From NCBI RefSeq assembly GCF_000024465.1, contig NC_014010.1, positions 310,001 to 374,000 of the forward strand: a stretch of DNA of 64,000 nt. The letters are read 5' to 3'. The DNA is from Candidatus Puniceispirillum marinum IMCC1322. Lineage in GTDB: Bacteria > Pseudomonadota > Alphaproteobacteria > Puniceispirillales > Puniceispirillaceae. A program made the position numbers and the translations under genes. Below the pieces are notes generated by a model. The model was not told the DNA's origin. It saw only the letters and a program-made list of their open reading frames with translations, and made no database searches. Shown one piece after another: positions 1 through 64,000 of this stretch (the stretch's first letter is position 1; each line of letters starts with the position of its first letter).

Positions 1-241
1 GAAGGCTGGCACCACCAGCAAAAAGGCTGGCAAAAGCAACTTGTCCAGGCATGCCAAAGACCGTTGCTGTCGTTACCATAGTCATCCAGACATCAAAACC
101 AGCTTCGCGCGCTATCGAGGCAAAGCCTATCATAGTGCTCATCAGGGCAAAACCAGGCACATTAACAGCGTCCCTAATACCGATTAGCCATAGCCTGTCT
201 GCTATTTTGTCTTTGGTTATTGGAGGTGACGTTTCGGCCAT
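1..241 (-). CDS. AzlC-family permease, N-terminal part (cut by window edge)
   Basis: This is the first 80 codons of a gene that runs off the left edge, starting at the ATG complementary to 239-241. The translation begins MAETSPPITKDKIAD and leads into hydrophobic segments rich in small residues, with the pattern VFGMPGQVAFASLFAGGASL. That resembles the first conserved block of AzlC, the large subunit of branched-chain amino-acid exporters (AzlCD), where an FAGA(A/S)Q-like motif sits in this place. It lies divergent to the TetR gene, which may regulate it. The family call is from recognition of this block only; the rest of the protein and any azlD partner are outside the window. Confidence 0.6.
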   Translation of the reverse strand, partial: MAETSPPITKDKIADRLWLIGIRDAVNVPGFALMSTMIGFASIAREAGFDVWMTMVTTATVFGMPGQVAFASLFAGGASL

Positions 242-343
242 TTGTTAAATGCGCTCATAAAGATAAATGTTGGCTGAAAACCCAGTATTGTAAATAACTG
301 CATAATTGATTTATAACACAGATATGACAATAGCGAGTGTGAA

Positions 344-949
344 GTGATATCTGCCCCAAAAAAACATGGACGTCCCGTCTCGTTCGATAGGGACAGAACT
401 ATCCAGACAGCTTTGGATCTATATTGGAGACAGGGTGTTTTGGCGACCTCGTTAAATCAGGTGGCACGTATATCTAATGTGTCAAAGCCAACATTATATC
501 GCTATTTCGAAAATGAAGATGGCTTATTGCATGATGTGCTTGAGTCCTATCTCGCCACTAGTGCTGATAAGTTTGATTGTCTGAGAGAGCAGGCGCATAT
601 ACGTGATGGTTTGACCGAATGGTTTTCGAATATTATTACCGCTTGGACAGCCAAGGATGCATCACCGCATGGTTGCCTGTTTTGCGATTGCTTGCATGAG
701 ATTGACCGCCTTGGCACAAAAAGTCAGTCTTTGATGAAAACGCACCTGCAGCAGCAACCTCAGCAATTGGCAAAAATATTGTCACATGCGCGTGACAAGG
801 GGCAGTTGAAAGATGGTATTGATATTGATCAGGCGGCACTTTATCTGACCAGTCATGTTGTTGCCTTGAATACAATGGTTAAAATGGATATTCCTGTTGA
901 ACAATTACTCGCAACAAGCGATTTGGTTGTTGGTGCTGTGGTTCGATAA
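344..949 (+). CDS. TetR/AcrR-family transcriptional regulator
   Basis: A 201-residue protein starting at GTG (344); no ATG lies further upstream in frame. Residues about 10-60 form a TetR-type helix-turn-helix, with the signature SLNQVARISNVSKPTLYRYF followed by the usual GLLHDVL helix. The C-terminal two thirds is helical and divergent, as expected for a ligand-binding domain. The gene is divergent from the AzlC-type permease and 174 bp upstream of the MMPL exporter gene on the same strand, so either could be its target. The ligand cannot be read from the sequence. Confidence 0.85.
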   Translation: MISAPKKHGRPVSFDRDRTIQTALDLYWRQGVLATSLNQVARISNVSKPTLYRYFENEDGLLHDVLESYLATSADKFDCLREQAHIRDGLTEWFSNIITAWTAKDASPHGCLFCDCLHEIDRLGTKSQSLMKTHLQQQPQQLAKILSHARDKGQLKDGIDIDQAALYLTSHVVALNTMVKMDIPVEQLLATSDLVVGAVVR

Positions 950-1123
950 TAGCCCATATTCACCTAAATATTGTTACAGAATCCTGGCATTTGTGCCTAT
1001 TTTTTTAGCATTAATCTTACATTTTTTAAATATTTGTACCATTTGGTATTTAAGTCTTTACTTCTAGGTAAATGCACATTACCGAGTGCTGGTCAAATAT
1101 CATTATGTTGGTAAAGGTGCCTC

Positions 1124-3469
1124 ATGTCACAGCAAAATAACTCTTATGGTGAATGGATTCTAAAATATAGATTCCTAGTTTTAGGTCTGATCACAGCTTT
1201 AACCATGCTTGGTGCTGCAGGCGCACAGTTTCTTTATTTTGATAATGATTACAGAGTTTTCTTTGGCAAAGAGAATCCACAGCTTAAAGCATTTGAGAAA
1301 ATCCAGCAGACCTATACCAAGATCGATAACGTTAACTTTGCTGTCGATCCAATTTCAGGTAAAGCGAATGCGCCTGAGGTGCTGGCCGCTGTTGAGGAGT
1401 TGACCAACATTGCCTGGCAACTTCCCTATTCTATCCGCGTTGACAGCCTATCAAATTACCAGCATACCGAGGTTGAAGGTGACGACCTGATCGTCCGTGA
1501 TCTATATACGGATGCAATGTCAATTGGTGCTGATGAACAAGCTCTGGTTGATAGTGTGAGCACTACCGAGCCAGCTTTGGCAGGTAAAATTCATGATAAG
1601 CAACATCGAGCCACATCTGTAAATGCGACCATTCAGATGCCGGGTAAAAGTGCAGATGAGGTTGCCATAGTGGCGGCCGCCGCGCGCGAAATGGCTGCCG
1701 AGATTGAAGCCAAACATAATGTCAAAATCCGCTTGGGTGGCGTTATTTTTCTGAATAATGCGTTTCTGGAATCATCAATGTTGGACATGGCAACATTGGT
1801 GCCGGCCATGTATTTGGTCATTTTGATTGTTGCTTATCTGTTGCTTAGATCAATAATGGCAACTGTTCTGGTGCTGTTTGTTGTTGTGCCAAGTATTATG
1901 GTGGCCATGGGCGCTGGTGGGTGGATGGGCATTGGCCTGACGCCGCCATCGGCTAGTGCACCAACGATTATCACCACTCTTGCTGTCGCGGACTCAATCC
2001 ATTTGTTGGTAAGCATGTTTAACCGGATGCGGGCAGGGCATAGTCAACGCGACAGCTTGCTATACAGCATAAGAGTCAATGGAAAGCCCATTTTTCTAAC
2101 CAGCCTGACAACGGCATTGGGTTTTCTGTCGATGAATTTTTCAGATTCCCCACCATTTCACGATCTTGGCAATATAACAGCCATAGGTGTTATGGCTGCC
2201 TGGATCTATTCAATCGTTTTATTACCTATTCTAATCAGCTTTGTGCCGCTGAAATCAAAAGCCACTTTGGCAAAGCTTGATGATAAAATGGGTAAGCTCG
2301 GTGTCTATGTCGCTGCGCGTTACAAGTCGGTTCTAACTGTCAGTGTTGTTATCTCAGTCGGTGTTCTGGCGCTTATTCCGCTTAATGAAATCAATGATGA
2401 CTTTGTCAAATATTTCGATGAATCGGTCCAGTATCGTCAGGATACTGACTGGATCAGCAGCAATCTGACAGGTGCCAATCAGGTGCAATTCAGTTTGCCT
2501 GCTGGCGAGTCTAATGGTGTTAGCGATCCGGCTTTTATAGAAAAAGTATCTGATTTTACCGCCTGGGCGCATAATGAGTCTGTCGTAACACACGTACAAT
2601 CTATTTCGGACACATTTAAGCGACTTAACCGTGATCTGAACGCTGGTGATCCGGCTTTCTACCGGGTACCTGATACGCGGGAACTTGCTGCCCAATATTT
2701 GCTTTTATATGAGCTATCCTTGCCATTCGGTTTGGATCTGAATAATCAACTTGATATCAGCAAATCATCAACACAGGTTATTGTCACAATTGACGATATG
2801 ACTACGAATGAACTTCGTGCCTGGATTGCCCGTGCCGAAGGCTACCTTGCGAATGAGCTTAATTTCAACGTGACGGCTGTCGGCCCTACGGTGATGTTTG
2901 CCTATATTTCCGAGCGAAATATTCAAAGTATGCTGGTGGGGACACTCATTGCCGTATTTCTGATTAGTGGTGTTATTTTGATTGCCTTGCGGGATGTCCG
3001 GCTTGGTATTATCAGCCTGATTCCGAATTTGCTGCCTGCGGCTCTAGCCTTTGGCCTTTGGGGTTTGCTTGTCGGACAGGTCAATATGGCTGTCGCTGTT
3101 GTTGCGGGCATGGCGCTTGGCGTTGTGGTTGACGATAGCGTTCATTTTCTCAGCAAATATCAGATTGCACGACGCGAACTAAAACTATCAGCACATGATG
3201 CTGTCATTTCGGCCTTTAATGGTGTCGGAACGGCACTTGTTGTCACAACCGTGATTTTAACAGCTGGGTTTGCTATTCTGGCGCAGTCAACATTTGGCGT
3301 GAACAGCTATATGGCAATGTTAACAGGTATAGCCCTTGTTATAGCTTTGATTGCCGACATGACCTTACTCCCTGCATTGCTGATTGCCCTTGATAAGGAT
3401 AAAAAAGAAACCTCACCAGCAGTGGGTGCCCCGGAAATAGGTACTAAGGAAGCACCACAAAATGCTTAA
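1124..3469 (+). CDS. MMPL/RND-superfamily exporter
   Basis: A 781-residue inner-membrane protein of the MMPL/SSD (RND) superfamily. An N-terminal membrane helix (about residues 15-35) is followed by a periplasmic loop, a first bundle of helices (about 220-400), a second large loop and a second helical bundle (about 600-765). The duplicated layout matches hopanoid/lipid-type exporters rather than HAE1 drug pumps, which are about 1,000 residues long. Charged residues inside helices (ADSIH near 287; VVDDSVHFL near 668) match the proton-relay region of the family. It is followed at once by a LolA-like periplasmic protein and a beta-barrel protein, which suggests a lipid or hydrophobic-compound export route across the envelope. 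The substrate is unknown. Confidence 0.85.
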   Translation: MSQQNNSYGEWILKYRFLVLGLITALTMLGAAGAQFLYFDNDYRVFFGKENPQLKAFEKIQQTYTKIDNVNFAVDPISGKANAPEVLAAVEELTNIAWQLPYSIRVDSLSNYQHTEVEGDDLIVRDLYTDAMSIGADEQALVDSVSTTEPALAGKIHDKQHRATSVNATIQMPGKSADEVAIVAAAAREMAAEIEAKHNVKIRLGGVIFLNNAFLESSMLDMATLVPAMYLVILIVAYLLLRSIMATVLVLFVVVPSIMVAMGAGGWMGIGLTPPSASAPTIITTLAVADSIHLLVSMFNRMRAGHSQRDSLLYSIRVNGKPIFLTSLTTALGFLSMNFSDSPPFHDLGNITAIGVMAAWIYSIVLLPILISFVPLKSKATLAKLDDKMGKLGVYVAARYKSVLTVSVVISVGVLALIPLNEINDDFVKYFDESVQYRQDTDWISSNLTGANQVQFSLPAGESNGVSDPAFIEKVSDFTAWAHNESVVTHVQSISDTFKRLNRDLNAGDPAFYRVPDTRELAAQYLLLYELSLPFGLDLNNQLDISKSSTQVIVTIDDMTTNELRAWIARAEGYLANELNFNVTAVGPTVMFAYISERNIQSMLVGTLIAVFLISGVILIALRDVRLGIISLIPNLLPAALAFGLWGLLVGQVNMAVAVVAGMALGVVVDDSVHFLSKYQIARRELKLSAHDAVISAFNGVGTALVVTTVILTAGFAILAQSTFGVNSYMAMLTGIALVIALIADMTLLPALLIALDKDKKETSPAVGAPEIGTKEAPQNA

Positions 3470-3497
3470 GCTCATGATGTCGTCCAAGGAGACTAAA

Positions 3498-4283
3498 ATG
3501 AAACTCGCTACTGCAACCATGATTGTCACTATCGCCTCTGCCTGTTTGACAACAGGGGCATTTGCCTCGCCTGAAAAAGGACTTGAGATTGCGATTGAAG
3601 CCGATAGTCGCGATAAGGGATTTGGTGATTCAACTGCACAGATGACAATGATCCTGATGGATAAATATGGCCAATCAACTGAACGTGCGATCCGTAATAG
3701 AACGTTTGAGGGTGATAATGAAGGTGATAAATCTCTGGTCATATTTGATAGTCCGGGTGATGTGCGCGGCACAGCTTTTCTATCGCATACGAAAAAGGCC
3801 GATTCTGACGACCAATGGCTATATTTGCCAGCACTGAAACGCGTGAAGCGTATCGCCTCGTCAAATAAGGCAGGTCCTTTTATGGGTAGCGAATTTTCAT
3901 ATGAAGATATCGCCAGTCAGGAAGTTGAAAAATACACCTATAACTATCTACGCGATGAACAGTTGAATGGCCTTGACTGTTTTGTTGTTGAGTATGATCC
4001 GGTTGATCCCAAAAGTGGTTATAAGCGCCAGATCGTCTGGATGGATAAGGCTGAGTATCGCGTTCATAAAATTGATTTCTATGACCGCAAAGATGCACTT
4101 TTGAAAACCTTGACCTATGAAGATTATAATCAATATCTAGACAAATACTGGCGTTCTAACCGTTTGGTTATGATAAATCACCAGACAGGCAAGACAACAG
4201 AACTGGTGTTTGCCGATTGGAAATTGCAGACCGGTATGACCGAACGTGATTTTGAAAAATCCGCATTGAAACGAATTCGATGA
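3498..4283 (+). CDS. Outer-membrane lipoprotein-sorting (LolA-like) periplasmic protein
   Basis: A 261-residue exported protein. I chose the ATG at 3498 because AAGGAG lies 8-12 nt before it and the translation then opens with a clean signal peptide, MKLATATMIVTIASACLTTG, cleaved near AFA-SP. An earlier in-frame ATG at 3462 would overlap the exporter gene and spoil the signal. The mature part resembles the 'outer membrane lipoprotein-sorting protein' family (LolA/LolB-like fold), with the block DDQWLYLPALKRVKRI and a GSEFSYEDI motif. This family is commonly encoded beside MMPL exporters. It probably carries hydrophobic cargo through the periplasm; that role is inferred from context. Confidence 0.8.
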   Translation: MKLATATMIVTIASACLTTGAFASPEKGLEIAIEADSRDKGFGDSTAQMTMILMDKYGQSTERAIRNRTFEGDNEGDKSLVIFDSPGDVRGTAFLSHTKKADSDDQWLYLPALKRVKRIASSNKAGPFMGSEFSYEDIASQEVEKYTYNYLRDEQLNGLDCFVVEYDPVDPKSGYKRQIVWMDKAEYRVHKIDFYDRKDALLKTLTYEDYNQYLDKYWRSNRLVMINHQTGKTTELVFADWKLQTGMTERDFEKSALKRIR

Positions 4284-5446
4284 CGATGTTTGCTGTTCGT
4301 AGCTTTGCCATTATCCTGTTGCTAGCACAACCGGCCTTTGCTGGTGAGGTCAACGGTACGCTATCATCGCGGCTGGATTTTTATCCGGATCATGCTGATG
4401 GCACGACGTCAGAAGGGCGTTCAGCCGAAGTGAAAATCGATGCCTTTCATGATTTTGACGATAGTCGGATTGTCGGTGAATTCATTGCCCGTGGCGATGA
4501 AAAAGATAGTGGTCGCCGGATCACTGAAGCTCGTCAGGCTTATCTTCGTACCCCCTTTGCCGGATTTGATGTTTTTGTTGGCAATCGTCAGGAATTTTGG
4601 GGCAAGGCAGAAAGTAAAAATGTTGTTGATGTCATTAATCAGTCGGATGCCGCCGCAAATGAGGGTAAATCAGGTAAACTTGGTGCACCATCTATATCGG
4701 CTGAGCGCTATCTAGATATTGGTGACCTGCAACTTTGGTATATTACTGGTTTCCGCGAAAAAACATTTAATGACAGTGACGCGCATCCGAGCAGTGGACT
4801 GCCGGTCAGCTTTGCACAATATGCACGTAAAGATGGCAAGGGTGCAGATGACTTTGCGGCGCGCTTATCCAGCTTTGTTGGTGACTGGGATATCGCGGGT
4901 AGTGTTTTTTACGGTACCGCCCGTGATCCCATTTTGTCTGTCGCCAATGGTGGCAGTGCATTAAGTCCTTATTATGCATTGCAAAAATCAATTGGATTGG
5001 AAGCTCAATATACGGGTGATGTGACATTGCTCAAATGGGAAAGCCTTCATGGTACCCAAACCGGTTTACTAGGCACGCATGATTTTGCGGCGGCTGTAGC
5101 GGGCATTGAATATACTTATTACGGGCCATTTGAAACAATGTGGGATATTGGTTTGATTGGTGAAATTCAACATGATGATCGTCCACAGGCTGCAGCCAAT
5201 CAATTTGGTGTTGCGGGTGTAAGGCTGGTGTTTAATGACATTGCAGACAGTAATATCCTGTTTCTGGCATCAGCAGATCGTAAAGCGGATCAGTCCTTCA
5301 TCTCTTTGGAAGCGTCGCGACGGATCAATGATGCCACCAGTGTGAAGCTGACCAGCCAGTTTTACAATGCGCGCACGCCCACATCTGCATTTGGTCAGCT
5401 ATCGGATGATGATGCGGTCATCTTGACGGTAAATATATTCTTTTAG
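4280..5446 (+). CDS. Predicted outer-membrane beta-barrel protein of the exporter trio
   Basis: A 388-residue protein whose ATG overlaps the previous stop (ATGA), so it is translationally coupled to the LolA-like gene. It starts with a signal peptide ending at about residue 21 (QPAFA-GE). The rest alternates polar and hydrophobic residues, has many aromatic-ended strands and finishes with a C-terminal strand ending in phenylalanine (VILTVNIFF), as outer-membrane barrels do. I do not recognise a specific porin family. The position suggests it is the outer-membrane exit or acceptor for what the MMPL protein exports. Confidence 0.7.
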   Translation: MTMFAVRSFAIILLLAQPAFAGEVNGTLSSRLDFYPDHADGTTSEGRSAEVKIDAFHDFDDSRIVGEFIARGDEKDSGRRITEARQAYLRTPFAGFDVFVGNRQEFWGKAESKNVVDVINQSDAAANEGKSGKLGAPSISAERYLDIGDLQLWYITGFREKTFNDSDAHPSSGLPVSFAQYARKDGKGADDFAARLSSFVGDWDIAGSVFYGTARDPILSVANGGSALSPYYALQKSIGLEAQYTGDVTLLKWESLHGTQTGLLGTHDFAAAVAGIEYTYYGPFETMWDIGLIGEIQHDDRPQAAANQFGVAGVRLVFNDIADSNILFLASADRKADQSFISLEASRRINDATSVKLTSQFYNARTPTSAFGQLSDDDAVILTVNIFF

Positions 5447-5465
5447 AACTATATGCGGTTTAGGG

Positions 5466-5660
5466 TTATTTTTTCATCATTTTGGTGATGGCCGAGCTAA
5501 AACGCGTCTGATCAGCCTGCATAACTGTTTTGAATGCGGCTATTCTATCTTCAATGCTGGAAGCGCTATTATCGATAAGCGTTCTTAGTTGCTCATCCTT
5601 GATGGTCTTGGCGCGTTGTTCGGCTTTCAACCGCATTAACTTTTTTTCATTATCAGTCAT
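5466..5660 (-). CDS. Small charged hypothetical protein
   Basis: A 64-residue frame convergent with the barrel gene, reading MTDNEKKLMRLKAEQRA at its start and ending in KMMKK. It is lysine- and arginine-rich and predicted to be almost wholly alpha-helical, with no signal peptide or membrane segment. Codon use looks like its neighbours, but the Shine-Dalgarno sequence is weak. It is not recognised. It could be a real small gene or a chance frame; there is no competing frame on the other strand. Confidence 0.45.
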   Translation of the reverse strand: MTDNEKKLMRLKAEQRAKTIKDEQLRTLIDNSASSIEDRIAAFKTVMQADQTRFSSAITKMMKK

Positions 5661-5775
5661 ACTATTTAATCTATTCCGGTTTTGGAGGTGCTGCTAGCCA
5701 TATGCCATGTAATTTACATTTGATCCAATCCAGATTGTTTCTAAGTCACGTTCTAAAATGGCGTGATGATGAACG

Positions 5776-6669
5776 CTAAATAGTGTATTTGAGTCCATCA
5801 AATCCAATCAAACAGTGGCCGTCGAATGTATTTTTGACGTCAGCAAGCCAGTCATCGTCACTGCTAATTTCTCTTTCAGGGGGAATGAGATGGTTTAGCA
5901 TAAGGCACTTAACATCAGCTTCTTTAGCGATACTGCCAGCTTGCGAGGCAAGTGTATGGGACGCCACCAAATGTTTGCGAAGTTGTTCATTGCCTGTTTT
6001 GGTTTGGCCGACAACATAGTCAATGCCTGATGAAAGCATGGCTTCATGCACCAGAACATCACTCTTTTTCGCAAAATCAATCATCGCATCTAGATAGGTT
6101 GTGTCACCTGAAAAAGTGATGGCTTTATCACCAGCATCAAACCTGAGGGCATAGGTCTCAACGATAGGCGGGTGGTTGTTCTTGATTGCGCTCACGCGCA
6201 GATCATCATCATACATGATGCTGAAGGCCTCACCAGGTGCGTTGACGTCGCTGTAAGTGTGGAATGCGACCATGTCATCAAGTGGAAGTCTGCCTTCATC
6301 CACAATCCGAAGCTCGATGTCAAACGTCATCATGTGACGAAATCCATTCCAAAGCTTATCGAGTCCTGGTGGGCCATAAACCTGAACGGGTTTCGAAAGA
6401 CCAGCGGTCCATGCGGTATGGAGAAGCGCACCAAGTTCAAGGCAGTGGTCTGAATGATAATGTGTAATAAAAATATGTGTAATATCGGTCAACTTATAGC
6501 CGGCGTTAACAAGTCCTGAGGTAACGCCAAGCCCACAATCGATGACAATTGATTTATCAGCAATGGCAAGATGTGAGGATGTAGGCATCATTGATGGCCC
6601 TTTGCCACGCAGAGATGGGCCTCCTTTAGTGCCTAATAATGTTAGATTTATCCCCACATTATAATCCAT
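5776..6669 (-). CDS. Metallo-beta-lactamase-fold hydrolase (RNase Z/arylsulfatase-like)
   Basis: A 297-residue protein with the zinc-binding motif HYHSDH (residues 70-75), preceded by the usual DCGLG strand. A later FSGDTTYLD motif and a conserved histidine region (ASHTLASQAG, LMLNHL) supply the remaining ligands. The arrangement is that of the RNase Z/ElaC-like branch of the superfamily, which also contains many small-molecule hydrolases; the C-terminal part is not distinctive enough to separate tRNA processing from other roles. It is monocistronic, with about 115 bp of upstream space to the small gene on one side and the IclR region on the other. Confidence 0.8.
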   Translation of the reverse strand: MDYNVGINLTLLGTKGGPSLRGKGPSMMPTSSHLAIADKSIVIDCGLGVTSGLVNAGYKLTDITHIFITHYHSDHCLELGALLHTAWTAGLSKPVQVYGPPGLDKLWNGFRHMMTFDIELRIVDEGRLPLDDMVAFHTYSDVNAPGEAFSIMYDDDLRVSAIKNNHPPIVETYALRFDAGDKAITFSGDTTYLDAMIDFAKKSDVLVHEAMLSSGIDYVVGQTKTGNEQLRKHLVASHTLASQAGSIAKEADVKCLMLNHLIPPEREISSDDDWLADVKNTFDGHCLIGFDGLKYTI

Positions 6670-6785
6670 TGGTCGATTGATATATCACAGATATTTTAGC
6701 CTATGTGGTCACAAATAATTACGCAATCATCTTTATCAACAGTATCTCTATTTTACGTTTGGTGTTCTTCTGCGGGGCCTCGAGG

Positions 6786-7547
6786 TTAGCCTGTTTTTTG
6801 GATATCGGTTGTTATGTTCCAACCCAGGTTTGCTGCTATATCACTGGCTATTTTGGTTATTTGGGGCCCAAGTTTTTCCCGAAAGGCTGGCGTAAAGGTG
6901 CGCACTGACCCTGTCGCGCCAATCGACATGGTGGCACCTGGCCCAGTACGAGCGATGGGGGCAGCTACCGAGCACATGCCGCGCTCAATTTCTTCCACAC
7001 ATTCTGCAAATCCACGTTCGCGTATGCTTTGGAACTCGGTTTTCAAGTCCTGAACATTGGTCAATGTAAATTCCGTGTAAGCGCGCAATTGCCCTTCAAC
7101 AAGACAGGATAAAGACAAGTCGGTAGAAAAGGCGGCCACGGCTTTTGAGCAAGAACAAGCATGCAAGGGGCGTTTTCCTAATCCGGGATGAAGATAAGAG
7201 ACACCAGTGTCAGGGGTCTCAACATGAATGATTTCAACTGATTTTCCACGCAGTCGGGACAGGAAAAACGTACAGCTAAATTGGGTGGCTACTTGTTTTA
7301 ATGTGGGGGCAATGGTTTCCAGTAAAGAACGGTCAGACTGGTCGCTTTGCGTTATCCGCTTCAAGCGCGAGCCAATGGCAAATTGCCCGCGACCTACAGG
7401 CTCTAATAGGCCGATGGCAACAAGGTCTTGAACCAATCGGTATGCCGAAGGTTTTGGAAGCTCAGTGTGGGCGCAAATATCCGTCACTGTTGCCAGTTCT
7501 TTTTGCCCAACGACTTCAATGATCATAGTTAGGCGCTCAAGATACAT
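6786..7547 (-). CDS. IclR-family transcriptional regulator
   Basis: A 253-residue regulator. The start at 7547 is chosen because AAGGAA precedes it at normal spacing; a longer frame reaches 7604 but would overlap the intergenic palindrome. The N-terminus has the IclR winged helix-turn-helix (YLERLTMIIEVV, then LPKPSAYRLVQDL). The C-terminus carries the effector domain, with the block ERGFAECVEEIERGMCSVAAPI typical of the family. It is divergent from the methanethiol-oxidase operon with only 66 bp between them, so it most likely regulates that operon and itself. Confidence 0.9.
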   Translation of the reverse strand: MYLERLTMIIEVVGQKELATVTDICAHTELPKPSAYRLVQDLVAIGLLEPVGRGQFAIGSRLKRITQSDQSDRSLLETIAPTLKQVATQFSCTFFLSRLRGKSVEIIHVETPDTGVSYLHPGLGKRPLHACSCSKAVAAFSTDLSLSCLVEGQLRAYTEFTLTNVQDLKTEFQSIRERGFAECVEEIERGMCSVAAPIARTGPGATMSIGATGSVRTFTPAFREKLGPQITKIASDIAANLGWNITTDIQKTG

Positions 7548-7567
7548 ATTTTTTCCTTGTGATAAAA

Positions 7568-7601
7568 CGATTATCATCTTACAAGAATTTATAGATAATC
7601 G
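7568..7601. promoter_or_regulatory. Inverted repeat between IclR gene and methanethiol-oxidase operon
   Basis: CGATTATC at 7568-7575 and its exact complement GATAATCG at 7594-7601 form an inverted repeat with 18 bp between the arms. It sits in the 66-bp gap between the divergent IclR and methanethiol-oxidase genes. This is where an IclR-type operator would be expected, and it is the only strong symmetry in the gap. Assignment to the IclR protein is inference. Confidence 0.5.
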
Positions 7602-7613
7602 CAAGGAAGGAAC

Positions 7614-8975
7614 GTGAATATGGACGGTCTATGCTGTGGTCCGGGTTATGCAAGCCCTGCAGAGGCGATTAAAGCGCCGCGTGAAAAACTCCTTTATACC
7701 ATTGCTATCTATACGGGCACCGGTATCCAGAAGCCGGATTATCTGGCTACAGTAGATGCCGATCCCGATAGTCCTACATATTCGCAGGTTATTCACCGTC
7801 TTGAAATGCCGGGTATTGGCGATGAATTGCACCATATGGGCTGGAATGCGTGTTCATCATGTCATGATGACGCTGGTATGAGTCGTAAATACCTGCTTGT
7901 GCCGGGTGTTCGTTCAAATAATATTCATGTGATCGATACAGCAACTGATCCCTTTGCACCGCGCTTGCACAAGGTCATTGACGGTGCTGAAATCAAATCA
8001 AAAACGAATCTGTCAGGCCCGCACACCGTGCATTGTTTGGGATCGGAAATTATTATTTCCTTTCTTGGCGATGCCAAGGGGGAAGCCCCTGGTGGCTATC
8101 TGCATCTCAATAAAGAGTTTGAGATCGTTGGCAGGTGGGAAAACTCCATGGGTGATATACCTTTCAGTTATGATTTCTGGTATCAGCCACGTCATAATGT
8201 GATGGTTAGTTCGGAATGGGCAGCTCCCAATACCTTTATGCCTGGTTTTGACCTTGAAGAAGTGGGTCATCTTAAATACGGGCGCCGCCTTCACATCTGG
8301 GATTTTGAAAAGAAACAGCCGGTCGAGACTATGTATCTTGGCGAAGATGGTCTTATTCCTCTGGAAGTTAAGTTCATGCATGATCCAGATAGCAGCCATG
8401 GATTTTGCGGTGCGGCTCTCAGCGCAAATGTTATCCATTTCTGGAAATCTGACGAGGGCACTTGGGAATGGGAAAAGATCATCGATGTTGAGAATGAGCC
8501 GCATCCTGAATGGCCGATACCTGTACCTGGTGTGATGTCGGCTATTCTTGTGTCGATGGATGATAAATATCTTTACCTGAATAACTGGTTGCATGGCGAT
8601 ATGCGCCAATATGACATCTCTGATCCACATAATCCTGTGCTTACCGGACAGGTCTGGATGGGAGGGTTGTTAGGCAAAGCCCCTGTTGTGAATGGCGTCA
8701 ATGTTGCGGGGGGGCCGCAGATGTACCAGCTATCGCTTGACGGGAAGCGGATGTATGTCACCACGTCGCTGTTCTCAACGTGGGACAACCAATTTTACCC
8801 CGAAATTCGCACACAAGGTGGTGTCATGTTGATGATTGACTGTGACGTTGAGAATGGTGGTATGAAAATTAACGAGAATTTCATCGTTGATTTTGGCAAG
8901 GAACCAAATGGCCCGTCACGTTGCCATGAAACCCGCTATCCAGGCGGCGATTGCACAAGCGATATCTGGCTATGA
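7614..8975 (+). CDS. mtoX: Methanethiol oxidase / selenium-binding protein (SBP56 family)
   Basis: A 453-residue member of the SBP56/SELENBP1 family. Clear signatures are CCGPGYASPAEA near the N-terminus, the HHMGWNACSSC block (residues 73-83) and the C-terminal PGGDCTSDIW. Family members with demonstrated activity are copper-dependent methanethiol oxidases giving formaldehyde, hydrogen sulfide and hydrogen peroxide. The gene starts at GTG (7614) with AAGGAAGG just before it; an ATG two codons later is equally possible. No export signal is visible, unlike some periplasmic MtoX proteins. It leads an operon with a ferredoxin, a CoA-binding protein, a rhodanese and an acyl-CoA ligase, a setting that fits methanethiol produced from DMSP or methionine. 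The substrate is inferred from the family. Confidence 0.85.
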   Translation: MNMDGLCCGPGYASPAEAIKAPREKLLYTIAIYTGTGIQKPDYLATVDADPDSPTYSQVIHRLEMPGIGDELHHMGWNACSSCHDDAGMSRKYLLVPGVRSNNIHVIDTATDPFAPRLHKVIDGAEIKSKTNLSGPHTVHCLGSEIIISFLGDAKGEAPGGYLHLNKEFEIVGRWENSMGDIPFSYDFWYQPRHNVMVSSEWAAPNTFMPGFDLEEVGHLKYGRRLHIWDFEKKQPVETMYLGEDGLIPLEVKFMHDPDSSHGFCGAALSANVIHFWKSDEGTWEWEKIIDVENEPHPEWPIPVPGVMSAILVSMDDKYLYLNNWLHGDMRQYDISDPHNPVLTGQVWMGGLLGKAPVVNGVNVAGGPQMYQLSLDGKRMYVTTSLFSTWDNQFYPEIRTQGGVMLMIDCDVENGGMKINENFIVDFGKEPNGPSRCHETRYPGGDCTSDIWL

Positions 8976-9337
8976 GTATGATCACCATCGCCAACCGTGA
9001 GAATGCAACTTATCAGGTGAAAGGCCGGAAACCGTTGCTTGATGAATTGCGTGATCAGGGTGTTGATCTTCCTTATGGATGCAAATATGGCGGGTGTATA
9101 ACCTGTGCGGCCAAGCTGATTGATGGTGAAATTGACCAGCGCGCTCAGGTGGCGCTTAATAATTGGCAGTTAAACAATGGCTATGTCATCCTATGTGTTG
9201 CGCGCGCCAAAACCGACTGCACGCTGGAAATTGGGGTTGAAAGCCATGATAAATTATATCGCAACCCGTTTCTCGACCCTTTGCAACCACATGAACTAAA
9301 AGCTGATATTGCAACTCCTTTGGATGCCGAAAAATGA
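8972..9337 (+). CDS. [2Fe-2S] plant-type ferredoxin
   Basis: A 121-residue protein whose ATG overlaps the methanethiol-oxidase stop (ATGA at 8972), so the two are translationally coupled. Cysteines at 37, 42, 45 and 75 give the C-x4-C-x2-C-x29-C pattern of a plant-type [2Fe-2S] cluster (GCKYGGCITC ... ILC). It is an isolated ferredoxin domain with no reductase fused to it. The tight coupling suggests it passes electrons to or from the oxidase or another enzyme of the operon. No matching ferredoxin reductase is in the window. Confidence 0.88.
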   Translation: MSMITIANRENATYQVKGRKPLLDELRDQGVDLPYGCKYGGCITCAAKLIDGEIDQRAQVALNNWQLNNGYVILCVARAKTDCTLEIGVESHDKLYRNPFLDPLQPHELKADIATPLDAEK

Positions 9338-9792
9338 AATATATGAACCATGACGAACCCTATAGTCACGAATATCTGCAAAATATTCTCGCATCAGTCA
9401 AAACCATAGCCATGGTGGGTGCCAGTCCCGATAAAACCAAATTCAGCTATGGTGTGTTGCGGGTGTTGCATGAAACTGGCTATGACATGATACCCATTAA
9501 TCCACGCCTTGGTCTGGGCGAGATCAGGGGGCTTAAAGTTTATCCAAACCTGGCCGCAATTGACCGGCCAGTTGATATGGTCGAGGTGTTTCGAAAGCCC
9601 GCGGACTTACCTGGGATCGCCGAAGAGGCCATTGCTATTGGTGCTAAGGTATTATGGGGGCAAATCGGCGTCCGCAATGATGAGGCGGCACGGATGGCGG
9701 AAGATGCTGGCATGCAGGTGGTGATGGATCGCTGTCCTAAAATCGAGTTGTTCCGGCCTTTCTGGAAACCCCGTCTTGATCTTGCTATATGA
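9334..9792 (+). CDS. CoA-binding domain protein (YccU-like)
   Basis: A 152-residue single-domain protein overlapping the ferredoxin stop by 4 bp (ATGA). It has a Rossmann-type nucleotide-binding start (TIAMVGASPDKTKFSYGVLRVL) and the block YDMIPINPRLGLGEIRGLKVYP, both characteristic of the CoA_binding_2 (YccU) family, and ends with DRCPKIE. The fold is that of the CoA-binding half of succinyl-CoA synthetase without the catalytic partner. The biochemical role of the family is unclear; here the coupling suggests a link to an acyl-CoA or CoA-persulfide intermediate, which is speculative. Confidence 0.85.
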   Translation: MKYMNHDEPYSHEYLQNILASVKTIAMVGASPDKTKFSYGVLRVLHETGYDMIPINPRLGLGEIRGLKVYPNLAAIDRPVDMVEVFRKPADLPGIAEEAIAIGAKVLWGQIGVRNDEAARMAEDAGMQVVMDRCPKIELFRPFWKPRLDLAI

Positions 9793-9914
9793 TAGTAAGC
9801 GACACTTAAATCTATGTTTCGTCTGTCTGTAGTTGCGGATGCAGTGGGCCAATAATCTGGCCGTTCCCCGATGCGATGAATTGGTTCAAGTCCATAATAA
9901 AAAGGAAATCAAAC

Positions 9915-10304
9915 ATGCCTCAGAACATTAATAAAAGCGTAAAAGACCTTGTAAAAGCGGCCATTTCTGCCGTGCCCACAATTAGTGTCGATGACGCCAT
10001 GGATTTGGTAGGGTCGCCGGATCACGTTTTTGTTGATCTGCGTGACGGGACTGAACAAGCCAAAACTGGAATCATTGAGGGGGCTATTGCATCTTCACGT
10101 GGCATGATGGAATTTCATATTGATCCGGAAAGTCCCGTGCACAAGCCCGAATTTAACCAAGATAAGACCTATGTGTTTTATTGTGCATCTGGGGGGCGAT
10201 CTGCCATGGCAGCGCTTGTAGCCATGGATATGGGGCTCTCGCCTGTTGTGAATCTGGCTGGTGGTGTTGGTGCTTGGAAGAAAGCTGGTGGCGTGTTGTC
10301 ATAA
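9915..10304 (+). CDS. Rhodanese-domain sulfurtransferase
   Basis: A 129-residue single rhodanese domain. The start at 9915 follows AAGGAAA at good spacing; a longer frame to 9876 lacks such a site. The active-site loop is CASGGRSA with the catalytic cysteine at residue 90, preceded by the VFVDLRDGTE strand of CDC25-type rhodaneses. Such proteins take sulfur as a cysteine persulfide from thiosulfate or other sulfane donors. Downstream of methanethiol oxidase, it could handle the released sulfide or persulfide; this is inference from context. Confidence 0.88.
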   Translation: MPQNINKSVKDLVKAAISAVPTISVDDAMDLVGSPDHVFVDLRDGTEQAKTGIIEGAIASSRGMMEFHIDPESPVHKPEFNQDKTYVFYCASGGRSAMAALVAMDMGLSPVVNLAGGVGAWKKAGGVLS

Positions 10305-10391
10305 AACCTCTGGGCCAATGGATTTTAAGTCAGGAAACGGCCTCGGTTTCCAAAACTAAAGGGTGTGAAGCAATGCCTTATTGGAGCTTAT

Positions 10392-12002
10392 ATGATTTAC
10401 GATAATCCTGAGCTAGCACGCGATGCTGCTAATCATGCCGCTTTGTCACCCGTTTCGATCCTTAAACGTGTAGAACGTGTGCATCCAGAACTAACAGCGC
10501 AAATTCATGGGCGCATCCGGCGTAATTGGGGTGAGGTGGCTGAACGTTGTAAGCGGCTTGCTTCGGCCTTGGCCAAGCGTAATATTGGCAAGGGAGATAC
10601 TGTTGCTTTGATTGCCCCGAATATTCCCGAAGCACTTGAGTGTGCACTGGCTATGCCTATGCTGGGTGCTGTTTTGAACGCGAATAATACCAAACTGGAT
10701 GCAGGCACGATTGCCTATATTCTGGAGCATGGTGAAGCTAAAGTTTTGTTCGTCGATACGGAATTTTCAGACGTGGCCGCAAAAGCCGTTGCGCAATCCG
10801 ATCGTGATTTACTTATCATCGATATTGAAGACAGTGAAGGGCCAGGCGGGGATAAGATTGGCGCGCTAACATATGACGCACTTTTGGCCGAAGGCGACCC
10901 GAATTTTCCATATTGTTTGCCAGATGATGAATGGGACGCGCTGGCATTGAACTATACGTCTGGTACCACAGGGCGACCCAAGGGTGTCGTATATTCTCAT
11001 CGTGGTTCGTGGATGAATGCTGTCAATAATGTGGTCACATGGGAAATGCCGCATCACCCTGTGTATCTTTGGACATTACCACTATTTCATTGTAATGGCT
11101 GGTGCTTTCCGTGGACAATCACCCTGCTTGCTGGCACGCATGTATTTTTGAGGGCGCCAAGAGCTGATGCTATCTATGATGCGTTTGTTGATTATAAGGT
11201 CACGCATCTTTGTGGTGCCCCCATTATCATGTCAATGATATTGAGCGCATCAGAAAAGCGGAAGTTTTCGCAAAAGATCAAAATGATGACTGCGGCAGCA
11301 CCACCGCCTGCCAGCGTGATTCAAGGGATAGAGGCGCTGGGCATATCAATTACACATGTCTATGGATTGACTGAGGTCTATGGACCTGCCGTTGTGTGTG
11401 CGGAAAAACCTGTTTGGGCAAGGCTTGCACCTGAGAAGCAGGCTGAATTGAAAGCAAGGCAAGGCGTGGCTTATGAGTTGGAAGAGGATGTGCTGGTCTT
11501 AAATCCTGAAACATCTGTTCCTGTCGCGTGGGATGGTGAAACGTTGGGCGAAGTTGCGTTTCGTGGCAATATTGTCATGAAGGGATATTTGAAGGATCCA
11601 GTGGAAACAGCCAAGGCGTTTAGGGGGGGGTGGTTCTGGTCTGGCGATATAGCCGTGCAGCACGCCGACGGTTATATCGAGATACGTGACCGGTCTAAAG
11701 ATATCATCATTTCGGGAGGCGAGAACATCTCATCCATTGAGGTTGAAAAAGCTCTCTATTCGCATCCAGCCGTGAGCCTTGTTGCGGTGGTGGCGATGCC
11801 TGATGAAAAATGGGGTGAAGTACCTTGTGCTTTTGTCGAGTTGTCAGGTCAAGCATCGGAAGCAGAATTACTTGCGCATGCAAGAGAAGGCCTTGCTGGA
11901 TACCAATGTCCAAAGAAAGTGATCTTTGGCGAATTACCCAAAACCACGACTGGGAAAATCCGCAAAAATGAACTCCGCGACCAGGTTCGCCAAAAGCTTT
12001 GA
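10392..12002 (+). CDS. Acyl-CoA synthetase, AMP-forming (DmdB-like candidate)
   Basis: A 536-residue ANL-superfamily ligase. The ATG at 10392 is preceded by GGAG at 10383. The P-loop-like motif YTSGTTGRPKG is at residues 188-198, followed by the HVYGLTEVYGP block, the hinge DRSKDIIISGGENISS and a C-terminal TTGKIRK with the adenylation lysine. It belongs to the medium-chain/aryl acyl-CoA ligase group that contains DmdB, the 3-methylmercaptopropionate-CoA ligase of the DMSP demethylation pathway. Its place behind methanethiol oxidase supports that reading, but neither DmdC nor DmdD is nearby and substrate specificity cannot be read from sequence, so no gene symbol is given. Confidence 0.85.
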   Translation: MIYDNPELARDAANHAALSPVSILKRVERVHPELTAQIHGRIRRNWGEVAERCKRLASALAKRNIGKGDTVALIAPNIPEALECALAMPMLGAVLNANNTKLDAGTIAYILEHGEAKVLFVDTEFSDVAAKAVAQSDRDLLIIDIEDSEGPGGDKIGALTYDALLAEGDPNFPYCLPDDEWDALALNYTSGTTGRPKGVVYSHRGSWMNAVNNVVTWEMPHHPVYLWTLPLFHCNGWCFPWTITLLAGTHVFLRAPRADAIYDAFVDYKVTHLCGAPIIMSMILSASEKRKFSQKIKMMTAAAPPPASVIQGIEALGISITHVYGLTEVYGPAVVCAEKPVWARLAPEKQAELKARQGVAYELEEDVLVLNPETSVPVAWDGETLGEVAFRGNIVMKGYLKDPVETAKAFRGGWFWSGDIAVQHADGYIEIRDRSKDIIISGGENISSIEVEKALYSHPAVSLVAVVAMPDEKWGEVPCAFVELSGQASEAELLAHAREGLAGYQCPKKVIFGELPKTTTGKIRKNELRDQVRQKL

Positions 12003-12029
12003 TTGCATCAAGAGGCAAACCCTCCTTGG

Positions 12030-12773
12030 TTAAAGACTCCATCCTCCATCGACAATTTGAAACGTGCCTGTGGTGAATTTTGACTCGTCACTGGCAAGGT
12101 GAATAAGAATGCCTGCCACTTCATCGGCGGTTGCAAACCGCCCAATCGGCTGGCGCGCCAGAAACTGAATTTTGGCATCTTCATAATTTCCAGTAGCGCG
12201 CATACGCTCTTCTAAAGATGGCGTCATGATAGTGCCTGGACACAGGGCGTTACATCGAATGCCTTGGCCAACATAATCTGCAGCAACAGCCCGTGTCAGG
12301 CCAAGAATAGCCGCTTTTGTTGACCCATAAAGACAGCGGTTTGGCGCGCCCTTAATCGACGATGCGACTGAGGCCATGTTTATGATCGACCCATCTTGCT
12401 GTTCAAGCATCCCCGGAAGATAAGCCCGAATAAGACGGAATTGCGATCGAACATTCAAGCCAAAGGAAAAATCCCAATCATCTTCGGACATATCCATGAT
12501 GGTTCCGTTATGAACAAAACCAGCGCAATTGAACAAAGTCGTCAAGATGCCTGTTCGTTCAGGCGCTTTGGCAATAGCAACGGGATCCAGAACATCAAGT
12601 TGAAATGTTTCTATTGCATTGTTTTCTCGTGCTAAAGTTTCCAATGTGTTGACATTTATATCAGTCGCAAATACTTGGGCACCTTCGGCGGCCATTGCCA
12701 GAGCAGCCGCGCGTCCCATGCCTTGACCTGCAGCAGTTATCAGAACCTTTTTGCCTAACAATCTATCCATCAC
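12030..12773 (-). CDS. Short-chain dehydrogenase/reductase (SDR)
   Basis: A 247-residue classical SDR. It has the NAD-binding TAAGQGMGRA loop at residues 13-22, an FNCAG motif near 81 and the catalytic YGSTK (Tyr149, Lys153), and ends with the usual DGGWSL. An Asp after the second beta strand (ATDIN, residue 38) predicts NAD rather than NADP. It most resembles the group annotated as 2-keto-3-deoxy-L-fuconate or DHRS6-type hydroxyacid dehydrogenases. It is the last gene of the operon running from the importer at 17.9 kb, so it probably oxidises a hydroxy-intermediate of that pathway. Confidence 0.88.
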   Translation of the reverse strand: MMDRLLGKKVLITAAGQGMGRAAALAMAAEGAQVFATDINVNTLETLARENNAIETFQLDVLDPVAIAKAPERTGILTTLFNCAGFVHNGTIMDMSEDDWDFSFGLNVRSQFRLIRAYLPGMLEQQDGSIINMASVASSIKGAPNRCLYGSTKAAILGLTRAVAADYVGQGIRCNALCPGTIMTPSLEERMRATGNYEDAKIQFLARQPIGRFATADEVAGILIHLASDESKFTTGTFQIVDGGWSL

Positions 12774-12819
12774 AATGACTCCCTAAGAAATATTTAAAAC
12801 AATCCATTACCATGCCAGC

Positions 12820-13698
12820 CTAGTCAGGTTTCAACCGTTTGCTTAGAAATGCGTCTTGCATGCCCGCATTTTCGGCATCCTTATAAATACGTAAAAATAA
12901 CCGTGCAATTGCACCTGCATCAGGGTGATCATCCAATAATGCCGAAATATATTCCATGTCTTTGACAGTGTTACCAATAGTAAAGACATATCCGTCATGC
13001 GAACCAGCAATCGCTTTGGGCGCAATCCGGTCAAGGCTCATCGAATGCCCCGATCCTTTGGATGCAAGGCTATAAAACTTTTCCCAATCAACGCCAAGCT
13101 CATAGGCTGCTTTCATAGCCTCAACAACCAAGGTAGCTGTACCCAATGCCAGAAAATTTGATATGAGTTTAGTTGTTGCGCCCATACCAACATCGCCCAT
13201 ACGTTCTATCTGCGCACAACAAGGCGACAGCAGTTCACTGGCCAACGCAAAATCATCAGCATCACATCCGACAATTGCCCCCAGCATGGCCTCGGCTGCC
13301 TGTTGTTGGCCGCCTGTTAGCGGTGCTTCTACATATCGCAGTTTGACAGAGCGCGCTTGTTCAGCGAGCGTCAATACTGTTGCGGCTTCATTAGTGGTGC
13401 AATCCACAATCATACTGGTAGGCGCGAGGAGGGGAAGAAGATCACTGCACACCGACATAGCTGTTTTCGAATTTGGTAAACATAGAATGATGTGGGAGCA
13501 GTGGCGTGCCATGTCAGCTAACGACAAAGCTTCATGCGCTCCCATAGCAACAAGTTCTTCAATAGGTGCTCGGTTTTTATTGGCTATAATAGAGACCTCA
13601 CGTCCGGCTTTAAGCAGGTTTTGAACCATGCCTTTTCCCATGATGCCAGCACCGATAAAGCCAATCTCAAAGCGATGTGTCATATCAATCGGTTTCAT
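12820..13698 (-). CDS. Beta-hydroxyacid dehydrogenase (3-hydroxyisobutyrate dehydrogenase family)
   Basis: A 292-residue NAD(P)-dependent dehydrogenase. The N-terminal Rossmann motif is GFIGAGIMGKGM (residues 13-24). The substrate-binding strand reads APLTGGQQQA, and the catalytic lysine region is GATTKLISNF, where the family has G-x3-K. Length is normal. It follows the enolase-superfamily gene by 32 bp and precedes the SDR by 46 bp in the same operon. The family includes 3-hydroxyisobutyrate, tartronate semialdehyde and glyoxylate/succinic semialdehyde reductases; which one applies here is not clear. Confidence 0.88.
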   Translation of the reverse strand: MKPIDMTHRFEIGFIGAGIMGKGMVQNLLKAGREVSIIANKNRAPIEELVAMGAHEALSLADMARHCSHIILCLPNSKTAMSVCSDLLPLLAPTSMIVDCTTNEAATVLTLAEQARSVKLRYVEAPLTGGQQQAAEAMLGAIVGCDADDFALASELLSPCCAQIERMGDVGMGATTKLISNFLALGTATLVVEAMKAAYELGVDWEKFYSLASKGSGHSMSLDRIAPKAIAGSHDGYVFTIGNTVKDMEYISALLDDHPDAGAIARLFLRIYKDAENAGMQDAFLSKRLKPD

Positions 13699-13730
13699 AT
13701 GATCAGGACCTATTTCATCGCCTAGACTGA

Positions 13731-14837
13731 CTATTTAAATACCGCAATGGGTGCTCCCAACTTAGCCTTGTCAAGGCTTATACCAAGGCCGGGTTCATCG
13801 CTAGCGGTTAAGGTGCCATTAATTCGCTCAGGCGGATTCTGCGCTACTGATACGGTGACATAACTGTTGAAATCGGTCGATGAGAAGCGGTAATTCTGAT
13901 TGGTCGAATGTGCCAGATGGGCAATCGCCGCGGTGGTTACGTCCCCGCCCCACGAATCTTCAATTGTCATAGGAATGCCAAGTGCGACGCATAAATCCCT
14001 AATCTGGCGTGCCTTGGTCAAGCCGCCAACCTTTGAAATTTTCAAATTGATGGCATCCATTGCTTGATCACCATAAGCGCGCAGGAACATGGCCAGCCCA
14101 TCGATATTTTCATCCAGAATAAATGGTAATGGTGTTAGTCGCCGAATGCTGACGCAATGATCATAGTTAGGGCATGGTTGCTCGATATATATGTCAAGCT
14201 CACGTACTGCATTGACCACACGCCGCGCATCCGTCACTGACCAGCCTGTATTGGCATCAGCTACCAATACCTCATCTGTGGCCATCACATTGCGGGTGGC
14301 AAAACAACGCGCAATATCATCATTAGCATTGCCACCAACCTTTAGCTGGAATTTCGTATAGCCTTCATCTCGGTATTTTTGCACATTGGCGGCCATTTCA
14401 TCAGCAGGTAGTTGGGTAATAGCGCGATATAGGGCAACACTTTCGCCATCACGACCGCCCATCAGATCACAAACCGATTTTCCGGTTTGCTGGCCTAAAA
14501 TATCCCAGCAAGCCATATCAATAGGTGACTTAACATAGGGGTGCCCCAATAAGGCGCGATCCATGATATCGTTAATACGCTGTATCGCGGTGGCATCCTG
14601 ACCAATTAGATGTGGTGCCAGTTCGGCGATGCCAGTGCGGACACCGGGGCCATAAGCGGGTAGATAAAACGGCCCCAGAGGACAGACTTCGCCAACACCC
14701 GTAATGCCCGCATCAGTTTCAAGTTCAATCACTGTTGAGTCAAAGGTTTCGACATATTTACCGTCGGCCCATGAATAGCGGCCTTCTTTGAGTGGTAAGT
14801 CAACCTGATAGACACGAATTTCTTTGATACTAGCCAT
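13731..14837 (-). CDS. Enolase-superfamily enzyme, hydroxyproline(betaine) epimerase/dehydratase type
   Basis: A 368-residue member of the mandelate racemase/muconate lactonizing group. Metal ligands are at Asp194 (VADANTGW), Glu219 (IEQPC) and Asp242 (LDENIDG). The lysine pair is Lys166 (FQLKVGG) and Lys266 (NLKISKVGG); the first lysine of the usual KxK is Gln164. The N-terminal capping domain (GEVCPLGPFYLPAYG) looks like 4-hydroxyproline betaine 2-epimerase (HpbD) and the related cis-3-hydroxy-L-proline dehydratase. Together with the proline-racemase homologues nearby this suggests a hydroxyproline isomer or its betaine as substrate. Epimerase and dehydratase cannot be separated by eye. Confidence 0.75.
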   Translation of the reverse strand: MASIKEIRVYQVDLPLKEGRYSWADGKYVETFDSTVIELETDAGITGVGEVCPLGPFYLPAYGPGVRTGIAELAPHLIGQDATAIQRINDIMDRALLGHPYVKSPIDMACWDILGQQTGKSVCDLMGGRDGESVALYRAITQLPADEMAANVQKYRDEGYTKFQLKVGGNANDDIARCFATRNVMATDEVLVADANTGWSVTDARRVVNAVRELDIYIEQPCPNYDHCVSIRRLTPLPFILDENIDGLAMFLRAYGDQAMDAINLKISKVGGLTKARQIRDLCVALGIPMTIEDSWGGDVTTAAIAHLAHSTNQNYRFSSTDFNSYVTVSVAQNPPERINGTLTASDEPGLGISLDKAKLGAPIAVFK

Positions 14838-14898
14838 TGTTGCAAACTTTCCTAATATGAATTATCCGTCACAAAGGTGATTAGTCGATTATAAATCA

Positions 14899-15621
14899 CT
14901 AAGTGACATTGGACAGAAACCGCTTTGCATGTGCACTTTTTGGGTTTGCAATAACTTGTGATGGTGGGCCAATTTCTTCGATCAGGCCTTCATGCACATA
15001 AGCCACACGATCAGAAACATCGCGTGCAAATCCAATTTCATGTGTAACCACAAGCATAGTCATACCTGCATCACTCAATAACCGCATTGTGTCCAAAACC
15101 TCACCAACCAGTTCTGGATCAAGCGCGGATGTAACCTCGTCAAATAGCATATAGCGTGGTTCCATAGCCAAAGCGCGCGCGATCGCAAGACGTTGTTGCT
15201 GACCACCTGACATCCGGCTTGGATACACATCAAACTTATCGCCTAGACCAACATGCTCTAACTGCGCCTTAGCAATTTCTTCTGACTCAGGTTTGGATTT
15301 GCCAAGTACAATTTTTGGAGCCAAGGCCACATTTTCAAGCGTTGTCAAATGCGGAAAGGCGTTATATTGCTGAAAAACCATTCCAATTTTCTGGCGTAGT
15401 TTATTCATGTCAGTTGATTTTGAATGAACATCAACACCATCGACAAGTATCTGTCCGCTTTGAATGTCCTCAAGCCCATTTATACAATAAAGCAAAGTTG
15501 ATTTGCCTGAACCACTGGCTCCAATGATCGAAATCACCTCGCCTTGCTGAACGGTCAGATCTACGCCTTTCAGAACTTCAAGCTCACCAAAGGATTTTCT
15601 AAGGTTTTTAATTTCAATCAT
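14899..15621 (-). CDS. Polar amino-acid ABC importer, ATP-binding protein
   Basis: A 240-residue ATPase of the GlnQ/HisP type. Walker A is GASGSGKST (residues 34-42), the signature is MSGGQQQRLAIARAL and Walker B is YMLFDEVTSALDPE. The stop codon of the preceding permease overlaps this gene's ATG. It powers the two permeases upstream in the operon. The next gene downstream, 61 bp on, is the enolase-superfamily enzyme, so import and catabolism are co-transcribed. Confidence 0.95.
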   Translation of the reverse strand: MIEIKNLRKSFGELEVLKGVDLTVQQGEVISIIGASGSGKSTLLYCINGLEDIQSGQILVDGVDVHSKSTDMNKLRQKIGMVFQQYNAFPHLTTLENVALAPKIVLGKSKPESEEIAKAQLEHVGLGDKFDVYPSRMSGGQQQRLAIARALAMEPRYMLFDEVTSALDPELVGEVLDTMRLLSDAGMTMLVVTHEIGFARDVSDRVAYVHEGLIEEIGPPSQVIANPKSAHAKRFLSNVT

Positions 15622-16291
15622 ATTGCCACCTCTTTTCTAAGCGGTCGGTGATACGTGCAATTGGATATGACAGCATAAAATAAAAGCCACCAACAACTGC
15701 CAAAATAATAAAAGGTTCCTGTGTCCGGGTAACCAATATTTGTGAAGCGCGAAGTAGTTCGACATAACCAAGCACTGACACTAATGCCGAGTCCTTCAAC
15801 ACACCTAGCGCCACTCCTGTCCAAGCTGGAAGAACCGCACGTAACCCGATCGGAAATACGACGTAACGAATGTCTTGAAAATACGTCATGCCAAGCGAGC
15901 GAGCTGCACGGCGCATCGGCAAGGGGGTTGCTTCTACACCGCTTCGTGCGACCTGCGCGACCAAGGCGGCGGTATAGACTATTAGCACGATTGTACCTGC
16001 CATGAACGGCGATAGTGGCAAACCGATAATCGGAAAAAAATTATAGAACAGAATTAGCTGGATGATGAGTGGCACGCTTCGAAACACATCCAGTATCAGA
16101 TTTAAAATAGCTGTTAAATAGCGATTAAATTCGGCTAGAATCCATCCAAAGATAACGCCAAGTAAACTACCCGAAGATATGGCAATCACCGAAATCATCA
16201 AGGTTCGCATTGCGGCTTCACCCAGAAACAAAAAGTCTGACGCCTTGAAAGCGGTAAAGAATGCGATGGTTGGGGCTGCTGAAGTTTCCAT
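15614..16291 (-). CDS. Polar amino-acid ABC importer, permease
   Basis: A 225-residue HisM/GlnP-type permease with about five membrane helices. The EAA loop is present near GVEATPLPMRRAARSLGMTY, where the cytoplasmic ATPase docks. It overlaps the downstream ATPase gene by 8 bp and follows the other permease gene by 8 bp, as expected for the two-permease class of family-3 importers. Confidence 0.93.
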   Translation of the reverse strand: METSAAPTIAFFTAFKASDFLFLGEAAMRTLMISVIAISSGSLLGVIFGWILAEFNRYLTAILNLILDVFRSVPLIIQLILFYNFFPIIGLPLSPFMAGTIVLIVYTAALVAQVARSGVEATPLPMRRAARSLGMTYFQDIRYVVFPIGLRAVLPAWTGVALGVLKDSALVSVLGYVELLRASQILVTRTQEPFIILAVVGGFYFMLSYPIARITDRLEKRWQYD

Positions 16292-16299
16292 TGGTGCCC

Positions 16300-16959
16300 C
16301 TAATATCTAAATAACCGGCGGCCAATAATCCACGATAAGCCCAAGATAATCTTGACGATCGCGTAATATATAATGGCGGCGGCTAGAAAATATTCAAAAA
16401 TGCGAAATGTCTTAAACGCAAGGAACTGGGTTTCGCCCGATAGTTCGCGGAAGCCGACCAACATGCCCAGAGAACTCATTAATACAGACCATACAAGCTG
16501 ATTTGTCATGGGATGGTAAACGATACGAAAAACCTGTGGAATCGCGATGCGCAAATAGGTTTGTGTAATGGACATGCCTAATGAACGTGCCGCCCGAATT
16601 TGAGTGTTAGGTATGGCGTTAAAGCCACCACGAAAGGTTTCGGCTAGATAACCAGCATTATTGAAGGATAAGCCAAATAGCACGATTAAAAAGGGGCTGA
16701 GATGAATACCCAAAGCACCAAGACCAAAGCCAAAGAAAAACAATTGCAACAAGGCTGGTGTATTTCGGGCAATTTCAATCCAGCCATAGGCAAAAGCGCG
16801 CATGGGACGGTTCCCATACATTTTCATTAAAGCCAAAGCCATGCCAATCAAAATGCCACACAACATGGCTAGCATGGCAACTTCCATAGTTACCAAACCG
16901 GCAGCTATAAGCTGGTCAAGTTTGCGAAAAACGGGTCGCCAATGAAAATTATAATCCAT
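16300..16959 (-). CDS. Polar amino-acid ABC importer, permease
   Basis: A 219-residue permease of the same HisM/GlnP family as the next gene in the operon, with an EAA loop near NAIPNTQIRAARSLGMSI. The first helix follows a short amphipathic start (MDYNFHWRPVFRKL). It is separated from the binding-protein gene upstream by 141 bp that hold a stem-loop, a usual way to keep the binding protein in excess over the membrane parts. Confidence 0.93.
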   Translation of the reverse strand: MDYNFHWRPVFRKLDQLIAAGLVTMEVAMLAMLCGILIGMALALMKMYGNRPMRAFAYGWIEIARNTPALLQLFFFGFGLGALGIHLSPFLIVLFGLSFNNAGYLAETFRGGFNAIPNTQIRAARSLGMSITQTYLRIAIPQVFRIVYHPMTNQLVWSVLMSSLGMLVGFRELSGETQFLAFKTFRIFEYFLAAAIIYYAIVKIILGLSWIIGRRLFRY

Positions 16960-17022
16960 AGAAATGACCGTTGCGTCAAAAGTGATGAGTTAACAAAATG
17001 ATTAATTTACTATAAAGAATAG

Positions 17023-17050
17023 ATTGTTGCCCACCGTGGCAGGCAACAAT
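17023..17050 (-). terminator. Intra-operon stem-loop after the binding-protein gene
   Basis: ATTGTTGCC at 17023-17031 pairs perfectly with GGCAACAAT at 17042-17050, giving a 9-bp stem with a 10-nt loop. It lies between the stop of the binding-protein gene and the first permease gene. The run after it on the transcribed strand (TCTATTCTTTA) is only moderately T-rich, so it is better seen as a partial terminator or mRNA-stabilising hairpin than a strong terminator. Confidence 0.6.
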
Positions 17051-17100
17051 TATTTGGAAATCAGGCTATAATCACATTAGCCATCATTGATCGCATAGAT

Positions 17101-17928
17101 CTAGTACATAACGCCTGGGATGCGTAGCTCAGGTGCTTCACCGCCGACATATTTGCCCCACAGTTCCTGATAACGACCTGACCGCACCTGCTGTGTTACA
17201 AACAGATTAAGATAGTTCAACCAGCCAAAATCTTTGCGCGGGCCAACCACTGATGTGTAATCTGTTGTCCATGGCATTCTCGGGCCAGCGACAATTGTGT
17301 CATATTGATTGGTGATAGGCTTAACAGCAGTGTTTGTTGTGATGCCTGCATCAATCTTGCCTTGGGCAACAGCCAGGAAAACTTCATTTTCGCTTTGGAA
17401 GCCTTGATACAGATTTTCCGTACCCCATTCTTTGGCAATTTTCAAAAACTCAATCTCAGGAACGGTACCAACAGCTGCACCAACACGCTTGCCTTTCATA
17501 TCGGCAAAGCTTGTGATGCCTGACTCTTTTGTCACCACTGCTTGTGCATAATAGATCGCATAAGGAATGGTGAAACCGACTGTCTTGGCACGCTCAAGCG
17601 TATCGGATGTGCCGCCAAAAACCACATCAGCGCGGTTTGATACGATACTTGGCAATCTCTCAGCCCAGGTCAGTGGGATGATTTCGTAATCAACATCCAT
17701 GGCTGTGGCCAAATCTTTACAATACTCGACGTCAAAGCCAGCTGGCTCATTATTGGCATCGCGATATCCAATGGGTGGAAAGTCCAAAACAACACCACAA
17801 CGGACTTTGCCGTTATCAATCACGTCATCTAACTTATCAGCTTGTGCTACTGTTCCAGTTGTCAAAGCCAACGATAAAGCTAGTGATGCACAAACAGCCA
17901 TCTTGTTAATAAAATTCTTGGTTCTCAT
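17101..17928 (-). CDS. Polar amino-acid ABC importer, periplasmic binding protein (family 3)
   Basis: A 275-residue exported protein, starting with a signal peptide that ends near TVAQA-DK (about residue 30). CAGGAGAG precedes the ATG. The mature part has the family-3 signature (VRCGVVLDFPPIGYRDANNEPAGFDVEYCKDLA) and the later GKRVGAAVGT block. It is the first gene of an operon that continues through both permeases, the ATPase and three catabolic enzymes. The ligand is probably the hydroxyproline-like compound metabolised downstream; this is inference from context. Twin GTCGAC sites lie just upstream. Confidence 0.93.
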   Translation of the reverse strand: MRTKNFINKMAVCASLALSLALTTGTVAQADKLDDVIDNGKVRCGVVLDFPPIGYRDANNEPAGFDVEYCKDLATAMDVDYEIIPLTWAERLPSIVSNRADVVFGGTSDTLERAKTVGFTIPYAIYYAQAVVTKESGITSFADMKGKRVGAAVGTVPEIEFLKIAKEWGTENLYQGFQSENEVFLAVAQGKIDAGITTNTAVKPITNQYDTIVAGPRMPWTTDYTSVVGPRKDFGWLNYLNLFVTQQVRSGRYQELWGKYVGGEAPELRIPGVMY

Positions 17929-17978
17929 TTCACTCTCCTGATTAGGTTTTGAGTTTGGACAATTTTTTAAACCGTAGC

Positions 17979-18000
17979 ATGTCGACTTTATGTCGACAAT
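17979..18000. promoter_or_regulatory. Twin GTCGAC operator upstream of the importer operon
   Basis: ATGTCGAC occurs twice in tandem: the GTCGAC cores are at 17981-17986 and 17992-17997, exactly 11 bp apart, or one helical turn. The pair lies about 50-65 bp upstream of the binding-protein start codon. A matching arrangement occurs on the other side of the GntR gene at 18918-18934. Both fit operators of the adjacent GntR regulator; binding is not proven. Confidence 0.6.
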
Positions 18001-18102
18001 CTTTTTGATTTTAAAAATGTGCTGAATAAAAAGCCGCTTCTGCGAGGATGTTAAGAATACTTATGATACGAACGGGACAGGAAACAGGATAAGTAAAAGC
18101 GT

Positions 18103-18819
18103 TTAACTTTGACCATCACGCGGTTTGACGCGAATATCAAAGTCTGTTGAGTGGCGGTCATTCAGATAGTTCAAAAACTTTGTAGCCACATCAATGGCGT
18201 GCGCTTTGGCGAGGGTTTCAGCCCGGTCAGCATCTTTGTTCTCGATTGCATCTATTATTAAGTCATGTTCATCGGCGACCGAGTCGGGTACGCCTTCAAA
18301 AAACGAGTTAAAATATAGATACAGCATGCGTTTGCCATCATCGAGAAGGCGTGAATATAGAAAATCAAAGTATTTATTCCGCGCCGCTTTGCTGATGGCC
18401 ATATGAAATTCACGGTTTGAATCGATCATGAGGGCAAAATCGGCTTGCGCTAAGGCATTTCTAAACTCTATTTGTTTAGCGCGCATAAATTCCAGATCGT
18501 CTTCGGTGCGAAATTGCGCAGCTAGGCGCGTTACCAGACGCTGGATCAATTCCAGCGCATCCAAATAATCGGGAAGGGTGTCCAGCCCCAACGGCGCCAC
18601 GACAGAATTCTTATTTGGCAAGGTATGAACAAGACCTTCCATTGAGAGCCGAATAAGGGCTTCACGGATAGGCGATCGCGACATTAAAAAGCGCGAGCTT
18701 AGACTGGCTTCATCAAGCAATTCGCCAGGTGCCAACTCAAGACAAATTATCGATTCTCGTAAATGTTGATAAACAAATTTGGCGCTATCGCCACGTTTTC
18801 GTGTGGGTCCGTTTTTCAT
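18103..18819 (-). CDS. GntR-family regulator, FCD (FadR) subfamily
   Basis: A 238-residue regulator. Residues about 12-80 form the winged helix-turn-helix (FVYQHLRESIICLELAPGE, then SRSPIREALIRLSMEGLV). The C-terminal all-helical FCD domain has the metal/ligand-binding pattern with Asp and His residues (DSNREFHMAI and later EHDLIIDAI, KAHAIDV). It sits between the importer operon on its own strand and the divergent DapA/aldehyde dehydrogenase operon, with matching palindromes in both flanking gaps. It is very probably the local regulator responding to the imported substrate or an intermediate. Confidence 0.92.
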   Translation of the reverse strand: MKNGPTRKRGDSAKFVYQHLRESIICLELAPGELLDEASLSSRFLMSRSPIREALIRLSMEGLVHTLPNKNSVVAPLGLDTLPDYLDALELIQRLVTRLAAQFRTEDDLEFMRAKQIEFRNALAQADFALMIDSNREFHMAISKAARNKYFDFLYSRLLDDGKRMLYLYFNSFFEGVPDSVADEHDLIIDAIENKDADRAETLAKAHAIDVATKFLNYLNDRHSTDFDIRVKPRDGQS

Positions 18820-18917
18820 TATTTAAATGCGTTCCTTAAACTCATTATCCTTATTCTACTTAATCTCCGTCAATAAAGGCTGGCAATCAATTGGTTGGAA
18901 TATTTTAATCGATTATA

Positions 18918-18934
18918 GTATACAAATAGTCGAC
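18918..18934. promoter_or_regulatory. GTATAC/GTCGAC operator between GntR and DapA-family genes
   Basis: GTATAC at 18918-18923 and GTCGAC at 18929-18934 are two 6-bp palindromes spaced 11 bp apart, start to start. This is the same phasing as the twin GTCGAC site at 17981-17997. The site is in the 227-bp gap between the divergent GntR gene and the DapA-family gene. It probably serves autoregulation and control of the downstream operon. Confidence 0.55.
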
Positions 18935-19046
18935 AAGGCAACGACACGCGCTTTTTGACTGTCTCTTAAGGCCAAATATTAATAGAAGCTATGTGTCAGT
19001 TGTCTAATAGTTTTGCCTTTACTACGTATGCTTATGGAGCTTAGCG

Positions 19047-19988
19047 ATGTTTGACGGTATTATACCTCCCATTATCACGCCTTTTAACGATGATATGTCA
19101 GTTGACGAAAAAGGATTTGCTACGGTCATTGAATATATGATTGCAAATGGAGTCCACGCCATCATTGTGGGTGGCACAACAGGTGAGAACTATTCCCTTA
19201 GCACCGCAGAACGCATTAATCAATTTGGCGTTGCACGCGACATCATAAATGGTCGTGTGCCAATGATTTGCGGTGTAAATGACATGACTACAGCTACTGC
19301 CGTTGGGCTAGCAGAAGCTGCGCGAGATAAAGGGGCTGATGGTATTTTGTTGGCTGCGCCGCCTTATTCATTGCCAACTGAACGAGAATTAGCTGCGCAT
19401 TGTTTGTTAATTGACCGTGCGGCAGATTTGCCCATCATGCTTTATAATTATCCGGGTCGAACAGGCGTCTGGATGGGGGAAGAATTTCTCTCTCGCGTTG
19501 GACAGCGTAATAACTTCATGTCGATCAAAGAAGCGAGTGGTGACATCAACCGCATTCATCTTTTAGCACGAGAATTTCCACATATAGCGTTGAGTTGTGG
19601 TGCAGAAGACCAGGCTCTTGAATTTTTTGTTTGGGGCGCTACCAGTTGGGTCACGCCTATGGCTAATTTCTTTTGTGCGGAACTTGTCCGTTTTTACGAA
19701 TTATGTCGATTTGAAAAAGATTTTGATACTGCCCGCGAAATGATGACAGCCTTGTTACCGTTAACAACCGTAATCGAAGGTGGCGGAAAATTTGCCCAAT
19801 CAGTGAAATTCTGTGTCGAGTTTCAGGGCATGTCAGCAGGCCCGGTGCGGCCACCAATGCGCGCTTTAAAGAAAGAACAAAAGCGCGCTTTGCGGGAGGT
19901 CATCGAAACAGCCAAAATTAGCCTACAGTCAATCCTGTCCGACAAAGAAACCAAGAAAGATGAGTCTCATGTCAAACTTGTTAAATAA
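19047..19988 (+). CDS. DapA-family lyase/deaminase (candidate pyrroline-4-hydroxy-2-carboxylate deaminase)
   Basis: A 313-residue (beta/alpha)8 barrel of the dihydrodipicolinate synthase/N-acetylneuraminate lyase superfamily. The Schiff-base lysine is Lys161 (SIKEASGD) and the catalytic tyrosine Tyr133 (LYNYPGRTG), the same numbers as in E. coli DapA. GGTTGENYSLS forms the carboxylate-binding loop. It is not expected to be the lysine-biosynthetic enzyme, because it lies with a GntR gene, an aldehyde dehydrogenase and proline-racemase homologues. In that setting the family member HypD converts pyrroline-4-hydroxy-2-carboxylate to 2-oxoglutarate semialdehyde. A sugar-acid dehydratase (KdgD type) is the main alternative. 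Confidence 0.8.
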   Translation: MFDGIIPPIITPFNDDMSVDEKGFATVIEYMIANGVHAIIVGGTTGENYSLSTAERINQFGVARDIINGRVPMICGVNDMTTATAVGLAEAARDKGADGILLAAPPYSLPTERELAAHCLLIDRAADLPIMLYNYPGRTGVWMGEEFLSRVGQRNNFMSIKEASGDINRIHLLAREFPHIALSCGAEDQALEFFVWGATSWVTPMANFFCAELVRFYELCRFEKDFDTAREMMTALLPLTTVIEGGGKFAQSVKFCVEFQGMSAGPVRPPMRALKKEQKRALREVIETAKISLQSILSDKETKKDESHVKLVK

Positions 19989-21495
19989 GCACGAAATTCA
20001 GGCCATTGCAGAACAGGTAAACTTTCCCAATACGGCTTTTATAAATGGTAAATTTGGAGCAGCTAAATCAGGCAAAACATTTGCCACGATTAATCCTGCA
20101 ACTGGAGAGACACTCACCCAGATTGCAGCCTGTGATGCTGATGATGTTGATCTAGCTGTTGCAAAAGGTCGCAAGGCGTTTAATAGCGGAAGTTGGTCGA
20201 AAATGCACCCAACCGATCGCAAAAACACCATGATCAAGTTGGCCAAATTATTGACTCGTCACCGTAATGAATTGGCAGTGCTTGAAAGTCTGGAAAGCGG
20301 CAAGCCGATTAAAGATTGCCTCGAAATTGATGTGCCAGAAACCATTCAATGCTTATTATGGCATGCCGAAGCTGCTGATAAAATTTATGATCAAATTTCG
20401 CCATCAGGTGACGTTGCGCTTGGCATGATTGTACGCGAACCGGCGGGTGTTGTGGCATGCGTACTGCCATGGAATTTTCCACTGATGATGCTAGCATGGA
20501 AAATGGGCCCAGCCTTGGCAAGCGGTAACAGCGTTATTGTGAAACCAGCTGAACTAACCAGCATGACAGCTTTGAAAGTTGCTGAACTTGCCGAAGAAGC
20601 AGGAATTCCTGAAGGGGTATTTCAGGTTATTCCCGGACTTGGTGAGACAGCAGGGCAGGCAATTGGGCGTCATCCCGATATCAATGTGATTTCGTTTACT
20701 GGATCGACTGAAATTGGACGCCGTTTTCTGGAATATTCGGCACAATCCAATCTCAAGCGTGTAACGCTTGAATGTGGGGGTAAAAACCCTGCAGTGGTTC
20801 TGCAGGATGCCAAACAACTTGACGATATCGCGCGTCATGTGGTGCAAGCGGCGTTCTGGAACATGGGGCAGAATTGCACAGCCAATTCAAGACTCATCGT
20901 GCATAAGAATATTCATGATGCGCTGGTTGAACGGATCATTGACCGGACAGCTGATTGGCGGACAGGTGACCCACTTGATCCTTCGAATGCACTAGGGGCG
21001 ATTGTGTCGCAAGAGCAATTTGACAAGGTTAATGGCTTTATTGATGGCGCCAAAAAGCAAGGGGCACGTCAATTGACCAAAGAGCCTGCAAAGAGTAATG
21101 GCAGAGGTCTATTCATTACGCCAACCATTTTTGGTGATGTGAAGCCTGATATGGAAATTGCGGTTGATGAAGTTTTTGGGCCAGTGATGGCAGTCATTCC
21201 CGTTGGTTCAGATCAGGAAGCTATCACATTGGCTAATCAGACCGAATATGGCTTACAGGCGTCTTTATTTACATCTGATGTGGGACGAGCGCATTTCTAT
21301 TCACGCCAGCTACAGGCCGGCACTGTGTCGGTCAATTGCTATAGTGAGGGTGATATTACCACACCATTTGGTGGCTATAAGCAATCTGGCTTTGGCGGCA
21401 AGGATAATTCCCTGATGGCGCACGACCAATATGTCCAAACAAAAACAATTTGGATCGACCTTAGCGAAGATCATATTGAAGAAGATATAGGATAA
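19969..21495 (+). CDS. Aldehyde dehydrogenase (candidate 2-oxoglutarate semialdehyde dehydrogenase)
   Basis: A 508-residue ALDH. The ATG at 19969 is preferred to the one at 19960, because AAGAAAG would touch the latter. Either start overlaps the DapA-family gene. Conserved blocks are [10 protein letters not shown], the [13 protein letters not shown] loop, the catalytic glutamate in LECGGKNP, the catalytic cysteine in [12 protein letters not shown] and [16 protein letters not shown] near the end. Overall it looks like the PuuC/ALDH1 group. Paired with the DapA-family gene it would oxidise 2-oxoglutarate semialdehyde to 2-oxoglutarate; this substrate is inferred. Confidence 0.9.
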
Positions 21496-21496
21496 T

Positions 21497-22534
21497 TTGA
21501 TGCGTTCATCGCGGCTTATTCACATCATTGGCTGTCATGCTGAAGGCGAGGTTGGAGATGTTATTGTAGGCGGTGTTGCACCACCTCCAGGCACGACTAT
21601 CTGGGAACAATCACGTTTTCTGGCACAGGATGACGGTTTACGGCAATTCATATTAAATGAACCACGCGGTGGTGTGTTTCGTCACATCAATCTTTTGGTT
21701 CCACCCAAGCATCCTGATGCTGATATGGGCTTTATCATTATGGAGCCTGAAGATACACCGCCCATGTCTGGGTCAAATAGCATGTGCGTATCCACAGTAT
21801 TGCTGGAAAGTGGCATTATCGAAATGCAGGAGCCGGAAACGAAACTTGTTCTGGAAGCTCCTGGTGGACTGGTGCATGTGACCGCGCAATGCGCTAATGG
21901 TAAGGTGCAATCTGTCAAAGTTCTGAATTTACCATCTTTTGCTGATCGTTTGGATGCGCCATTAGAGGTTGAGGGCGTTGGTACATTAACCGTTGATACG
22001 GCGTTTGGTGGAGATAGTTTTGTGGTGGTTGATGCTCCCGCACTTGGCTTTGCGCTGACCGCCGATGAAGCGGCTGATCTGGCGCAAATGGGTATTCGTA
22101 TTACTAAAGCTGCCAATGACCAACTTGGGTTTTCGCATCCCAGTATGCTTGATTGGAACCATATTTCATTTTGCCAATTCGCGGCGCCTGTCGAAATGGT
22201 TGATGGTGTGCTAACTGGACGCAATACGGTTGTTATCCAGCCTGGCAAGCTTGACCGCAGCCCAACAGGTACGGGTTGTTCAGCGCGATTGGCCATTTTG
22301 CATGCTCGTGGAATGATTGATATTAACCAGCCCTTTAGAGGCGTTTCGGTTATCGATTCGGTTTTTGATTGCCAGATTGAGTCTGTGCTGAATATGGAAG
22401 GTAAAATGGCAATCCGGCCATCGATCCGTGGCCGGGCTTGGTTGACTGGCAACCGACAACTTATGCTGGATCCAAGTGACCCATTCCAGTCTGGCTATCG
22501 GCTAAGCGATACATGGCCAAAAATAAAAATCTAA
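21497..22534 (+). CDS. Proline racemase superfamily protein with Ser/Thr catalytic pair
   Basis: A 345-residue member of the proline racemase/hydroxyproline epimerase superfamily. Where racemases and epimerases have catalytic cysteines, this protein has Ser91 (PPMSGSNSM) and Thr257 ([12 protein letters not shown]). In the superfamily a Cys/Cys pair marks racemase/epimerase, and Ser/Cys or Thr/Cys marks trans-3-hydroxy-L-proline dehydratase. A Ser/Thr pair fits neither well, though Cys261 is four residues on. The gene starts 2 bp after the aldehyde dehydrogenase stop. It is probably a hydroxyproline-type epimerase or dehydratase, activity uncertain. Confidence 0.85.
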
Positions 22535-22544
22535 AACTATTTGG

Positions 22545-23588
22545 CTAATCAACATTGCTCATGAGATCAAAGGCATCCCCCCAGCAATCTGATACAGAAT
22601 ACCCTTCCAGATAGGGGTCATTCGGGTCAATGCCAATTTCATGTTTGCCAAAAACCCAGCCGCGTCCAGATATCCTTGGTAATATTGCAGAAACCCCGCC
22701 AATGGACTTTAAGCCAGTGATTTCGACATCAAAATAGCTATTGATTATAGAGCGCGCTGTTCGTTTTTCACCAACCTCAATCTGTCCACGCGCATACATC
22801 ACAGCAAGCCGTGCTGAATTACCAGTGCCGCAAGGTGAACGATCAATTCGCCCAGGTGGTAAAATTGTTGCGCCCTGCATCTCTCCATCAGAATTGAAAC
22901 CTGTGAACATGGTGTAGGAAAGACCTTCCAAGCCGTCAATTTCAGGATGTTTGATGACAAGGTCACGGTTAATTGTCCGGTGAACTTTAGTGCCAATTTC
23001 AACCAGTTGGCGGGCGTTATTCGGCACTATATCCATATTGAATTGCGCCACATCAATAAGACCATAGAAAACACCACCAAAGGCAATATCAACTATCACT
23101 TGACCAATACCATCTACATCGATTTTTACATCCAGATCGGTAGCAAAACTGGGGTTCATATCAAGGCTAACCCTTTCGCATTTACCACTCTTACATTGCG
23201 CTGTTGCTTTGACGAGTCCTGCTGGTGTATCTAAATGCAAAATTGTTGTAGGCTCTTTCATCTCGATGATACCGGTCTCAAGCACAACAGTCGTAAGGCA
23301 GATCGAATTAGATCCCGACATGGCATGCGCTTTGTCACCTTGTAAAATGATAAAGGCGACATCAGCATCTGGTCGTGTGGGTGGAAATAATAGATTGGTC
23401 GACATTTGAGCGTAACCGCGTGGTTCAAACACTAAAAAGCGGCGCAGACTATCATCCTGATCATTGATATAGTTCATTTTGCTCAGCATGGTGTCGCCAG
23501 GCACATGAAAGTCCCCGCCGGTCACTATCCGGCCAACTTCACCTTCGGCATGCGCTTCGATCATCTTTACGGTCTTTGTTAAACGCAT
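22545..23588 (-). CDS. Proline racemase superfamily protein, Ser/Cys type (candidate trans-3-hydroxy-L-proline dehydratase)
   Basis: A 347-residue paralogue of the gene it converges on. The catalytic pair is Ser91 (HAMSGSNSIC) and Cys253 (DRSPCGTGNSAR). In this superfamily loss of the first cysteine with the second retained is the hallmark of trans-3-hydroxy-L-proline dehydratases, which give pyrroline-2-carboxylate. The stop codons of the two paralogues are 10 bp apart on opposite strands. No pyrroline-2-carboxylate reductase is recognisable in the window. The enzyme class is well supported; the exact substrate is inferred. Confidence 0.85.
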   Translation of the reverse strand: MRLTKTVKMIEAHAEGEVGRIVTGGDFHVPGDTMLSKMNYINDQDDSLRRFLVFEPRGYAQMSTNLLFPPTRPDADVAFIILQGDKAHAMSGSNSICLTTVVLETGIIEMKEPTTILHLDTPAGLVKATAQCKSGKCERVSLDMNPSFATDLDVKIDVDGIGQVIVDIAFGGVFYGLIDVAQFNMDIVPNNARQLVEIGTKVHRTINRDLVIKHPEIDGLEGLSYTMFTGFNSDGEMQGATILPPGRIDRSPCGTGNSARLAVMYARGQIEVGEKRTARSIINSYFDVEITGLKSIGGVSAILPRISGRGWVFGKHEIGIDPNDPYLEGYSVSDCWGDAFDLMSNVD

Positions 23589-23711
23589 ATGGATTGATCC
23601 TGTTTCAAAAAAGGCTTTCTGTTTAATGGCTATTACGAAAATAAGCCAATTATGCGCCTAATTACCATCCATAAACGTTATTCAAAGCATGTCAGAAACA
23701 TGGTTTAAAGT

Positions 23712-24461
23712 TTAATCAATATAGATTCCCATCGCCTGGAGCGCGTTATTGCCATAAACAAGCATTTCGCGTTTCGTTTCCAAATCTGCGATCTTTTTTC
23801 TAACGTCATTCGCATCCAGTTTTGATCTAGTGGATAAAGGTGATGTTGTGTTTTGCGATTTCAGATTTTGTGAAATACGGCGGTCTAATGAGTCATTTAC
23901 CCATTCTTCTAGCAAGGCCAGGTCACTGCCTTTGAATGGTAATTGGTTTCTAGGAAATTCAGGTGTTTCATATTGAATTCGGTCAAGTTGAAATTTTACA
24001 TCAGGAATATCAAGAGGCTTGCCAGTAACGACATAATACACATCATCACGCGCAAACTCGGCGCGCCATTTTTTAATGAGCATATTTTTTCGTTTGGCGC
24101 GTTTCGTTAAGATTGGCTGATTATCAGAATTGTCATTACCAGAATTTGACTTGTCTTGATTAATTGCATTTTGAGTCGCTTGATTAGCTGTATCTGCAGT
24201 GGCTTGATCTGCCACAGTTTCAGTCTCAATATTCTGAACGTCCTGAGACGGCGCAGTAGGGGTGCTTTGCTGTATATCTTGGCTCATCGGCGTACTACTT
24301 GCTGCTTCAGGGCTTGAAGTGGCATCAGATGTAACTGTAGTACCGGTATCATTAGAAGGCGTCGAGACTGATGAAGCTTGTCCTGGCGACCGGCTCCATC
24401 CCCATCCAACTGCATTCGTCGCATAGATAGTCATGAATATAAAAACAATCAACGTTTTCAT
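23712..24461 (-). CDS. Exported protein with Ser/Thr/Gln-rich linker, function unknown
   Basis: A 249-residue protein if begun at the ATG at 24461, which gives a signal-like start MKTLIVFIFMTIYATNAVGW; a longer frame reaches 24518. Residues about 25-120 are low-complexity, rich in Ser, Thr, Gln, Asp and Asn, and likely disordered. A basic stretch (TKRAKRKNMLIKKW) then leads into a folded-looking C-terminal part of about 110 residues with predicted helices and no cysteines. I do not recognise the family. It stands alone, 123 bp from the proline-racemase gene and before a 585-bp gap without genes. Confidence 0.6.
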   Translation of the reverse strand: MKTLIVFIFMTIYATNAVGWGWSRSPGQASSVSTPSNDTGTTVTSDATSSPEAASSTPMSQDIQQSTPTAPSQDVQNIETETVADQATADTANQATQNAINQDKSNSGNDNSDNQPILTKRAKRKNMLIKKWRAEFARDDVYYVVTGKPLDIPDVKFQLDRIQYETPEFPRNQLPFKGSDLALLEEWVNDSLDRRISQNLKSQNTTSPLSTRSKLDANDVRKKIADLETKREMLVYGNNALQAMGIYID

Positions 24462-24518
24462 AAAATGACAATGTTTTAAGACGTGATCAGAAAGGGCGCG
24501 GCCGTGCATTGTGCTCAA

Positions 24519-25046
24519 TGTCCATAGTGTTTCAATGGTAGATTAACTAATTTATGTATTTACAGTTACGAAGCTTAGCCCAAAATTGTTAGCCCTTAGT
24601 GATAAAGAATTAGCCTGAGTTAGTTTTAGCTTACACCCAACACAACATTTTGTCAGGGTTGCTGTTGTCATTCTTCAGTTCATAGAACAGGAGGGAAGGG
24701 GACGGAATTTCGGTCTTGGGCTCAGATATGGTGCTTGGGTTTAGATATGTGGGTCTTGATATTCGGGTCTAAATAATCGGGCTTGGACGTTTTTGATTGG
24801 TTTGGCGCGCCTCTGATTAAGTGTCTCTTCATGTGAAAGAATTCAAGGTTAGTCTGTTAAATGTCATTTTGATTTTTACAACAGTAACTATCATTTCTTA
24901 GAAAAAACTCAGCATAACCCAAAGTCCATATTGTATTGATGCATTTATCGCCTAGAGTGAGTCTGTTTAGAAATAGTCAAAACAGAAACAGTTTTATATA
25001 TAAAACCTAGTGATTATGAATCTACATCTAACTAGCAGGATCAATT
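24519..25046. other. Intergenic stretch with degenerate G/T-rich repeats
   Basis: No convincing coding frame is present on either strand. From about 24700 to 24790 there are several imperfect copies of a GGGTCTTGATAT-like unit (GGTCTTGGGCTCAGATATG, GCTTGGGTTTAGATATG, GGGTCTTGATATTC, GGGTCTAAATAATC, GGGCTTGGACG). The last 150 bp before 25046 is AT-rich and probably holds the promoter of the sulfite-oxidase-type gene. Confidence 0.5.
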
Positions 25047-26153
25047 ATGAACAACCCATTCATCTGCCCCATATCTAAACCTGATACAGAAAAAGATATA
25101 TATGATGATGCTGAGCGCAGACTTGCAAACCGCAATTCGGGCACATTACTGGAAACTTTAGCGCTTGATATTACGCCGTCAGGTGCGCATTACCTTTTGA
25201 CTCATTTTGACACGCCAATCATCGATTCTAATAAACATAAATTGTATTTCGAAGGCGCATTTGAAAACCCTTTTGCTTTAGATATGGATCAAATTCGTGG
25301 TCTGCCAGAGGTAACTATGCCTGTGACTCTGGAATGCTCAGGTAACGGTCGTGCCCATGCCTCACCACGGGCATATTCTATGCCGTGGGGGTATGAAGCT
25401 GTTGGTACTTCAGAGTGGACAGGGACTCCGCTTGCGCCATTAATAGCTCAGGCCAACCCAAAGGAAGACGTTATTGACATTTCATTTACCGGAGTAGATT
25501 TTGGATATGACGCCGGTGTTGGGCATTACTTCGGCCGAAGCTTGACGATCAGCCAGCTTGAAAAGCTAGACGTTCTTTTGGTTCACTCGATGAATGGGCA
25601 ACCGCTATTGCCGCAACATGGTGCTCCGCTGAGGATCGTTGTGCCTGGCTGGTATGGAATGGCTTCCGTTAAGTGGCTCAACAAAATTGAAGCCCTCACA
25701 GAAAAGTATGAAGGCTTTCAACAAATCAAAACATATCGCTTTAGGCAAAACCCTGAAGATGAAGGTCGCCCCGTTACCTCACTAAAAGTAAAGTCGTTAA
25801 TGGTGCCGCCTGGGGTGCCAGATTGGCTGAGTCGTGACCGATGCGTTAAAAGTGGGAACGTTACTATAATGGGTAAGGCCTGGTCTGGATCCGGTCACAA
25901 AATAACTAAGGTGGAATTTGGAATTGATGGACATTGGAAAGATGCTCAGGTCATCGGGCGCACTGGAAAATATGCCTGGACAGCTTGGCAATATATCTGG
26001 AATGCAGAACCTGGAGAGCACATATTGCAGTGCAGGGCTACAGACGAAACCGGGGAAACTCAGCCCATAGACCCCCCATTTGATCTAGGTGGTTTTGGCA
26101 ATAATGCGATTCAATCCATCAAAGTTTTTGTGCAAGCTAGAGATCAAATTTAA
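25047..26153 (+). CDS. Sulfite-oxidase-family molybdopterin enzyme (SoxC-like)
   Basis: A 368-residue protein of the sulfite oxidase family. The molybdenum-ligating cysteine is Cys97 in TLECSGNGRAHASPRAY. The molybdopterin-binding blocks continue with VDFGYDAGVGHYFGRSLT and HGAPLRIVVPGWYGMASVKWL, and the C-terminal third (from about 265) is the Mo-co dimerisation domain. SoxC proteins usually carry a Tat signal with twin arginines; none is visible here, so the protein appears cytoplasmic. No cytochrome partner (SoxD/SorB) is next to it. The physiological substrate may be sulfite or another S- or N-oxide. Confidence 0.85.
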   Translation: MNNPFICPISKPDTEKDIYDDAERRLANRNSGTLLETLALDITPSGAHYLLTHFDTPIIDSNKHKLYFEGAFENPFALDMDQIRGLPEVTMPVTLECSGNGRAHASPRAYSMPWGYEAVGTSEWTGTPLAPLIAQANPKEDVIDISFTGVDFGYDAGVGHYFGRSLTISQLEKLDVLLVHSMNGQPLLPQHGAPLRIVVPGWYGMASVKWLNKIEALTEKYEGFQQIKTYRFRQNPEDEGRPVTSLKVKSLMVPPGVPDWLSRDRCVKSGNVTIMGKAWSGSGHKITKVEFGIDGHWKDAQVIGRTGKYAWTAWQYIWNAEPGEHILQCRATDETGETQPIDPPFDLGGFGNNAIQSIKVFVQARDQI

Positions 26154-26303
26154 CTTTGCAAAACTATAGCCCCAAAAGATCAATGGAAGCTGTGATCGGG
26201 TCGGGGGCTAAATGATCAAGACTCGAAATGTACGTAAAAAATTTCTTATGCTTTCAGTATGTGTTAAATCATAGAAGGTATTGATGTTCTTATTTTCGAG
26301 GCT

Positions 26304-27389
26304 TTGGATATTTTGTTAAACAGTTGGAAAATTGCAGTCATTCCAGGCGATGGTATTGGAAAAGAAACTGTTCCCGAAGGGCTAAGAGTCTTAAAAGCCG
26401 CGCAAGAAAAATATAAGTTCGGTCTGAATTTTACAGAACATGATTTTGCTTGTGCTGATTACTTCGTAAAACATGGACAGATGTTGCCGGATGATTGGAA
26501 GGAACAATTGAGCCAAAGTGATGCGCTTTTCTTTGGCGCGGTAGGTTGGCCTGATATTGTCCCCGACCATGTGTCACTGTGGGGTTCCTTGATACAGTTC
26601 AGAAGAGAATTTGACCAATATGTCAGTTTGCGTCCAGCCCGCGCTATGGCTGGTGTTCCACTTCCGCTGGCTAATCGTAAGCCAGGCGACATTGATATGA
26701 TGATTGTACGCGAAAATACTGAAGGTGAATATTCTTCGATTGGTGGCAAGATGTTCCCTAACACGGATCGTGAGATTGTCATGCAGGAAACTGTGATGAG
26801 TCGTCACGGTGTTGACAGGATTTTGAAATATGCTTTTGACCTAGCCATGGAACGTGGCAAGCATTTGACGTCGGCGACTAAATCTAACGGGATTTCAATT
26901 ACCATGCCTTACTGGGATGAGCGCGTGGCAGAAATGGCAAAAGATTACCCCGATGTAAAAGTGGATAAATATCATATCGATATTTTAGCCGCGCAGTTTG
27001 TTTTGCACCCAGACTGGTTCGACGTGGTTGTTGCCTCTAATCTCTTTGGCGACATCTTGTCTGATCTAGGGCCCGCTTGCACAGGAACCATAGGCATCGC
27101 ACCGTCAGGCAATATCAATCCCGAAGGTGTCTATCCATCGTTATTTGAACCTGTACACGGTTCTGCGCCAGATATTGCCGGGAAGGGCATAGCAAACCCT
27201 GTTGGCCAGATCTGGGCAGCGGCAATGATGCTTGACCATTTAGGTGTCAAGAAGGCAAGCCAGTCAATAGTCACAGCAATTGAACAAGTAATGTCAGACG
27301 CATCATTTAGGACACCTGATCTTGGTGGCAGCGCAGACACGGTGACATGCGGCAAGGCTATTGCTGATGCGGTTTTGGAGATGCCATAG
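26304..27389 (+). CDS. Tartrate/malate dehydrogenase (isocitrate/isopropylmalate dehydrogenase family)
   Basis: A 361-residue member of the decarboxylating hydroxyacid dehydrogenase family. Blocks are IAVIPGDGIGKETVPEG (N-terminus), DMMIVRENTEGEYSSIGG, NLFGDILSDLGPA (metal-binding Asp residues) and FEPVHGSAPDIAGKG. The combination and length match tartrate dehydrogenase/D-malate dehydrogenase (TtuC/DmlA) better than leuB. No ATG start is in frame; TTG at 26304 or 26313 must be used, the second having GAGG at better spacing. The downstream hydrolase gene starts directly after the stop, so the two form an operon. Confidence 0.85.
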   Translation: MDILLNSWKIAVIPGDGIGKETVPEGLRVLKAAQEKYKFGLNFTEHDFACADYFVKHGQMLPDDWKEQLSQSDALFFGAVGWPDIVPDHVSLWGSLIQFRREFDQYVSLRPARAMAGVPLPLANRKPGDIDMMIVRENTEGEYSSIGGKMFPNTDREIVMQETVMSRHGVDRILKYAFDLAMERGKHLTSATKSNGISITMPYWDERVAEMAKDYPDVKVDKYHIDILAAQFVLHPDWFDVVVASNLFGDILSDLGPACTGTIGIAPSGNINPEGVYPSLFEPVHGSAPDIAGKGIANPVGQIWAAAMMLDHLGVKKASQSIVTAIEQVMSDASFRTPDLGGSADTVTCGKAIADAVLEMP

Positions 27390-28283
27390 ATGAAATCGTC
27401 AAAGTTTTTGCACGGTTTCACAGTCGAAAAAATAGCCTTGCCTGATGTCGAGATTAATTATGCCAGTGCCGGCAATGGTCCCCCCATTTTATTGCTTCAT
27501 GGGCATCCGCAAACACATATCGTGTGGCGAAAAGTGGCGCCTCTACTTGTTAATGCTGGTTATCGTGTTATTGCACCTGATCTGCGTGGCTATGGTGATA
27601 GTGGAAAACCAAAAAGCGATGCGGATCACCTTCCTTATTCAAAACGGGTAATGGCGCAGGATCAAATCGCCTTGATGTCAAAACTTGGCTATGAACATTT
27701 TTCTGTTGTTGGGCATGATCGTGGTGGGCGCGTGGCACACAGGATGGCTCTTGATTTTCCAGACATAGTTGATCGATTGGCTGTGCTTGATATTGCGCCA
27801 ACAGATATGATGTATGCGCAAACAAACAAAGAGTTTGCTACAAGATATTTCTGGTGGTTCTTTTTAATTCAGCCGTATGATTTTCCTGAAAGAATGATCG
27901 CCAGTGACCCCGAATATTTTTTGCGTCGTCATATAGCTGGTCAGGTCAAAATCGACGGGTCGGTGAGCAATGACGCCATGACAGAATATCTGCGCACCTA
28001 TAATAACCCAGATACTATTCATGCAATTTGTGAGGATTATCGCGCTTCTGCTGGCATTGATTTAGATCATGATAAATTAGACCAAGGCCGTCTTATTGAG
28101 GCACCATTGTTGGTAATTTGGGGCGCAATGAGTGTTGTTGGTGATTTGTATGATGTTGAAGCGACATGGCAGGAAAAGGCAAAAAATGTAACAGGTTTTG
28201 CATTGCCATGCGGCCACGCCATTCCTGAGGAAGCGCCAGATGAATTAGCATCCAAACTTTTGACATTTTTTTCTGATAAATGA
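27390..28283 (+). CDS. Alpha/beta hydrolase, haloacetate dehalogenase-like, with altered halide site
   Basis: A 297-residue alpha/beta hydrolase closely resembling fluoroacetate dehalogenase. The nucleophile Asp110 lies in VGHDRGGRVAHR with Arg111 and Arg114, the acid Asp134 in AVLDIAPT and the histidine His276 in LPCGHAIPE. In the characterised enzyme a His-Trp-Tyr set holds the halide; here the motif reads YFWWFF, so the His is Trp155 while Trp156 and a tyrosine near 217 remain. Hydrolysis of a haloacid or another ester-like substrate is therefore possible, but defluorination is doubtful. It is translated just after the tartrate dehydrogenase gene. Confidence 0.8.
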   Translation: MKSSKFLHGFTVEKIALPDVEINYASAGNGPPILLLHGHPQTHIVWRKVAPLLVNAGYRVIAPDLRGYGDSGKPKSDADHLPYSKRVMAQDQIALMSKLGYEHFSVVGHDRGGRVAHRMALDFPDIVDRLAVLDIAPTDMMYAQTNKEFATRYFWWFFLIQPYDFPERMIASDPEYFLRRHIAGQVKIDGSVSNDAMTEYLRTYNNPDTIHAICEDYRASAGIDLDHDKLDQGRLIEAPLLVIWGAMSVVGDLYDVEATWQEKAKNVTGFALPCGHAIPEEAPDELASKLLTFFSDK

Positions 28284-28299
28284 GAATTTATAGTTTGGT

Positions 28300-28398
28300 A
28301 TGACTATCCGGATTGGCATGACGATTGGGGGCGTCTTTGGCCGCATCGCTGGTCAGGCTGCGGCGCGCTCTTTGAATAAAGTGGGATTAGTTGAATGA
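28300..28398 (+). pseudogene. tcuA: C-terminal remnant of a tricarballylate dehydrogenase-like gene (tcuA)
   Basis: Thirty-two codons in frame end at TGA 28396-28398 and read GMTIGGVFGRIAGQAAARS near the middle. This is the FAD-binding C-terminal end of TcuA-type flavoproteins. The stop overlaps the ATG of the tcuB remnant (ATGA), exactly as expected for an intact tcuAB pair. Everything upstream is missing: the sequence runs directly into the 3' end of the hydrolase gene. Confidence 0.65.
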
Positions 28399-29065
28399 AT
28401 TTGTTCCAGCTCATAAATGATTCAAATACAGCTTCATCTGAAGCGCATTTGGAAACAAGCCGTATCATGCAAATCTGTAATGCCTGTCGTTATTGTGAAG
28501 GATTTTGCACGGTCTTTCCAGCGATGGAACGCCGCCGTACCTTTGAAGACGGCGACACAGCATTTTTTGCGCAATCTGGGTGGTGACAATACCGGCAATG
28601 GCAGTGGCTGTTCAGCTGCCGATGAACGTGCCAGTAATGCCCGAAAATGGTTTCATCATCTGACTTTTACGTCTTTATGTTGTGTCTTGCATCAACCTCG
28701 CTTGCCACTTTGTATCATTATCTGTTGGGGCGTGAAGCACCATACGGATATTTCGAAGCGCCAGTCATTCTTGGAACTGTCGGTGGTATCATTCTTTGTT
28801 TTGACACTGCTGGCCTCTGGCGTGAAAAGCGTCGCGTAGCGCCAACCACTGTATCGCTGGCTACGATGGGTATGGATTATGCCTTTATATGGTTATTATT
28901 CTGCTTGTAGTGCGCGAGACCTGTTTCATGGGCGTTGCGCTTGCGATCCATCTTGGCCTTGTCTGTGGCTTTTTCCTGATCATGCCCTTTTCAAAATTCG
29001 TAAATTGTTTATATCGCTTGGCAGCCTTGCTTGCAGATGCTGGTGAACGCCAAGTTGCTTCTTGA
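28395..29065 (+). pseudogene. tcuB: Broken tcuB (tricarballylate/citrate utilisation membrane protein)
   Basis: The first 60 codons have the TcuB ferredoxin-like motif CNACRYCEGFC followed by VFPAMERRRTFEDGD, then the frame is lost. Downstream, GDNTGNGSGC and ARKWFHHLTF continue in another frame, a one-base slip near 28665 moves to YVFMLCLASTSLATLYHYLLG, and a further shift near 28910 gives the tail ending LYRLAALLADAGERQVAS at 29065. About half the normal protein, including the second iron-sulfur region, is deleted. At least two frameshifts and one large deletion make this a pseudogene. It lies with a tcuA scrap, so a whole tcu locus has decayed. Confidence 0.8.
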
Positions 29066-29216
29066 TATTGAACAATGACTATCTGTTTGAGAATGACTTG
29101 TCCAAAAAGGTGGTGACATGGATGGCAATAACATTACTGCTAGTCAGTAAAGACTAATAAAACATCACATCCAACTAAGCCCAAATATCCCGGACCGCGA
29201 TACCCGGCTCTCGGAC

Positions 29217-29390
29217 CTACTTCATATCAAAACCCTGATCAGCAAGAAATTGTCTCATGTGAGGACGTGACTCTTTTCCAAGAAGCCCAGTCATTTGTTC
29301 ACTCCAACTTTGAGATTTTTTATTACCAGTTCGGGTCGCATAATACTCTCTTGCAATAATGTTATAATTAGCAATCTGTTCTGCCTCTAA
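29217..29390 (-). pseudogene. Unidentified coding remnant
   Basis: Fifty-seven codons are open on the minus strand between two stops, with a protein-like reading (EAEQIANYNIIAREYY ... MTGLLGKESRPHMRQF) that ends at TAG 29217-29219. There is no start codon at its head and an in-frame stop just before it. The composition looks like the C-terminal end of a real, hydrophilic protein, but I do not recognise which. The remaining sequence between 29066 and 29216 shows nothing. Confidence 0.35.
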
Positions 29391-29413
29391 TTAGCAAGTT
29401 CAAACGCACGGTA

Positions 29414-30100
29414 TCATTTTTTTCCTTCCAAACCATCTGCGGCGGCCCCTGATGCCCCGGGGATACGCATTTCAAACACGTCTGTTACCGAGGTATAGTC
29501 ATAATAGCCAAGTCGCGCTAAGGGCCGAATTTTTTTAATGTCCATTTTGCCGTCTTTGGTAAGCACAGAATCATCAACATGGATCCTGACAACCTCGCCA
29601 TAAACGACCTCGACCCAACCATGTGGGGAATTGCCAGGAAGCCGGTGCGTTGATAGATATCGACATTCAAAATGCGCAGGGCTTTCTTTGACTCGTGGGC
29701 AAGGTGCATCAATCGAAGGAATGGCTGTTACCCCGGCCTGTTCAAACTCATTGACGTCAGCAGGGACCTCCATCGCTGAAATATTTACAGCGTCGCGCAG
29801 ATCATAAGTCGCCATATTCCAGACAAACCATCCCGTTTCCTCGGCATTAACGACTGTATGTTTGCGTTCACCACTGCTTAGCTGATTGGCAGCAAACATT
29901 ACCATTGGCGGATCAAAAGTTAAATTCTGCCATTGGCTGTAGGGGGCAAGGTTGACAACACCTTTGGGTGAAATTGTTGATAGCCAGCCGATGGGCCGAG
30001 GTACCGTGCAAGATTTGAAAGGTGAGTAGGGAAGCGGGCAAGTATCATTTCTGGGATCATAGTGCATTGGGGGCCTCGGCAACTGCAGATTGTTACTCAC
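29414..30100 (-). CDS. Flavin reductase-like FMN-binding protein
   Basis: A 228-residue protein of the flavin reductase-like (split-barrel) family. The FMN-binding block reads CTVPRPIGWLSTISPKGVVNLAPYSQ, followed by DPPMVMFAANQ and later ETGWFVWNMAT; the phosphate-binding Arg/Ser/Asn pattern is intact. Such proteins reduce flavin for a partner monooxygenase or act as FMN oxidoreductases. No flavin-dependent monooxygenase is next to it. It stands alone, with a remnant downstream and 150 bp upstream to hutC. Confidence 0.82.
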   Translation of the reverse strand: MSNNLQLPRPPMHYDPRNDTCPLPYSPFKSCTVPRPIGWLSTISPKGVVNLAPYSQWQNLTFDPPMVMFAANQLSSGERKHTVVNAEETGWFVWNMATYDLRDAVNISAMEVPADVNEFEQAGVTAIPSIDAPCPRVKESPAHFECRYLSTHRLPGNSPHGWVEVVYGEVVRIHVDDSVLTKDGKMDIKKIRPLARLGYYDYTSVTDVFEMRIPGASGAAADGLEGKK

Positions 30101-30253
30101 TAGGTTATGGTGTAAGGGTTTTTTTTGAATTTGAAATTAACGTTTAGCCACAGCACCCTAACAAACAAACGTAAAACATTCTTCCAGCTTATTTTACAGT
30201 TGAAGATAACCTATCAAGAATTTATCACGCAACACCACACTTTAAATGAGTCT

Positions 30254-30985
30254 CTATAGTTTGGCATGTGCCTGATAACCTGGCCTGTAAAGAAGTCGTA
30301 CATTGGTTAAGGCTGTGTCACTAGATTTTGCATCACCATTGCCAGCATTCCGGTCACGGGTTGTGCGTTCGATCATGAACAAAGCTGCACCAACTTTAAT
30401 ATGCAACATGCTGGCTTCTTCAGTGCTGGCATTAGCAGCGCCAAAGCTGATATCGCCATGTGTGAACGGGGTGTTCTGCAACAGCCATTCATTCGCACTA
30501 AGCGCGGCAAAGCTAACATCGGCAAGATGGGGAAGCGCAACCAGATTGATCCACCTATCCTCGATTACATAGGGTGTGTCATCAGCACTATGCAAGGAGA
30601 TTACATGCAATAGCCGGCTGTCTGAAGGTACATCAAAGTGGGTGGTAATGAGTTCAGGTGCGTGTTCAATCTTTTCATGAAGCAGATGGTAACCATAGCG
30701 ATGGTCAAGCGCTTCAATTTCACTCCGAATTACGGGAATTTGCAAAGTTGCCTTGCTAATAGGGTTAAGAGCAACACGGGTACCAGCTTTGCGTCGCCGG
30801 TCCAGCAAACCTGTTTCGGCAAGCGTGCGAAGCGCCCGATTCATGGTCACCCTTGCACACCCGAATTCAACTGCCAAATCGGCTTCGTTCGGGATTAAAT
30901 CACCAGGCCGCCATTGCCGTGAATAGATGCGCTGTTCAAGCTCCGACATGACATCCTGCCAGTTTCTGCGGACAGGTTTGCTCAT
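30254..30985 (-). CDS. hutC: Histidine utilisation repressor HutC (GntR family, UTRA domain)
   Basis: A 243-residue GntR-type regulator. It has a winged helix-turn-helix (EADLAVEFGCARVTMNRALRTLAETGLL, residues about 30-65) followed by a UTRA ligand domain of about 140 residues. The motif RxRKAGTRVA linking the two is typical of HutC. Its ATG overlaps the hutF stop (ATGA), so hutF and hutC are translated together. The likely inducer is urocanate. Its probable operator, a palindrome in the hutF-hutI gap, recurs 21 kb away before the liv operon. Confidence 0.9.
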   Translation of the reverse strand: MSKPVRRNWQDVMSELEQRIYSRQWRPGDLIPNEADLAVEFGCARVTMNRALRTLAETGLLDRRRKAGTRVALNPISKATLQIPVIRSEIEALDHRYGYHLLHEKIEHAPELITTHFDVPSDSRLLHVISLHSADDTPYVIEDRWINLVALPHLADVSFAALSANEWLLQNTPFTHGDISFGAANASTEEASMLHIKVGAALFMIERTTRDRNAGNGDAKSSDTALTNVRLLYRPGYQAHAKL

Positions 30986-32352
30986 ACGATATCCTTTAGC
31001 TTCAAAATAGTCTCACGGTAAGCGGCTGTTATGGCCTCATGATCATGATGATGTCCACCACTGACCATATGCCGACCTGCCGCCCAAACATCACTCACCA
31101 GCTGGTCATCGCCAGCAAAAGTAAAGCTGTCCAGAACTGTATCGCCGGTGCGGCCAGCAAGCGCTATATTATCGCCGTTAAGCGCCATAAGATCAGCCCA
31201 GTATCCGCTGGCAATCTGACCGGTTTTACGGCCAGCAGCTTTGGCGCCACCAGCAGTTATCGCCTCAAAAATATGCCGACCTGTTGACATGCTGGCTGTG
31301 GCTAGGGCAGCACGTGTATGATCGCGAAGGCGTTGCGAATAGTCTAGACTTCGCATTTCTTCCGATAGGGAAATGCGGATATTGGAGTCCGAACCGATGG
31401 CGATTTTTCCACCTGCCGTGAACCAGTTTACTCCGTCAAAGATACCATCACCAAGGCTGGCTTCGGTAATCGGGCATAGTCCGGCAATCGCGCCACTTTG
31501 CGCAAGTCTGGTGGTTTCATGTTGTAGCATCTGGGTGCAATGGATGAAGCAACAGCCATCATCAATATCCATATTATCCAGAACCCATTCAACAGGTCGC
31601 GCGCCAAGATAATGCACAACCTCATCGACTTCGGGAATTTGCTCGGCAAGATGCATATGATAGGGGCCGCCGCCAGCAAGTCGCCGACTAACGGCCAAAC
31701 TGTCCGGTGCAACTGCGCGAAGGCTATGCGGCGCAACGCCGAACACTGTGTCATCTGGTAGTTTGTTCAGGCCGATCTTGATTGCGTCACATAAAGTGGC
31801 AAACCCATCCAGATCATTGTGAAATCTGCATTGTCCTCGAGTCAACTGACGAAAATCACAACCACCATATTGGTAATGGACAGGCAGCATGGTTAAGCCA
31901 ATGCCTGTACGCGTGGCCGCCGCAATTATCCTGTCGGACATTTCAGACAATGTGGCGTAAGGCGTTCCATCCGGACTGTGATGTAAATAATGGAATTCAA
32001 CATTAGTGGCATAGCCAGATTCCAGCATTTTCATCTGAACAAAGCTGGTAATTGATTCGATATGGTCAGGGGTGAGTTGATCAAGAAACCGAAACATCAA
32101 ATCACGCCAGGTCCAGAAGCTGTCTTGTGGATTGTCTCCGCGGCGTTCGGTGAGTCCAGCCATTGCATGCTGAAACGCATGGCTATGTGCATTTACCGGT
32201 GCGGGTAGTAGGTAGGCAACATGCGTGTCTGCTGGTACATCCGGCTGTTGAGTTGAAACTTTTTCTATGCGTCCATGATTGTCAATCTCAACGCTCACAT
32301 CATTGTGCCAGCCATCCGGCAGGAGTGCAGAACAGGCTTGAATTGTGATCAT
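30982..32352 (-). CDS. hutF: Formimidoylglutamate deiminase HutF
   Basis: A 456-residue amidohydrolase-superfamily enzyme. The metal motif HSH is in PVNAHSHAFQHAM (residues about 54-66), later metal ligands are in the HMHLAEQ and FIHCTQM strands, and GSDSN carries the catalytic Asp. HutF converts N-formimidoyl-L-glutamate to N-formyl-L-glutamate and ammonia in the alternative hut pathway. It is divergent from hutIHU with 72 bp between. The next enzyme, N-formylglutamate deformylase (HutG), is not in the window. Confidence 0.93.
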   Translation of the reverse strand: MITIQACSALLPDGWHNDVSVEIDNHGRIEKVSTQQPDVPADTHVAYLLPAPVNAHSHAFQHAMAGLTERRGDNPQDSFWTWRDLMFRFLDQLTPDHIESITSFVQMKMLESGYATNVEFHYLHHSPDGTPYATLSEMSDRIIAAATRTGIGLTMLPVHYQYGGCDFRQLTRGQCRFHNDLDGFATLCDAIKIGLNKLPDDTVFGVAPHSLRAVAPDSLAVSRRLAGGGPYHMHLAEQIPEVDEVVHYLGARPVEWVLDNMDIDDGCCFIHCTQMLQHETTRLAQSGAIAGLCPITEASLGDGIFDGVNWFTAGGKIAIGSDSNIRISLSEEMRSLDYSQRLRDHTRAALATASMSTGRHIFEAITAGGAKAAGRKTGQIASGYWADLMALNGDNIALAGRTGDTVLDSFTFAGDDQLVSDVWAAGRHMVSGGHHHDHEAITAAYRETILKLKDIV

Positions 32353-32364
32353 ATCTAAATCCTA

Positions 32365-32394
32365 TTGACATATTATTATGTATGTACATATAAA
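32365..32394 (+). promoter_or_regulatory. hutI promoter with embedded operator palindrome
   Basis: TTGACA at 32365-32370 and TATAAA at 32389-32394 make a good sigma-70-type promoter with an 18-bp spacer, reading toward hutI. The spacer and the edge of the -10 box are occupied by TATGTATGTACATA (32377-32390), whose core ATGTACAT is a perfect palindrome. This matches the TGTATxTACA type of site bound by HutC repressors. A bound repressor here would block RNA polymerase; the match is by eye. Confidence 0.7.
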
Positions 32395-32424
32395 AGAAAA
32401 TAGAGATATTATCAAGGCTCAGAC

Positions 32425-33648
32425 ATGAATTTACTAATAACAAATGCGGTGTTGGCAACACTGGATGAGCCACAAGCAACTAATTCGGATGGATCTGACT
32501 ACAGCCTGATTTATGATGGATACCTGTCAGTTACCGATGGTATTATCACCGGGCTTGGCCCTATGTCTGTTGCGCCAAAAGCTAACTCTGCCAGCAATGT
32601 TGTCAACGCAGAAGGCAAGCTTCTGACGCCAGCGCTGATCGATTGTCATACACATATAGTGCATGGCGGACATCGTGCTAATGAATTTGAATTACGCCTG
32701 AATGGAGCAAGCTATGCCGAGGTGGCAAAAGCAGGTGGTGGTATCGTATCAACTGTTGCGGCCACCCGCAATATGTCTGAGAAAGAGCTTGTCTCTGCTG
32801 CTTTGCCACGTGTTGATGCTTTGCTTTCCGAAGGGGTAAGCCTGATAGAAATTAAATCAGGCTATGGACTGGATGTTGAAACTGAGCTTCGGATGTTGCG
32901 GGCGGGACGCGCAATTGCCGATCAGCGGCCAGTTCGGGTCGTGACCAGTTTTTTGGGCGCCCATGCCCTGCCTCATGAGTATAAAGATGATGCAGACAAA
33001 TATATTGATGATATCTGCATTCCGGCAATACAAAAGGGACATGCTGAAGGGCTTATCGATGCTGTTGATGGTTTTTGCGAAACTATAGCGTTCAATGCTG
33101 ACCAGATAGAGCGCGTCTTTGCGGCAGCTAGTGCGCTTGGCTTGCCAGTAAAACTTCATGCCGAACAACTTTCGAGATATGGGGGTAGTTTGCTTGCAGC
33201 CCGCTTTAAAGCATTGTCGGTTGATCATGTAGAATATGCCAATGAAGAGGATGCCCGTGCACTAAGCCATTCCGGTACGGTTGCGGTGCTGTTGCCTGGT
33301 GCGTTCTACACCTTGCGCGAAACACAGCAACCGCCGATAGATTTATTCCGTCAAAATGGCGTGCCGATGGCACTTGCTACTGACGCCAATCCGGGATCAT
33401 CTCCTTTGACTTCGCTGCTGCTGGCAATGAATATGGGGTGTACCTTGTTTCGTATGACGCCGGCAGAGGCATTGGCGGGCGTAACCAGAAATGCTGCTAA
33501 GGCTCTTGGCTTAAAAGACACGGGCATGTTACGCCCCGGTATGCGCGCTGATCTGGCTTTATGGAATGTAACTCATCCTGCTGAACTAGCCTATCGGGTT
33601 GGGTTCAACCCTCTTTCTATGCGCATTTTTGGAGGCCAGATCATATGA
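32425..33648 (+). CDS. hutI: Imidazolonepropionase HutI
   Basis: A 407-residue amidohydrolase that opens the imidazolone ring of 4-imidazolone-5-propanoate to give formimidoylglutamate. The metal-binding HTH motif lies in [22 protein letters not shown] (residues about 70-92), which also includes the family's substrate-binding arginine. VKLHAEQLS and [12 protein letters not shown] provide the remaining metal ligands. It is the first gene of hutIHU and ends in an ATGA overlap with hutH. Confidence 0.95.
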
Positions 33649-35186
33649 AAATGTCGTTGATACCAGGCGAAGTCAGCCTTGCTCAGTTCGAAAATATCTG
33701 GCGTGGTAATGACCAGATCGAATTACATGCTAATGTTCGAAGCGCGATTGATGCTGCTGCGTCGCTGGTTCATGATGCGGCAAAAGGTGATGTAGCTGTT
33801 TATGGGGTAAATACTGGCTTTGGTAAGCTAGCCAATGTCGCTATCGATCCTGAAAAAATGACAAAGCTACAACGCAATCTGATCTTGTCGCATTGTTGCG
33901 GGGTTGGCGAAGCACTGGACACTCAAACAACACGGTTGATGATGGTGTTGAAATTGCTGTCACTTGGACGCGGCGCATCAGGCGTTGTCTGGGAAACGGT
34001 AGATCTGATTGTTGGAATGGTGAATAAGGGCGTGATGCCGGTTATTCCAGTTCAAGGCTCAGTTGGCGCTTCTGGCGATCTTGCCCCTTTGGCACATATG
34101 GCTGCTGTGATGATTGGCGAAGGCGAAGCTTGCTATAAAGGTACCGTCATGCAAGGCGGCGAGGCGCTTGCCAAGGCTGGATTGGTGCCGGTTATATTAG
34201 CGCCAAAAGAAGGTCTGGCATTAATTAATGGCACCCAGTTTTCTACGGCCTGTGCTTTGGCTGCATTGTTTAACGCATGGCGTAATGCGAGTGCAAGTGT
34301 TGTAACAGCTGCTTTGACGACAGATGCCATAATGGGATCAACAGCACCGCTTGTTGATGAAATACATACGCTTCGCGGTCATCCCGGACAGATTGCTGTT
34401 GCCCGCGGCCAACGCGCTATCATGCAAGGATCGGAAATCCGCGAAAGCCACCGTGATGACGATACCCGTGTTCAGGATCCATATTGTATTCGTTGTCAGC
34501 CCCAAGTGACTGGCGCGGCTATAGATTTGCTGCATTATGCCAGTCGTACCCTAACCATTGAAGCAAATGCTGTTACCGATAACCCGCTTGTGCTTGTAAA
34601 TGAGGGACGGATTGTATCAGGCGGCAATTTTCACGCTGAACCAGTTGCCTTTGCCGCCGACCAGATTGGCCTTGCGCTTGCCGAAATTGGTGCCATTGCC
34701 CAGCGGCGCGTGGCCTTGATGGTTGATCCTAGTCTTAGTTTTGATCTGCCACCGTTTCTGACTGCGGACCCCGGATTGAATTCGGGTTTCATGATTGCTG
34801 AGGTCACGACTGCGGCGTTAATGAGCGAGAACAAGCATCTTGCAAATCCCTGTTCAACGGACAGCACCCCTACGTCGGCAAATCAAGAAGATCATGTCAG
34901 TATGGCAGCCCATGCGGCGCGGCGACTGATGCGGATGAATAGTAATCTAAATGTCATTCTAGGAATTGAATTAGTTTGTGCCGTGCAGGGCATAGAATTT
35001 CGGGAGCCGTTGAAGACTAGTTTGCCATTGCAAAAGGTGATTGCAATGACGCGAGAAACAATCGCGCCTCTGGCAGAGGATCGCTATATGGCAAATGACC
35101 TAGAGGCAGCAGCTTCAATGATAGCAGATGGTGAACTTTTAACGGGATTTGACTTGCCTGAATATATTCTGGGGCAAACAAGATAA
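33645..35186 (+). CDS. hutH: Histidine ammonia-lyase HutH
   Basis: A 513-residue lyase that converts histidine to urocanate. The MIO cofactor is built from Ala142-Ser143-Gly144 in [13 protein letters not shown], the same position as in the Pseudomonas enzyme. The catalytic tyrosine lies in [12 protein letters not shown] (Tyr53), and [13 protein letters not shown] is also conserved. The ATG overlaps the hutI stop (ATGA). Length is normal. Confidence 0.96.
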
Positions 35187-35205
35187 TAAACTAAGGGAGC
35201 ATGTG

Positions 35206-36870
35206 ATGCAGGATTCTAGACATAATATACGGGATATTTTTCCAGCTACAGGCACTGAAATTACTGCTAAAAGCTGGCTGACCGAAGCCCCATTACGCAT
35301 GCTGATGAATAATCTACATCCCGATGTTGCGGAAAATCCACATGCACTAGTGGTGTATGGCGGCATTGGCAGAGCCGCACGTACATGGGAAGATTTTGAT
35401 AGGATTGTGGACTCACTGCGTAGTCTGGAGTCTGATCAAACCTTATTGGTCCAATCGGGAAAACCAGTAGGGGTATTTCGCACACATAGTGATGCCCCCC
35501 GCGTTTTGATTGCCAACTCCAATCTGGTGCCACATTGGGCGAACTGGGATCATTTCAACGAACTCGATAAGCGCGGCTTGGCAATGTATGGCCAGATGAC
35601 TGCCGGTTCATGGATTTATATCGGCACACAGGGCATTGTTCAGGGAACCTATGAGACTTTTGTAGAAGCGGGCCGCCAGCATTATGAAGGTAATCTCAAA
35701 GGGCGCTGGATTCTTACTGCTGGACTTGGCGGCATGGGTGGTGCACAGCCATTAGCTGCGGTTATGGCTGGTGCCTGTTGTCTTGCTGTCGAATGTGACG
35801 AAACACGCGCTGATTTTCGGTTGCGAACGGGTTATGTGGATGAAAAAACGCATTCACTTGACGAAGCCCTTGCGATGATCAACGACTGGACAGCCGCAGG
35901 GATGGCTAAATCTGTTGCTCTTATCGGCAATGCGGCTGATATTTTCCCAGAGCTTGTTAAGCGCGGTGTCAGGCCAGATATCGTAACTGACCAAACATCA
36001 GCTCATGATCCTTTACATGGTTATTTGCCACAGGGCTGGAATATTGCCGAATGGCGCGCAAAGCAGGAGACTAATCCAAAGGAAGTCGAGGCAGCAGCAA
36101 GGCTTTCGATGAAAAGCCACGTAGCAGCTATGGTCGATTTCTGGAATGATAAGGTGCCGACACTTGATTATGGTAATAATATTCGTCAGGTGGCATTGGA
36201 AGAGGGGCTTGAAACAGCCTTTAGTTTTCCAGGGTTTGTTCCGGCCTATATCCGCCCCTTATTCTGTCGCGGTATTGGGCCGTTCCGCTGGTGTGCGCTT
36301 TCCGGTGATCCAGAGGATATTTTTAAGACTGACGCCAAGGTCAAGGAGCTGGTTGATGATGCTCATTTGCATAACTGGCTGGACATGGCGCGGGAACGAA
36401 TTTCATTCCAAGGGTTGCCCGCGCGCATTTGCTGGGTAGGTCTTGGTGTGCGTCACCGTCTTGGCCTAGCGTTCAATGAAATGGTTCGTACTGGTGAACT
36501 CTCAGCTCCCGTGGTCATTGGCCGTGACCATTTGGACAGTGGATCGGTTGCCTCGCCAAACCGGGAAACAGAAGCTATGAAGGATGGTTCTGATGCCGTT
36601 TCTGACTGGCCTTTACTGAATGCTTTGTTGAATACGGCAAGTGGAGCGACCTGGGTGTCTCTGCATCATGGCGGCGGCGTTGGCATGGGTTTCTCGCAAC
36701 ATTCCGGTATGGTTATCTGCTGTGATGGCAGTGCTGATGCCGACAGACGGATTAGTAACGTTTTGTGGAATGATCCGGCAACAGGCGTGATGCGTCATGC
36801 AGATGCTGGCTATGAAGATGCAATTGCCTGCGCTCGGGAGCAGGGGCTGAACCTTCCTAGTATATTATAA
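35206..36870 (+). CDS. hutU: Urocanate hydratase HutU
   Basis: A 554-residue urocanase. I use the ATG at 35206 because AAGGGAG precedes it by normal spacing; an earlier in-frame ATG at 35149 would overlap hutH by 38 bp and extend beyond the family N-terminus. The NAD-binding region [20 protein letters not shown] and the active-site block with Cys ([16 protein letters not shown]) are intact. A second family block reads [18 protein letters not shown]. It converts urocanate to imidazolonepropionate, the step between HutH and HutI. Confidence 0.96.
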
Positions 36871-36880
36871 ACCGGTTAAT

Positions 36881-36902
36881 GATGACGTCAGTTTGCGTCA
36901 TC
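36881..36902. terminator. Possible hairpin between convergent hutU and M29-like gene
   Basis: GATGACG (36881-36887) pairs with CGTCATC (36896-36902), a 7-bp stem with an 8-nt loop, at the meeting point of two convergent genes. It partly overlaps the last codons of the M29-like gene. There is no T-run on either side, so factor-independent termination is uncertain. Confidence 0.35.
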
Positions 36903-38021
36903 TAGCCCAACGTGCATGCAGGGGGTGTTAAAGGCCGCGGCAAGTTCAGGTGCAAAATCCAGAACAGCATTTGTGCCGGTAAACCGTTCAGGATGCAAAC
37001 GACCATCTTCCCATAAAGCAACACCATCAATGGTGACTGTAGGATCCAAAACCATCCAGCAAATTTCACCCGGAGGAGTCTCACCACAGGTATGAAAATG
37101 CAAGAAACGTGGACTGGTAAAAACCGTGTTTGACCAACGCGATGGATCATTGCCCATAAAATCATCATAGTGCATTTGTGGGTGAATACCGGCATGCCAT
37201 GAGTCCACATTAAACGCTTTTAGGCCAAACATTTCTGCTACATGATTGTAATGTTCATTAATCTTGGCAACGATGTCATCAGAGCCGGTAAACCCAGTTA
37301 TACGATTACCATTAAATTGAACGCTTACAGTATCATCAAGCTTTATAAATTCTGGTGTGTAAACTTTTGAACCGGTGGGTGTAAGATAGCCGAAAAGTTT
37401 GACTTCGCCTTTGAAACCGCTTGCCAGAACAGGTTGTGGAACCCCCATTGGAAACCGACTGACGACAACCTCGCTTCCTTCGGCTTTGGTGTTTGCAGGT
37501 GAGCCTTCTAAGTGCGTGCCTTGTGGGCAGGTGACTCTGATATGGTCAGCGTTCAACATCACCTCGTTGACAGCGTCTTTCAACATCATCATCGCGCGGT
37601 GATTCAAGCGACCATAAGCCCCACCAAGCATATTGGCAGTTCGTGCATAGCTCATGGTCGAATGTGGCGTATTATTGTTCGCTTCAAATCGATCTTGATC
37701 GCCGATGCGCGAAAAGAAAATCACCTCATCCATAGAATTTATGGCGGTCTGGATTTCGTCAACTGGAACGTTTTGTGGCTTACCGACGGGCAGGACTTTT
37801 ACCGTTGCGCCCTTTTCCTGTAACTGTTTAGCAACGATTGCTGGGGCTTTGTCATCATACCAACCAAGGGCTGGATCCTCACAGATTAGCAAAACGGCCT
37901 TGCCCGAAACGTCACCGATGCACCCGTTGATGAGATTGTCAGCGCCCGCCCGCAAGGCCGCCTCATCTGGATACTGAACTGACTCGTGATAAACAAAAGT
38001 TTCCGTGTTTTCATTTGCCAT
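36888..38021 (-). CDS. M29 aminopeptidase/NicX-like metal-dependent protein, function uncertain
   Basis: A 377-residue cytoplasmic protein. The N-terminal half has a nucleotide-type fold pattern (GKAVLLICEDPALGWYDD, then DEVIFFSRIGDQDRF). The C-terminal half carries a possible metal site with several histidines and acids (DSWHAGIHPQMHYDD, FLHFHTCGETPPGEICWMVLDPTV, DGVALWEDGRLH). The spacing recalls the M29 aminopeptidase fold shared with the ring-cleaving dioxygenase NicX, but the match is loose and I would not assign a reaction. Together with the AhpD-like gene upstream it forms a two-gene unit convergent with hutIHU. Confidence 0.55.
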   Translation of the reverse strand: MANENTETFVYHESVQYPDEAALRAGADNLINGCIGDVSGKAVLLICEDPALGWYDDKAPAIVAKQLQEKGATVKVLPVGKPQNVPVDEIQTAINSMDEVIFFSRIGDQDRFEANNNTPHSTMSYARTANMLGGAYGRLNHRAMMMLKDAVNEVMLNADHIRVTCPQGTHLEGSPANTKAEGSEVVVSRFPMGVPQPVLASGFKGEVKLFGYLTPTGSKVYTPEFIKLDDTVSVQFNGNRITGFTGSDDIVAKINEHYNHVAEMFGLKAFNVDSWHAGIHPQMHYDDFMGNDPSRWSNTVFTSPRFLHFHTCGETPPGEICWMVLDPTVTIDGVALWEDGRLHPERFTGTNAVLDFAPELAAAFNTPCMHVGLDDAN

Positions 38022-38083
38022 TTTAATTCACCTAAAAATGCTCATTTCTGGGATCATTATTGCAGATATGTAATATCCTAAAC

Positions 38084-38659
38084 TCAATCAGCGTAGAATC
38101 CAACGATATCACCATCAGTCGTAACGCCCAGCCCGTTCAGGCTTCGATTTGCATAGTTGAAATAGCAAATGATTTGGTTTGCTTCGAGAATCTGACCGTC
38201 ATCTAAACCTTCATTTCGAAGTGCAATTACATCGCTTTCCTGCATATCGCCAGGCGAGAGCGTTAATTTTTCTGCATATTGTAATAAGGCTAGTTCAGCC
38301 CCATCAAAAACGGCACCAGGATTTTTTGCGGTTAACGCCTTTTCCACTGAAGCCGCATAGTCAGAATCACCAATAAGATGGGCGGCATTCTTCCAGTGAT
38401 TAGCATAGGAATAGTCGCATTGGTTCAGCACCGAAACATAGGAACTTATCACCTCCTGTAACCATTGCGGCAATGTGTTCGCCGCGTCATGCAAGGCTGC
38501 ACGGTATAAAACACAATGACCATGCATGGTATTGGGCCGGTGCGAATGAACGCGCATCACATTGTCAACAGTGCCATGCGGCGTTTGTGCAACCTTAAGA
38601 GCGGCCTTCAATTCCGGTCCTGCATCTTCATCAGAAATCATTGATATCCAGGCAGCCAT
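38084..38659 (-). CDS. AhpD-like (carboxymuconolactone decarboxylase) protein lacking one redox cysteine
   Basis: A 191-residue helical protein of the 'peroxidase-related' AhpD-like family. GGGAGGA precedes the ATG at 38659, which is preferred over a GTG five codons earlier. The family's redox motif CxxCxxxH appears here as CDYSYANH (Cys81, Ser84, His88), so the second cysteine is a serine. That should abolish a disulfide-based peroxidase cycle, leaving a possible Cys-His activity. It lies 62 bp upstream of the M29-like gene on the same strand and is probably co-transcribed. Confidence 0.8.
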   Translation of the reverse strand: MAAWISMISDEDAGPELKAALKVAQTPHGTVDNVMRVHSHRPNTMHGHCVLYRAALHDAANTLPQWLQEVISSYVSVLNQCDYSYANHWKNAAHLIGDSDYAASVEKALTAKNPGAVFDGAELALLQYAEKLTLSPGDMQESDVIALRNEGLDDGQILEANQIICYFNYANRSLNGLGVTTDGDIVGFYAD

Positions 38660-38777
38660 GACGTTTCCTCCCACTGTAAATATATAGTTTTATAGTACAT
38701 TTCAGCTATCATTAGTTGTTAATAGAAGCTGTTTTTTAAGTCTTAATAAGATATCATGCAGATATAGGACAAGCCAA

Positions 38778-39300
38778 TTATCCTTTCAGCTTGTCCTTAG
38801 CCCAATTGTTCAGCGCTTTGTAATAAGCGGTATTCTGTTTTGTAACTGACTCATGGGCAGTGAGCGTAGCTTCATATTTAATTAGTGTGGGCGGCAAAAC
38901 AACGTTAATGCCCAGAATCTCACGAAAGATAGATATTAACGCAAAACTGGCAACAAAACCGCAATCTGCAATACTCAACTGATCGCCAAACAAAAGCGGT
39001 GAGGGTGTTGCCATATGCGCTAGCTGGTCTATTCGTTTCTGCAAAAGGACTGCATTTTCAGCAACAAAGGCCGGATCGCGTCGCACCATCTTAAATAGCT
39101 TTTAGTCCGTAAATACCCAAGTCTCGGAGAAATACAGAAAGGCCGACGAAAGACTCAATCCCGCTTGTTCGCACGGAACAGTTTTACCTTCAAGCCAGCG
39201 TCCATTTACTTCAACATAGGCGGTCTTGGCATAATCGACAGCAAAGGGAAATTAGGGCGCATTGGCGGGGGTATATTTGATCCACCAATGGTACCTTTTC
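38778..39300 (-). pseudogene. Broken glutathione S-transferase-like gene
   Basis: An open frame at 38778-39089 encodes about 103 residues that look like the C-terminal helical domain of a glutathione S-transferase (PLLFGDQLSIADCGFVASFALISIF is the N-capping/hydrophobic staple region). The thioredoxin-like N-terminal domain is absent. Upstream, at about 39105-39255, a coding-like stretch (VDYAKTAYVEVNGRWLEG ... LSLSSAFLYFSETW) ends at a stop codon and is not recognisably GST. I interpret the locus as decayed. The short frame alone is unlikely to be functional. Confidence 0.6.
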
Positions 39301-39328
39301 ATAGGGCATTAACAGTATTGGAAGATGC

Positions 39329-40102
39329 TTAATGCTGTAAAATCTTTGAGAGGAAAGCCTGTGCCCTTTCTCCGCGCCCACCGGCAAAAAATTCGTCTTT
39401 GGTGCAACTTTCCTCAACCCGGCCTTCATCCATAAAGACAACACGATCTGCAACTTCGCGGGCGAATCCCATTTCATGAGTGACCACCATCATTGTCATA
39501 CCGTCCTCGGCAAGTTCTGTCATGACGTCAAGTACTTCGGTGATCATTTCCGGATCAAGGGCAGAAGTTGGCTCATCAAATAGCATCACGCGCGGTTTCA
39601 TTGCCAATGCCCGCGCTATGGCAACACGTTGTTGCTGGCCGCCTGAAAGCTGGCTTGGAAATTTATCTGCCTGGTCGGCGATTTTTACACGTTCAAGATA
39701 ATGTCGTGCGATATCATTGGCCTCAGCGCGCGAGAGTTTGGTATTACGAATGGGGGCAAGCGTCACATTCTGTAAGATTGACATATGCGGGAATAGGTTA
39801 AAACTCTGGAAGACCATACCAACTTCCCGGCGAACTTGCTCCAGCTGTTTCATGTTGCCATAAACTTCACGTCCACAGACATGGATTGTTCCCTGCTGAT
39901 GGTTTTCGAGTTGGTTAACACAACGGATCATTGTTGATTTGCCTGATCCGGATGGGCCACAAACTACGACCCGCTCACCTTGTTTAACGGATAAATTGAT
40001 ATTCTTCAGCGCCTGAAAATCATCAAACCATTTACTGACATCGGCAAAATCAATCAGAGTATTGGCATCTGGTGAGGGGCTCGTGGTTGAAGTGTTTGAC
40101 AT
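39329..40102 (-). CDS. Amino-acid ABC importer, ATP-binding protein
   Basis: A 257-residue ATPase of the GlnQ/AapP class. Walker A is GPSGSGKST (residues 49-57), the signature [15 protein letters not shown] and Walker [15 protein letters not shown]. It is the last gene of a four-gene importer operon transcribed from 42.9 kb, 8 bp after the second permease. It has an extra N-terminal Ser/Thr-rich extension of about 15 residues compared with the other importer at 14.9 kb. Confidence 0.95.
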
Positions 40103-40110
40103 GATGTCTC

Positions 40111-41007
40111 CTAGCGGCGCGCCTTTAGGGCACGTTTTTCAAGATGAGCGAACAGCGCGGCGAACGAGTAACAGATTATGAAATACATCGCCCCAACGAT
40201 AATCCATGTTTCAAAAACTTTGGTCGTACTTGATGCCACCTCGGTAGCAAGAAAGGTAAGTTCCTGAATTGAGATCAGCGAGACGATTGCAGAGTCCTTA
40301 ATCAAGGTGATGAACTGACCAGCAAGTGGCGGTAGAATTTTGCGCACTGCCTGCGGAAAGATAATGTTTCCAAGAACGTCTAGTGGTGATAGGCCAACAG
40401 CGCGTGCCGCTTCCCATTGACCTTTTGGAACAGATTGAATGCCCGCCCGTACTATCTCGGTAATATATGCCCCTTCAAACAGGGCAAGGCACAATGCCCC
40501 AGCCACAAAGTTGGAAAATAATTTAGGGTCGCCAAACAGTGTGAAGAAAATGTCTGAACTTACAAAGGCACCATTCTTGTCAATGTCATCAAGACCAATT
40601 AATGGCATTAACTGTCCAGACAGGAAAAAGTAAAAAATGAAAATGAATACGACTGGTGGGATGTTGCGAATCAATTCGACATAACAGCGGCTAATCATTC
40701 GCATTGCCAGATTTTTGCTGGTGCGCATAAAGCCCATAAGAAGGCCAATGATTGCAGCAACTATAGTTGCCCAGAAAGCAAGGCGTAGGGTTGTTGCAAT
40801 GCCTTTTAACAACAGGTTTGGCACGTAACGGGCGTTTTCTTCATCATAATAGATGACGAAATTCAAAACACGTGACCAGTTCCAATTATAGACAAGAACG
40901 TCACTAACGCGGTAAACCGCATAGGCAATTATAGCGCCAACAAGCCCAAAACAAATATAGTCTATAGTCGTCAGTTTGCGCCGTGTCTGTAAAGGGGGTT
41001 CGGTCAT
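40111..41007 (-). CDS. Amino-acid ABC importer, permease
   Basis: A 298-residue permease of the HisM/AapM group with an N-terminal cytoplasmic part ([17 protein letters not shown]) and about six membrane helices. The EAA loop is in [23 protein letters not shown]. It is longer than the permeases at 15-17 kb because of an extra periplasmic segment after the first helix, as in AapQ/BztB-like general amino-acid permeases. Confidence 0.93.
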
Positions 41008-41138
41008 TTTCTGTTCCTGATCTATATCACCGACAGGAAAACCCTGCCGGTGAATATTTTATCTTGGGGAAAGAGTGATGCCAGAACCCGCTTAGCTATG
41101 AAACTAGACTTAGTTGTGTTTGGCATCATGAAATGGCA

Positions 41139-41972
41139 CTACTGCTCCAGCTTCACCATGTCTTTCCAGCCTGAACGGTTCTTGAACCAGAAGTCATGAC
41201 GTTCTTTGAGCCACCCGCTGCTGGAATTTACTACAATCCAGTTGCTGAAGAAGTTCAACGCATCTGAGTCGCCTTTACGAAGGGCAAAGCCTTCATTGCC
41301 GCGTGTCAGATTCTCACCATCAAAGGCAACGAAAACTTCGTCTGGATAAGCTTCAGACCAAAAACGTGGCTTTGGTGCGCTTGAAATCATCGCATGCGCA
41401 TTACCATTCACAACTTCCTGAAAAGCCTGTGCATCATCATCAAACTGACGCAGTGTGGATTTGGGGAACAGCTTTTGCGCAGCCTTACATGGCGTGGCAC
41501 CACGGCGACATGCGATTGTGACGCTTGACTGATTATAATCGTCAATTGTGCTGAAACTGCTTGAAAGCTTCTTGTTCGCGGCCATCATCTGGCCTGAATG
41601 CGCGTATGGTGTGGTGAAATTCACCGTCAGGTTACGTTGCGGGGTGATCGACATGCCACCGATGATGACGTCGAACTTTTTCGCAATCAATGAAGGGATG
41701 ATGCCACTCCACGCTGTCGGTACAAATTCAACCTCAACGCCCATATCGGCTGCAAGTTTGGTTGCAACGTCAATTTCAAAGCCGATCAAGTCGCCTTGCT
41801 TGTCACGCATTGCCCATGGAACAAAAGTTGACATGCCAACTTTTAGCGTGCCACGTTTTTGAATATCTGCAATCAGATCATCGGCAATCGCGGGCAACGA
41901 AGTTGCAACAACCCCGAAAAGTGCCACAAGAGCCATAATTACTCTGGCTTTCAGTTTTTGTGTAAATGTCAT
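41139..41972 (-). CDS. Amino-acid ABC importer, periplasmic binding protein (family 3)
   Basis: A 277-residue exported binding protein with a signal peptide ending near LPAIA-DD (about residue 30) and the family-3 opening LKVGMSTFVPWAMRDKQGDLIGFEIDVATKLA. It is unusual in lying between the two permease genes. Cysteines in VTIACRRGATPCKAAQK may form a disulfide in the periplasm. The ligand is unknown; nearby aminotransferase and decarboxylase genes suggest an amino acid that is transaminated. Confidence 0.93.
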   Translation of the reverse strand: MTFTQKLKARVIMALVALFGVVATSLPAIADDLIADIQKRGTLKVGMSTFVPWAMRDKQGDLIGFEIDVATKLAADMGVEVEFVPTAWSGIIPSLIAKKFDVIIGGMSITPQRNLTVNFTTPYAHSGQMMAANKKLSSSFSTIDDYNQSSVTIACRRGATPCKAAQKLFPKSTLRQFDDDAQAFQEVVNGNAHAMISSAPKPRFWSEAYPDEVFVAFDGENLTRGNEGFALRKGDSDALNFFSNWIVVNSSSGWLKERHDFWFKNRSGWKDMVKLEQ

Positions 41973-42016
41973 TAGGTTTTCTCCTCTTTTGCTGTGGTAA
42001 TTTTCTATTGTGGATT

Positions 42017-42880
42017 TTATCGAGCCCTGTTCATTTTTACTTCAAGAATGTTGACCATAACAGATAGGCTGGTCGTCAGGACAAGATACATGCCGGCTAC
42101 AATGAACCAGATTTCAAATGCCATATAAGTGTCGGATATTAGATTGAGTCCTTCGGTTGTCAGTTCGGCAACAGCGATGACACTAACAATGGCAGAATGT
42201 TTGATTAAGGAAATTAGCAGGCCAGTCAATGGCGGCAGGATCAGCGGAAGCGCCTGCGGGACGATTACATAACGATATTTGTCAAATTTTGATAAGCCAG
42301 TTGCATCGGCAGCTTCATATTGGCCACGCTCAACCGCTTGAATGCCACCCCGGATAATTTCTGCGGCAAAAGACCCTTCAAAGGCGGCAAGACACAAAAC
42401 GCCAGCCCAGAATCGATCAATTCCAAAAATGGGTGCCAGCACGAAATAAAACATGAATAACTGTACGAGCAGGGGGGTGTTGCGAATAATTTCGAGATAT
42501 GTGGAAGCAATCGATCTACCAGCGATGGAGTTCGACATTCTGCCAATCGCGGTCAAAGCGCCAATCACTATCGATAGAATGCTACTAATGCCAGCCAATT
42601 GTAAGGTAACTATAATACCTTTAAACAAAGGCCCAGGAATGAACTCCCCATCAATCATCCGATAAAAGAATGGCCCAACACGGTACCATTGCCACCGATA
42701 TTCCATAGCCGCAGCGCCCGCATATATCAGCCAGCCAATAATGCAGAACAAAAGGATAGCCTGCGCTACCTGCCATAAGGAGCGCGCAATATGCGCTGAT
42801 GCGGGATCCTTTGGGTGCCGTACACCGTCCACCCCAAGCAGTTTTGCTAGAAACGGCGTTTCAGGATGTGTCTGCATCAT
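42017..42880 (-). CDS. Amino-acid ABC importer, permease
   Basis: A 287-residue permease. The ATG at 42880 is chosen because AGGGGAG lies about 8 nt before it; the frame could extend to 42907. About six helices and an EAA loop in GIQAVERGQYEAADATGLSKFDK are visible. It is the first gene of the importer operon, divergent from the LysR gene, which probably controls it. Confidence 0.92.
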   Translation of the reverse strand: MMQTHPETPFLAKLLGVDGVRHPKDPASAHIARSLWQVAQAILLFCIIGWLIYAGAAAMEYRWQWYRVGPFFYRMIDGEFIPGPLFKGIIVTLQLAGISSILSIVIGALTAIGRMSNSIAGRSIASTYLEIIRNTPLLVQLFMFYFVLAPIFGIDRFWAGVLCLAAFEGSFAAEIIRGGIQAVERGQYEAADATGLSKFDKYRYVIVPQALPLILPPLTGLLISLIKHSAIVSVIAVAELTTEGLNLISDTYMAFEIWFIVAGMYLVLTTSLSVMVNILEVKMNRAR

Positions 42881-43033
42881 CAAGCTGGCTCCCCTAAACC
42901 AAAACATTATTCTATCATATATGTAAATAATGTGCTGGCCATCTTTTATTTATGTTATGTATTAATATATTTTAAAATCACGTATTCAATGCTTGTATAT
43001 TGGGGGCGGAAATAGCCTGGAGGAAAGAAAAAG

Positions 43034-43930
43034 ATGAAAATCACCTTTCGCCAGATTGACGCTTTTCAAACCCTGATCACGTCAGGGACAGTGACCAAGT
43101 CAGCGTCTTTGCTTGGAATTTCACAGCCAGCGGTTAGCCGGTTAATTTCAGATCTTGAGAAAAGCGCCGGTTTCAAGCTGTTCCAACGGGTTGGACGTAA
43201 GCTTGAGCCAACGCTTGAAGCGCGCTTGCTTGCTGAGGAAGTGGCGCAATCAATGGCTGGATTGAAGCGTATTGAGCAGGCCGCGCAGAATATTCGTGAT
43301 TTTAATCATGTAAAACTTCGACTTGTCAGCACCCCTTCTTTTGCCTCTACGCTAGCGCCGTTGCTGATTGAAAAATTTGCCAAACGGCATCCAAATGTTC
43401 ATGTTTGTCTTGATATTCAGTCTGATGATGAACGTATTGAGTGGATGGTGCTTGAGAATCAGGATTTTGGAATTGCTGTCTCAACCGGACGCAATCATAA
43501 TATTGCTACGCATGAATTGCTGAGTACTGAGGCCGTTTGCCTTTTACCCAAAGCACACAAGCTAGCTGGTGAAAAAAACATCTCACCCAAAGATCTCGCT
43601 GGTGAAAATTTTGTTTCCTACTTTGAGGGATCTATTTTCAAAAGTGATATAGACAAGGCTTTCAATGTAGCAGGAGTCAATCGTCTGACACATTATGAAA
43701 GCAAGACAACAGCTGCGATCATTGGCATGGTAGGCGCTGGATTGGGTGTGTCTATCATTGGGTCGGGCTTTGGTGCTGGATCCTTTGATCCCAGATGTGT
43801 GACCGTGCCCTTTACACCAGCAATATGTTACAAGGCTGAGGTTTTATGGTCAACACAGCGCAGTCTGTCAGCCATCCAGAACGAATTTCTTAGCATGGTA
43901 AAAGAAGAATATAGTGACTCGAAGAGCTAG
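43034..43930 (+). CDS. LysR-family transcriptional regulator
   Basis: A 298-residue LysR protein. The N-terminal helix-turn-helix is in FQTLITSGTVTKSASLLGISQPAVSRLISDLE (residues about 10-41), followed by a linker helix and a periplasmic-binding-like effector domain. It lies between the divergent importer operon and the convergent aminotransferase/decarboxylase operon and is a good candidate to regulate both. Its stop codon TAG shares the four bases CTAG (43927-43930) with the stop of the convergent ThDP gene. Confidence 0.93.
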   Translation: MKITFRQIDAFQTLITSGTVTKSASLLGISQPAVSRLISDLEKSAGFKLFQRVGRKLEPTLEARLLAEEVAQSMAGLKRIEQAAQNIRDFNHVKLRLVSTPSFASTLAPLLIEKFAKRHPNVHVCLDIQSDDERIEWMVLENQDFGIAVSTGRNHNIATHELLSTEAVCLLPKAHKLAGEKNISPKDLAGENFVSYFEGSIFKSDIDKAFNVAGVNRLTHYESKTTAAIIGMVGAGLGVSIIGSGFGAGSFDPRCVTVPFTPAICYKAEVLWSTQRSLSAIQNEFLSMVKEEYSDSKS

Positions 43931-44511
43931 CGAGATTTGGCTGGATCACGGTTGAGCGCATCACGGAACTGTTGGCGTGCTACCTCGCTATGAATATAGT
44001 CATAGTCACGTGGATAGGCTTCACCAGACACAATTTTCAGTACAGCCATAACCGGCCCATCAGATACCAGTAAATTTGGCAAAGCCGCCTCGAATGTTTG
44101 TAGATCTGAAAAGCACATTGCATCCTGATAACCTGCGGCTTTTGCCATATTGGCAAAATCCACATTTCCGCTTCCCGGTATGGGGTGAGCTCCATTCACC
44201 TCATAAACACCATTTTCAAAAACAATATGCAGAAAATGTTTTGGCTTTACAGTGGCAATGGTGACAAGGCTGCCCAAATTCATCAACAAACTACCGTCAC
44301 CATCAAGTACGATCAGTTGTCTATCTGGACTTCCCAAAGCAAGCCCAAGCGCATGTGAAGAGGCCTGGCCCATGGCGCCTGTTGATACATAATTGAGATC
44401 GCGCGGGCATAAAGCAAGCCAGTCAAAACAACTCTGATAAACCGCAACAACAATGTCGCGCTCCTTGACATGCGGCCGCAATGCAATGAGGGCATGGTCA
44501 CGCCGTATCAT
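43927..44511 (-). CDS. ThDP-dependent decarboxylase, C-terminal (ComE/beta-like) subunit
   Basis: A 194-residue subunit whose ATG at 44511 overlaps the alpha-subunit stop (ATGA). It carries the thiamin-diphosphate motif: GDGS at residues 71-74 and Asn100 in FENGVYE. VSTGAMGQASSHALGLALG forms the preceding conserved strand. Size and split into two genes match sulfopyruvate decarboxylase ComDE rather than the fused phosphonopyruvate decarboxylase. With the aminotransferase upstream, it probably decarboxylates a 2-oxo acid formed by transamination. Confidence 0.85.
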   Translation of the reverse strand: MIRRDHALIALRPHVKERDIVVAVYQSCFDWLALCPRDLNYVSTGAMGQASSHALGLALGSPDRQLIVLDGDGSLLMNLGSLVTIATVKPKHFLHIVFENGVYEVNGAHPIPGSGNVDFANMAKAAGYQDAMCFSDLQTFEAALPNLLVSDGPVMAVLKIVSGEAYPRDYDYIHSEVARQQFRDALNRDPAKSR

Positions 44512-45056
44512 TGTTGCCCTCCAGCTATAACAGGTGATTGGCCAACAAGAAAACATAGGGCATCGCCAGTTGCGTAGGCATTATCGATGGCTGGTGCAAT
44601 GTTGTTCGTATCGGCATTGCTGTCGATATCGATATAGTTCAACGCCATAACGTCGAGAATGGGAGGAATAATTCGAACCCCATAGCTTGCTGACTCCCGA
44701 ACGGATTCGTTAGTCGCTTTACCTTGCAAACCAACCATCATGCAAACGGGTTGATGATAATCCATAGCAATGGCTCGAATCGCATTCAGCGAGTCCATTA
44801 ATCCGGTTTGCTGCATCAATAAAAGCGCGCGGGTGTTGCTATAGGAGAGGGCGGCACAGATTGAAACCCCCTCATCTTCCTTGCACACGCGAATCAATTG
44901 AAAATCTGGATCTTTGCTGATTGGCCATAGCAACCCATCACTTGTCACGATGTCTGGAACCGATACTATGATTCCAATGCCTGCTTTTTTGAGCTGGGCA
45001 ATGATGTTTTCACCATTGGGCAATGATAAAGGCTCAGCTGAAGGTGACGCGGTCAT
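44508..45056 (-). CDS. ThDP-dependent decarboxylase, N-terminal (ComD/alpha-like) subunit
   Basis: A 182-residue subunit with the pyrimidine-binding domain of ThDP decarboxylases. Glu62 (CKEDEGVSICAAL) is the catalytic glutamate that activates the cofactor, and MQQTGLMDSLNAI is the following conserved block. It overlaps the aminotransferase stop by 4 bp upstream and the beta-like gene by 4 bp downstream, so all three are translationally coupled. Homologues act on sulfopyruvate or phosphonopyruvate; the substrate here is unproven. Confidence 0.85.
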   Translation of the reverse strand: MTASPSAEPLSLPNGENIIAQLKKAGIGIIVSVPDIVTSDGLLWPISKDPDFQLIRVCKEDEGVSICAALSYSNTRALLLMQQTGLMDSLNAIRAIAMDYHQPVCMMVGLQGKATNESVRESASYGVRIIPPILDVMALNYIDIDSNADTNNIAPAIDNAYATGDALCFLVGQSPVIAGGQQ

Positions 45057-46165
45057 GTCATTTCACCATGCAGGCGAATTAGCGCGTCTATGGCGGTGCG
45101 TGTTTCAGCATGATGGCCAATTGTCATGCGCAGGCACGCATCAAATGCTGGTGAAGCAAAGCGTCGCAGCGAAATGCCCTCTAACCTTAATGCCGCATCA
45201 ACTCGGCGCGCCAGATCATGATGCGATTTCATTTCCATCAAGATAAAATTACCATATCCGGGATAGACATGGATGCCTGCTTGTGTGAGTTTTTGCGTTG
45301 CTTCATCCCTTAATTTTGCTGTTTCGCTGATCACATATTGTCGGTGATCAGCATCAGCCAATGCCGCTACAGCTGCATGCAATGACGGAGTGGCAAGTGG
45401 GAAGGTGAGGCCAATACGGGTGATTGTGTCAATTATATGCGATGCACCATAAGCCCATCCAACGCGCGCGCCAGCAAGCCCATGTATTTTTGAAAAGCTA
45501 CGCGTAACAACAACATTATCATGCGCCCGCACAAGCTCCTCGCCAGACTCATAGGCCGGATCGGTAACATATTCAGCATAAGCACCATCTATCACCAAAA
45601 GCACATGGCTAGGAATGCCTTTATGCAGGCGCCGAAGTTCATTACCTGGTAGCATGGCACCTGATGGGTTGTCAGGGTTGGCAAGATAAACGATCCGTGT
45701 CTTAGGCGTCAGACTGGCAAGCATGGCATCAACGTCTGTGCAGAAATTTTTATCTTTGGCTGCCACTGCCTCAGCATCGTTGGCATAGGCATAATTTGGC
45801 ACTTTTAGATAGCTGTTTTGGCTTCGCAGAAGCGTTGTGCCTGGTTGTAAATAGGCACGGGCAATACGCGCCAGTAAATCGTCTGAGCCAAAGCCGATGG
45901 CAAGACGCTCTGGCTCAAGCCCATAGGTTGATGCAAGTGCTGGAACGAGGATACCGGCTGGGTTTTCCAAATAGCGTTCAAGATGTTTTGTTGATGCGGC
46001 TGCGGCAGCTCTCGCTTTTGGTGATGGACCAAACGCATTCTCATTTGAATCAAGTGCGATAGTGATCTTGGGGCCAGCATCAGACGTCGTCGTCACCATA
46101 TGAGCCTTGATTGACGCAATGCCAGATTTAGCTTGTGGAAGAGAATTTATCACGTCTGTCACCAT
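45053..46165 (-). CDS. HisC-like PLP-dependent aminotransferase
   Basis: A 370-residue class I/II aminotransferase of the histidinol-phosphate aminotransferase family. The PLP lysine is Lys226 in TRSFSKIHGLAGARVGW, with the substrate/PLP block ANPDNPSGA and an N-terminal LDSNENAFGPSP typical of HisC. Its stop overlaps the ComD-like start, so it works with the decarboxylase and not in histidine biosynthesis. It probably makes the 2-oxo acid that ComDE-like subunits decarboxylate. An aspartate-family or cysteate transaminase role is possible. Confidence 0.88.
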   Translation of the reverse strand: MVTDVINSLPQAKSGIASIKAHMVTTTSDAGPKITIALDSNENAFGPSPKARAAAAASTKHLERYLENPAGILVPALASTYGLEPERLAIGFGSDDLLARIARAYLQPGTTLLRSQNSYLKVPNYAYANDAEAVAAKDKNFCTDVDAMLASLTPKTRIVYLANPDNPSGAMLPGNELRRLHKGIPSHVLLVIDGAYAEYVTDPAYESGEELVRAHDNVVVTRSFSKIHGLAGARVGWAYGASHIIDTITRIGLTFPLATPSLHAAVAALADADHRQYVISETAKLRDEATQKLTQAGIHVYPGYGNFILMEMKSHHDLARRVDAALRLEGISLRRFASPAFDACLRMTIGHHAETRTAIDALIRLHGEMT

Positions 46166-46190
46166 TAAACAGGTCTCAATATTGTTTAAT
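46164..46190. promoter_or_regulatory. Inverted repeat at the HisC-like gene start
   Basis: ATTAAACA (46164-46171) and TGTTTAAT (46183-46190) are exact inverted repeats 11 bp apart, overlapping the start codon and leader of the HisC-like gene. A related TGTTTAAA lies near 46295 in the same 196-bp divergent gap. They may be regulator sites; the protein that would bind is unknown, though the LysR protein nearby is a candidate. Confidence 0.4.
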
Positions 46191-46361
46191 AATTCATCAC
46201 ATTAACGTATAGTAATTGCAAGTGATTTTAAAAAAAGTTATATTAATGTCTGTGTAATTAAATTTCTGCTCTCCGTTTGGGCAAACTATAGATTGTTTAA
46301 AATCAAACCGGGCTAGCTATTGTCAAATAATGGCATATGCCCCTGCATCTAGGCCACAAAT

Positions 46362-47360
46362 ATGGCAAAAACGCGTCTTGAGATAAATATAAACCTGCAC
46401 AAGCCTGGCAAACAGACTGGTGATATTCTTATGCGCTGGTCTGATAATGCCCGTCCTCTTGGGGTCTATCCTGTGCCTATTGCCTGTATTGTTGGCAAGC
46501 CTGGTCCAACTGCGCTGTTGGTGGCTGGTGTTCATGGCGATGAATTTGAGGGACCTGTCACACTCAGTCAACTGATTGCTGATATTGACCCCACGCAGAT
46601 TGAGGGGCGTTTGATCATGCTGCCTGCCATTAACAGCCCGGCTGTGTTGGCCTCGCAACGCACGTCTCCGCTTGATGGTAAGAATATGAACCGGGCATTT
46701 CCTGGTGACCCGGATGGTGGACCAACGGATATGTTGGCAGATTTCATAGTTTCGGTTTTATTACCAGAAGCAGATCTTGTCATTGACCTGCATGCTGGAG
46801 GAAAAGCATCAATATTTGCCACATCTGCATTGGCTAGTCGCAGTGAAGATAAAAACCTTATGCAGGCGAATATGAATTTTGCGGCGGCTTTTGGCGCGCC
46901 GCTGACATGGGTACTTGGTGCTTATAATGATACACGCTCGCTGAATGCAGCAGCACTTAATGCTGGTGTGCCGATGATTGCCGCAGAACTTGGCGGCGGC
47001 GGTGGCACAGATCCAAAACAGGTTGCACAAGCCATGATGGGGATAAAGCGTTGTCTAGCTCATGCTGGCATCATCAACGAAGCGTTGCCCGAAGCGCAAC
47101 CATCACTGCTTGTGGAAACGCGATCCAGCGCTGATAATATTTATGCGCCAGCAACAGGTTTGTTTGATCGCCATTTTGCCGCAGGTGATCATGTTGAGGC
47201 TGGACAGTTGGCTGGGTATATTCGATCTCTTGATAGGCTTGATGACGCTCCAGTCCCGTTTCATTTTACGGTTGACGGCATTGTTCTTGCTCATGGGAAT
47301 AGGGGTTATGTATCGCGTGGCGATATGCTGGCAATGTTGGTATGCGAGACTGTAATTTGA
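46362..47360 (+). CDS. AstE/AspA-like zinc deacylase (DoeB-like)
   Basis: A 332-residue M14-type metal hydrolase of the succinylglutamate desuccinylase/aspartoacylase family. Zinc ligands are His58 and Glu61 (GVHGDEFEG) and His144 (DLHAGGKA), with the arginine pair region NMNRAFPGD between them. The overall form is closest to N-acetyl-diaminobutyrate deacetylase DoeB of ectoine catabolism, but no other ectoine gene is present. It should cleave an N-acyl amino acid. It is divergent from the HisC-like gene and leads into a Rieske oxygenase gene 64 bp on. Confidence 0.85.
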   Translation: MAKTRLEININLHKPGKQTGDILMRWSDNARPLGVYPVPIACIVGKPGPTALLVAGVHGDEFEGPVTLSQLIADIDPTQIEGRLIMLPAINSPAVLASQRTSPLDGKNMNRAFPGDPDGGPTDMLADFIVSVLLPEADLVIDLHAGGKASIFATSALASRSEDKNLMQANMNFAAAFGAPLTWVLGAYNDTRSLNAAALNAGVPMIAAELGGGGGTDPKQVAQAMMGIKRCLAHAGIINEALPEAQPSLLVETRSSADNIYAPATGLFDRHFAAGDHVEAGQLAGYIRSLDRLDDAPVPFHFTVDGIVLAHGNRGYVSRGDMLAMLVCETVI

Positions 47361-47424
47361 GTGCAATAAAGTCTGACCGTGGCAAATATGGTGCTGATAT
47401 CGTCAGGATAGGAGACGTTTAATA

Positions 47425-48468
47425 ATGGTTGATATCGAAACAGAATTTCTTTTCGACAGCTGGTATGTGGCTGGCTGGAGTTCAGATTTTGAACATTCTC
47501 TGACGCCACTGACTATCCTAGGTGAGCATGTGGTTATATTTCGTACCGCCAAGGGCGTTGCGGTGGCGCTTGAAGATGCTTGCCCGCATCGTAAATTGCC
47601 TCTATCGCATGGTCGCCTGCAAGACGATCGGGTTGAATGCGGATATCACGGCTTGACGTTTGATTGTTCGGGACACTGTGTGCATGCCCCAACTCAACAG
47701 AATTCTCCTCCAGATGTTAGTGTGAAATCCTATCCTGTCGAGGACCGCTATGGATTACTGTGGATCTGGATGGGGGCACCAGAAGCTGCGAATACGGATG
47801 AAATTTTCCGCATTGAAAATTATGATAATCCTGCCTGGGGAAAAACCCGCGGTGGCAGTATGGATGTTGCCTGTCACTATCTTTATGTGACCGATAATCT
47901 GCTCGATCCGTCACATGTGGCTTGGGTTCATGTATCATCATTTGCGGGTGCCGGAACCGAAGATGTGCCGCTAAATGTTGAAAGGCTGGAAGATGGTGTT
48001 CTTGTATCGCGTTGGATGCAGGATCGTCAGCCACCACCTTATTATGCGCCGATGCTGTCTTTTGAGGGAAATTGTGACCGCAAACAGCATTATGAATGCC
48101 GGGTGCCATCAATTGCGATTAACAAGTCTATATTTACGCCTGTTGGAAAGGGCGGTGACGATACATCATTGCCAGACAATAGTTTCATAAATATTTCATA
48201 TAATTTCATGACGCCAGTAGATGCAGACAATACAAACTATTTCTGGTTCCAGCATCGTAATGGCGATCCCGACAATGAGGCTCTGTCCACACAGATGTTT
48301 GACGCGGCAAAAGTTGCCTTTATTGAAGACCGTGACATTCTAGTCGAGGTGCATAAGGGGATGAAAAACAAGCGGACGCGCAACATAAATCTTGGCATTG
48401 ATGCTGGCTCTATGCGGTTTCGCAAAATGATTGAAAAACGCATTGCGGCGACGCAAGAGGCTGACTAG
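47425..48468 (+). CDS. Rieske non-heme iron oxygenase (VanA-like)
   Basis: A 347-residue oxygenase component. The Rieske cluster ligands are Cys53/His55 (ACPHRKLPLSHG) and Cys72/His75 (ECGYHGLTF). The mononuclear iron site is in TDNLLDPSHVAWVH. Length and layout match vanillate O-demethylase-type (VanA) oxygenases that remove methyl groups or hydroxylate aromatic or aliphatic substrates. No reductase (VanB-like) is next to it. Its stop shares the four bases CTAG (48465-48468) with the convergent soxG stop. Substrate unknown; N-demethylation would fit the neighbouring sarcosine oxidase. Confidence 0.85.
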   Translation: MVDIETEFLFDSWYVAGWSSDFEHSLTPLTILGEHVVIFRTAKGVAVALEDACPHRKLPLSHGRLQDDRVECGYHGLTFDCSGHCVHAPTQQNSPPDVSVKSYPVEDRYGLLWIWMGAPEAANTDEIFRIENYDNPAWGKTRGGSMDVACHYLYVTDNLLDPSHVAWVHVSSFAGAGTEDVPLNVERLEDGVLVSRWMQDRQPPPYYAPMLSFEGNCDRKQHYECRVPSIAINKSIFTPVGKGGDDTSLPDNSFINISYNFMTPVDADNTNYFWFQHRNGDPDNEALSTQMFDAAKVAFIEDRDILVEVHKGMKNKRTRNINLGIDAGSMRFRKMIEKRIAATQEAD

Positions 48469-48971
48469 CGTTTGCCTGTCGAAACTTTATCGAAATATTC
48501 GGTAATCATGTCGGTATAGCTTCGTTCGATTGCAATGATGTATCCGTCTGAACGGCGCACAACAAGTCCGCGAATGCCGAAAAATTCTGTATAGGTAGCA
48601 GCATTATCAGCAAATTTCGTGGGTCTCGTATCAAGCGGGCTGGCAATCGCCATAATGTCATCTGCTTGTTTACCGATAATGGTGAAAAGGCTGTAGAAAT
48701 CACTGACATGGACAATGCGACAATCATGAGCAGGGTCATTCGGGGCCAGGCTATCTAAGAGCTGCTCTTCCTGATCCGCAGGTGCCAGTAAAATCCAGTG
48801 TTCTTCACCAATCCAGCATAGATGCTGACCGTCACGCGCAGATGCCGTATTCGCAACTGTCGGCATCGGTAAGCCAAGGTGTGAAAGTCTTTGCGACACA
48901 GCACTAATATTGCCTTTAATGTCGAATATGGCACTAAGCCCCTGTTTCTTGATATTCGTTTGATAGCTCAT
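48465..48971 (-). CDS. soxG: Sarcosine oxidase, gamma subunit
   Basis: A 168-residue small subunit. The ATG at 48971 follows GAGGATAG and is preferred to a longer frame at 49025 that would overlap soxA by more than 50 bp. Its GcvT-like block (HLCWIGEEHWILLA, then TEFFGIRGLVVRRSDGYIIAIERSYTDM) identifies SoxG. It is the last gene of soxBDAG and assists assembly of the heterotetramer. Confidence 0.88.
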   Translation of the reverse strand: MSYQTNIKKQGLSAIFDIKGNISAVSQRLSHLGLPMPTVANTASARDGQHLCWIGEEHWILLAPADQEEQLLDSLAPNDPAHDCRIVHVSDFYSLFTIIGKQADDIMAIASPLDTRPTKFADNAATYTEFFGIRGLVVRRSDGYIIAIERSYTDMITEYFDKVSTGKR

Positions 48972-48972
48972 T

Positions 48973-51915
48973 CTATCCTCGCAATATTTGGCCTTTAGGA
49001 TCATAGAAACAAGGTTTTGTAACAATTGCTTTAATTATTTTTTCACGATCCCGGATGATTACTGTCTCGCCAATGCGGGCACGGCCATCTGTCAACAAAC
49101 CAAGAGCGATAACTTGTTTGTTGGCGACGCTCCATACACAGGCCGACACAAACCCCTCGCTGGCAACCCGTGCGCCGTTGGGTGTAATTGGTGCCCCTTC
49201 GGGAACAAGCTCTCCACCCGACTCGGGCAATAGTCCAACAAGTTCACGGCGCGGCCTTCCTGATGATCTGCGTATATCAACCGAACGCCGGCCAATTGCG
49301 TGCATTTTATTCCGGGACATAATCCATCCCATACCAAGATCATATGGGTCGGCTGTTGCATCAGCTTCATGTCCAAGCGACAGAAAGCCCTTTTCAACAC
49401 GTAACACATGACTCGTTTCCGAGCCAACTGGCACAATACCGAAAGGTTCTCCAGCTTCCATAATGCGTAACCACATAGCCTCAGCATGACGTGGCCAGAT
49501 GCTAATCTCAAAGCTGACTTCACCGGTGAAGCTGACGCGACAGATGCGGGCAGGTATGCCGGCGACAATGGCATCGCGGATACCCATGAACGGAAATGCT
49601 TCAGCACTTATATCAATATCGATGTCTAGCGCGGCCATAACGTCCCGCGCTTTTGGACCACAGATTGTGGCATTACACCATTGCGACGTTATTGGGGTAA
49701 TCCAGACCTGCCAGTCGGGACATTCAACCTGCAATACATATTCCATATGACGAAAAACAATGTCGGCATGGCCTGTTGAGGTCGACATCATGAAATGGTT
49801 ATCACCAAGTTTAAATGTAACACCATCATCAAGGATCAGGCCGTCTTCGCTCAGCATGATACCATAACGCCCCATGCCAATTTCCAGATTGCTGAAATCA
49901 TTGGTATAAAGTAAGTCAATAAACGCCGCCGCATCGCGTCCGCTAATATCGAATTTGCCGAGTGGCGAACCATCATAAACCCCAACACCAAAGCGCACGG
50001 CTTCTGCCTCGGCGTTGATTGCATCCTGCATAGTTCCGCCCTTGATGGGAAAATAGCCTGGGCGTTGCCATCGGGCGCCAGCCTCATACATGACAGCGCC
50101 GTGTTTTTTATTCCATTCGGTAATCGGGGTATGACGGAAGGGAAGAACAACTTTGCCATTTCGTTGTCCTGCAATGGCACCAAAATCTACCGGTGTGAAA
50201 GGAGAGCGGAAGGTAGTTGTTCCAATATCTCCGGGGCTTTTATTGCTGACTTCAGCCATGTGTCCAATGATATTGACGTTACCTGTTTTGCCCTGATCAA
50301 TACCCATACCTGCTGTGGTGTAGCGCTTTACATGCTCGACTGTGTCAAAGCCCTCGCGCATGGCAAGGCCAATATCATCAAGTGTGACATCATTCTGAAT
50401 ATCGACAAAAGCCTTATCGCCAGGCTTAAGGCCGTCAACATGCCAAAGCGGTTGCAGATTGTAATCAGCCACTGAATCTATTTTAGGCATGGTGAGGGCA
50501 GGGCAGGCAAACCCATTTTGTGCAAGGTTGGCGGTAACCGCTTCGACGGTTTCAGCCATTGCATCTGCTATATTCATTTTGCCAACAGCCGCACCAATAC
50601 TAACGACTTTTTGCATTGCTTTGTCAGGAACAAAACTGGCCAAATCATCATCATAGGAAAGGGTACCGCGCGATTGCGAGAATAGATGCACAGCCGGATT
50701 CCACCCCCCAGATATGGCTAATAGATCACAATCAAGGCGTGTTATTTTGCCATCTGCATCACTAATGCTGATAGCATTGAGATGTTTGGCGCCATGCGCA
50801 GCAGTTATCTGACACATTGCATGTATGGGTATATCAAGCCCGTCCTTTTCCGCGCCAATATTATCTAATGGGCGGCTATCGATAATAGCAACGACATCCT
50901 TTTTAGCAGTCTGAAGATCATGTGCCAGTGCATAGGCGCTACTATTATTAGTAAAAATAACGATACGGCGACCAGGCGTTACAGCAAATTCATTGACATA
51001 ACGCTGCACAGCTGACGCCAGCATTATACCCGGCCGGTCATTGTTGGCGAATATAAGATTTCTTTCAATCGCGCCAGTGGCAAGGACAACCTGATTTGCC
51101 CGGACTTTCCAGCCTCGCTGGAAAACGTGTTCTGCAGAAGGATTGCGTTCTGTTACCAGAAGCTGATTATCCTCTCGATAGCCCCAAGCGGTAGCATCTC
51201 TGAGAATGGTGACGTCTGGATTGGCATCAAGCTCGGCAATGACATCCTTGACCCAATCCATCGCAGCTTTACCATCAATCGTGTTTTGACTTGTCCGCAA
51301 ATAGCCACCTAAGTCAGGGTGGTCATCAACAAGCATCACGCGTGCACCGCTTCGACTTGCGATCAGCGCTGCAAGCAATCCGCAGGCACCACCGCCAACA
51401 ATAAGCATGTCGCCATACCAATAGCGTGTTTCATAATGCTGATCCGGAATGCGGTCATCAGGTGCCGCCGCAAGACCCGCTGCTCGGCGAATTGATGGCT
51501 CAAAAAAATGCCAGTTTGGCCACATGAAGGTCTTGTAATAAAACCCTGCTGGTAAGAAACGTGAGAAGAGCTGGTTAATGCCCATCAGATCAAAATTGGG
51601 TGATGGCCAGCAATTGACCGATTTGGCACGCAGACCGTCACATAATTGCACCGTGGTTGCTGCGTGATTTCCAGCTGCATTGTCACCAAGTAGCTCGACA
51701 AGACAGGATGGTTCTTCAACACCTGCACCCATGATGCCACGAGGGCGATGATATTTAAATGATCGGGCTGTCAGAAACACGCCATTTGCAAGCAATGCCG
51801 AGGCTAGCGTATCCCCTTCAAACCCAAAATATATGTTATTGTTGAATTCAAATTTAATTGATTTTGAGCGGTTGATAGCGCCGCCTGTTGAATGCCGGAA
51901 AGGTTGCTGGGTCAT
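48973..51915 (-). CDS. soxA: Sarcosine oxidase, alpha subunit
   Basis: A 980-residue subunit of heterotetrameric sarcosine oxidase. The N-terminus has a ferredoxin-like 2Fe-2S-fold domain without cluster (FEGDTLASALLANGV, then SCLVEL), followed by a NAD-binding domain with GGGACGLLAALIASRSGARV near 175. The C-terminal half (from about 590) is a GcvT-like tetrahydrofolate-binding domain (VGVYDGSPLGKFDISGRDAAAFID, VSFTGEVSFEI). The enzyme oxidises sarcosine to glycine and passes the methyl to tetrahydrofolate as methylene. The start overlaps the soxD stop (ATGA). Confidence 0.95.
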   Translation of the reverse strand: MTQQPFRHSTGGAINRSKSIKFEFNNNIYFGFEGDTLASALLANGVFLTARSFKYHRPRGIMGAGVEEPSCLVELLGDNAAGNHAATTVQLCDGLRAKSVNCWPSPNFDLMGINQLFSRFLPAGFYYKTFMWPNWHFFEPSIRRAAGLAAAPDDRIPDQHYETRYWYGDMLIVGGGACGLLAALIASRSGARVMLVDDHPDLGGYLRTSQNTIDGKAAMDWVKDVIAELDANPDVTILRDATAWGYREDNQLLVTERNPSAEHVFQRGWKVRANQVVLATGAIERNLIFANNDRPGIMLASAVQRYVNEFAVTPGRRIVIFTNNSSAYALAHDLQTAKKDVVAIIDSRPLDNIGAEKDGLDIPIHAMCQITAAHGAKHLNAISISDADGKITRLDCDLLAISGGWNPAVHLFSQSRGTLSYDDDLASFVPDKAMQKVVSIGAAVGKMNIADAMAETVEAVTANLAQNGFACPALTMPKIDSVADYNLQPLWHVDGLKPGDKAFVDIQNDVTLDDIGLAMREGFDTVEHVKRYTTAGMGIDQGKTGNVNIIGHMAEVSNKSPGDIGTTTFRSPFTPVDFGAIAGQRNGKVVLPFRHTPITEWNKKHGAVMYEAGARWQRPGYFPIKGGTMQDAINAEAEAVRFGVGVYDGSPLGKFDISGRDAAAFIDLLYTNDFSNLEIGMGRYGIMLSEDGLILDDGVTFKLGDNHFMMSTSTGHADIVFRHMEYVLQVECPDWQVWITPITSQWCNATICGPKARDVMAALDIDIDISAEAFPFMGIRDAIVAGIPARICRVSFTGEVSFEISIWPRHAEAMWLRIMEAGEPFGIVPVGSETSHVLRVEKGFLSLGHEADATADPYDLGMGWIMSRNKMHAIGRRSVDIRRSSGRPRRELVGLLPESGGELVPEGAPITPNGARVASEGFVSACVWSVANKQVIALGLLTDGRARIGETVIIRDREKIIKAIVTKPCFYDPKGQILRG

Positions 51916-52166
51916 GTGATTTTCTCATCGGCTTTGACAACATTATGCGTGACCGTATGACGGTTGACAGTAAACCATTTGCCACAGCCTTTTGCGTGCC
52001 ACCATTTTTCTTCAACATAGCCAATCGGGTTAACTGATACTGTAAGCCAGTCAATCCATTCTGTATCGCTGATGTTGTCGTCAGGACGTGCTGGTTTCAC
52101 TGGCCCCCCATTGACGAATTCGGATTCGTCGCGCTGTCCACAAAAAGGGCAAGGCAAGTATAACAT
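51912..52166 (-). CDS. soxD: Sarcosine oxidase, delta subunit
   Basis: An 84-residue zinc-binding subunit with CPFCGQRDESEF at the N-terminus and a C-terminal HxxGCGKWF motif (His and Cys ligands), the standard SoxD pattern. It sits between soxB and soxA in the usual soxBDAG order, 13 bp after soxB and overlapping soxA by 4 bp. Confidence 0.93.
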   Translation of the reverse strand: MLYLPCPFCGQRDESEFVNGGPVKPARPDDNISDTEWIDWLTVSVNPIGYVEEKWWHAKGCGKWFTVNRHTVTHNVVKADEKIT

Positions 52167-52179
52167 GATTTGGCCTTTC

Positions 52180-53430
52180 TTAACGGGCGGTTGTGGTTCC
52201 CGACTCCACTATGAAGTCAAGATTTCGAAAACGATCAAGTGTGAAAGGCGCGGCAACGTCGTGTGGTTGGCCAGTGGCAATCAAATGTGCCAGCGTATAT
52301 CCTCCCGCAGGAACAGCCTTAAATCCGCCCCACCATCCACAAGATACAAATAGGCCGGGAATGTCTGTTGTCGAGATTATGGGTGTTGCATCATGAGCTA
52401 TATCAAGCACACCACCCCATTGACGTAGCAATTTCAGACGTCGAAATGCCGGGAATAATTCAAGCATGGTAACAACGGCGTCTTCAAAAACCGTTTGCTT
52501 TATATCCCGGCGAAACGATTGACCAGCATCAGGCGCGCCACCAATGACAAGCTCGCCCTTATCTGATTGATTGAGATATACGCCAAGGTCTGGGCAATTG
52601 ACGATCACATTAATCAGGGGCTTTACTGGTTCCGAGACAAAAGCCGCAAGATTGAATGATTTAATCGGGAGTCGCAGGCCAGCTGTTTCAGTAATTGTTG
52701 TTGTATGGCCTGAAACGACCACAGCGACCTTGTTGGCAAGAACCGTTCCACGGTTTGTTTCAACACCCTTGATATTGCCATTCTTATCACGAAGCAGGCT
52801 TTTAACCTCTGTATGTTGATGAATTTCAACACCACGGGCACTTGCTGATCGAGCATAGCCCCAGGCGACGCCATCATGCCGACATACGGCCGCCTCATTA
52901 TGCACCATGCCCCCAATGATCGGCAGACGTGATGCTGAACCACCTCCAGTCAGCGCAGGTATGCGTCGCCGTAATTCGTCAACATCAATCGGTGAGTAGC
53001 TTGATCCATGAAGATAGCCATTCATCATGCGACGACGAATTTCGCGCATTTTTGGATAGGTCTGAACAACATCGATCATGCTCCGCTTGGAATACATGAG
53101 ATTGAAGTTTAAATCTTTTGCCAACCCTTCAAATAAAGACACGCTTTTAACAAAAAAGGGAATGCTCTCGTCGCGGAGGTAATTTGAACGAATTGTGACC
53201 GTGTTACGGGCTATATTGCCACCACCAAGCCACCCCTTTTCAAGAACGGCAACATTGGTAATACCATGGTTTTTAGCAAGATAATGTGCAGTAGCAAGCC
53301 CATGCCCACCAGCCCCGATGACCAGCACATCATATTTTTTGGCAAGGGGCGGGTTTTGCCAATAACGCTTCCAATTGCGGTGATGGCTGAGTGCATTCCA
53401 AGCAAGGCTAAAAGCAGAAAATTTACCCAT
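52180..53430 (-). CDS. soxB: Sarcosine oxidase, beta subunit
   Basis: A 416-residue FAD/FMN-binding DAO-family subunit. The FAD motif VLVIGAGGHGLATAHYLAK is near residue 34. The conserved histidine that carries covalent FMN would be in VHNEAAVCRHDGVAWGYA (about 171-188), and CGWWGGFKAVPAGGYTLAH closes the FAD fold near 350. It contains the site of sarcosine oxidation. It is the first gene of soxBDAG and divergent from the liv operon across 389 bp. Confidence 0.95.
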   Translation of the reverse strand: MGKFSAFSLAWNALSHHRNWKRYWQNPPLAKKYDVLVIGAGGHGLATAHYLAKNHGITNVAVLEKGWLGGGNIARNTVTIRSNYLRDESIPFFVKSVSLFEGLAKDLNFNLMYSKRSMIDVVQTYPKMREIRRRMMNGYLHGSSYSPIDVDELRRRIPALTGGGSASRLPIIGGMVHNEAAVCRHDGVAWGYARSASARGVEIHQHTEVKSLLRDKNGNIKGVETNRGTVLANKVAVVVSGHTTTITETAGLRLPIKSFNLAAFVSEPVKPLINVIVNCPDLGVYLNQSDKGELVIGGAPDAGQSFRRDIKQTVFEDAVVTMLELFPAFRRLKLLRQWGGVLDIAHDATPIISTTDIPGLFVSCGWWGGFKAVPAGGYTLAHLIATGQPHDVAAPFTLDRFRNLDFIVESGTTTAR

Positions 53431-53716
53431 TAAAACATGTCCATATTTTCGGAAAAATTTTGGTGATTTATAGCGTCAATGATCATAGATACCCATGCGG
53501 CTATGTTGCAGTTCCTAAGATATGCTAATTGCATTTAATTCATAACAAAAAGTAATGTCAACAAAGTAACATTGATAATTATATTATGATTTGTCAATAC
53601 TTGCTTTTGCCAAATCAGATGCTTGAATTTTTGGGTTTTAAACACCGCTTATGGTCTTAGATCTGACACACTAGCTATGAGATTCTTCAAAAAATTAGCT
53701 GCGGATATTGCGTGTT

Positions 53717-53776
53717 TATGTATGTACATATTGACGATCTAGGGAAATGGTGCTTCTATTAATATGTGCATACATA
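53717..53776 (+). promoter_or_regulatory. liv promoter with two HutC-type palindromes
   Basis: TATGTATGTACATA at 53717-53730 is identical to the palindrome in the hut promoter. A close variant, TATGTGCATACATA, lies at 53763-53776. Between them TTGACG (53731-53736) and TTCTAT (53754-53759) form a promoter with a 17-bp spacer, so the two palindromes flank it. The rest of the 53431-53819 gap shows no gene. This places the liv importer under the same GntR-type repressor as hut, by inference. Confidence 0.65.
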
Positions 53777-53819
53777 TAATCTGGTTAACTTGTGTCTTTA
53801 ACCTAGGTGGGAGATGAAA

Positions 53820-54971
53820 ATGAAAAAATACAAAAATACTATTTTGGCTACTGTAGTAATGGCTATGGGTGCAGTCACTGCTCCAGCATTAGCTGACTCC
53901 ATTAAGATTGGTATAAATGTGCCATTGACTGGATTTGCTGCTGCTGATGGTCAGTCTGCATTACATGGCGCTGAGTTGGCTGTAGAGCAAATAAACGGCG
54001 CTGGTGGCATTAATGGCGACATGATTGAGTTAGTTGTCTATGACGATCAAGCCAGTCCTAAGGAGTCGGCACCTCTAGCCGTTAAGATGATTACCAAGGA
54101 TGAAGTTGTGGCTGGTATTTCTGGAAGCTATTCTGGCGCAACGCGAGCTGCAGCAACAATCTTTGCAGAGAGCAATGTCCCCTATATTTCAGCTTATGCA
54201 ATTCACCCGGATATTACGCGTGCTGGTGACTATGTATTCCGTACTTCATTCATGGGCGAAGTTCAGGGACGAGCTGGTGCCAAGCTGATTGGTGATATGC
54301 TTGGTAAGAAACGTGTAACCATGATCACTCTTAATAATGATTTTGGTAAGGCTCTGGCAGCAGGTTTTAACGAACAAGCTGATAATTTCGGTATCGAGAT
54401 TGTCTCTGAATATGATTACAGTATCAAAGACCGTGAATTCGGGCCGATAATTTCAAAAATTAAATCGGACAACCCTGATGCCATTTACGCGTCAGGCTAT
54501 TTTTTCACCGCTGGACCCATGGTTAGTCAGATTAGAGCCGCTGGTCTTAATCAGCCGATAATTGGTCAAGAAGGTTATGACAGCCAAAAATTTATCGAAA
54601 TTGCAGGTGAAGCCTCTGAGGGCGTGATGATCACTACGTCACTTGACAGGGACTCATCTTCTCCTGAAACACAGGATTTTATCAAAGGTTTTGCCAAAAA
54701 AGCTGGTTATCCTGCAGATATGGTGGCGGCCTCGGGTCATACCGCGCTTCTGGTATTAGCTGACGCATTGAAGATGGCTGGAACTACTGATGCTGCTGCT
54801 TTGCGTGATGCGATTGCGAAAACTGATTTAATGGCATCGACTGGCCAAATTTCGTTTAACGCACTTGGCGAAGTTCAAAAGGATGTTCAGGTTCAAATTG
54901 TCAAGGATGGTAACTGGCATCGTCATTCAGTAATTAGTGATCCTGTTCTTCTGGCACCGCCGGCAGAATAG
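53820..54971 (+). CDS. livJ: Branched-chain-type ABC importer, periplasmic binding protein
   Basis: A 383-residue exported protein, started at the ATG 53820 because GGTGGGAG lies at normal spacing; an ATG at 53814 is too close. The signal peptide ends near APALA-DS (about 26). The mature part is a LivJ/LivK-type binding protein with IKIGINVPLTGFAAADGQSALHGAELAVEQING and ASPKESAPLAVKMIT. The ligand class covers hydrophobic amino acids, amides and small organic compounds; regulation suggests histidine, urocanate or a related compound here. Confidence 0.9.
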   Translation: MKKYKNTILATVVMAMGAVTAPALADSIKIGINVPLTGFAAADGQSALHGAELAVEQINGAGGINGDMIELVVYDDQASPKESAPLAVKMITKDEVVAGISGSYSGATRAAATIFAESNVPYISAYAIHPDITRAGDYVFRTSFMGEVQGRAGAKLIGDMLGKKRVTMITLNNDFGKALAAGFNEQADNFGIEIVSEYDYSIKDREFGPIISKIKSDNPDAIYASGYFFTAGPMVSQIRAAGLNQPIIGQEGYDSQKFIEIAGEASEGVMITTSLDRDSSSPETQDFIKGFAKKAGYPADMVAASGHTALLVLADALKMAGTTDAAALRDAIAKTDLMASTGQISFNALGEVQKDVQVQIVKDGNWHRHSVISDPVLLAPPAE

Positions 54972-54987
54972 AAAAACCATGTTATCT

Positions 54988-55017
54988 TGCAAGCCACTAT
55001 ATTCTAGGTGGCTTGCA
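54988..55017 (+). terminator. Stem-loop between livJ and livH
   Basis: TGCAAGCCAC (54988-54997) pairs perfectly with GTGGCTTGCA (55008-55017), a 10-bp stem with a 10-nt loop, followed by TTTTA. It fits a partial terminator or processing hairpin that lets the binding protein be made in excess. It also argues against livH starting at the TTG at 55013, which lies inside the stem. Confidence 0.75.
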
Positions 55018-55033
55018 TTTTACGGAAGACGTA

Positions 55034-55897
55034 ATGCTTTTTATTGATTTATGCATTCAAGGGTTAATTCAAGGTGCAATCTATGCATTGATTGCTCTGG
55101 GTCTAACGCTAGTCTACGGATTGTTGCGCATCTTGCATGTAGCTCATGCTGCGCTATTCACCCTTGGTGGTTATATTGGCGTTGTTGTCACCAATGGTAG
55201 CGGCAGTTTTCTGTTGGCACTTGTTACAGCGATGTTAATTGTTGGCATTGTCGGGATGGCCAGCTATCGGGTGATTTACAAGCCATTACTTAATCGAATG
55301 CCACTAATAGCTCTCATCGCCTCTATTGGTGTTTTTATAGCCTCTGAAGAACTTTTCCGTATTTTCTTTGGGGCATACGGTCTTTCGTATGATACCCCAC
55401 CTTTAAAAGGCCAGATTGAAATTTTGCCCGGTATTCCCCTCAGCCATGCGCGCATTCTTGTGGTTGTGCTTGCAGTTGGCTTGTTGTCAGGAATTGGCTG
55501 GATGGCAGTGCATACACGCATGGGCGTTGCTACACGCGCCACTGTTGTAGATCCGGAGATGGCGTCAAGCAGCGGTGTCAACGTTGAGACCATTCGCTAT
55601 ACCACCTTTTTTATCGGATCAGCTTTTGCAGGGGCGGCAGGCGTTATGGTGTCTTTACTTAATAATTTGGTTGAACCAACTATGGGTGCAGTTCCTTCAT
55701 ATAAGGCTTTGGCTATAATCGTTCTTGGTGGTCTTGGTAGTGTACGTGGTGCCCTTATTGCCTCATTGGCTCTTGGTATAATAGAGTCATTTGGTACAAT
55801 TTATGCTGGAAACTTCCTCGACCGCGACTCAATTGCATTTGCATTTTTGATCATGATTTTAATGATCCGTCCCCAAGGTTTATTGGTGCGGGGGTGA
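55034..55897 (+). CDS. livH: Branched-chain-type ABC importer, permease LivH
   Basis: A 287-residue permease with about eight membrane helices. The ATG at 55034 follows GGAAGA and avoids the preceding hairpin. The conserved block LTLVYGLLRILHVAHAALFTLGGYIGV near the N-terminus and LGGLGSVRGALIASLALGIIES near the C-terminus are typical of LivH. It is 2 bp before livM. Confidence 0.92.
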   Translation: MLFIDLCIQGLIQGAIYALIALGLTLVYGLLRILHVAHAALFTLGGYIGVVVTNGSGSFLLALVTAMLIVGIVGMASYRVIYKPLLNRMPLIALIASIGVFIASEELFRIFFGAYGLSYDTPPLKGQIEILPGIPLSHARILVVVLAVGLLSGIGWMAVHTRMGVATRATVVDPEMASSSGVNVETIRYTTFFIGSAFAGAAGVMVSLLNNLVEPTMGAVPSYKALAIIVLGGLGSVRGALIASLALGIIESFGTIYAGNFLDRDSIAFAFLIMILMIRPQGLLVRG

Positions 55898-55898
55898 T

Positions 55899-56741
55899 GT
55901 GATGACTTACGAAATTGTAGTTCTGACAAACATGGCGATATCTATTTTATTTGCTCTTTCGCTAAATGTGATTACCGGCTTTTGCGGTCAGGTAAGTTTG
56001 GGTCATGCAGCTTTTCTGGGAATTGGTGCTTACACAAGTGCTATTCTAAGCAAAGCAGGTATTCCACTCATCATTACCTTTATTCCGGCTATGGGAATGG
56101 CGGGTTTAGTTGGGTTGATCGTTGGTATTGCTTCACTTCGCGTGCGGCATGATTTTCTTGCGATAACAACAATGGGCGTTGTGTTCCTATTCACAGGCAT
56201 TGTTCGCAAACAGGAAATTCTGGGTGGAGAAATAGGAATCGCTGGTATACCTGCGCCTGATTTTGGCCGACTTGGTTTGCTTGTCCTATCGTTTCTATGT
56301 GTTCTTGCCTATCTGTTTTTTACGATTTGGATTAGTAAATCATGGACTGGTTTTGCCTTTGACTCAATTGCTGAAGATGAAGACACGGCTAGGTTGCTTG
56401 GCATAAATGTTCCAAAATTTAAGTTGTTTGCCTTTGTAGTAGGAACTGCAGGTGCAGGTTTGGCAGGCGCGTTATACGCGCATCAGGTGAGGTTTATTGG
56501 CCCAGACAGTTTTGGGTTTGTTGAGTCAATCTCGGTTCTTGCCATGGTTATTGTTGGCGGCATTGGGTCAATATGGGGGGTGATTTTGGCTGCCGCTTTT
56601 CTATCTGTCTTGCCACAGTTTTTTCAGGTGATAGATGACTATAAATTGCTTGTCTACGGCCTGCTTTTGTTTGGAGCAATGCGCTTTGCGCCTGACGGTG
56701 TAGATGGCTTGCTCAAAAAACTATTTCACTCTAGAGGCTGA
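55899..56741 (+). CDS. livM: Branched-chain-type ABC importer, permease LivM
   Basis: A 280-residue permease, starting at GTG 55899 or ATG 55902. It has the LivM blocks LNVITGFCGQVSLGHAAFLGIGAYTSA and VIVGGIGSIWGVILAAAFLSVLPQ. It pairs with LivH to form the membrane channel. The stop is 1 bp before the livG ATG. Confidence 0.92.
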   Translation: MMTYEIVVLTNMAISILFALSLNVITGFCGQVSLGHAAFLGIGAYTSAILSKAGIPLIITFIPAMGMAGLVGLIVGIASLRVRHDFLAITTMGVVFLFTGIVRKQEILGGEIGIAGIPAPDFGRLGLLVLSFLCVLAYLFFTIWISKSWTGFAFDSIAEDEDTARLLGINVPKFKLFAFVVGTAGAGLAGALYAHQVRFIGPDSFGFVESISVLAMVIVGGIGSIWGVILAAAFLSVLPQFFQVIDDYKLLVYGLLLFGAMRFAPDGVDGLLKKLFHSRG

Positions 56742-56742
56742 G

Positions 56743-57495
56743 ATGACGTTACAACGCCTTCAAATCAACAATATTTCAGTAAAATTTGGAGGGTTGGCTG
56801 CGCTTCAAAACGTCAGCTTTGAGCTTGATGACAACCAATTGCTTGGTTTTATTGGTCCGAATGGAGCAGGTAAAACAACGCTAATGCGTGTGATCATGGG
56901 CATGATCAATCCCAATGATGGCACGGTAATTTTAAACGGCAATGATATTACCCATTTGAAATCTGTTCATCGAATTCATGCGGGCATTTCTCTCGGCCAA
57001 CAAATTGTAAAGCCATTACGCGGCATGTCGCTTCTGGATAATGTTGCACTGGCGTTTGGAGGGAATAAATTACTTTCACCGTTAAAGGCGCTTATGGTGC
57101 GGGGGAAATCGGCAGAACGTGATGCGGCACATGAAATATTAAAGTTGGTTGGCCTTGGTGATGTGGTTAACAAATTACCCAATGAAGTTCCACTTGGCTT
57201 TCTGAAGCGGCTAGAGGTTGCACGAGCTTTGGCGTTGAAGCCAACATTGTTATTGCTGGATGAACCATTGGCAGGTTTGAGCAAGCCTGAGGCAGAAGAA
57301 ATGGCAGACCTGATTTCAGGACTCACTAGGCCGGGTTTAAGCGTGATATTGATCGAGCATAATTTGCCCCAAGTTTTGCGCGTTTGTCCTAAGTTGTATG
57401 TTCAGGCAAACGGTCAAGGACTAGCTTACGGACCAACTGCACAGGTAATGGCTGATCCCGTTGTTCGAAAAGCCTACCTTGGCAAGGAGGCCTGA
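56743..57495 (+). CDS. livG: Branched-chain-type ABC importer, ATPase LivG
   Basis: A 250-residue ATPase beginning at ATG 56743, right after the livM stop; an earlier in-frame start would overlap livM. Walker A is GPNGAGKTT (about residues 36-44) and Walker B LLLLDEPLAGL. The ABC signature LSGG is not present in standard form: the corresponding region reads PLGFLKRLEVARAL, so the signature serine/glycine pair has diverged. It works with LivF as the nucleotide-binding pair. Confidence 0.85.
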   Translation: MTLQRLQINNISVKFGGLAALQNVSFELDDNQLLGFIGPNGAGKTTLMRVIMGMINPNDGTVILNGNDITHLKSVHRIHAGISLGQQIVKPLRGMSLLDNVALAFGGNKLLSPLKALMVRGKSAERDAAHEILKLVGLGDVVNKLPNEVPLGFLKRLEVARALALKPTLLLLDEPLAGLSKPEAEEMADLISGLTRPGLSVILIEHNLPQVLRVCPKLYVQANGQGLAYGPTAQVMADPVVRKAYLGKEA

Positions 57496-58176
57496 ATGAT
57501 TGAGGTAAAGAACCTTCTATGTCGCTATGGCGATATTACAGCAATTCGTGACATTAATTTTGTACTGCAAAAGGGCGAAACGATGGCTCTTGTTGGCCCA
57601 AACGGAGCTGGAAAGACAACTTTGCTAATGGCTTTAGCTGGGCATGTTCGCTGTCATTCAGGCCAAATAGATTTTAATGGTGCTAACATCACAGGTGCTG
57701 AAGCGGTTGATCGGTGTTTGAATGGTATTGGGTTAGTCCCAGAAGGAAGACGGATTTTTCCTGATCTAACAGTGTTGGAAAATCTTGAAGTAGGGGGCTA
57801 TTCTCGCCCGAAAACTGAACAACCAGAAAACTTGCAAAATGTTTTTAATATTTTTCCCAGACTTCATGATAGGCAAAAACAGCTTGCTGGTTCATTGTCT
57901 GGCGGCGAACAACAGATGCTGGCATTTGGCCGCGCAATGATGTCAAGACCGCGTCTAATGCTTGTAGATGAACTTTCACTTGGATTAATGCCTAGTGTCG
58001 TTGATGAGTGCTACGACGCGTTAAAAAAATTACAATCCGAGGGTATTGCCATAATTCTCGTAGATCAGAATAGTGATGCGTCGATGGCTTTCTGTTCGTC
58101 AACACTAATTATGGAATCTGGGCATCAAATTTGGTCTGGCGCGTCCCATCAAGCACCAGAGTCATCAATTTATTAA
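57496..58176 (+). CDS. livF: Branched-chain-type ABC importer, ATPase LivF
   Basis: A 226-residue ATPase adjoining livG without a gap. Walker A is GPNGAGKTT, the signature LSGGEQQMLAFGRAMMSRPR and Walker B LMLVDELSLGLMP. The protein has the short LivF size and an intact signature, unlike its partner LivG. It completes the livJHMGF operon. Confidence 0.92.
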   Translation: MIEVKNLLCRYGDITAIRDINFVLQKGETMALVGPNGAGKTTLLMALAGHVRCHSGQIDFNGANITGAEAVDRCLNGIGLVPEGRRIFPDLTVLENLEVGGYSRPKTEQPENLQNVFNIFPRLHDRQKQLAGSLSGGEQQMLAFGRAMMSRPRLMLVDELSLGLMPSVVDECYDALKKLQSEGIAIILVDQNSDASMAFCSSTLIMESGHQIWSGASHQAPESSIY

Positions 58177-58288
58177 GGCAGTCAACCAGCAGCAACCAAA
58201 AAATAACTTATTTGCCAAGAAATATCCCATATAATCAGGGATTAATGGGTATATATTGAGCTATTTTATGAGATAAAAATAAGGGGTG

Positions 58289-58378
58289 TGGCGGAGAGAC
58301 AGGGATTCGAACCCTGGATAGGCTCGCACCTATGCCGGTTTTCAAGACCGGTGCATTCAACCACTCTGCCATCTCTCC
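58289..58378 (-). tRNA. tRNA-Ser (anticodon UGA)
   Basis: A 90-nt tRNA with encoded CCA. The acceptor arm pairs GGAGAGA with TCTCTCC, the T arm reads GGTTCGAATCC, and the long variable arm (GCATAGGTGCGAGCCTATCC region) is the class II form used by serine tRNAs. The anticodon loop is CTTGAAA, giving UGA, which reads UCN codons. No direct repeat suggesting an integration site was seen beside it. Confidence 0.93.
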
Positions 58379-58550
58379 GTGCCAGTGGAAGTAACGGAAA
58401 TAGGGCGTCTCTGTCAATATGCTGATCGCACGTTTTTTATAAATATTGCAAAATATGAATAAAATAATAAAGTTCGTATGGTTTAGGTTGTTTTCAACCA
58501 AAAGCGGTTTACATTTAAATCTGTTTAGTAATCTAATTTGGAGACGTTTT

Positions 58551-60122
58551 GTGTGTAGGTTAGATTTCAAAGGTTTTTTTCAATTTCTGATGATGGATCG
58601 TCTGCACATAGGTCAAATTAGAATTTTAATACCGAGCGTCTGTTTATTGTCTTTGTTTATCATCGTACAGCCAACCTACGCGCAGTATGGTGGTGCTAGC
58701 ACGGTGGAAACAGCACCCGCGCAACGTCAAGTATTATCAAATTTTGCTGATGTACAAGGACGTGTCACGTCTGGTGCATCCGATGCTGTTACCGCTTTTA
58801 CCAATGCCAGGATCAAGCTGGCACCGCTGAAAATTGGTGATTTTGTCAAATCGGGGCAGAAAATTGCCCAGCAAAATACGGATAAGCTAAAAGCGCGCCT
58901 TAACTTACTTGAAATAGGTCTCACTGAGGCACAATTGCGGCATGACGAGATTGACTCTGACCTGCAAGGTGAGCGTAGTTTATTGGTAATTACGAAAGAA
59001 CAGGCAATTTTATTAGCGAGCAAGGCTTCGCGTGCGCGCGAATTGGCCAGCGTAAATGCTTTATCTGCCGAAGGCGCTGAAACGGCGCTTAATGCAAGCC
59101 TTATTGCCCGCCAGCAGGTTCTAACGCGCGAACACACCATTGGTCGCAAAGAGATACAACTTCAGCAATCAAAGACAGCCATGGCGCGCATCAAAACTGA
59201 TATTCGCCAGCTTAAATCTGATATTTCTGCTGCGACATTAACAGCCAATCGAAGTGGCCAAATTATCTATCTTATTGATTATAGATCTGGCTATGCGCGT
59301 GAAGGTGACGTAATTGCACGAATTCTGGATCCTGCTGATTTTGAAATCGAAGCCGAAATCCCGGAAAATCTGCTGAAGAATTTTGATCTTTCCAACCAAA
59401 TCCGTGGTGCGGGTCTTGGTGGTGATAAGATCATGCTAAAGCCGCGGGTACTTTTGCCTGTTCAGAATGCCCGCACGGGCACCCGGACAATGCGCTTTAC
59501 CTTTGATGGGGACTTGCCATCATCATTACAGGCGGATAATGCAGTTATAGTTCTGCAAATTCCAACAACGAGCCCGACACCGGTCGTGACGGTGCCCAAA
59601 GATGCCGTTCTGCCAGTTTCAAATGGTCACATTGTATATGTGTTTGCTGAAGGTAAAGCTGTGCGCACACCAATCAAGCTGGGAAGTGCGGTTGCAGACA
59701 GCTTTATTGTGTTGTCAGGTCTTGATGCAGGGCAGGACGTTATCATCCGCGGTAATGAGCAGCTTTCAGATGGTAAGGCGGTTAAAAAACCTGGTGGTAA
59801 GCCACCGGGTAAACCGGCAGCAAAAGCCAAACCTAAAGGCGTTGTCTGGACGTTGAAATGGATGTCGCCTCGTGGTGAATCTACCGGTACTTTAATCCTA
59901 GGCAAAGCCAAATCGTTTTTCGATGAAGAAGAAGTTGAGGTGGTAAAAGCGGGCGATAGCGTCAATTTCAGTGCCAAAAAAGCTTTACCTTTTGGTGTGA
60001 TTGACCTTGAGTTTAATGGCACAGTAAAGGGTGTGGAAATGAATGGCGATCTTGTTATTCGCGGTCTTCCGGGTGGTCAAGAACGAAGCATGACATTTTC
60101 TGGTAGTAAGGACGTAAACTGA
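58551..60122 (+). CDS. RND efflux membrane-fusion (periplasmic adaptor) protein
   Basis: A 523-residue adaptor if started at GTG 58551, which has GGAG 7 nt before it; ATG 58590 lacks a ribosome site but gives a neater signal (MMDRLHIGQIRILI). Either way a hydrophobic segment near VCLLSLFIIVQPTYA acts as signal. The body has the HlyD/AcrA layout: lipoyl half (LKIGDFVKSGQKIAQ), a coiled-coil hairpin (about 140-230 of the chain), a second lipoyl half and a beta-barrel part. A C-terminal extension (PGGKPPGKPAAKAKPKG, then about 90 residues) is longer than usual. Its stop overlaps the pump gene ATG. Confidence 0.85.
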   Translation: MCRLDFKGFFQFLMMDRLHIGQIRILIPSVCLLSLFIIVQPTYAQYGGASTVETAPAQRQVLSNFADVQGRVTSGASDAVTAFTNARIKLAPLKIGDFVKSGQKIAQQNTDKLKARLNLLEIGLTEAQLRHDEIDSDLQGERSLLVITKEQAILLASKASRARELASVNALSAEGAETALNASLIARQQVLTREHTIGRKEIQLQQSKTAMARIKTDIRQLKSDISAATLTANRSGQIIYLIDYRSGYAREGDVIARILDPADFEIEAEIPENLLKNFDLSNQIRGAGLGGDKIMLKPRVLLPVQNARTGTRTMRFTFDGDLPSSLQADNAVIVLQIPTTSPTPVVTVPKDAVLPVSNGHIVYVFAEGKAVRTPIKLGSAVADSFIVLSGLDAGQDVIIRGNEQLSDGKAVKKPGGKPPGKPAAKAKPKGVVWTLKWMSPRGESTGTLILGKAKSFFDEEEVEVVKAGDSVNFSAKKALPFGVIDLEFNGTVKGVEMNGDLVIRGLPGGQERSMTFSGSKDVN

Positions 60123-63100
60123 TGGGGGGCTTGATCAAGGCTGCCATCGAGCGTCCTGTTGCTGTACTGGCCTTGGTGTTGCTGGCAGTATTGTTTGGTA
60201 TTGTGGCCATTCGCGACATACCGATTCAGATGAGCCCTGATATTGAAAAACCAATTCTTGAAGTCCGGGTTAATTGGCCGGGGGCATCTCCTGAAGATAT
60301 AGACCGTGAGGTTGTGACGCGGTTGGAAGGTGAGTTGGCTTCGTTAAATGGCGTCGAAGAATTACAATCCCGTTCATCTTTTGGACGCACGCGCATCACC
60401 CTGACATATAACGTAAAACAGGATATGGATAAGGCACTTGTTTTATTGCTAAGTCGATTATCGGCCGTAAATGATTTGCCAGATGATGCGCAAACACCTC
60501 GTGTAAGAACCTCAAATTCAGATGATAGCCCGATAGCTCGGCTGGCACTTGTTGCCAAAGATGATAACGAAGTAAATCTTGAAACATTAGGGGCTTTTCT
60601 GGAAACCAATATCGTCGATCCCTTAGGGCGCATCGAAGGCGTAGCCGAGGTTGGTTTTAATGGGGGTGGTCGTCCTGAAATGCGGGTCATCATCGATCCC
60701 GACAAACTCATTCAGTATAAATTGACCTTAACTGAAGTTATCACCGCTTTGCGTTCATCATCATCAATGATGTCCGTTGGCGTGATAACCGAAGGCAAAA
60801 GAACCTATGCAGTGCGCACCGAGTCCGAGAATTACACGCCAGATACAGCAGGTAGAATCGTTCTGCGAACCGATGTCTCATCTTCCGGAACGATCGTACC
60901 TATCCTATTGTCAGATGTGGCGTCAGTTGATTTGCGTGTTCAAAAGCGCACCAGCTTCAGGCGACTTAATGGAAAAGAGGCCATTATTATAAATGCCTTG
61001 CGTGAACAGGGCACCAATGTTGTTACAACAATGCAGCGTTTGCGCGAAGAAATAGCGGTATTAAACAAGACTGAGTTATCGCCACGTGGCTTAGAGCTTA
61101 ATCTTGTATATGATGAAACAAAATATATCGAGTCAGCGATTGATCTGGTCCAGCAGAACATCTGGATTGGTGGAGTGCTGGCACTATTCATACTATTATT
61201 ATTCTTACGTTCGCTACTGCCAGCGGCCATCATTTTTGCGGCCATTCCCGTATCGATTATAGGTACCTTTGTGGCTATTGCTGGGTTGGGTTTATCAATA
61301 AATGTGATCTCGCTTGCCGGGTTGGCATTTGCTGTTGGCATGGTTGTCGATGCTTCAATTGTCAGCCTTGAAAACATCTTCCGGCTTCGCCAGCGTGGCA
61401 TGAAAGCGCAGAACGCCGCGTTTTTGGGCGCACGCCAGGTCTGGGCACCTATTCTTGGGTCTGCGCTGACAACTGTGTTGGTATTTGTGCCTATTTTGAT
61501 GCTTGATCTTCCAGTCGGTCAGTTGTTTCGGGATATCGCTATTGCCATTTCGGTTGCTGTGCTGATTTCTGTAGTTGTATCAGTGACGGTAATTCCGGCG
61601 CTTGCATCGCGGTTGCTTGCTGGCGCTGGCGATAAATATGAACGTCTATTTCCCATTCCGGGCATTGACCATGCAGCACGTTTCTTTTCCAATTTGATTT
61701 TGCGCTATGTACGGGTGACCGTAAAACGTGGATATGTCGGGGCATTGGTTGTTGTCGCCATCTTGCTGAGTGCTGGTTTTGCCAGCTATCGCTTTGCACC
61801 ACAATTAGACTATCTGCCTGACGGCAATGCCAATTTTGCTTTTGGACGCATTATAGTGCCAGAGGGATATTCGATCGACGAAACCCTGCGAATAGCCGAA
61901 AAGATGGAAGCCGCTGCGCGCCCATTATGGGAAGGTAATACAGAACCAGGCGGCCCACCTGCCATCGAGCGGTTTTTCTTTGTCGCTTATTCAGGGGGCG
62001 CTTTTGCCGGTGCATCATCAGTTGACCCTAGCCGCGTGTCTGATCTTCGCATGGTGTTAATGCGCCCAATCTTTGATGTTCCAGGTGCCCGGGCCTTTGT
62101 TCGTCAAGCTTCGCTATTTGGGCGGTCAGTTGGCGGGTCGCGATCAATTCGAGTTGATATATCCGGAAATAATCGTGACGATATCATGCCCATAGCTTTG
62201 GCCTTGAACAACGCATTGGAAGCTAAATTTACCCGACGTGAAGGGAACCAGCTTCGTGCTATACCTAGCCTGTCATCAGGGGCGCCACAAATTCGCATTA
62301 CGCCGGATCTGACAGCTTTGGCGCGGGCTGGCGTCACGGTTCGAGAATTGTCGGCTGCGGTGGATATTTTTAACGATGGCGCGAATGTTATTGAAGTTCC
62401 GATTGAGGGTGAACTTATAGATATGGTGCTGTCTGGCAAGGAAGCGCAAAATATGAGCGCTGACGCCCTTAATACGATTCCCATTGTGACCCGTAGCGGC
62501 AATATCATTCGCCTTGAACAACTGGCTAAAATTGACATAGTCAGTGCTCCTGGCAACATAAATCGACTTGGAGGCAAGCAATCTCTATCTTTGCAGTTAC
62601 GGCCAAATGAGTCGATCACGCTAGAAGATGCCGTGCAACAGATTGAAACCGAGATATTGCCGAAAATCAATGACATGGCGCGAGATGCAGGGGTATCTAT
62701 TTCATTGCGTGGCGCGGCAAGTGCCATGGATCAGACATGGAAAGCGATGCAGTCAAATGTTGCAACCGCTATTGTTGTCATTTTCCTGCTAATGGTCATT
62801 TTGCTTCGTAGCTTTGTCATGCCCCTAATTATCTTATTAGCTATTCCGGTGGCGGCCGCTGGGGGTATAGGTGGTCTGGCTTTATTGAACCTATTTGTCC
62901 GCCAGCCACTGGATATGCTGACCATGCTTGGTTTTGTGATTCTAACAGGCGTGGTGGTCAATAATGCAATATTGCTGATTGAGCAGACCGTGTTGCATTT
63001 GCGTGAGGAGGGGATGTCGCCAACAGATGCCATTCTTGAAGCTACTCGCAATCGGATACGTCCAATTTTCATGTCAACGCTGACATCCTTATTTGGGTTG

Positions 63101-63283
63101 GTGCCTTTGGTGATTTTCCCTGGGGCAGGATCTGAGTTATATCGTGGTATTGGTGTGGTGGTGTTTGGTGGTCTGGCTTTGTCCACTTTGGCGACATTGC
63201 TGATCGTACCGCCGTTACTTGGCATCGCCTTACAGACGCGGCTGGGGCGTAATACGGGGCAGAAAATTGTGATAGATGTGTAA
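60122..63283 (+). CDS. RND multidrug efflux pump, inner-membrane subunit (HAE1/AcrB-like)
   Basis: A 1,053-residue pump of the hydrophobe/amphiphile efflux family with twelve expected membrane helices and two large periplasmic loops. The N-terminus (IKAAIERPVAVLALVLLAVLFGIVAIRDIPIQMSPDI) and the first-half helix 4 motif VGMVVDASIVSLENIFR, with an acidic residue for proton relay, are typical. A second internal repeat ends with VVVNNAILLIEQ. The ATG overlaps the adaptor stop (TGATG). No outer-membrane TolC-type gene is seen before the window ends. Confidence 0.95.
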   Translation: MGGLIKAAIERPVAVLALVLLAVLFGIVAIRDIPIQMSPDIEKPILEVRVNWPGASPEDIDREVVTRLEGELASLNGVEELQSRSSFGRTRITLTYNVKQDMDKALVLLLSRLSAVNDLPDDAQTPRVRTSNSDDSPIARLALVAKDDNEVNLETLGAFLETNIVDPLGRIEGVAEVGFNGGGRPEMRVIIDPDKLIQYKLTLTEVITALRSSSSMMSVGVITEGKRTYAVRTESENYTPDTAGRIVLRTDVSSSGTIVPILLSDVASVDLRVQKRTSFRRLNGKEAIIINALREQGTNVVTTMQRLREEIAVLNKTELSPRGLELNLVYDETKYIESAIDLVQQNIWIGGVLALFILLLFLRSLLPAAIIFAAIPVSIIGTFVAIAGLGLSINVISLAGLAFAVGMVVDASIVSLENIFRLRQRGMKAQNAAFLGARQVWAPILGSALTTVLVFVPILMLDLPVGQLFRDIAIAISVAVLISVVVSVTVIPALASRLLAGAGDKYERLFPIPGIDHAARFFSNLILRYVRVTVKRGYVGALVVVAILLSAGFASYRFAPQLDYLPDGNANFAFGRIIVPEGYSIDETLRIAEKMEAAARPLWEGNTEPGGPPAIERFFFVAYSGGAFAGASSVDPSRVSDLRMVLMRPIFDVPGARAFVRQASLFGRSVGGSRSIRVDISGNNRDDIMPIALALNNALEAKFTRREGNQLRAIPSLSSGAPQIRITPDLTALARAGVTVRELSAAVDIFNDGANVIEVPIEGELIDMVLSGKEAQNMSADALNTIPIVTRSGNIIRLEQLAKIDIVSAPGNINRLGGKQSLSLQLRPNESITLEDAVQQIETEILPKINDMARDAGVSISLRGAASAMDQTWKAMQSNVATAIVVIFLLMVILLRSFVMPLIILLAIPVAAAGGIGGLALLNLFVRQPLDMLTMLGFVILTGVVVNNAILLIEQTVLHLREEGMSPTDAILEATRNRIRPIFMSTLTSLFGLVPLVIFPGAGSELYRGIGVVVFGGLALSTLATLLIVPPLLGIALQTRLGRNTGQKIVIDV

Positions 63284-63439
63284 ATCAGTCAAAAGACAAC
63301 AAAACTCGTGTATTTTTTGTAATCTGTAGTTGCTCCAAAACAGTCTTCCGCATTAGCATATACATATTGTAAAATGATGGCATAAATGATGTTGTCATAC
63401 GTTAAATAACAAACAGTAAGACTGGTGGGAGCCAAATCA

Positions 63440-64000
63440 ATGACGCGTTTCTTTATAGTTGGTTTGGCATCTATATGTTTGCTGTTTGTGCATCCGGCTT
63501 TTGCGCAAAGCCAGTCTTTCGAGCAATGGCTTGCCGAATTCCGTATTGACGCCAAAGCGCGCGGTATATCGGATAAGATTTTTGATGAGGCACTTGGTGA
63601 CGCCAAACCAATTCCACGGGTCATAGAGCTGGATCGAAATCAACCTGAATTCAAAATGACGTTTGATGAATATCTTGGCAAGGTTGTTTCAAAAGCGCGC
63701 CAGCGCATTGCCGCCAAAAAAATGATTGAACATGATGATATTCTAACCAAAGTGTCTAAAAAATATGGCGTCCAGAAGCGTTTTATCATTACATTCTGGG
63801 GTGTCGAAACCAGTTTTGGCCGCTATCTTGGTTCATTTAATGTTCCGCATTCGCTGGCTACCTTGGCTTATGACGGTCGCCGAAGTGCTTATTTTCGCAA
63901 AGAGCTTTTGAATGCGTTGCAGATACTTGAAGAAGGCCATATCACCGCGGCCAATATGAAAGGGTCATGGGCTGGCGCAATGGGGCAAAGCCAATTTATG
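63440..64000 (+). CDS. Lytic murein transglycosylase (MltB-like), N-terminal part
   Basis: The first 187 codons of a gene cut by the right edge, starting at ATG 63440 after GGTGGGAG. A signal peptide (MTRFFIVGLASICLLFVHPAFA) is followed by the MltB/SltB-type domain: FEQWLAEFRIDAKARGIS, then ITFWGVETSFGRYLGSF, where the Glu of GVETSFG is the catalytic residue, and SWAGAMGQSQFM at the cut. It cleaves peptidoglycan between N-acetylmuramic acid and N-acetylglucosamine with 1,6-anhydro formation. Confidence 0.9.
   Translation, partial: MTRFFIVGLASICLLFVHPAFAQSQSFEQWLAEFRIDAKARGISDKIFDEALGDAKPIPRVIELDRNQPEFKMTFDEYLGKVVSKARQRIAAKKMIEHDDILTKVSKKYGVQKRFIITFWGVETSFGRYLGSFNVPHSLATLAYDGRRSAYFRKELLNALQILEEGHITAANMKGSWAGAMGQSQFM

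Follow-up and report, generated by a model that had tools for sequence, protein, structure and literature searches.

The 64-kb stretch of DNA analyzed here (the window) contains a gene for an FCD-type GntR regulator that stands between two presumed operons, with a pair of short palindromes in each of the gaps on its two sides (Table 1). One operon encodes an amino-acid-type ABC importer and a cis-3-hydroxy-L-proline dehydratase (c3HypD); the other encodes a DapA-family enzyme, an aldehyde dehydrogenase, and a trans-3-hydroxy-L-proline dehydratase (t3HypD). Each presumed operon therefore holds one 3-hydroxyproline dehydratase as defined by NCBIfam, and because both t3HypD and c3HypD score above the curated NCBIfam cut-offs, the cluster appears to handle 3-hydroxyprolines, compounds that derive from collagen. 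The DapA-family protein falls below the cut-off of the dapA model TIGR00674 (188.9 versus 206.15), and the aldehyde dehydrogenase passes no cut-off among the 25 of 43 NCBIfam models listed. The names of the permease and ATPase genes come from a match to the S. meliloti hyp locus and the annotation there, not from Pfam. Two genes of the proline racemase family end towards each other; at the positions that we take to be catalytic, their translations read Ser/Thr in the t3HypD and Ser/Cys in the second enzyme. The latter passes no cut-off among 6 NCBIfam models and may be an epimerase, since only the former passes the t3HypD cut-off.

Table 1. Genes and candidate regulatory features around gntR (positions in the window)
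Feature	Position	Strand	Basis or remark
c3HypD, cis-3-hydroxy-L-proline dehydratase (enolase superfamily)	13731..14837	minus	NCBIfam NF043002, 589.6 bits, cut-off 500
Importer, two permease genes and ATPase gene	14899..16959	minus	ORFs; tblastn match to S. meliloti hyp-locus importer
Substrate-binding protein, amino-acid-type ABC importer	17101..17928	minus	Pfam SBP_bac_3; first gene after operator 1
Operator 1, GTCGAC-N5-GTCGAC	17981..17997	minus	Candidate doubled operator upstream of importer operon
gntR, FCD-type GntR regulator, 238 aa, HypR-like	18103..18819	minus	Pfam GntR and FCD, over cut-off
Promoter-like TTGCCT-18-TATAAT for gntR	18912..18941	minus	Consensus scan; operator 2 fills spacer
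Operator 2, GTATAC-N5-GTCGAC	18918..18934	minus	Candidate doubled operator, divergent gntR/dapA gap
dapA, DapA-family lyase/deaminase	19047..19988	plus	Pfam DHDPS; first gene of divergent operon
Aldehyde dehydrogenase	19960..21495	plus	Pfam Aldedh
t3HypD, trans-3-hydroxy-L-proline dehydratase (proline racemase family)	21497..22534	plus	NCBIfam NF047722, 610.1 bits, cut-off 550
Second proline-racemase-family enzyme	22545..23588	minus	Pfam Pro_racemase; converges on dapA operon

Gap 1, which precedes the importer operon (17929-18102, 174 bp), carries GTCGAC at 17981-17986 and again at 17992-17997, and gap 2, which separates gntR and dapA (18820-19046, 227 bp), carries GTATAC at 18918-18923 and GTCGAC at 18929-18934. 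The original prediction had these letters and positions right, as well as the spacing: the centers of the two palindromes lie 11 bp apart in operator 1 and operator 2 alike. All four hexamers are perfect palindromes of the form GT-2nt-AC, and each gap has exactly two GTNNAC sites, which are the members of the pair. Read on the minus strand, operator 1 is TTGTCGACA-taa-AGTCGACA and operator 2 is TTGTCGACT-att-TGTATACT (whole stretch, cTTGTCGACTattTGTATACTat). The prediction needs correction in one respect: since the importer operon and gntR share the minus strand, gap 1 is a co-directional promoter region, and gap 2 alone is divergent.

The pattern GTNNAC-N5-GTNNAC occurs twice in the window, both times in a gap beside gntR, versus 0.43 expected. 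At least two such pairs arose in 8 of 100 whole-window shuffles; the bare count is not convincing by itself, but the placement of the pairs in the gaps is. In 30,000 dinucleotide shuffles of the two gaps, an 11-bp pair never appeared in both at once, and any common spacing from 6 to 40 bp was seen in a single shuffle. The predicted gntR promoter in gap 2 is a weak call, as such matches are common by chance (4 promoter-like sites in 1251 bases by the consensus scan versus 2.9 expected).

The original prediction also called for a genome-wide scan and would have been refuted by many such pairs at unrelated positions. Among the 2,753,527 bases of this genome, GTNNAC-N5-GTNNAC was found at 15 places, 8 of them intergenic by a mechanical ORF check, and only three consist of two perfect palindromes (read from the listing): the two in the window and one GTTAAC-N5-GTTAAC. 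Some of the other matches are repeated copies (GTAGACATAGTGTAGAC at G000:C1:179216 and 200665; GTATACCCTGTGTACAC at G000:C1:1427124 and 1438061, in inverted orientation), which suggests repeated elements. The extended single site WGTCGACW occurs 31 times, and the ORF check classes 4 of these sites as intergenic. The gntR locus holds 3 of the 4; the remaining one (G000:C1:1070051, L139) has no 11-bp partner. Perfect palindromes thus do not form many such pairs at unrelated positions in this genome. In 385 genomes of the class, however, exact GTATAC-N5-GTCGAC occurs at 20 places (window included) and its N6 control at 23, and a gntR similar to that of the window was absent within about 1.5 kb of all 19 places outside the window; the bare pair of hexamers has no diagnostic value elsewhere.

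The window regulator matches PF00392 with 53.5 bits (cut-off 27) and PF07729 with 74.4 bits (cut-off 24.3). In a predicted structural model with a mean pLDDT of 89.5, residues 79 to 222 form an FCD domain of six helices, as in the VanR group, and helix 1 starts at residue 11, leaving an N-terminal arm of about 10 residues. The nearest folds in the PDB are 7u5q, Atu1419 (6z74/6za3), and McbR (4p9f). FCD-domain matches in this genome number only three (L016, L017, and L018, at G000 1920008, 328199, and 1006748), the window regulator among them. A close orthologue suitable for direct footprinting was not found in any of the three sets of genomes searched. In 101 genomes (own included) there were 13 matches at E <= 1e-20, the best other being 38% identical; in 136 genomes of the order there were 2 at E <= 1e-30, the protein itself and the 38% relative L186; in 385 genomes of the class there were 9 at E <= 1e-45, the best other being about 45% identical. 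Neither a dapA nor a binding-protein gene was found beside gntR in L186. In L187, from a genome of the same family, gntR, dapA, and the aldehyde dehydrogenase gene stand in a row (DapA 50% and aldehyde dehydrogenase 56% identical), and the upstream sequence AAATAC-ATATT-GTATAC (L187 6386-6402, read by eye) has the half-site form of the 11-bp pair.

We turned to relatives with 40-50% identity to the window regulator, from plasmids and genomes, and examined the regions upstream of their gntR genes. Of 94 such regions, 68 contain TGTCGACA and 76 contain GTCGAC. A second, TGTNNACA-like box peaks exactly 11 bp from TGTCGACA at 45 non-redundant anchors, with a score of 3.18 versus 1.49 (sd 0.16) on the gntR side and 2.29 versus 1.51 (sd 0.15) on the other; 11 bp is the best of 33 offsets, and none of 1000 shuffles scored as high at any offset. 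These anchors remained after near-copies (more than 62% identity over 96 bp) were thinned from 64 to 45 (65 to 46 with the window included), and they omit those closer than 50-56 bp to the region ends, which removes most S. meliloti-type hypR promoters. An anchor-free test gave the same spacing. It left out regions shorter than 200 bp, and thinning of near-copies reduced the set (92 to 71 regions upstream of gntR, 12 to 10 upstream of the importer). A pair at lag 11 is present in 37 of the 71 gntR-upstream regions, the best of 34 lags, with a mean of 3.5 and a maximum of 10 in 400 shuffles and with 4 and 5 regions at lags 10 and 12. Upstream of the importer binding-protein gene, 5 of 10 regions have a pair at lag 11, compared with a mean of 0.3 and a maximum of 3 in the shuffles. 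In the controls, lag 11 occurred in 2 of 26 unrelated FCD regulators from the class, level with other lags; in 1 of 12 more distant relatives, with a flat profile; and in a mean of 2.5 and a maximum of 8 of 71 random segments of the same loci. Thinning does not make the relatives independent of one another, and 39 of 95 sequences have no pair at the threshold used; some others pass through a chance neighbor, as in L033, where the partner is GGAGAC, which resembles a ribosome-binding site.

Conservation extends to the near and the far half of the second palindrome: the near TG is present in 32 and the far CA in 35 of 90 flanks, and the two co-occur only mildly above expectation (Fisher p 0.046). 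The full TGNNNNCA stands 11 bp from 17 of 45 anchors, whereas no other offset below 26 has it at more than 3. Two lesser peaks, at 26 bp (7 of 45 anchors) and at 29 bp (8 of 45), stem at least partly from promoters with two doubled units. The second box is weaker than the first in relatives and degenerate in most of the 29 non-redundant pairs, so that one dimer with an additional contact, or asymmetric binding, is possible. The 5-bp spacer is A/T-rich (77% A+T in the 29 pairs).

In importer promoters of related loci, read by eye and post hoc, GTATAC-N5-GTATTT and similar pairs are found, and an 11-bp partner is present in 9 of 12 loci with a binding-protein match (half-sites counted, L037 weak, L091 sequence not printed). 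The original prediction had tied both operons of the window to one regulator. Phylogenetic footprinting supports this, in that the 11-bp partner emerges as a property of the regulator lineage.

A matrix was trained on the relatives alone, with 29 pairs that remained of 76 after thinning, all of them with GTCGAC or GTATAC as the strong site. The resulting consensus, TTGTCGACA-NNN-TGTATACA (full, nTTGTCGACAnnnTGTATACAnn), is close to the minus-strand reading of operator 2. Because the training pairs were chosen for lag 11, only the ranking of sites in the window is independent evidence. In a scan of the 64 kb, the two highest-scoring places were gap 1 (24.4) and then gap 2 (22.1), with 12.8 at the best other place, and an unfiltered profile search of the window gave 14.7, 12.2, and 5.1 bits, respectively. 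This supports the original claim that the two gaps predict the binding motif of the regulator. A filtered genome-wide profile search, in which 150 of 376 first-look candidates were scored, returned gap 1 as the best hit, with a marginal E of 0.11, and did not report gap 2; across 13 sources, the filtered profile gave no hits beyond gap 1 and a single site in each of L087, L094, and L156.

An S. meliloti relative is 45.5% identical to the window regulator. In the annotated record it adjoins a DapA-family gene, an ABC importer, an FAD oxidoreductase, and a 4-hydroxyproline epimerase, and from this hyp gene set we infer that it is HypR. In a quick tree, the only phylogeny of the regulators made, the window protein branches outside the S. 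meliloti HypR group (supports 81-93) and its branch is long; for this reason we use the name HypR-like for it. No NCBIfam model matched any of seven guessed ORFs of the S. meliloti 1021 locus at 1e-40. At the hyp locus, a strong palindrome with an 11-bp partner, in some cases a half-site, is present in 4 of 4 regions examined (upstream of gntR, of the DapA gene, and of the importer, and next to the Ldh gene), which were chosen after a matrix scan.

According to the available text of PMC5343134, HypR represses hyp genes with 4-hydroxy-L-proline as inducer. The HypR regulon of S. meliloti and other Proteobacteria resembles the window cluster in having an FCD-type GntR protein over hydroxyproline uptake and catabolism, a GT-2nt-AC palindrome, an ABC importer, and a DapA-family enzyme; the available text of PMC4494728 likewise gives 2 nt between GT and AC in HypR sites. 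The neighborhood in the window is accordingly HypR-regulon-like, with t3HypD and c3HypD assigned by NCBIfam and DapA, aldehyde dehydrogenase, and binding protein by Pfam. On the other hand, the window cluster encodes 3-hydroxyproline dehydratases, its regulator is about 45% identical, and operator doubling is not mentioned in the part of the HypR account in PMC5343134 that was available. Streptomyces coelicolor HypR, in the available text of PMC6608401, is also an autoregulated FCD GntR repressor of hydroxyproline genes; however, its footprint motif TACAATGTCAC has no clear palindrome, and that text mentions direct repeats in two sites and no 11-bp doubling. An 11-bp operator doubling is not described in the titles and abstract openings searched, a set that does not include White et al. 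2012 on S. meliloti HypR.

Taken together, the gene content, the sites, and their conservation beside homologous regulators make it likely that each gap is one doubled operator, occupied by two dimers of a local HypR-like repressor of hydroxyproline uptake and catabolism. One dimer would bind each 10-bp palindrome, with the consensus NTTGT(CG/AT)ACAN, and with 11 bp, or about one helical turn, from one palindrome to the next, two dimers would sit side by side on one face of the DNA, probably helping each other bind. That two dimers share a face, as originally suggested, is the natural reading of the 11 bp and fits the conservation of the second palindrome. Without inducer, the pair on operator 1 would block the importer promoter, and the pair on operator 2 would repress both gntR and the divergent operon of dapA, aldehyde dehydrogenase, and hydroxyproline dehydratase; operator 2 would be suited to autorepression, since it fills the spacer of the predicted gntR promoter. 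Binding of a hydroxyproline-derived effector in the FCD domain would then lead to release.

In another reading, a single dimer might occupy the strong GTCGAC as the true site and use the 11-bp neighbor as an accessory half-site, contacted through a flexible arm or, transiently, by a second subunit. The weakness of the second box in relatives would suit this, as would the basic arm of the lineage (below), and in 13 FadR-subfamily groups weaker half-sites 7-12 nt from the site center are reported as a statistical finding in the available text of PMC4494728, a range that includes the near half in the window, at 9 nt. However, the window has a full second palindrome at a fixed 11 bp, all four of its hexamers are perfect, and the spacing belongs to one lineage, with no peak in the 26 other FCD regulators; in relatives the second palindrome is conserved in its near and its far half, which favors a complete second dimer. 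We therefore regard the single dimer as doubtful. It is unlikely that gap 1 and gap 2 are bridged by a tetramer (a dimer of dimers, like Atu1419) that loops out gntR (937 bp). Atu1419/VanR of Agrobacterium fabrum has the same six-helix FCD fold, its structures are among the closest to our model, its 10-bp palindrome ATGTATACAT is of similar type, and it can loop sites 190 bp apart, as given in the available text of PMC7797058; yet its separate palindromes lie within one region, its identity in the fold alignment is 24%, and bridging alone leaves the 11-bp doubling at each end unexplained.

Readings that dispense with a protein fare worse than the doubled operator. Gap 1 was listed as terminator-like on the plus strand (TGTCGACTTTATGTCGACA followed by ATCTTTTTGA), and the repeats might accordingly be an RNA hairpin or terminator, but this site is antisense to both flanking genes, and the minus strand has no T-run after it. 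Moreover, any two palindromes yield an inverted repeat; the palindromes of gap 2 differ, so that the same long hairpin is impossible there, and the conserved pairs of relatives include non-complementary ones. We rejected the hairpin as very improbable on the antisense position, the missing T-run, and the non-complementary pairs. Chance, with 11 bp as one of many spacings that could have been noticed, would find some room in the whole-window shuffles; the gap shuffles and the recurrence of lag 11 beside related regulators reduce it to a negligible probability, and for practical purposes it was rejected.

A basic N-terminal arm with the pattern [RK]Gx[GSA] precedes helix 1 in 85 of 95 lineage sequences and in none of the 26 unrelated FCD regulators. 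Pairs were called in 54 of the 85 sequences with the arm versus 2 of the 10 without it, an association that is a lead only, because the 95 sequences include near-copies. We tentatively suggest, as a possibility that we hold at less than even, that the HypR-like lineage fixed the doubled operator and that the short basic arm locks the second dimer at 11 bp, perhaps via the A/T-rich spacer. Phased repeats occupied by several adjacent dimers of an FCD regulator are known from NanR of E. coli, three dimers of which bind (GGTATA)3 cooperatively via an N-terminal extension according to the available text of PMC8012715; for the window such an arrangement is a proposal. In NanR the sites are direct repeats and the extension has 32 residues, whereas the window has palindromes and a protein whose helix 1 begins at residue 11. 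If the arm does lock the second dimer, this would be a second way, beside that of NanR, for FCD regulators to build cooperative arrays.

GntR operators with flanking extra sites are known; the present analysis adds the exact, lineage-wide 11-bp doubling, which is fully palindromic in this genome. It supplies a concrete operator grammar, TTGTCGACA-N3-TGTATACA at 11 bp center to center, for a large, mostly alphaproteobacterial group of hydroxyproline-type regulators, whose regulons should be more predictable with it than with one short palindrome alone. In this genome, a single repressor is predicted to switch the uptake of 3-hydroxyprolines together with their breakdown, and the doubled operator makes possible a simple test of cooperation between FCD regulators.

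Longer arrangements of the same unit were also seen. The S. meliloti importer promoter has a three-unit array in 11-bp steps, and the importer promoters of L094, L097, and L098 show three operator-like units in successive 11-bp steps (by eye). In Rhizobium-group gntR promoters (L065, L067, L081, L082, L084, L088, L093, L096, L099, and L111), two doubled operators stand 29 bp apart, with units at about -149, -138, -120, and -109.
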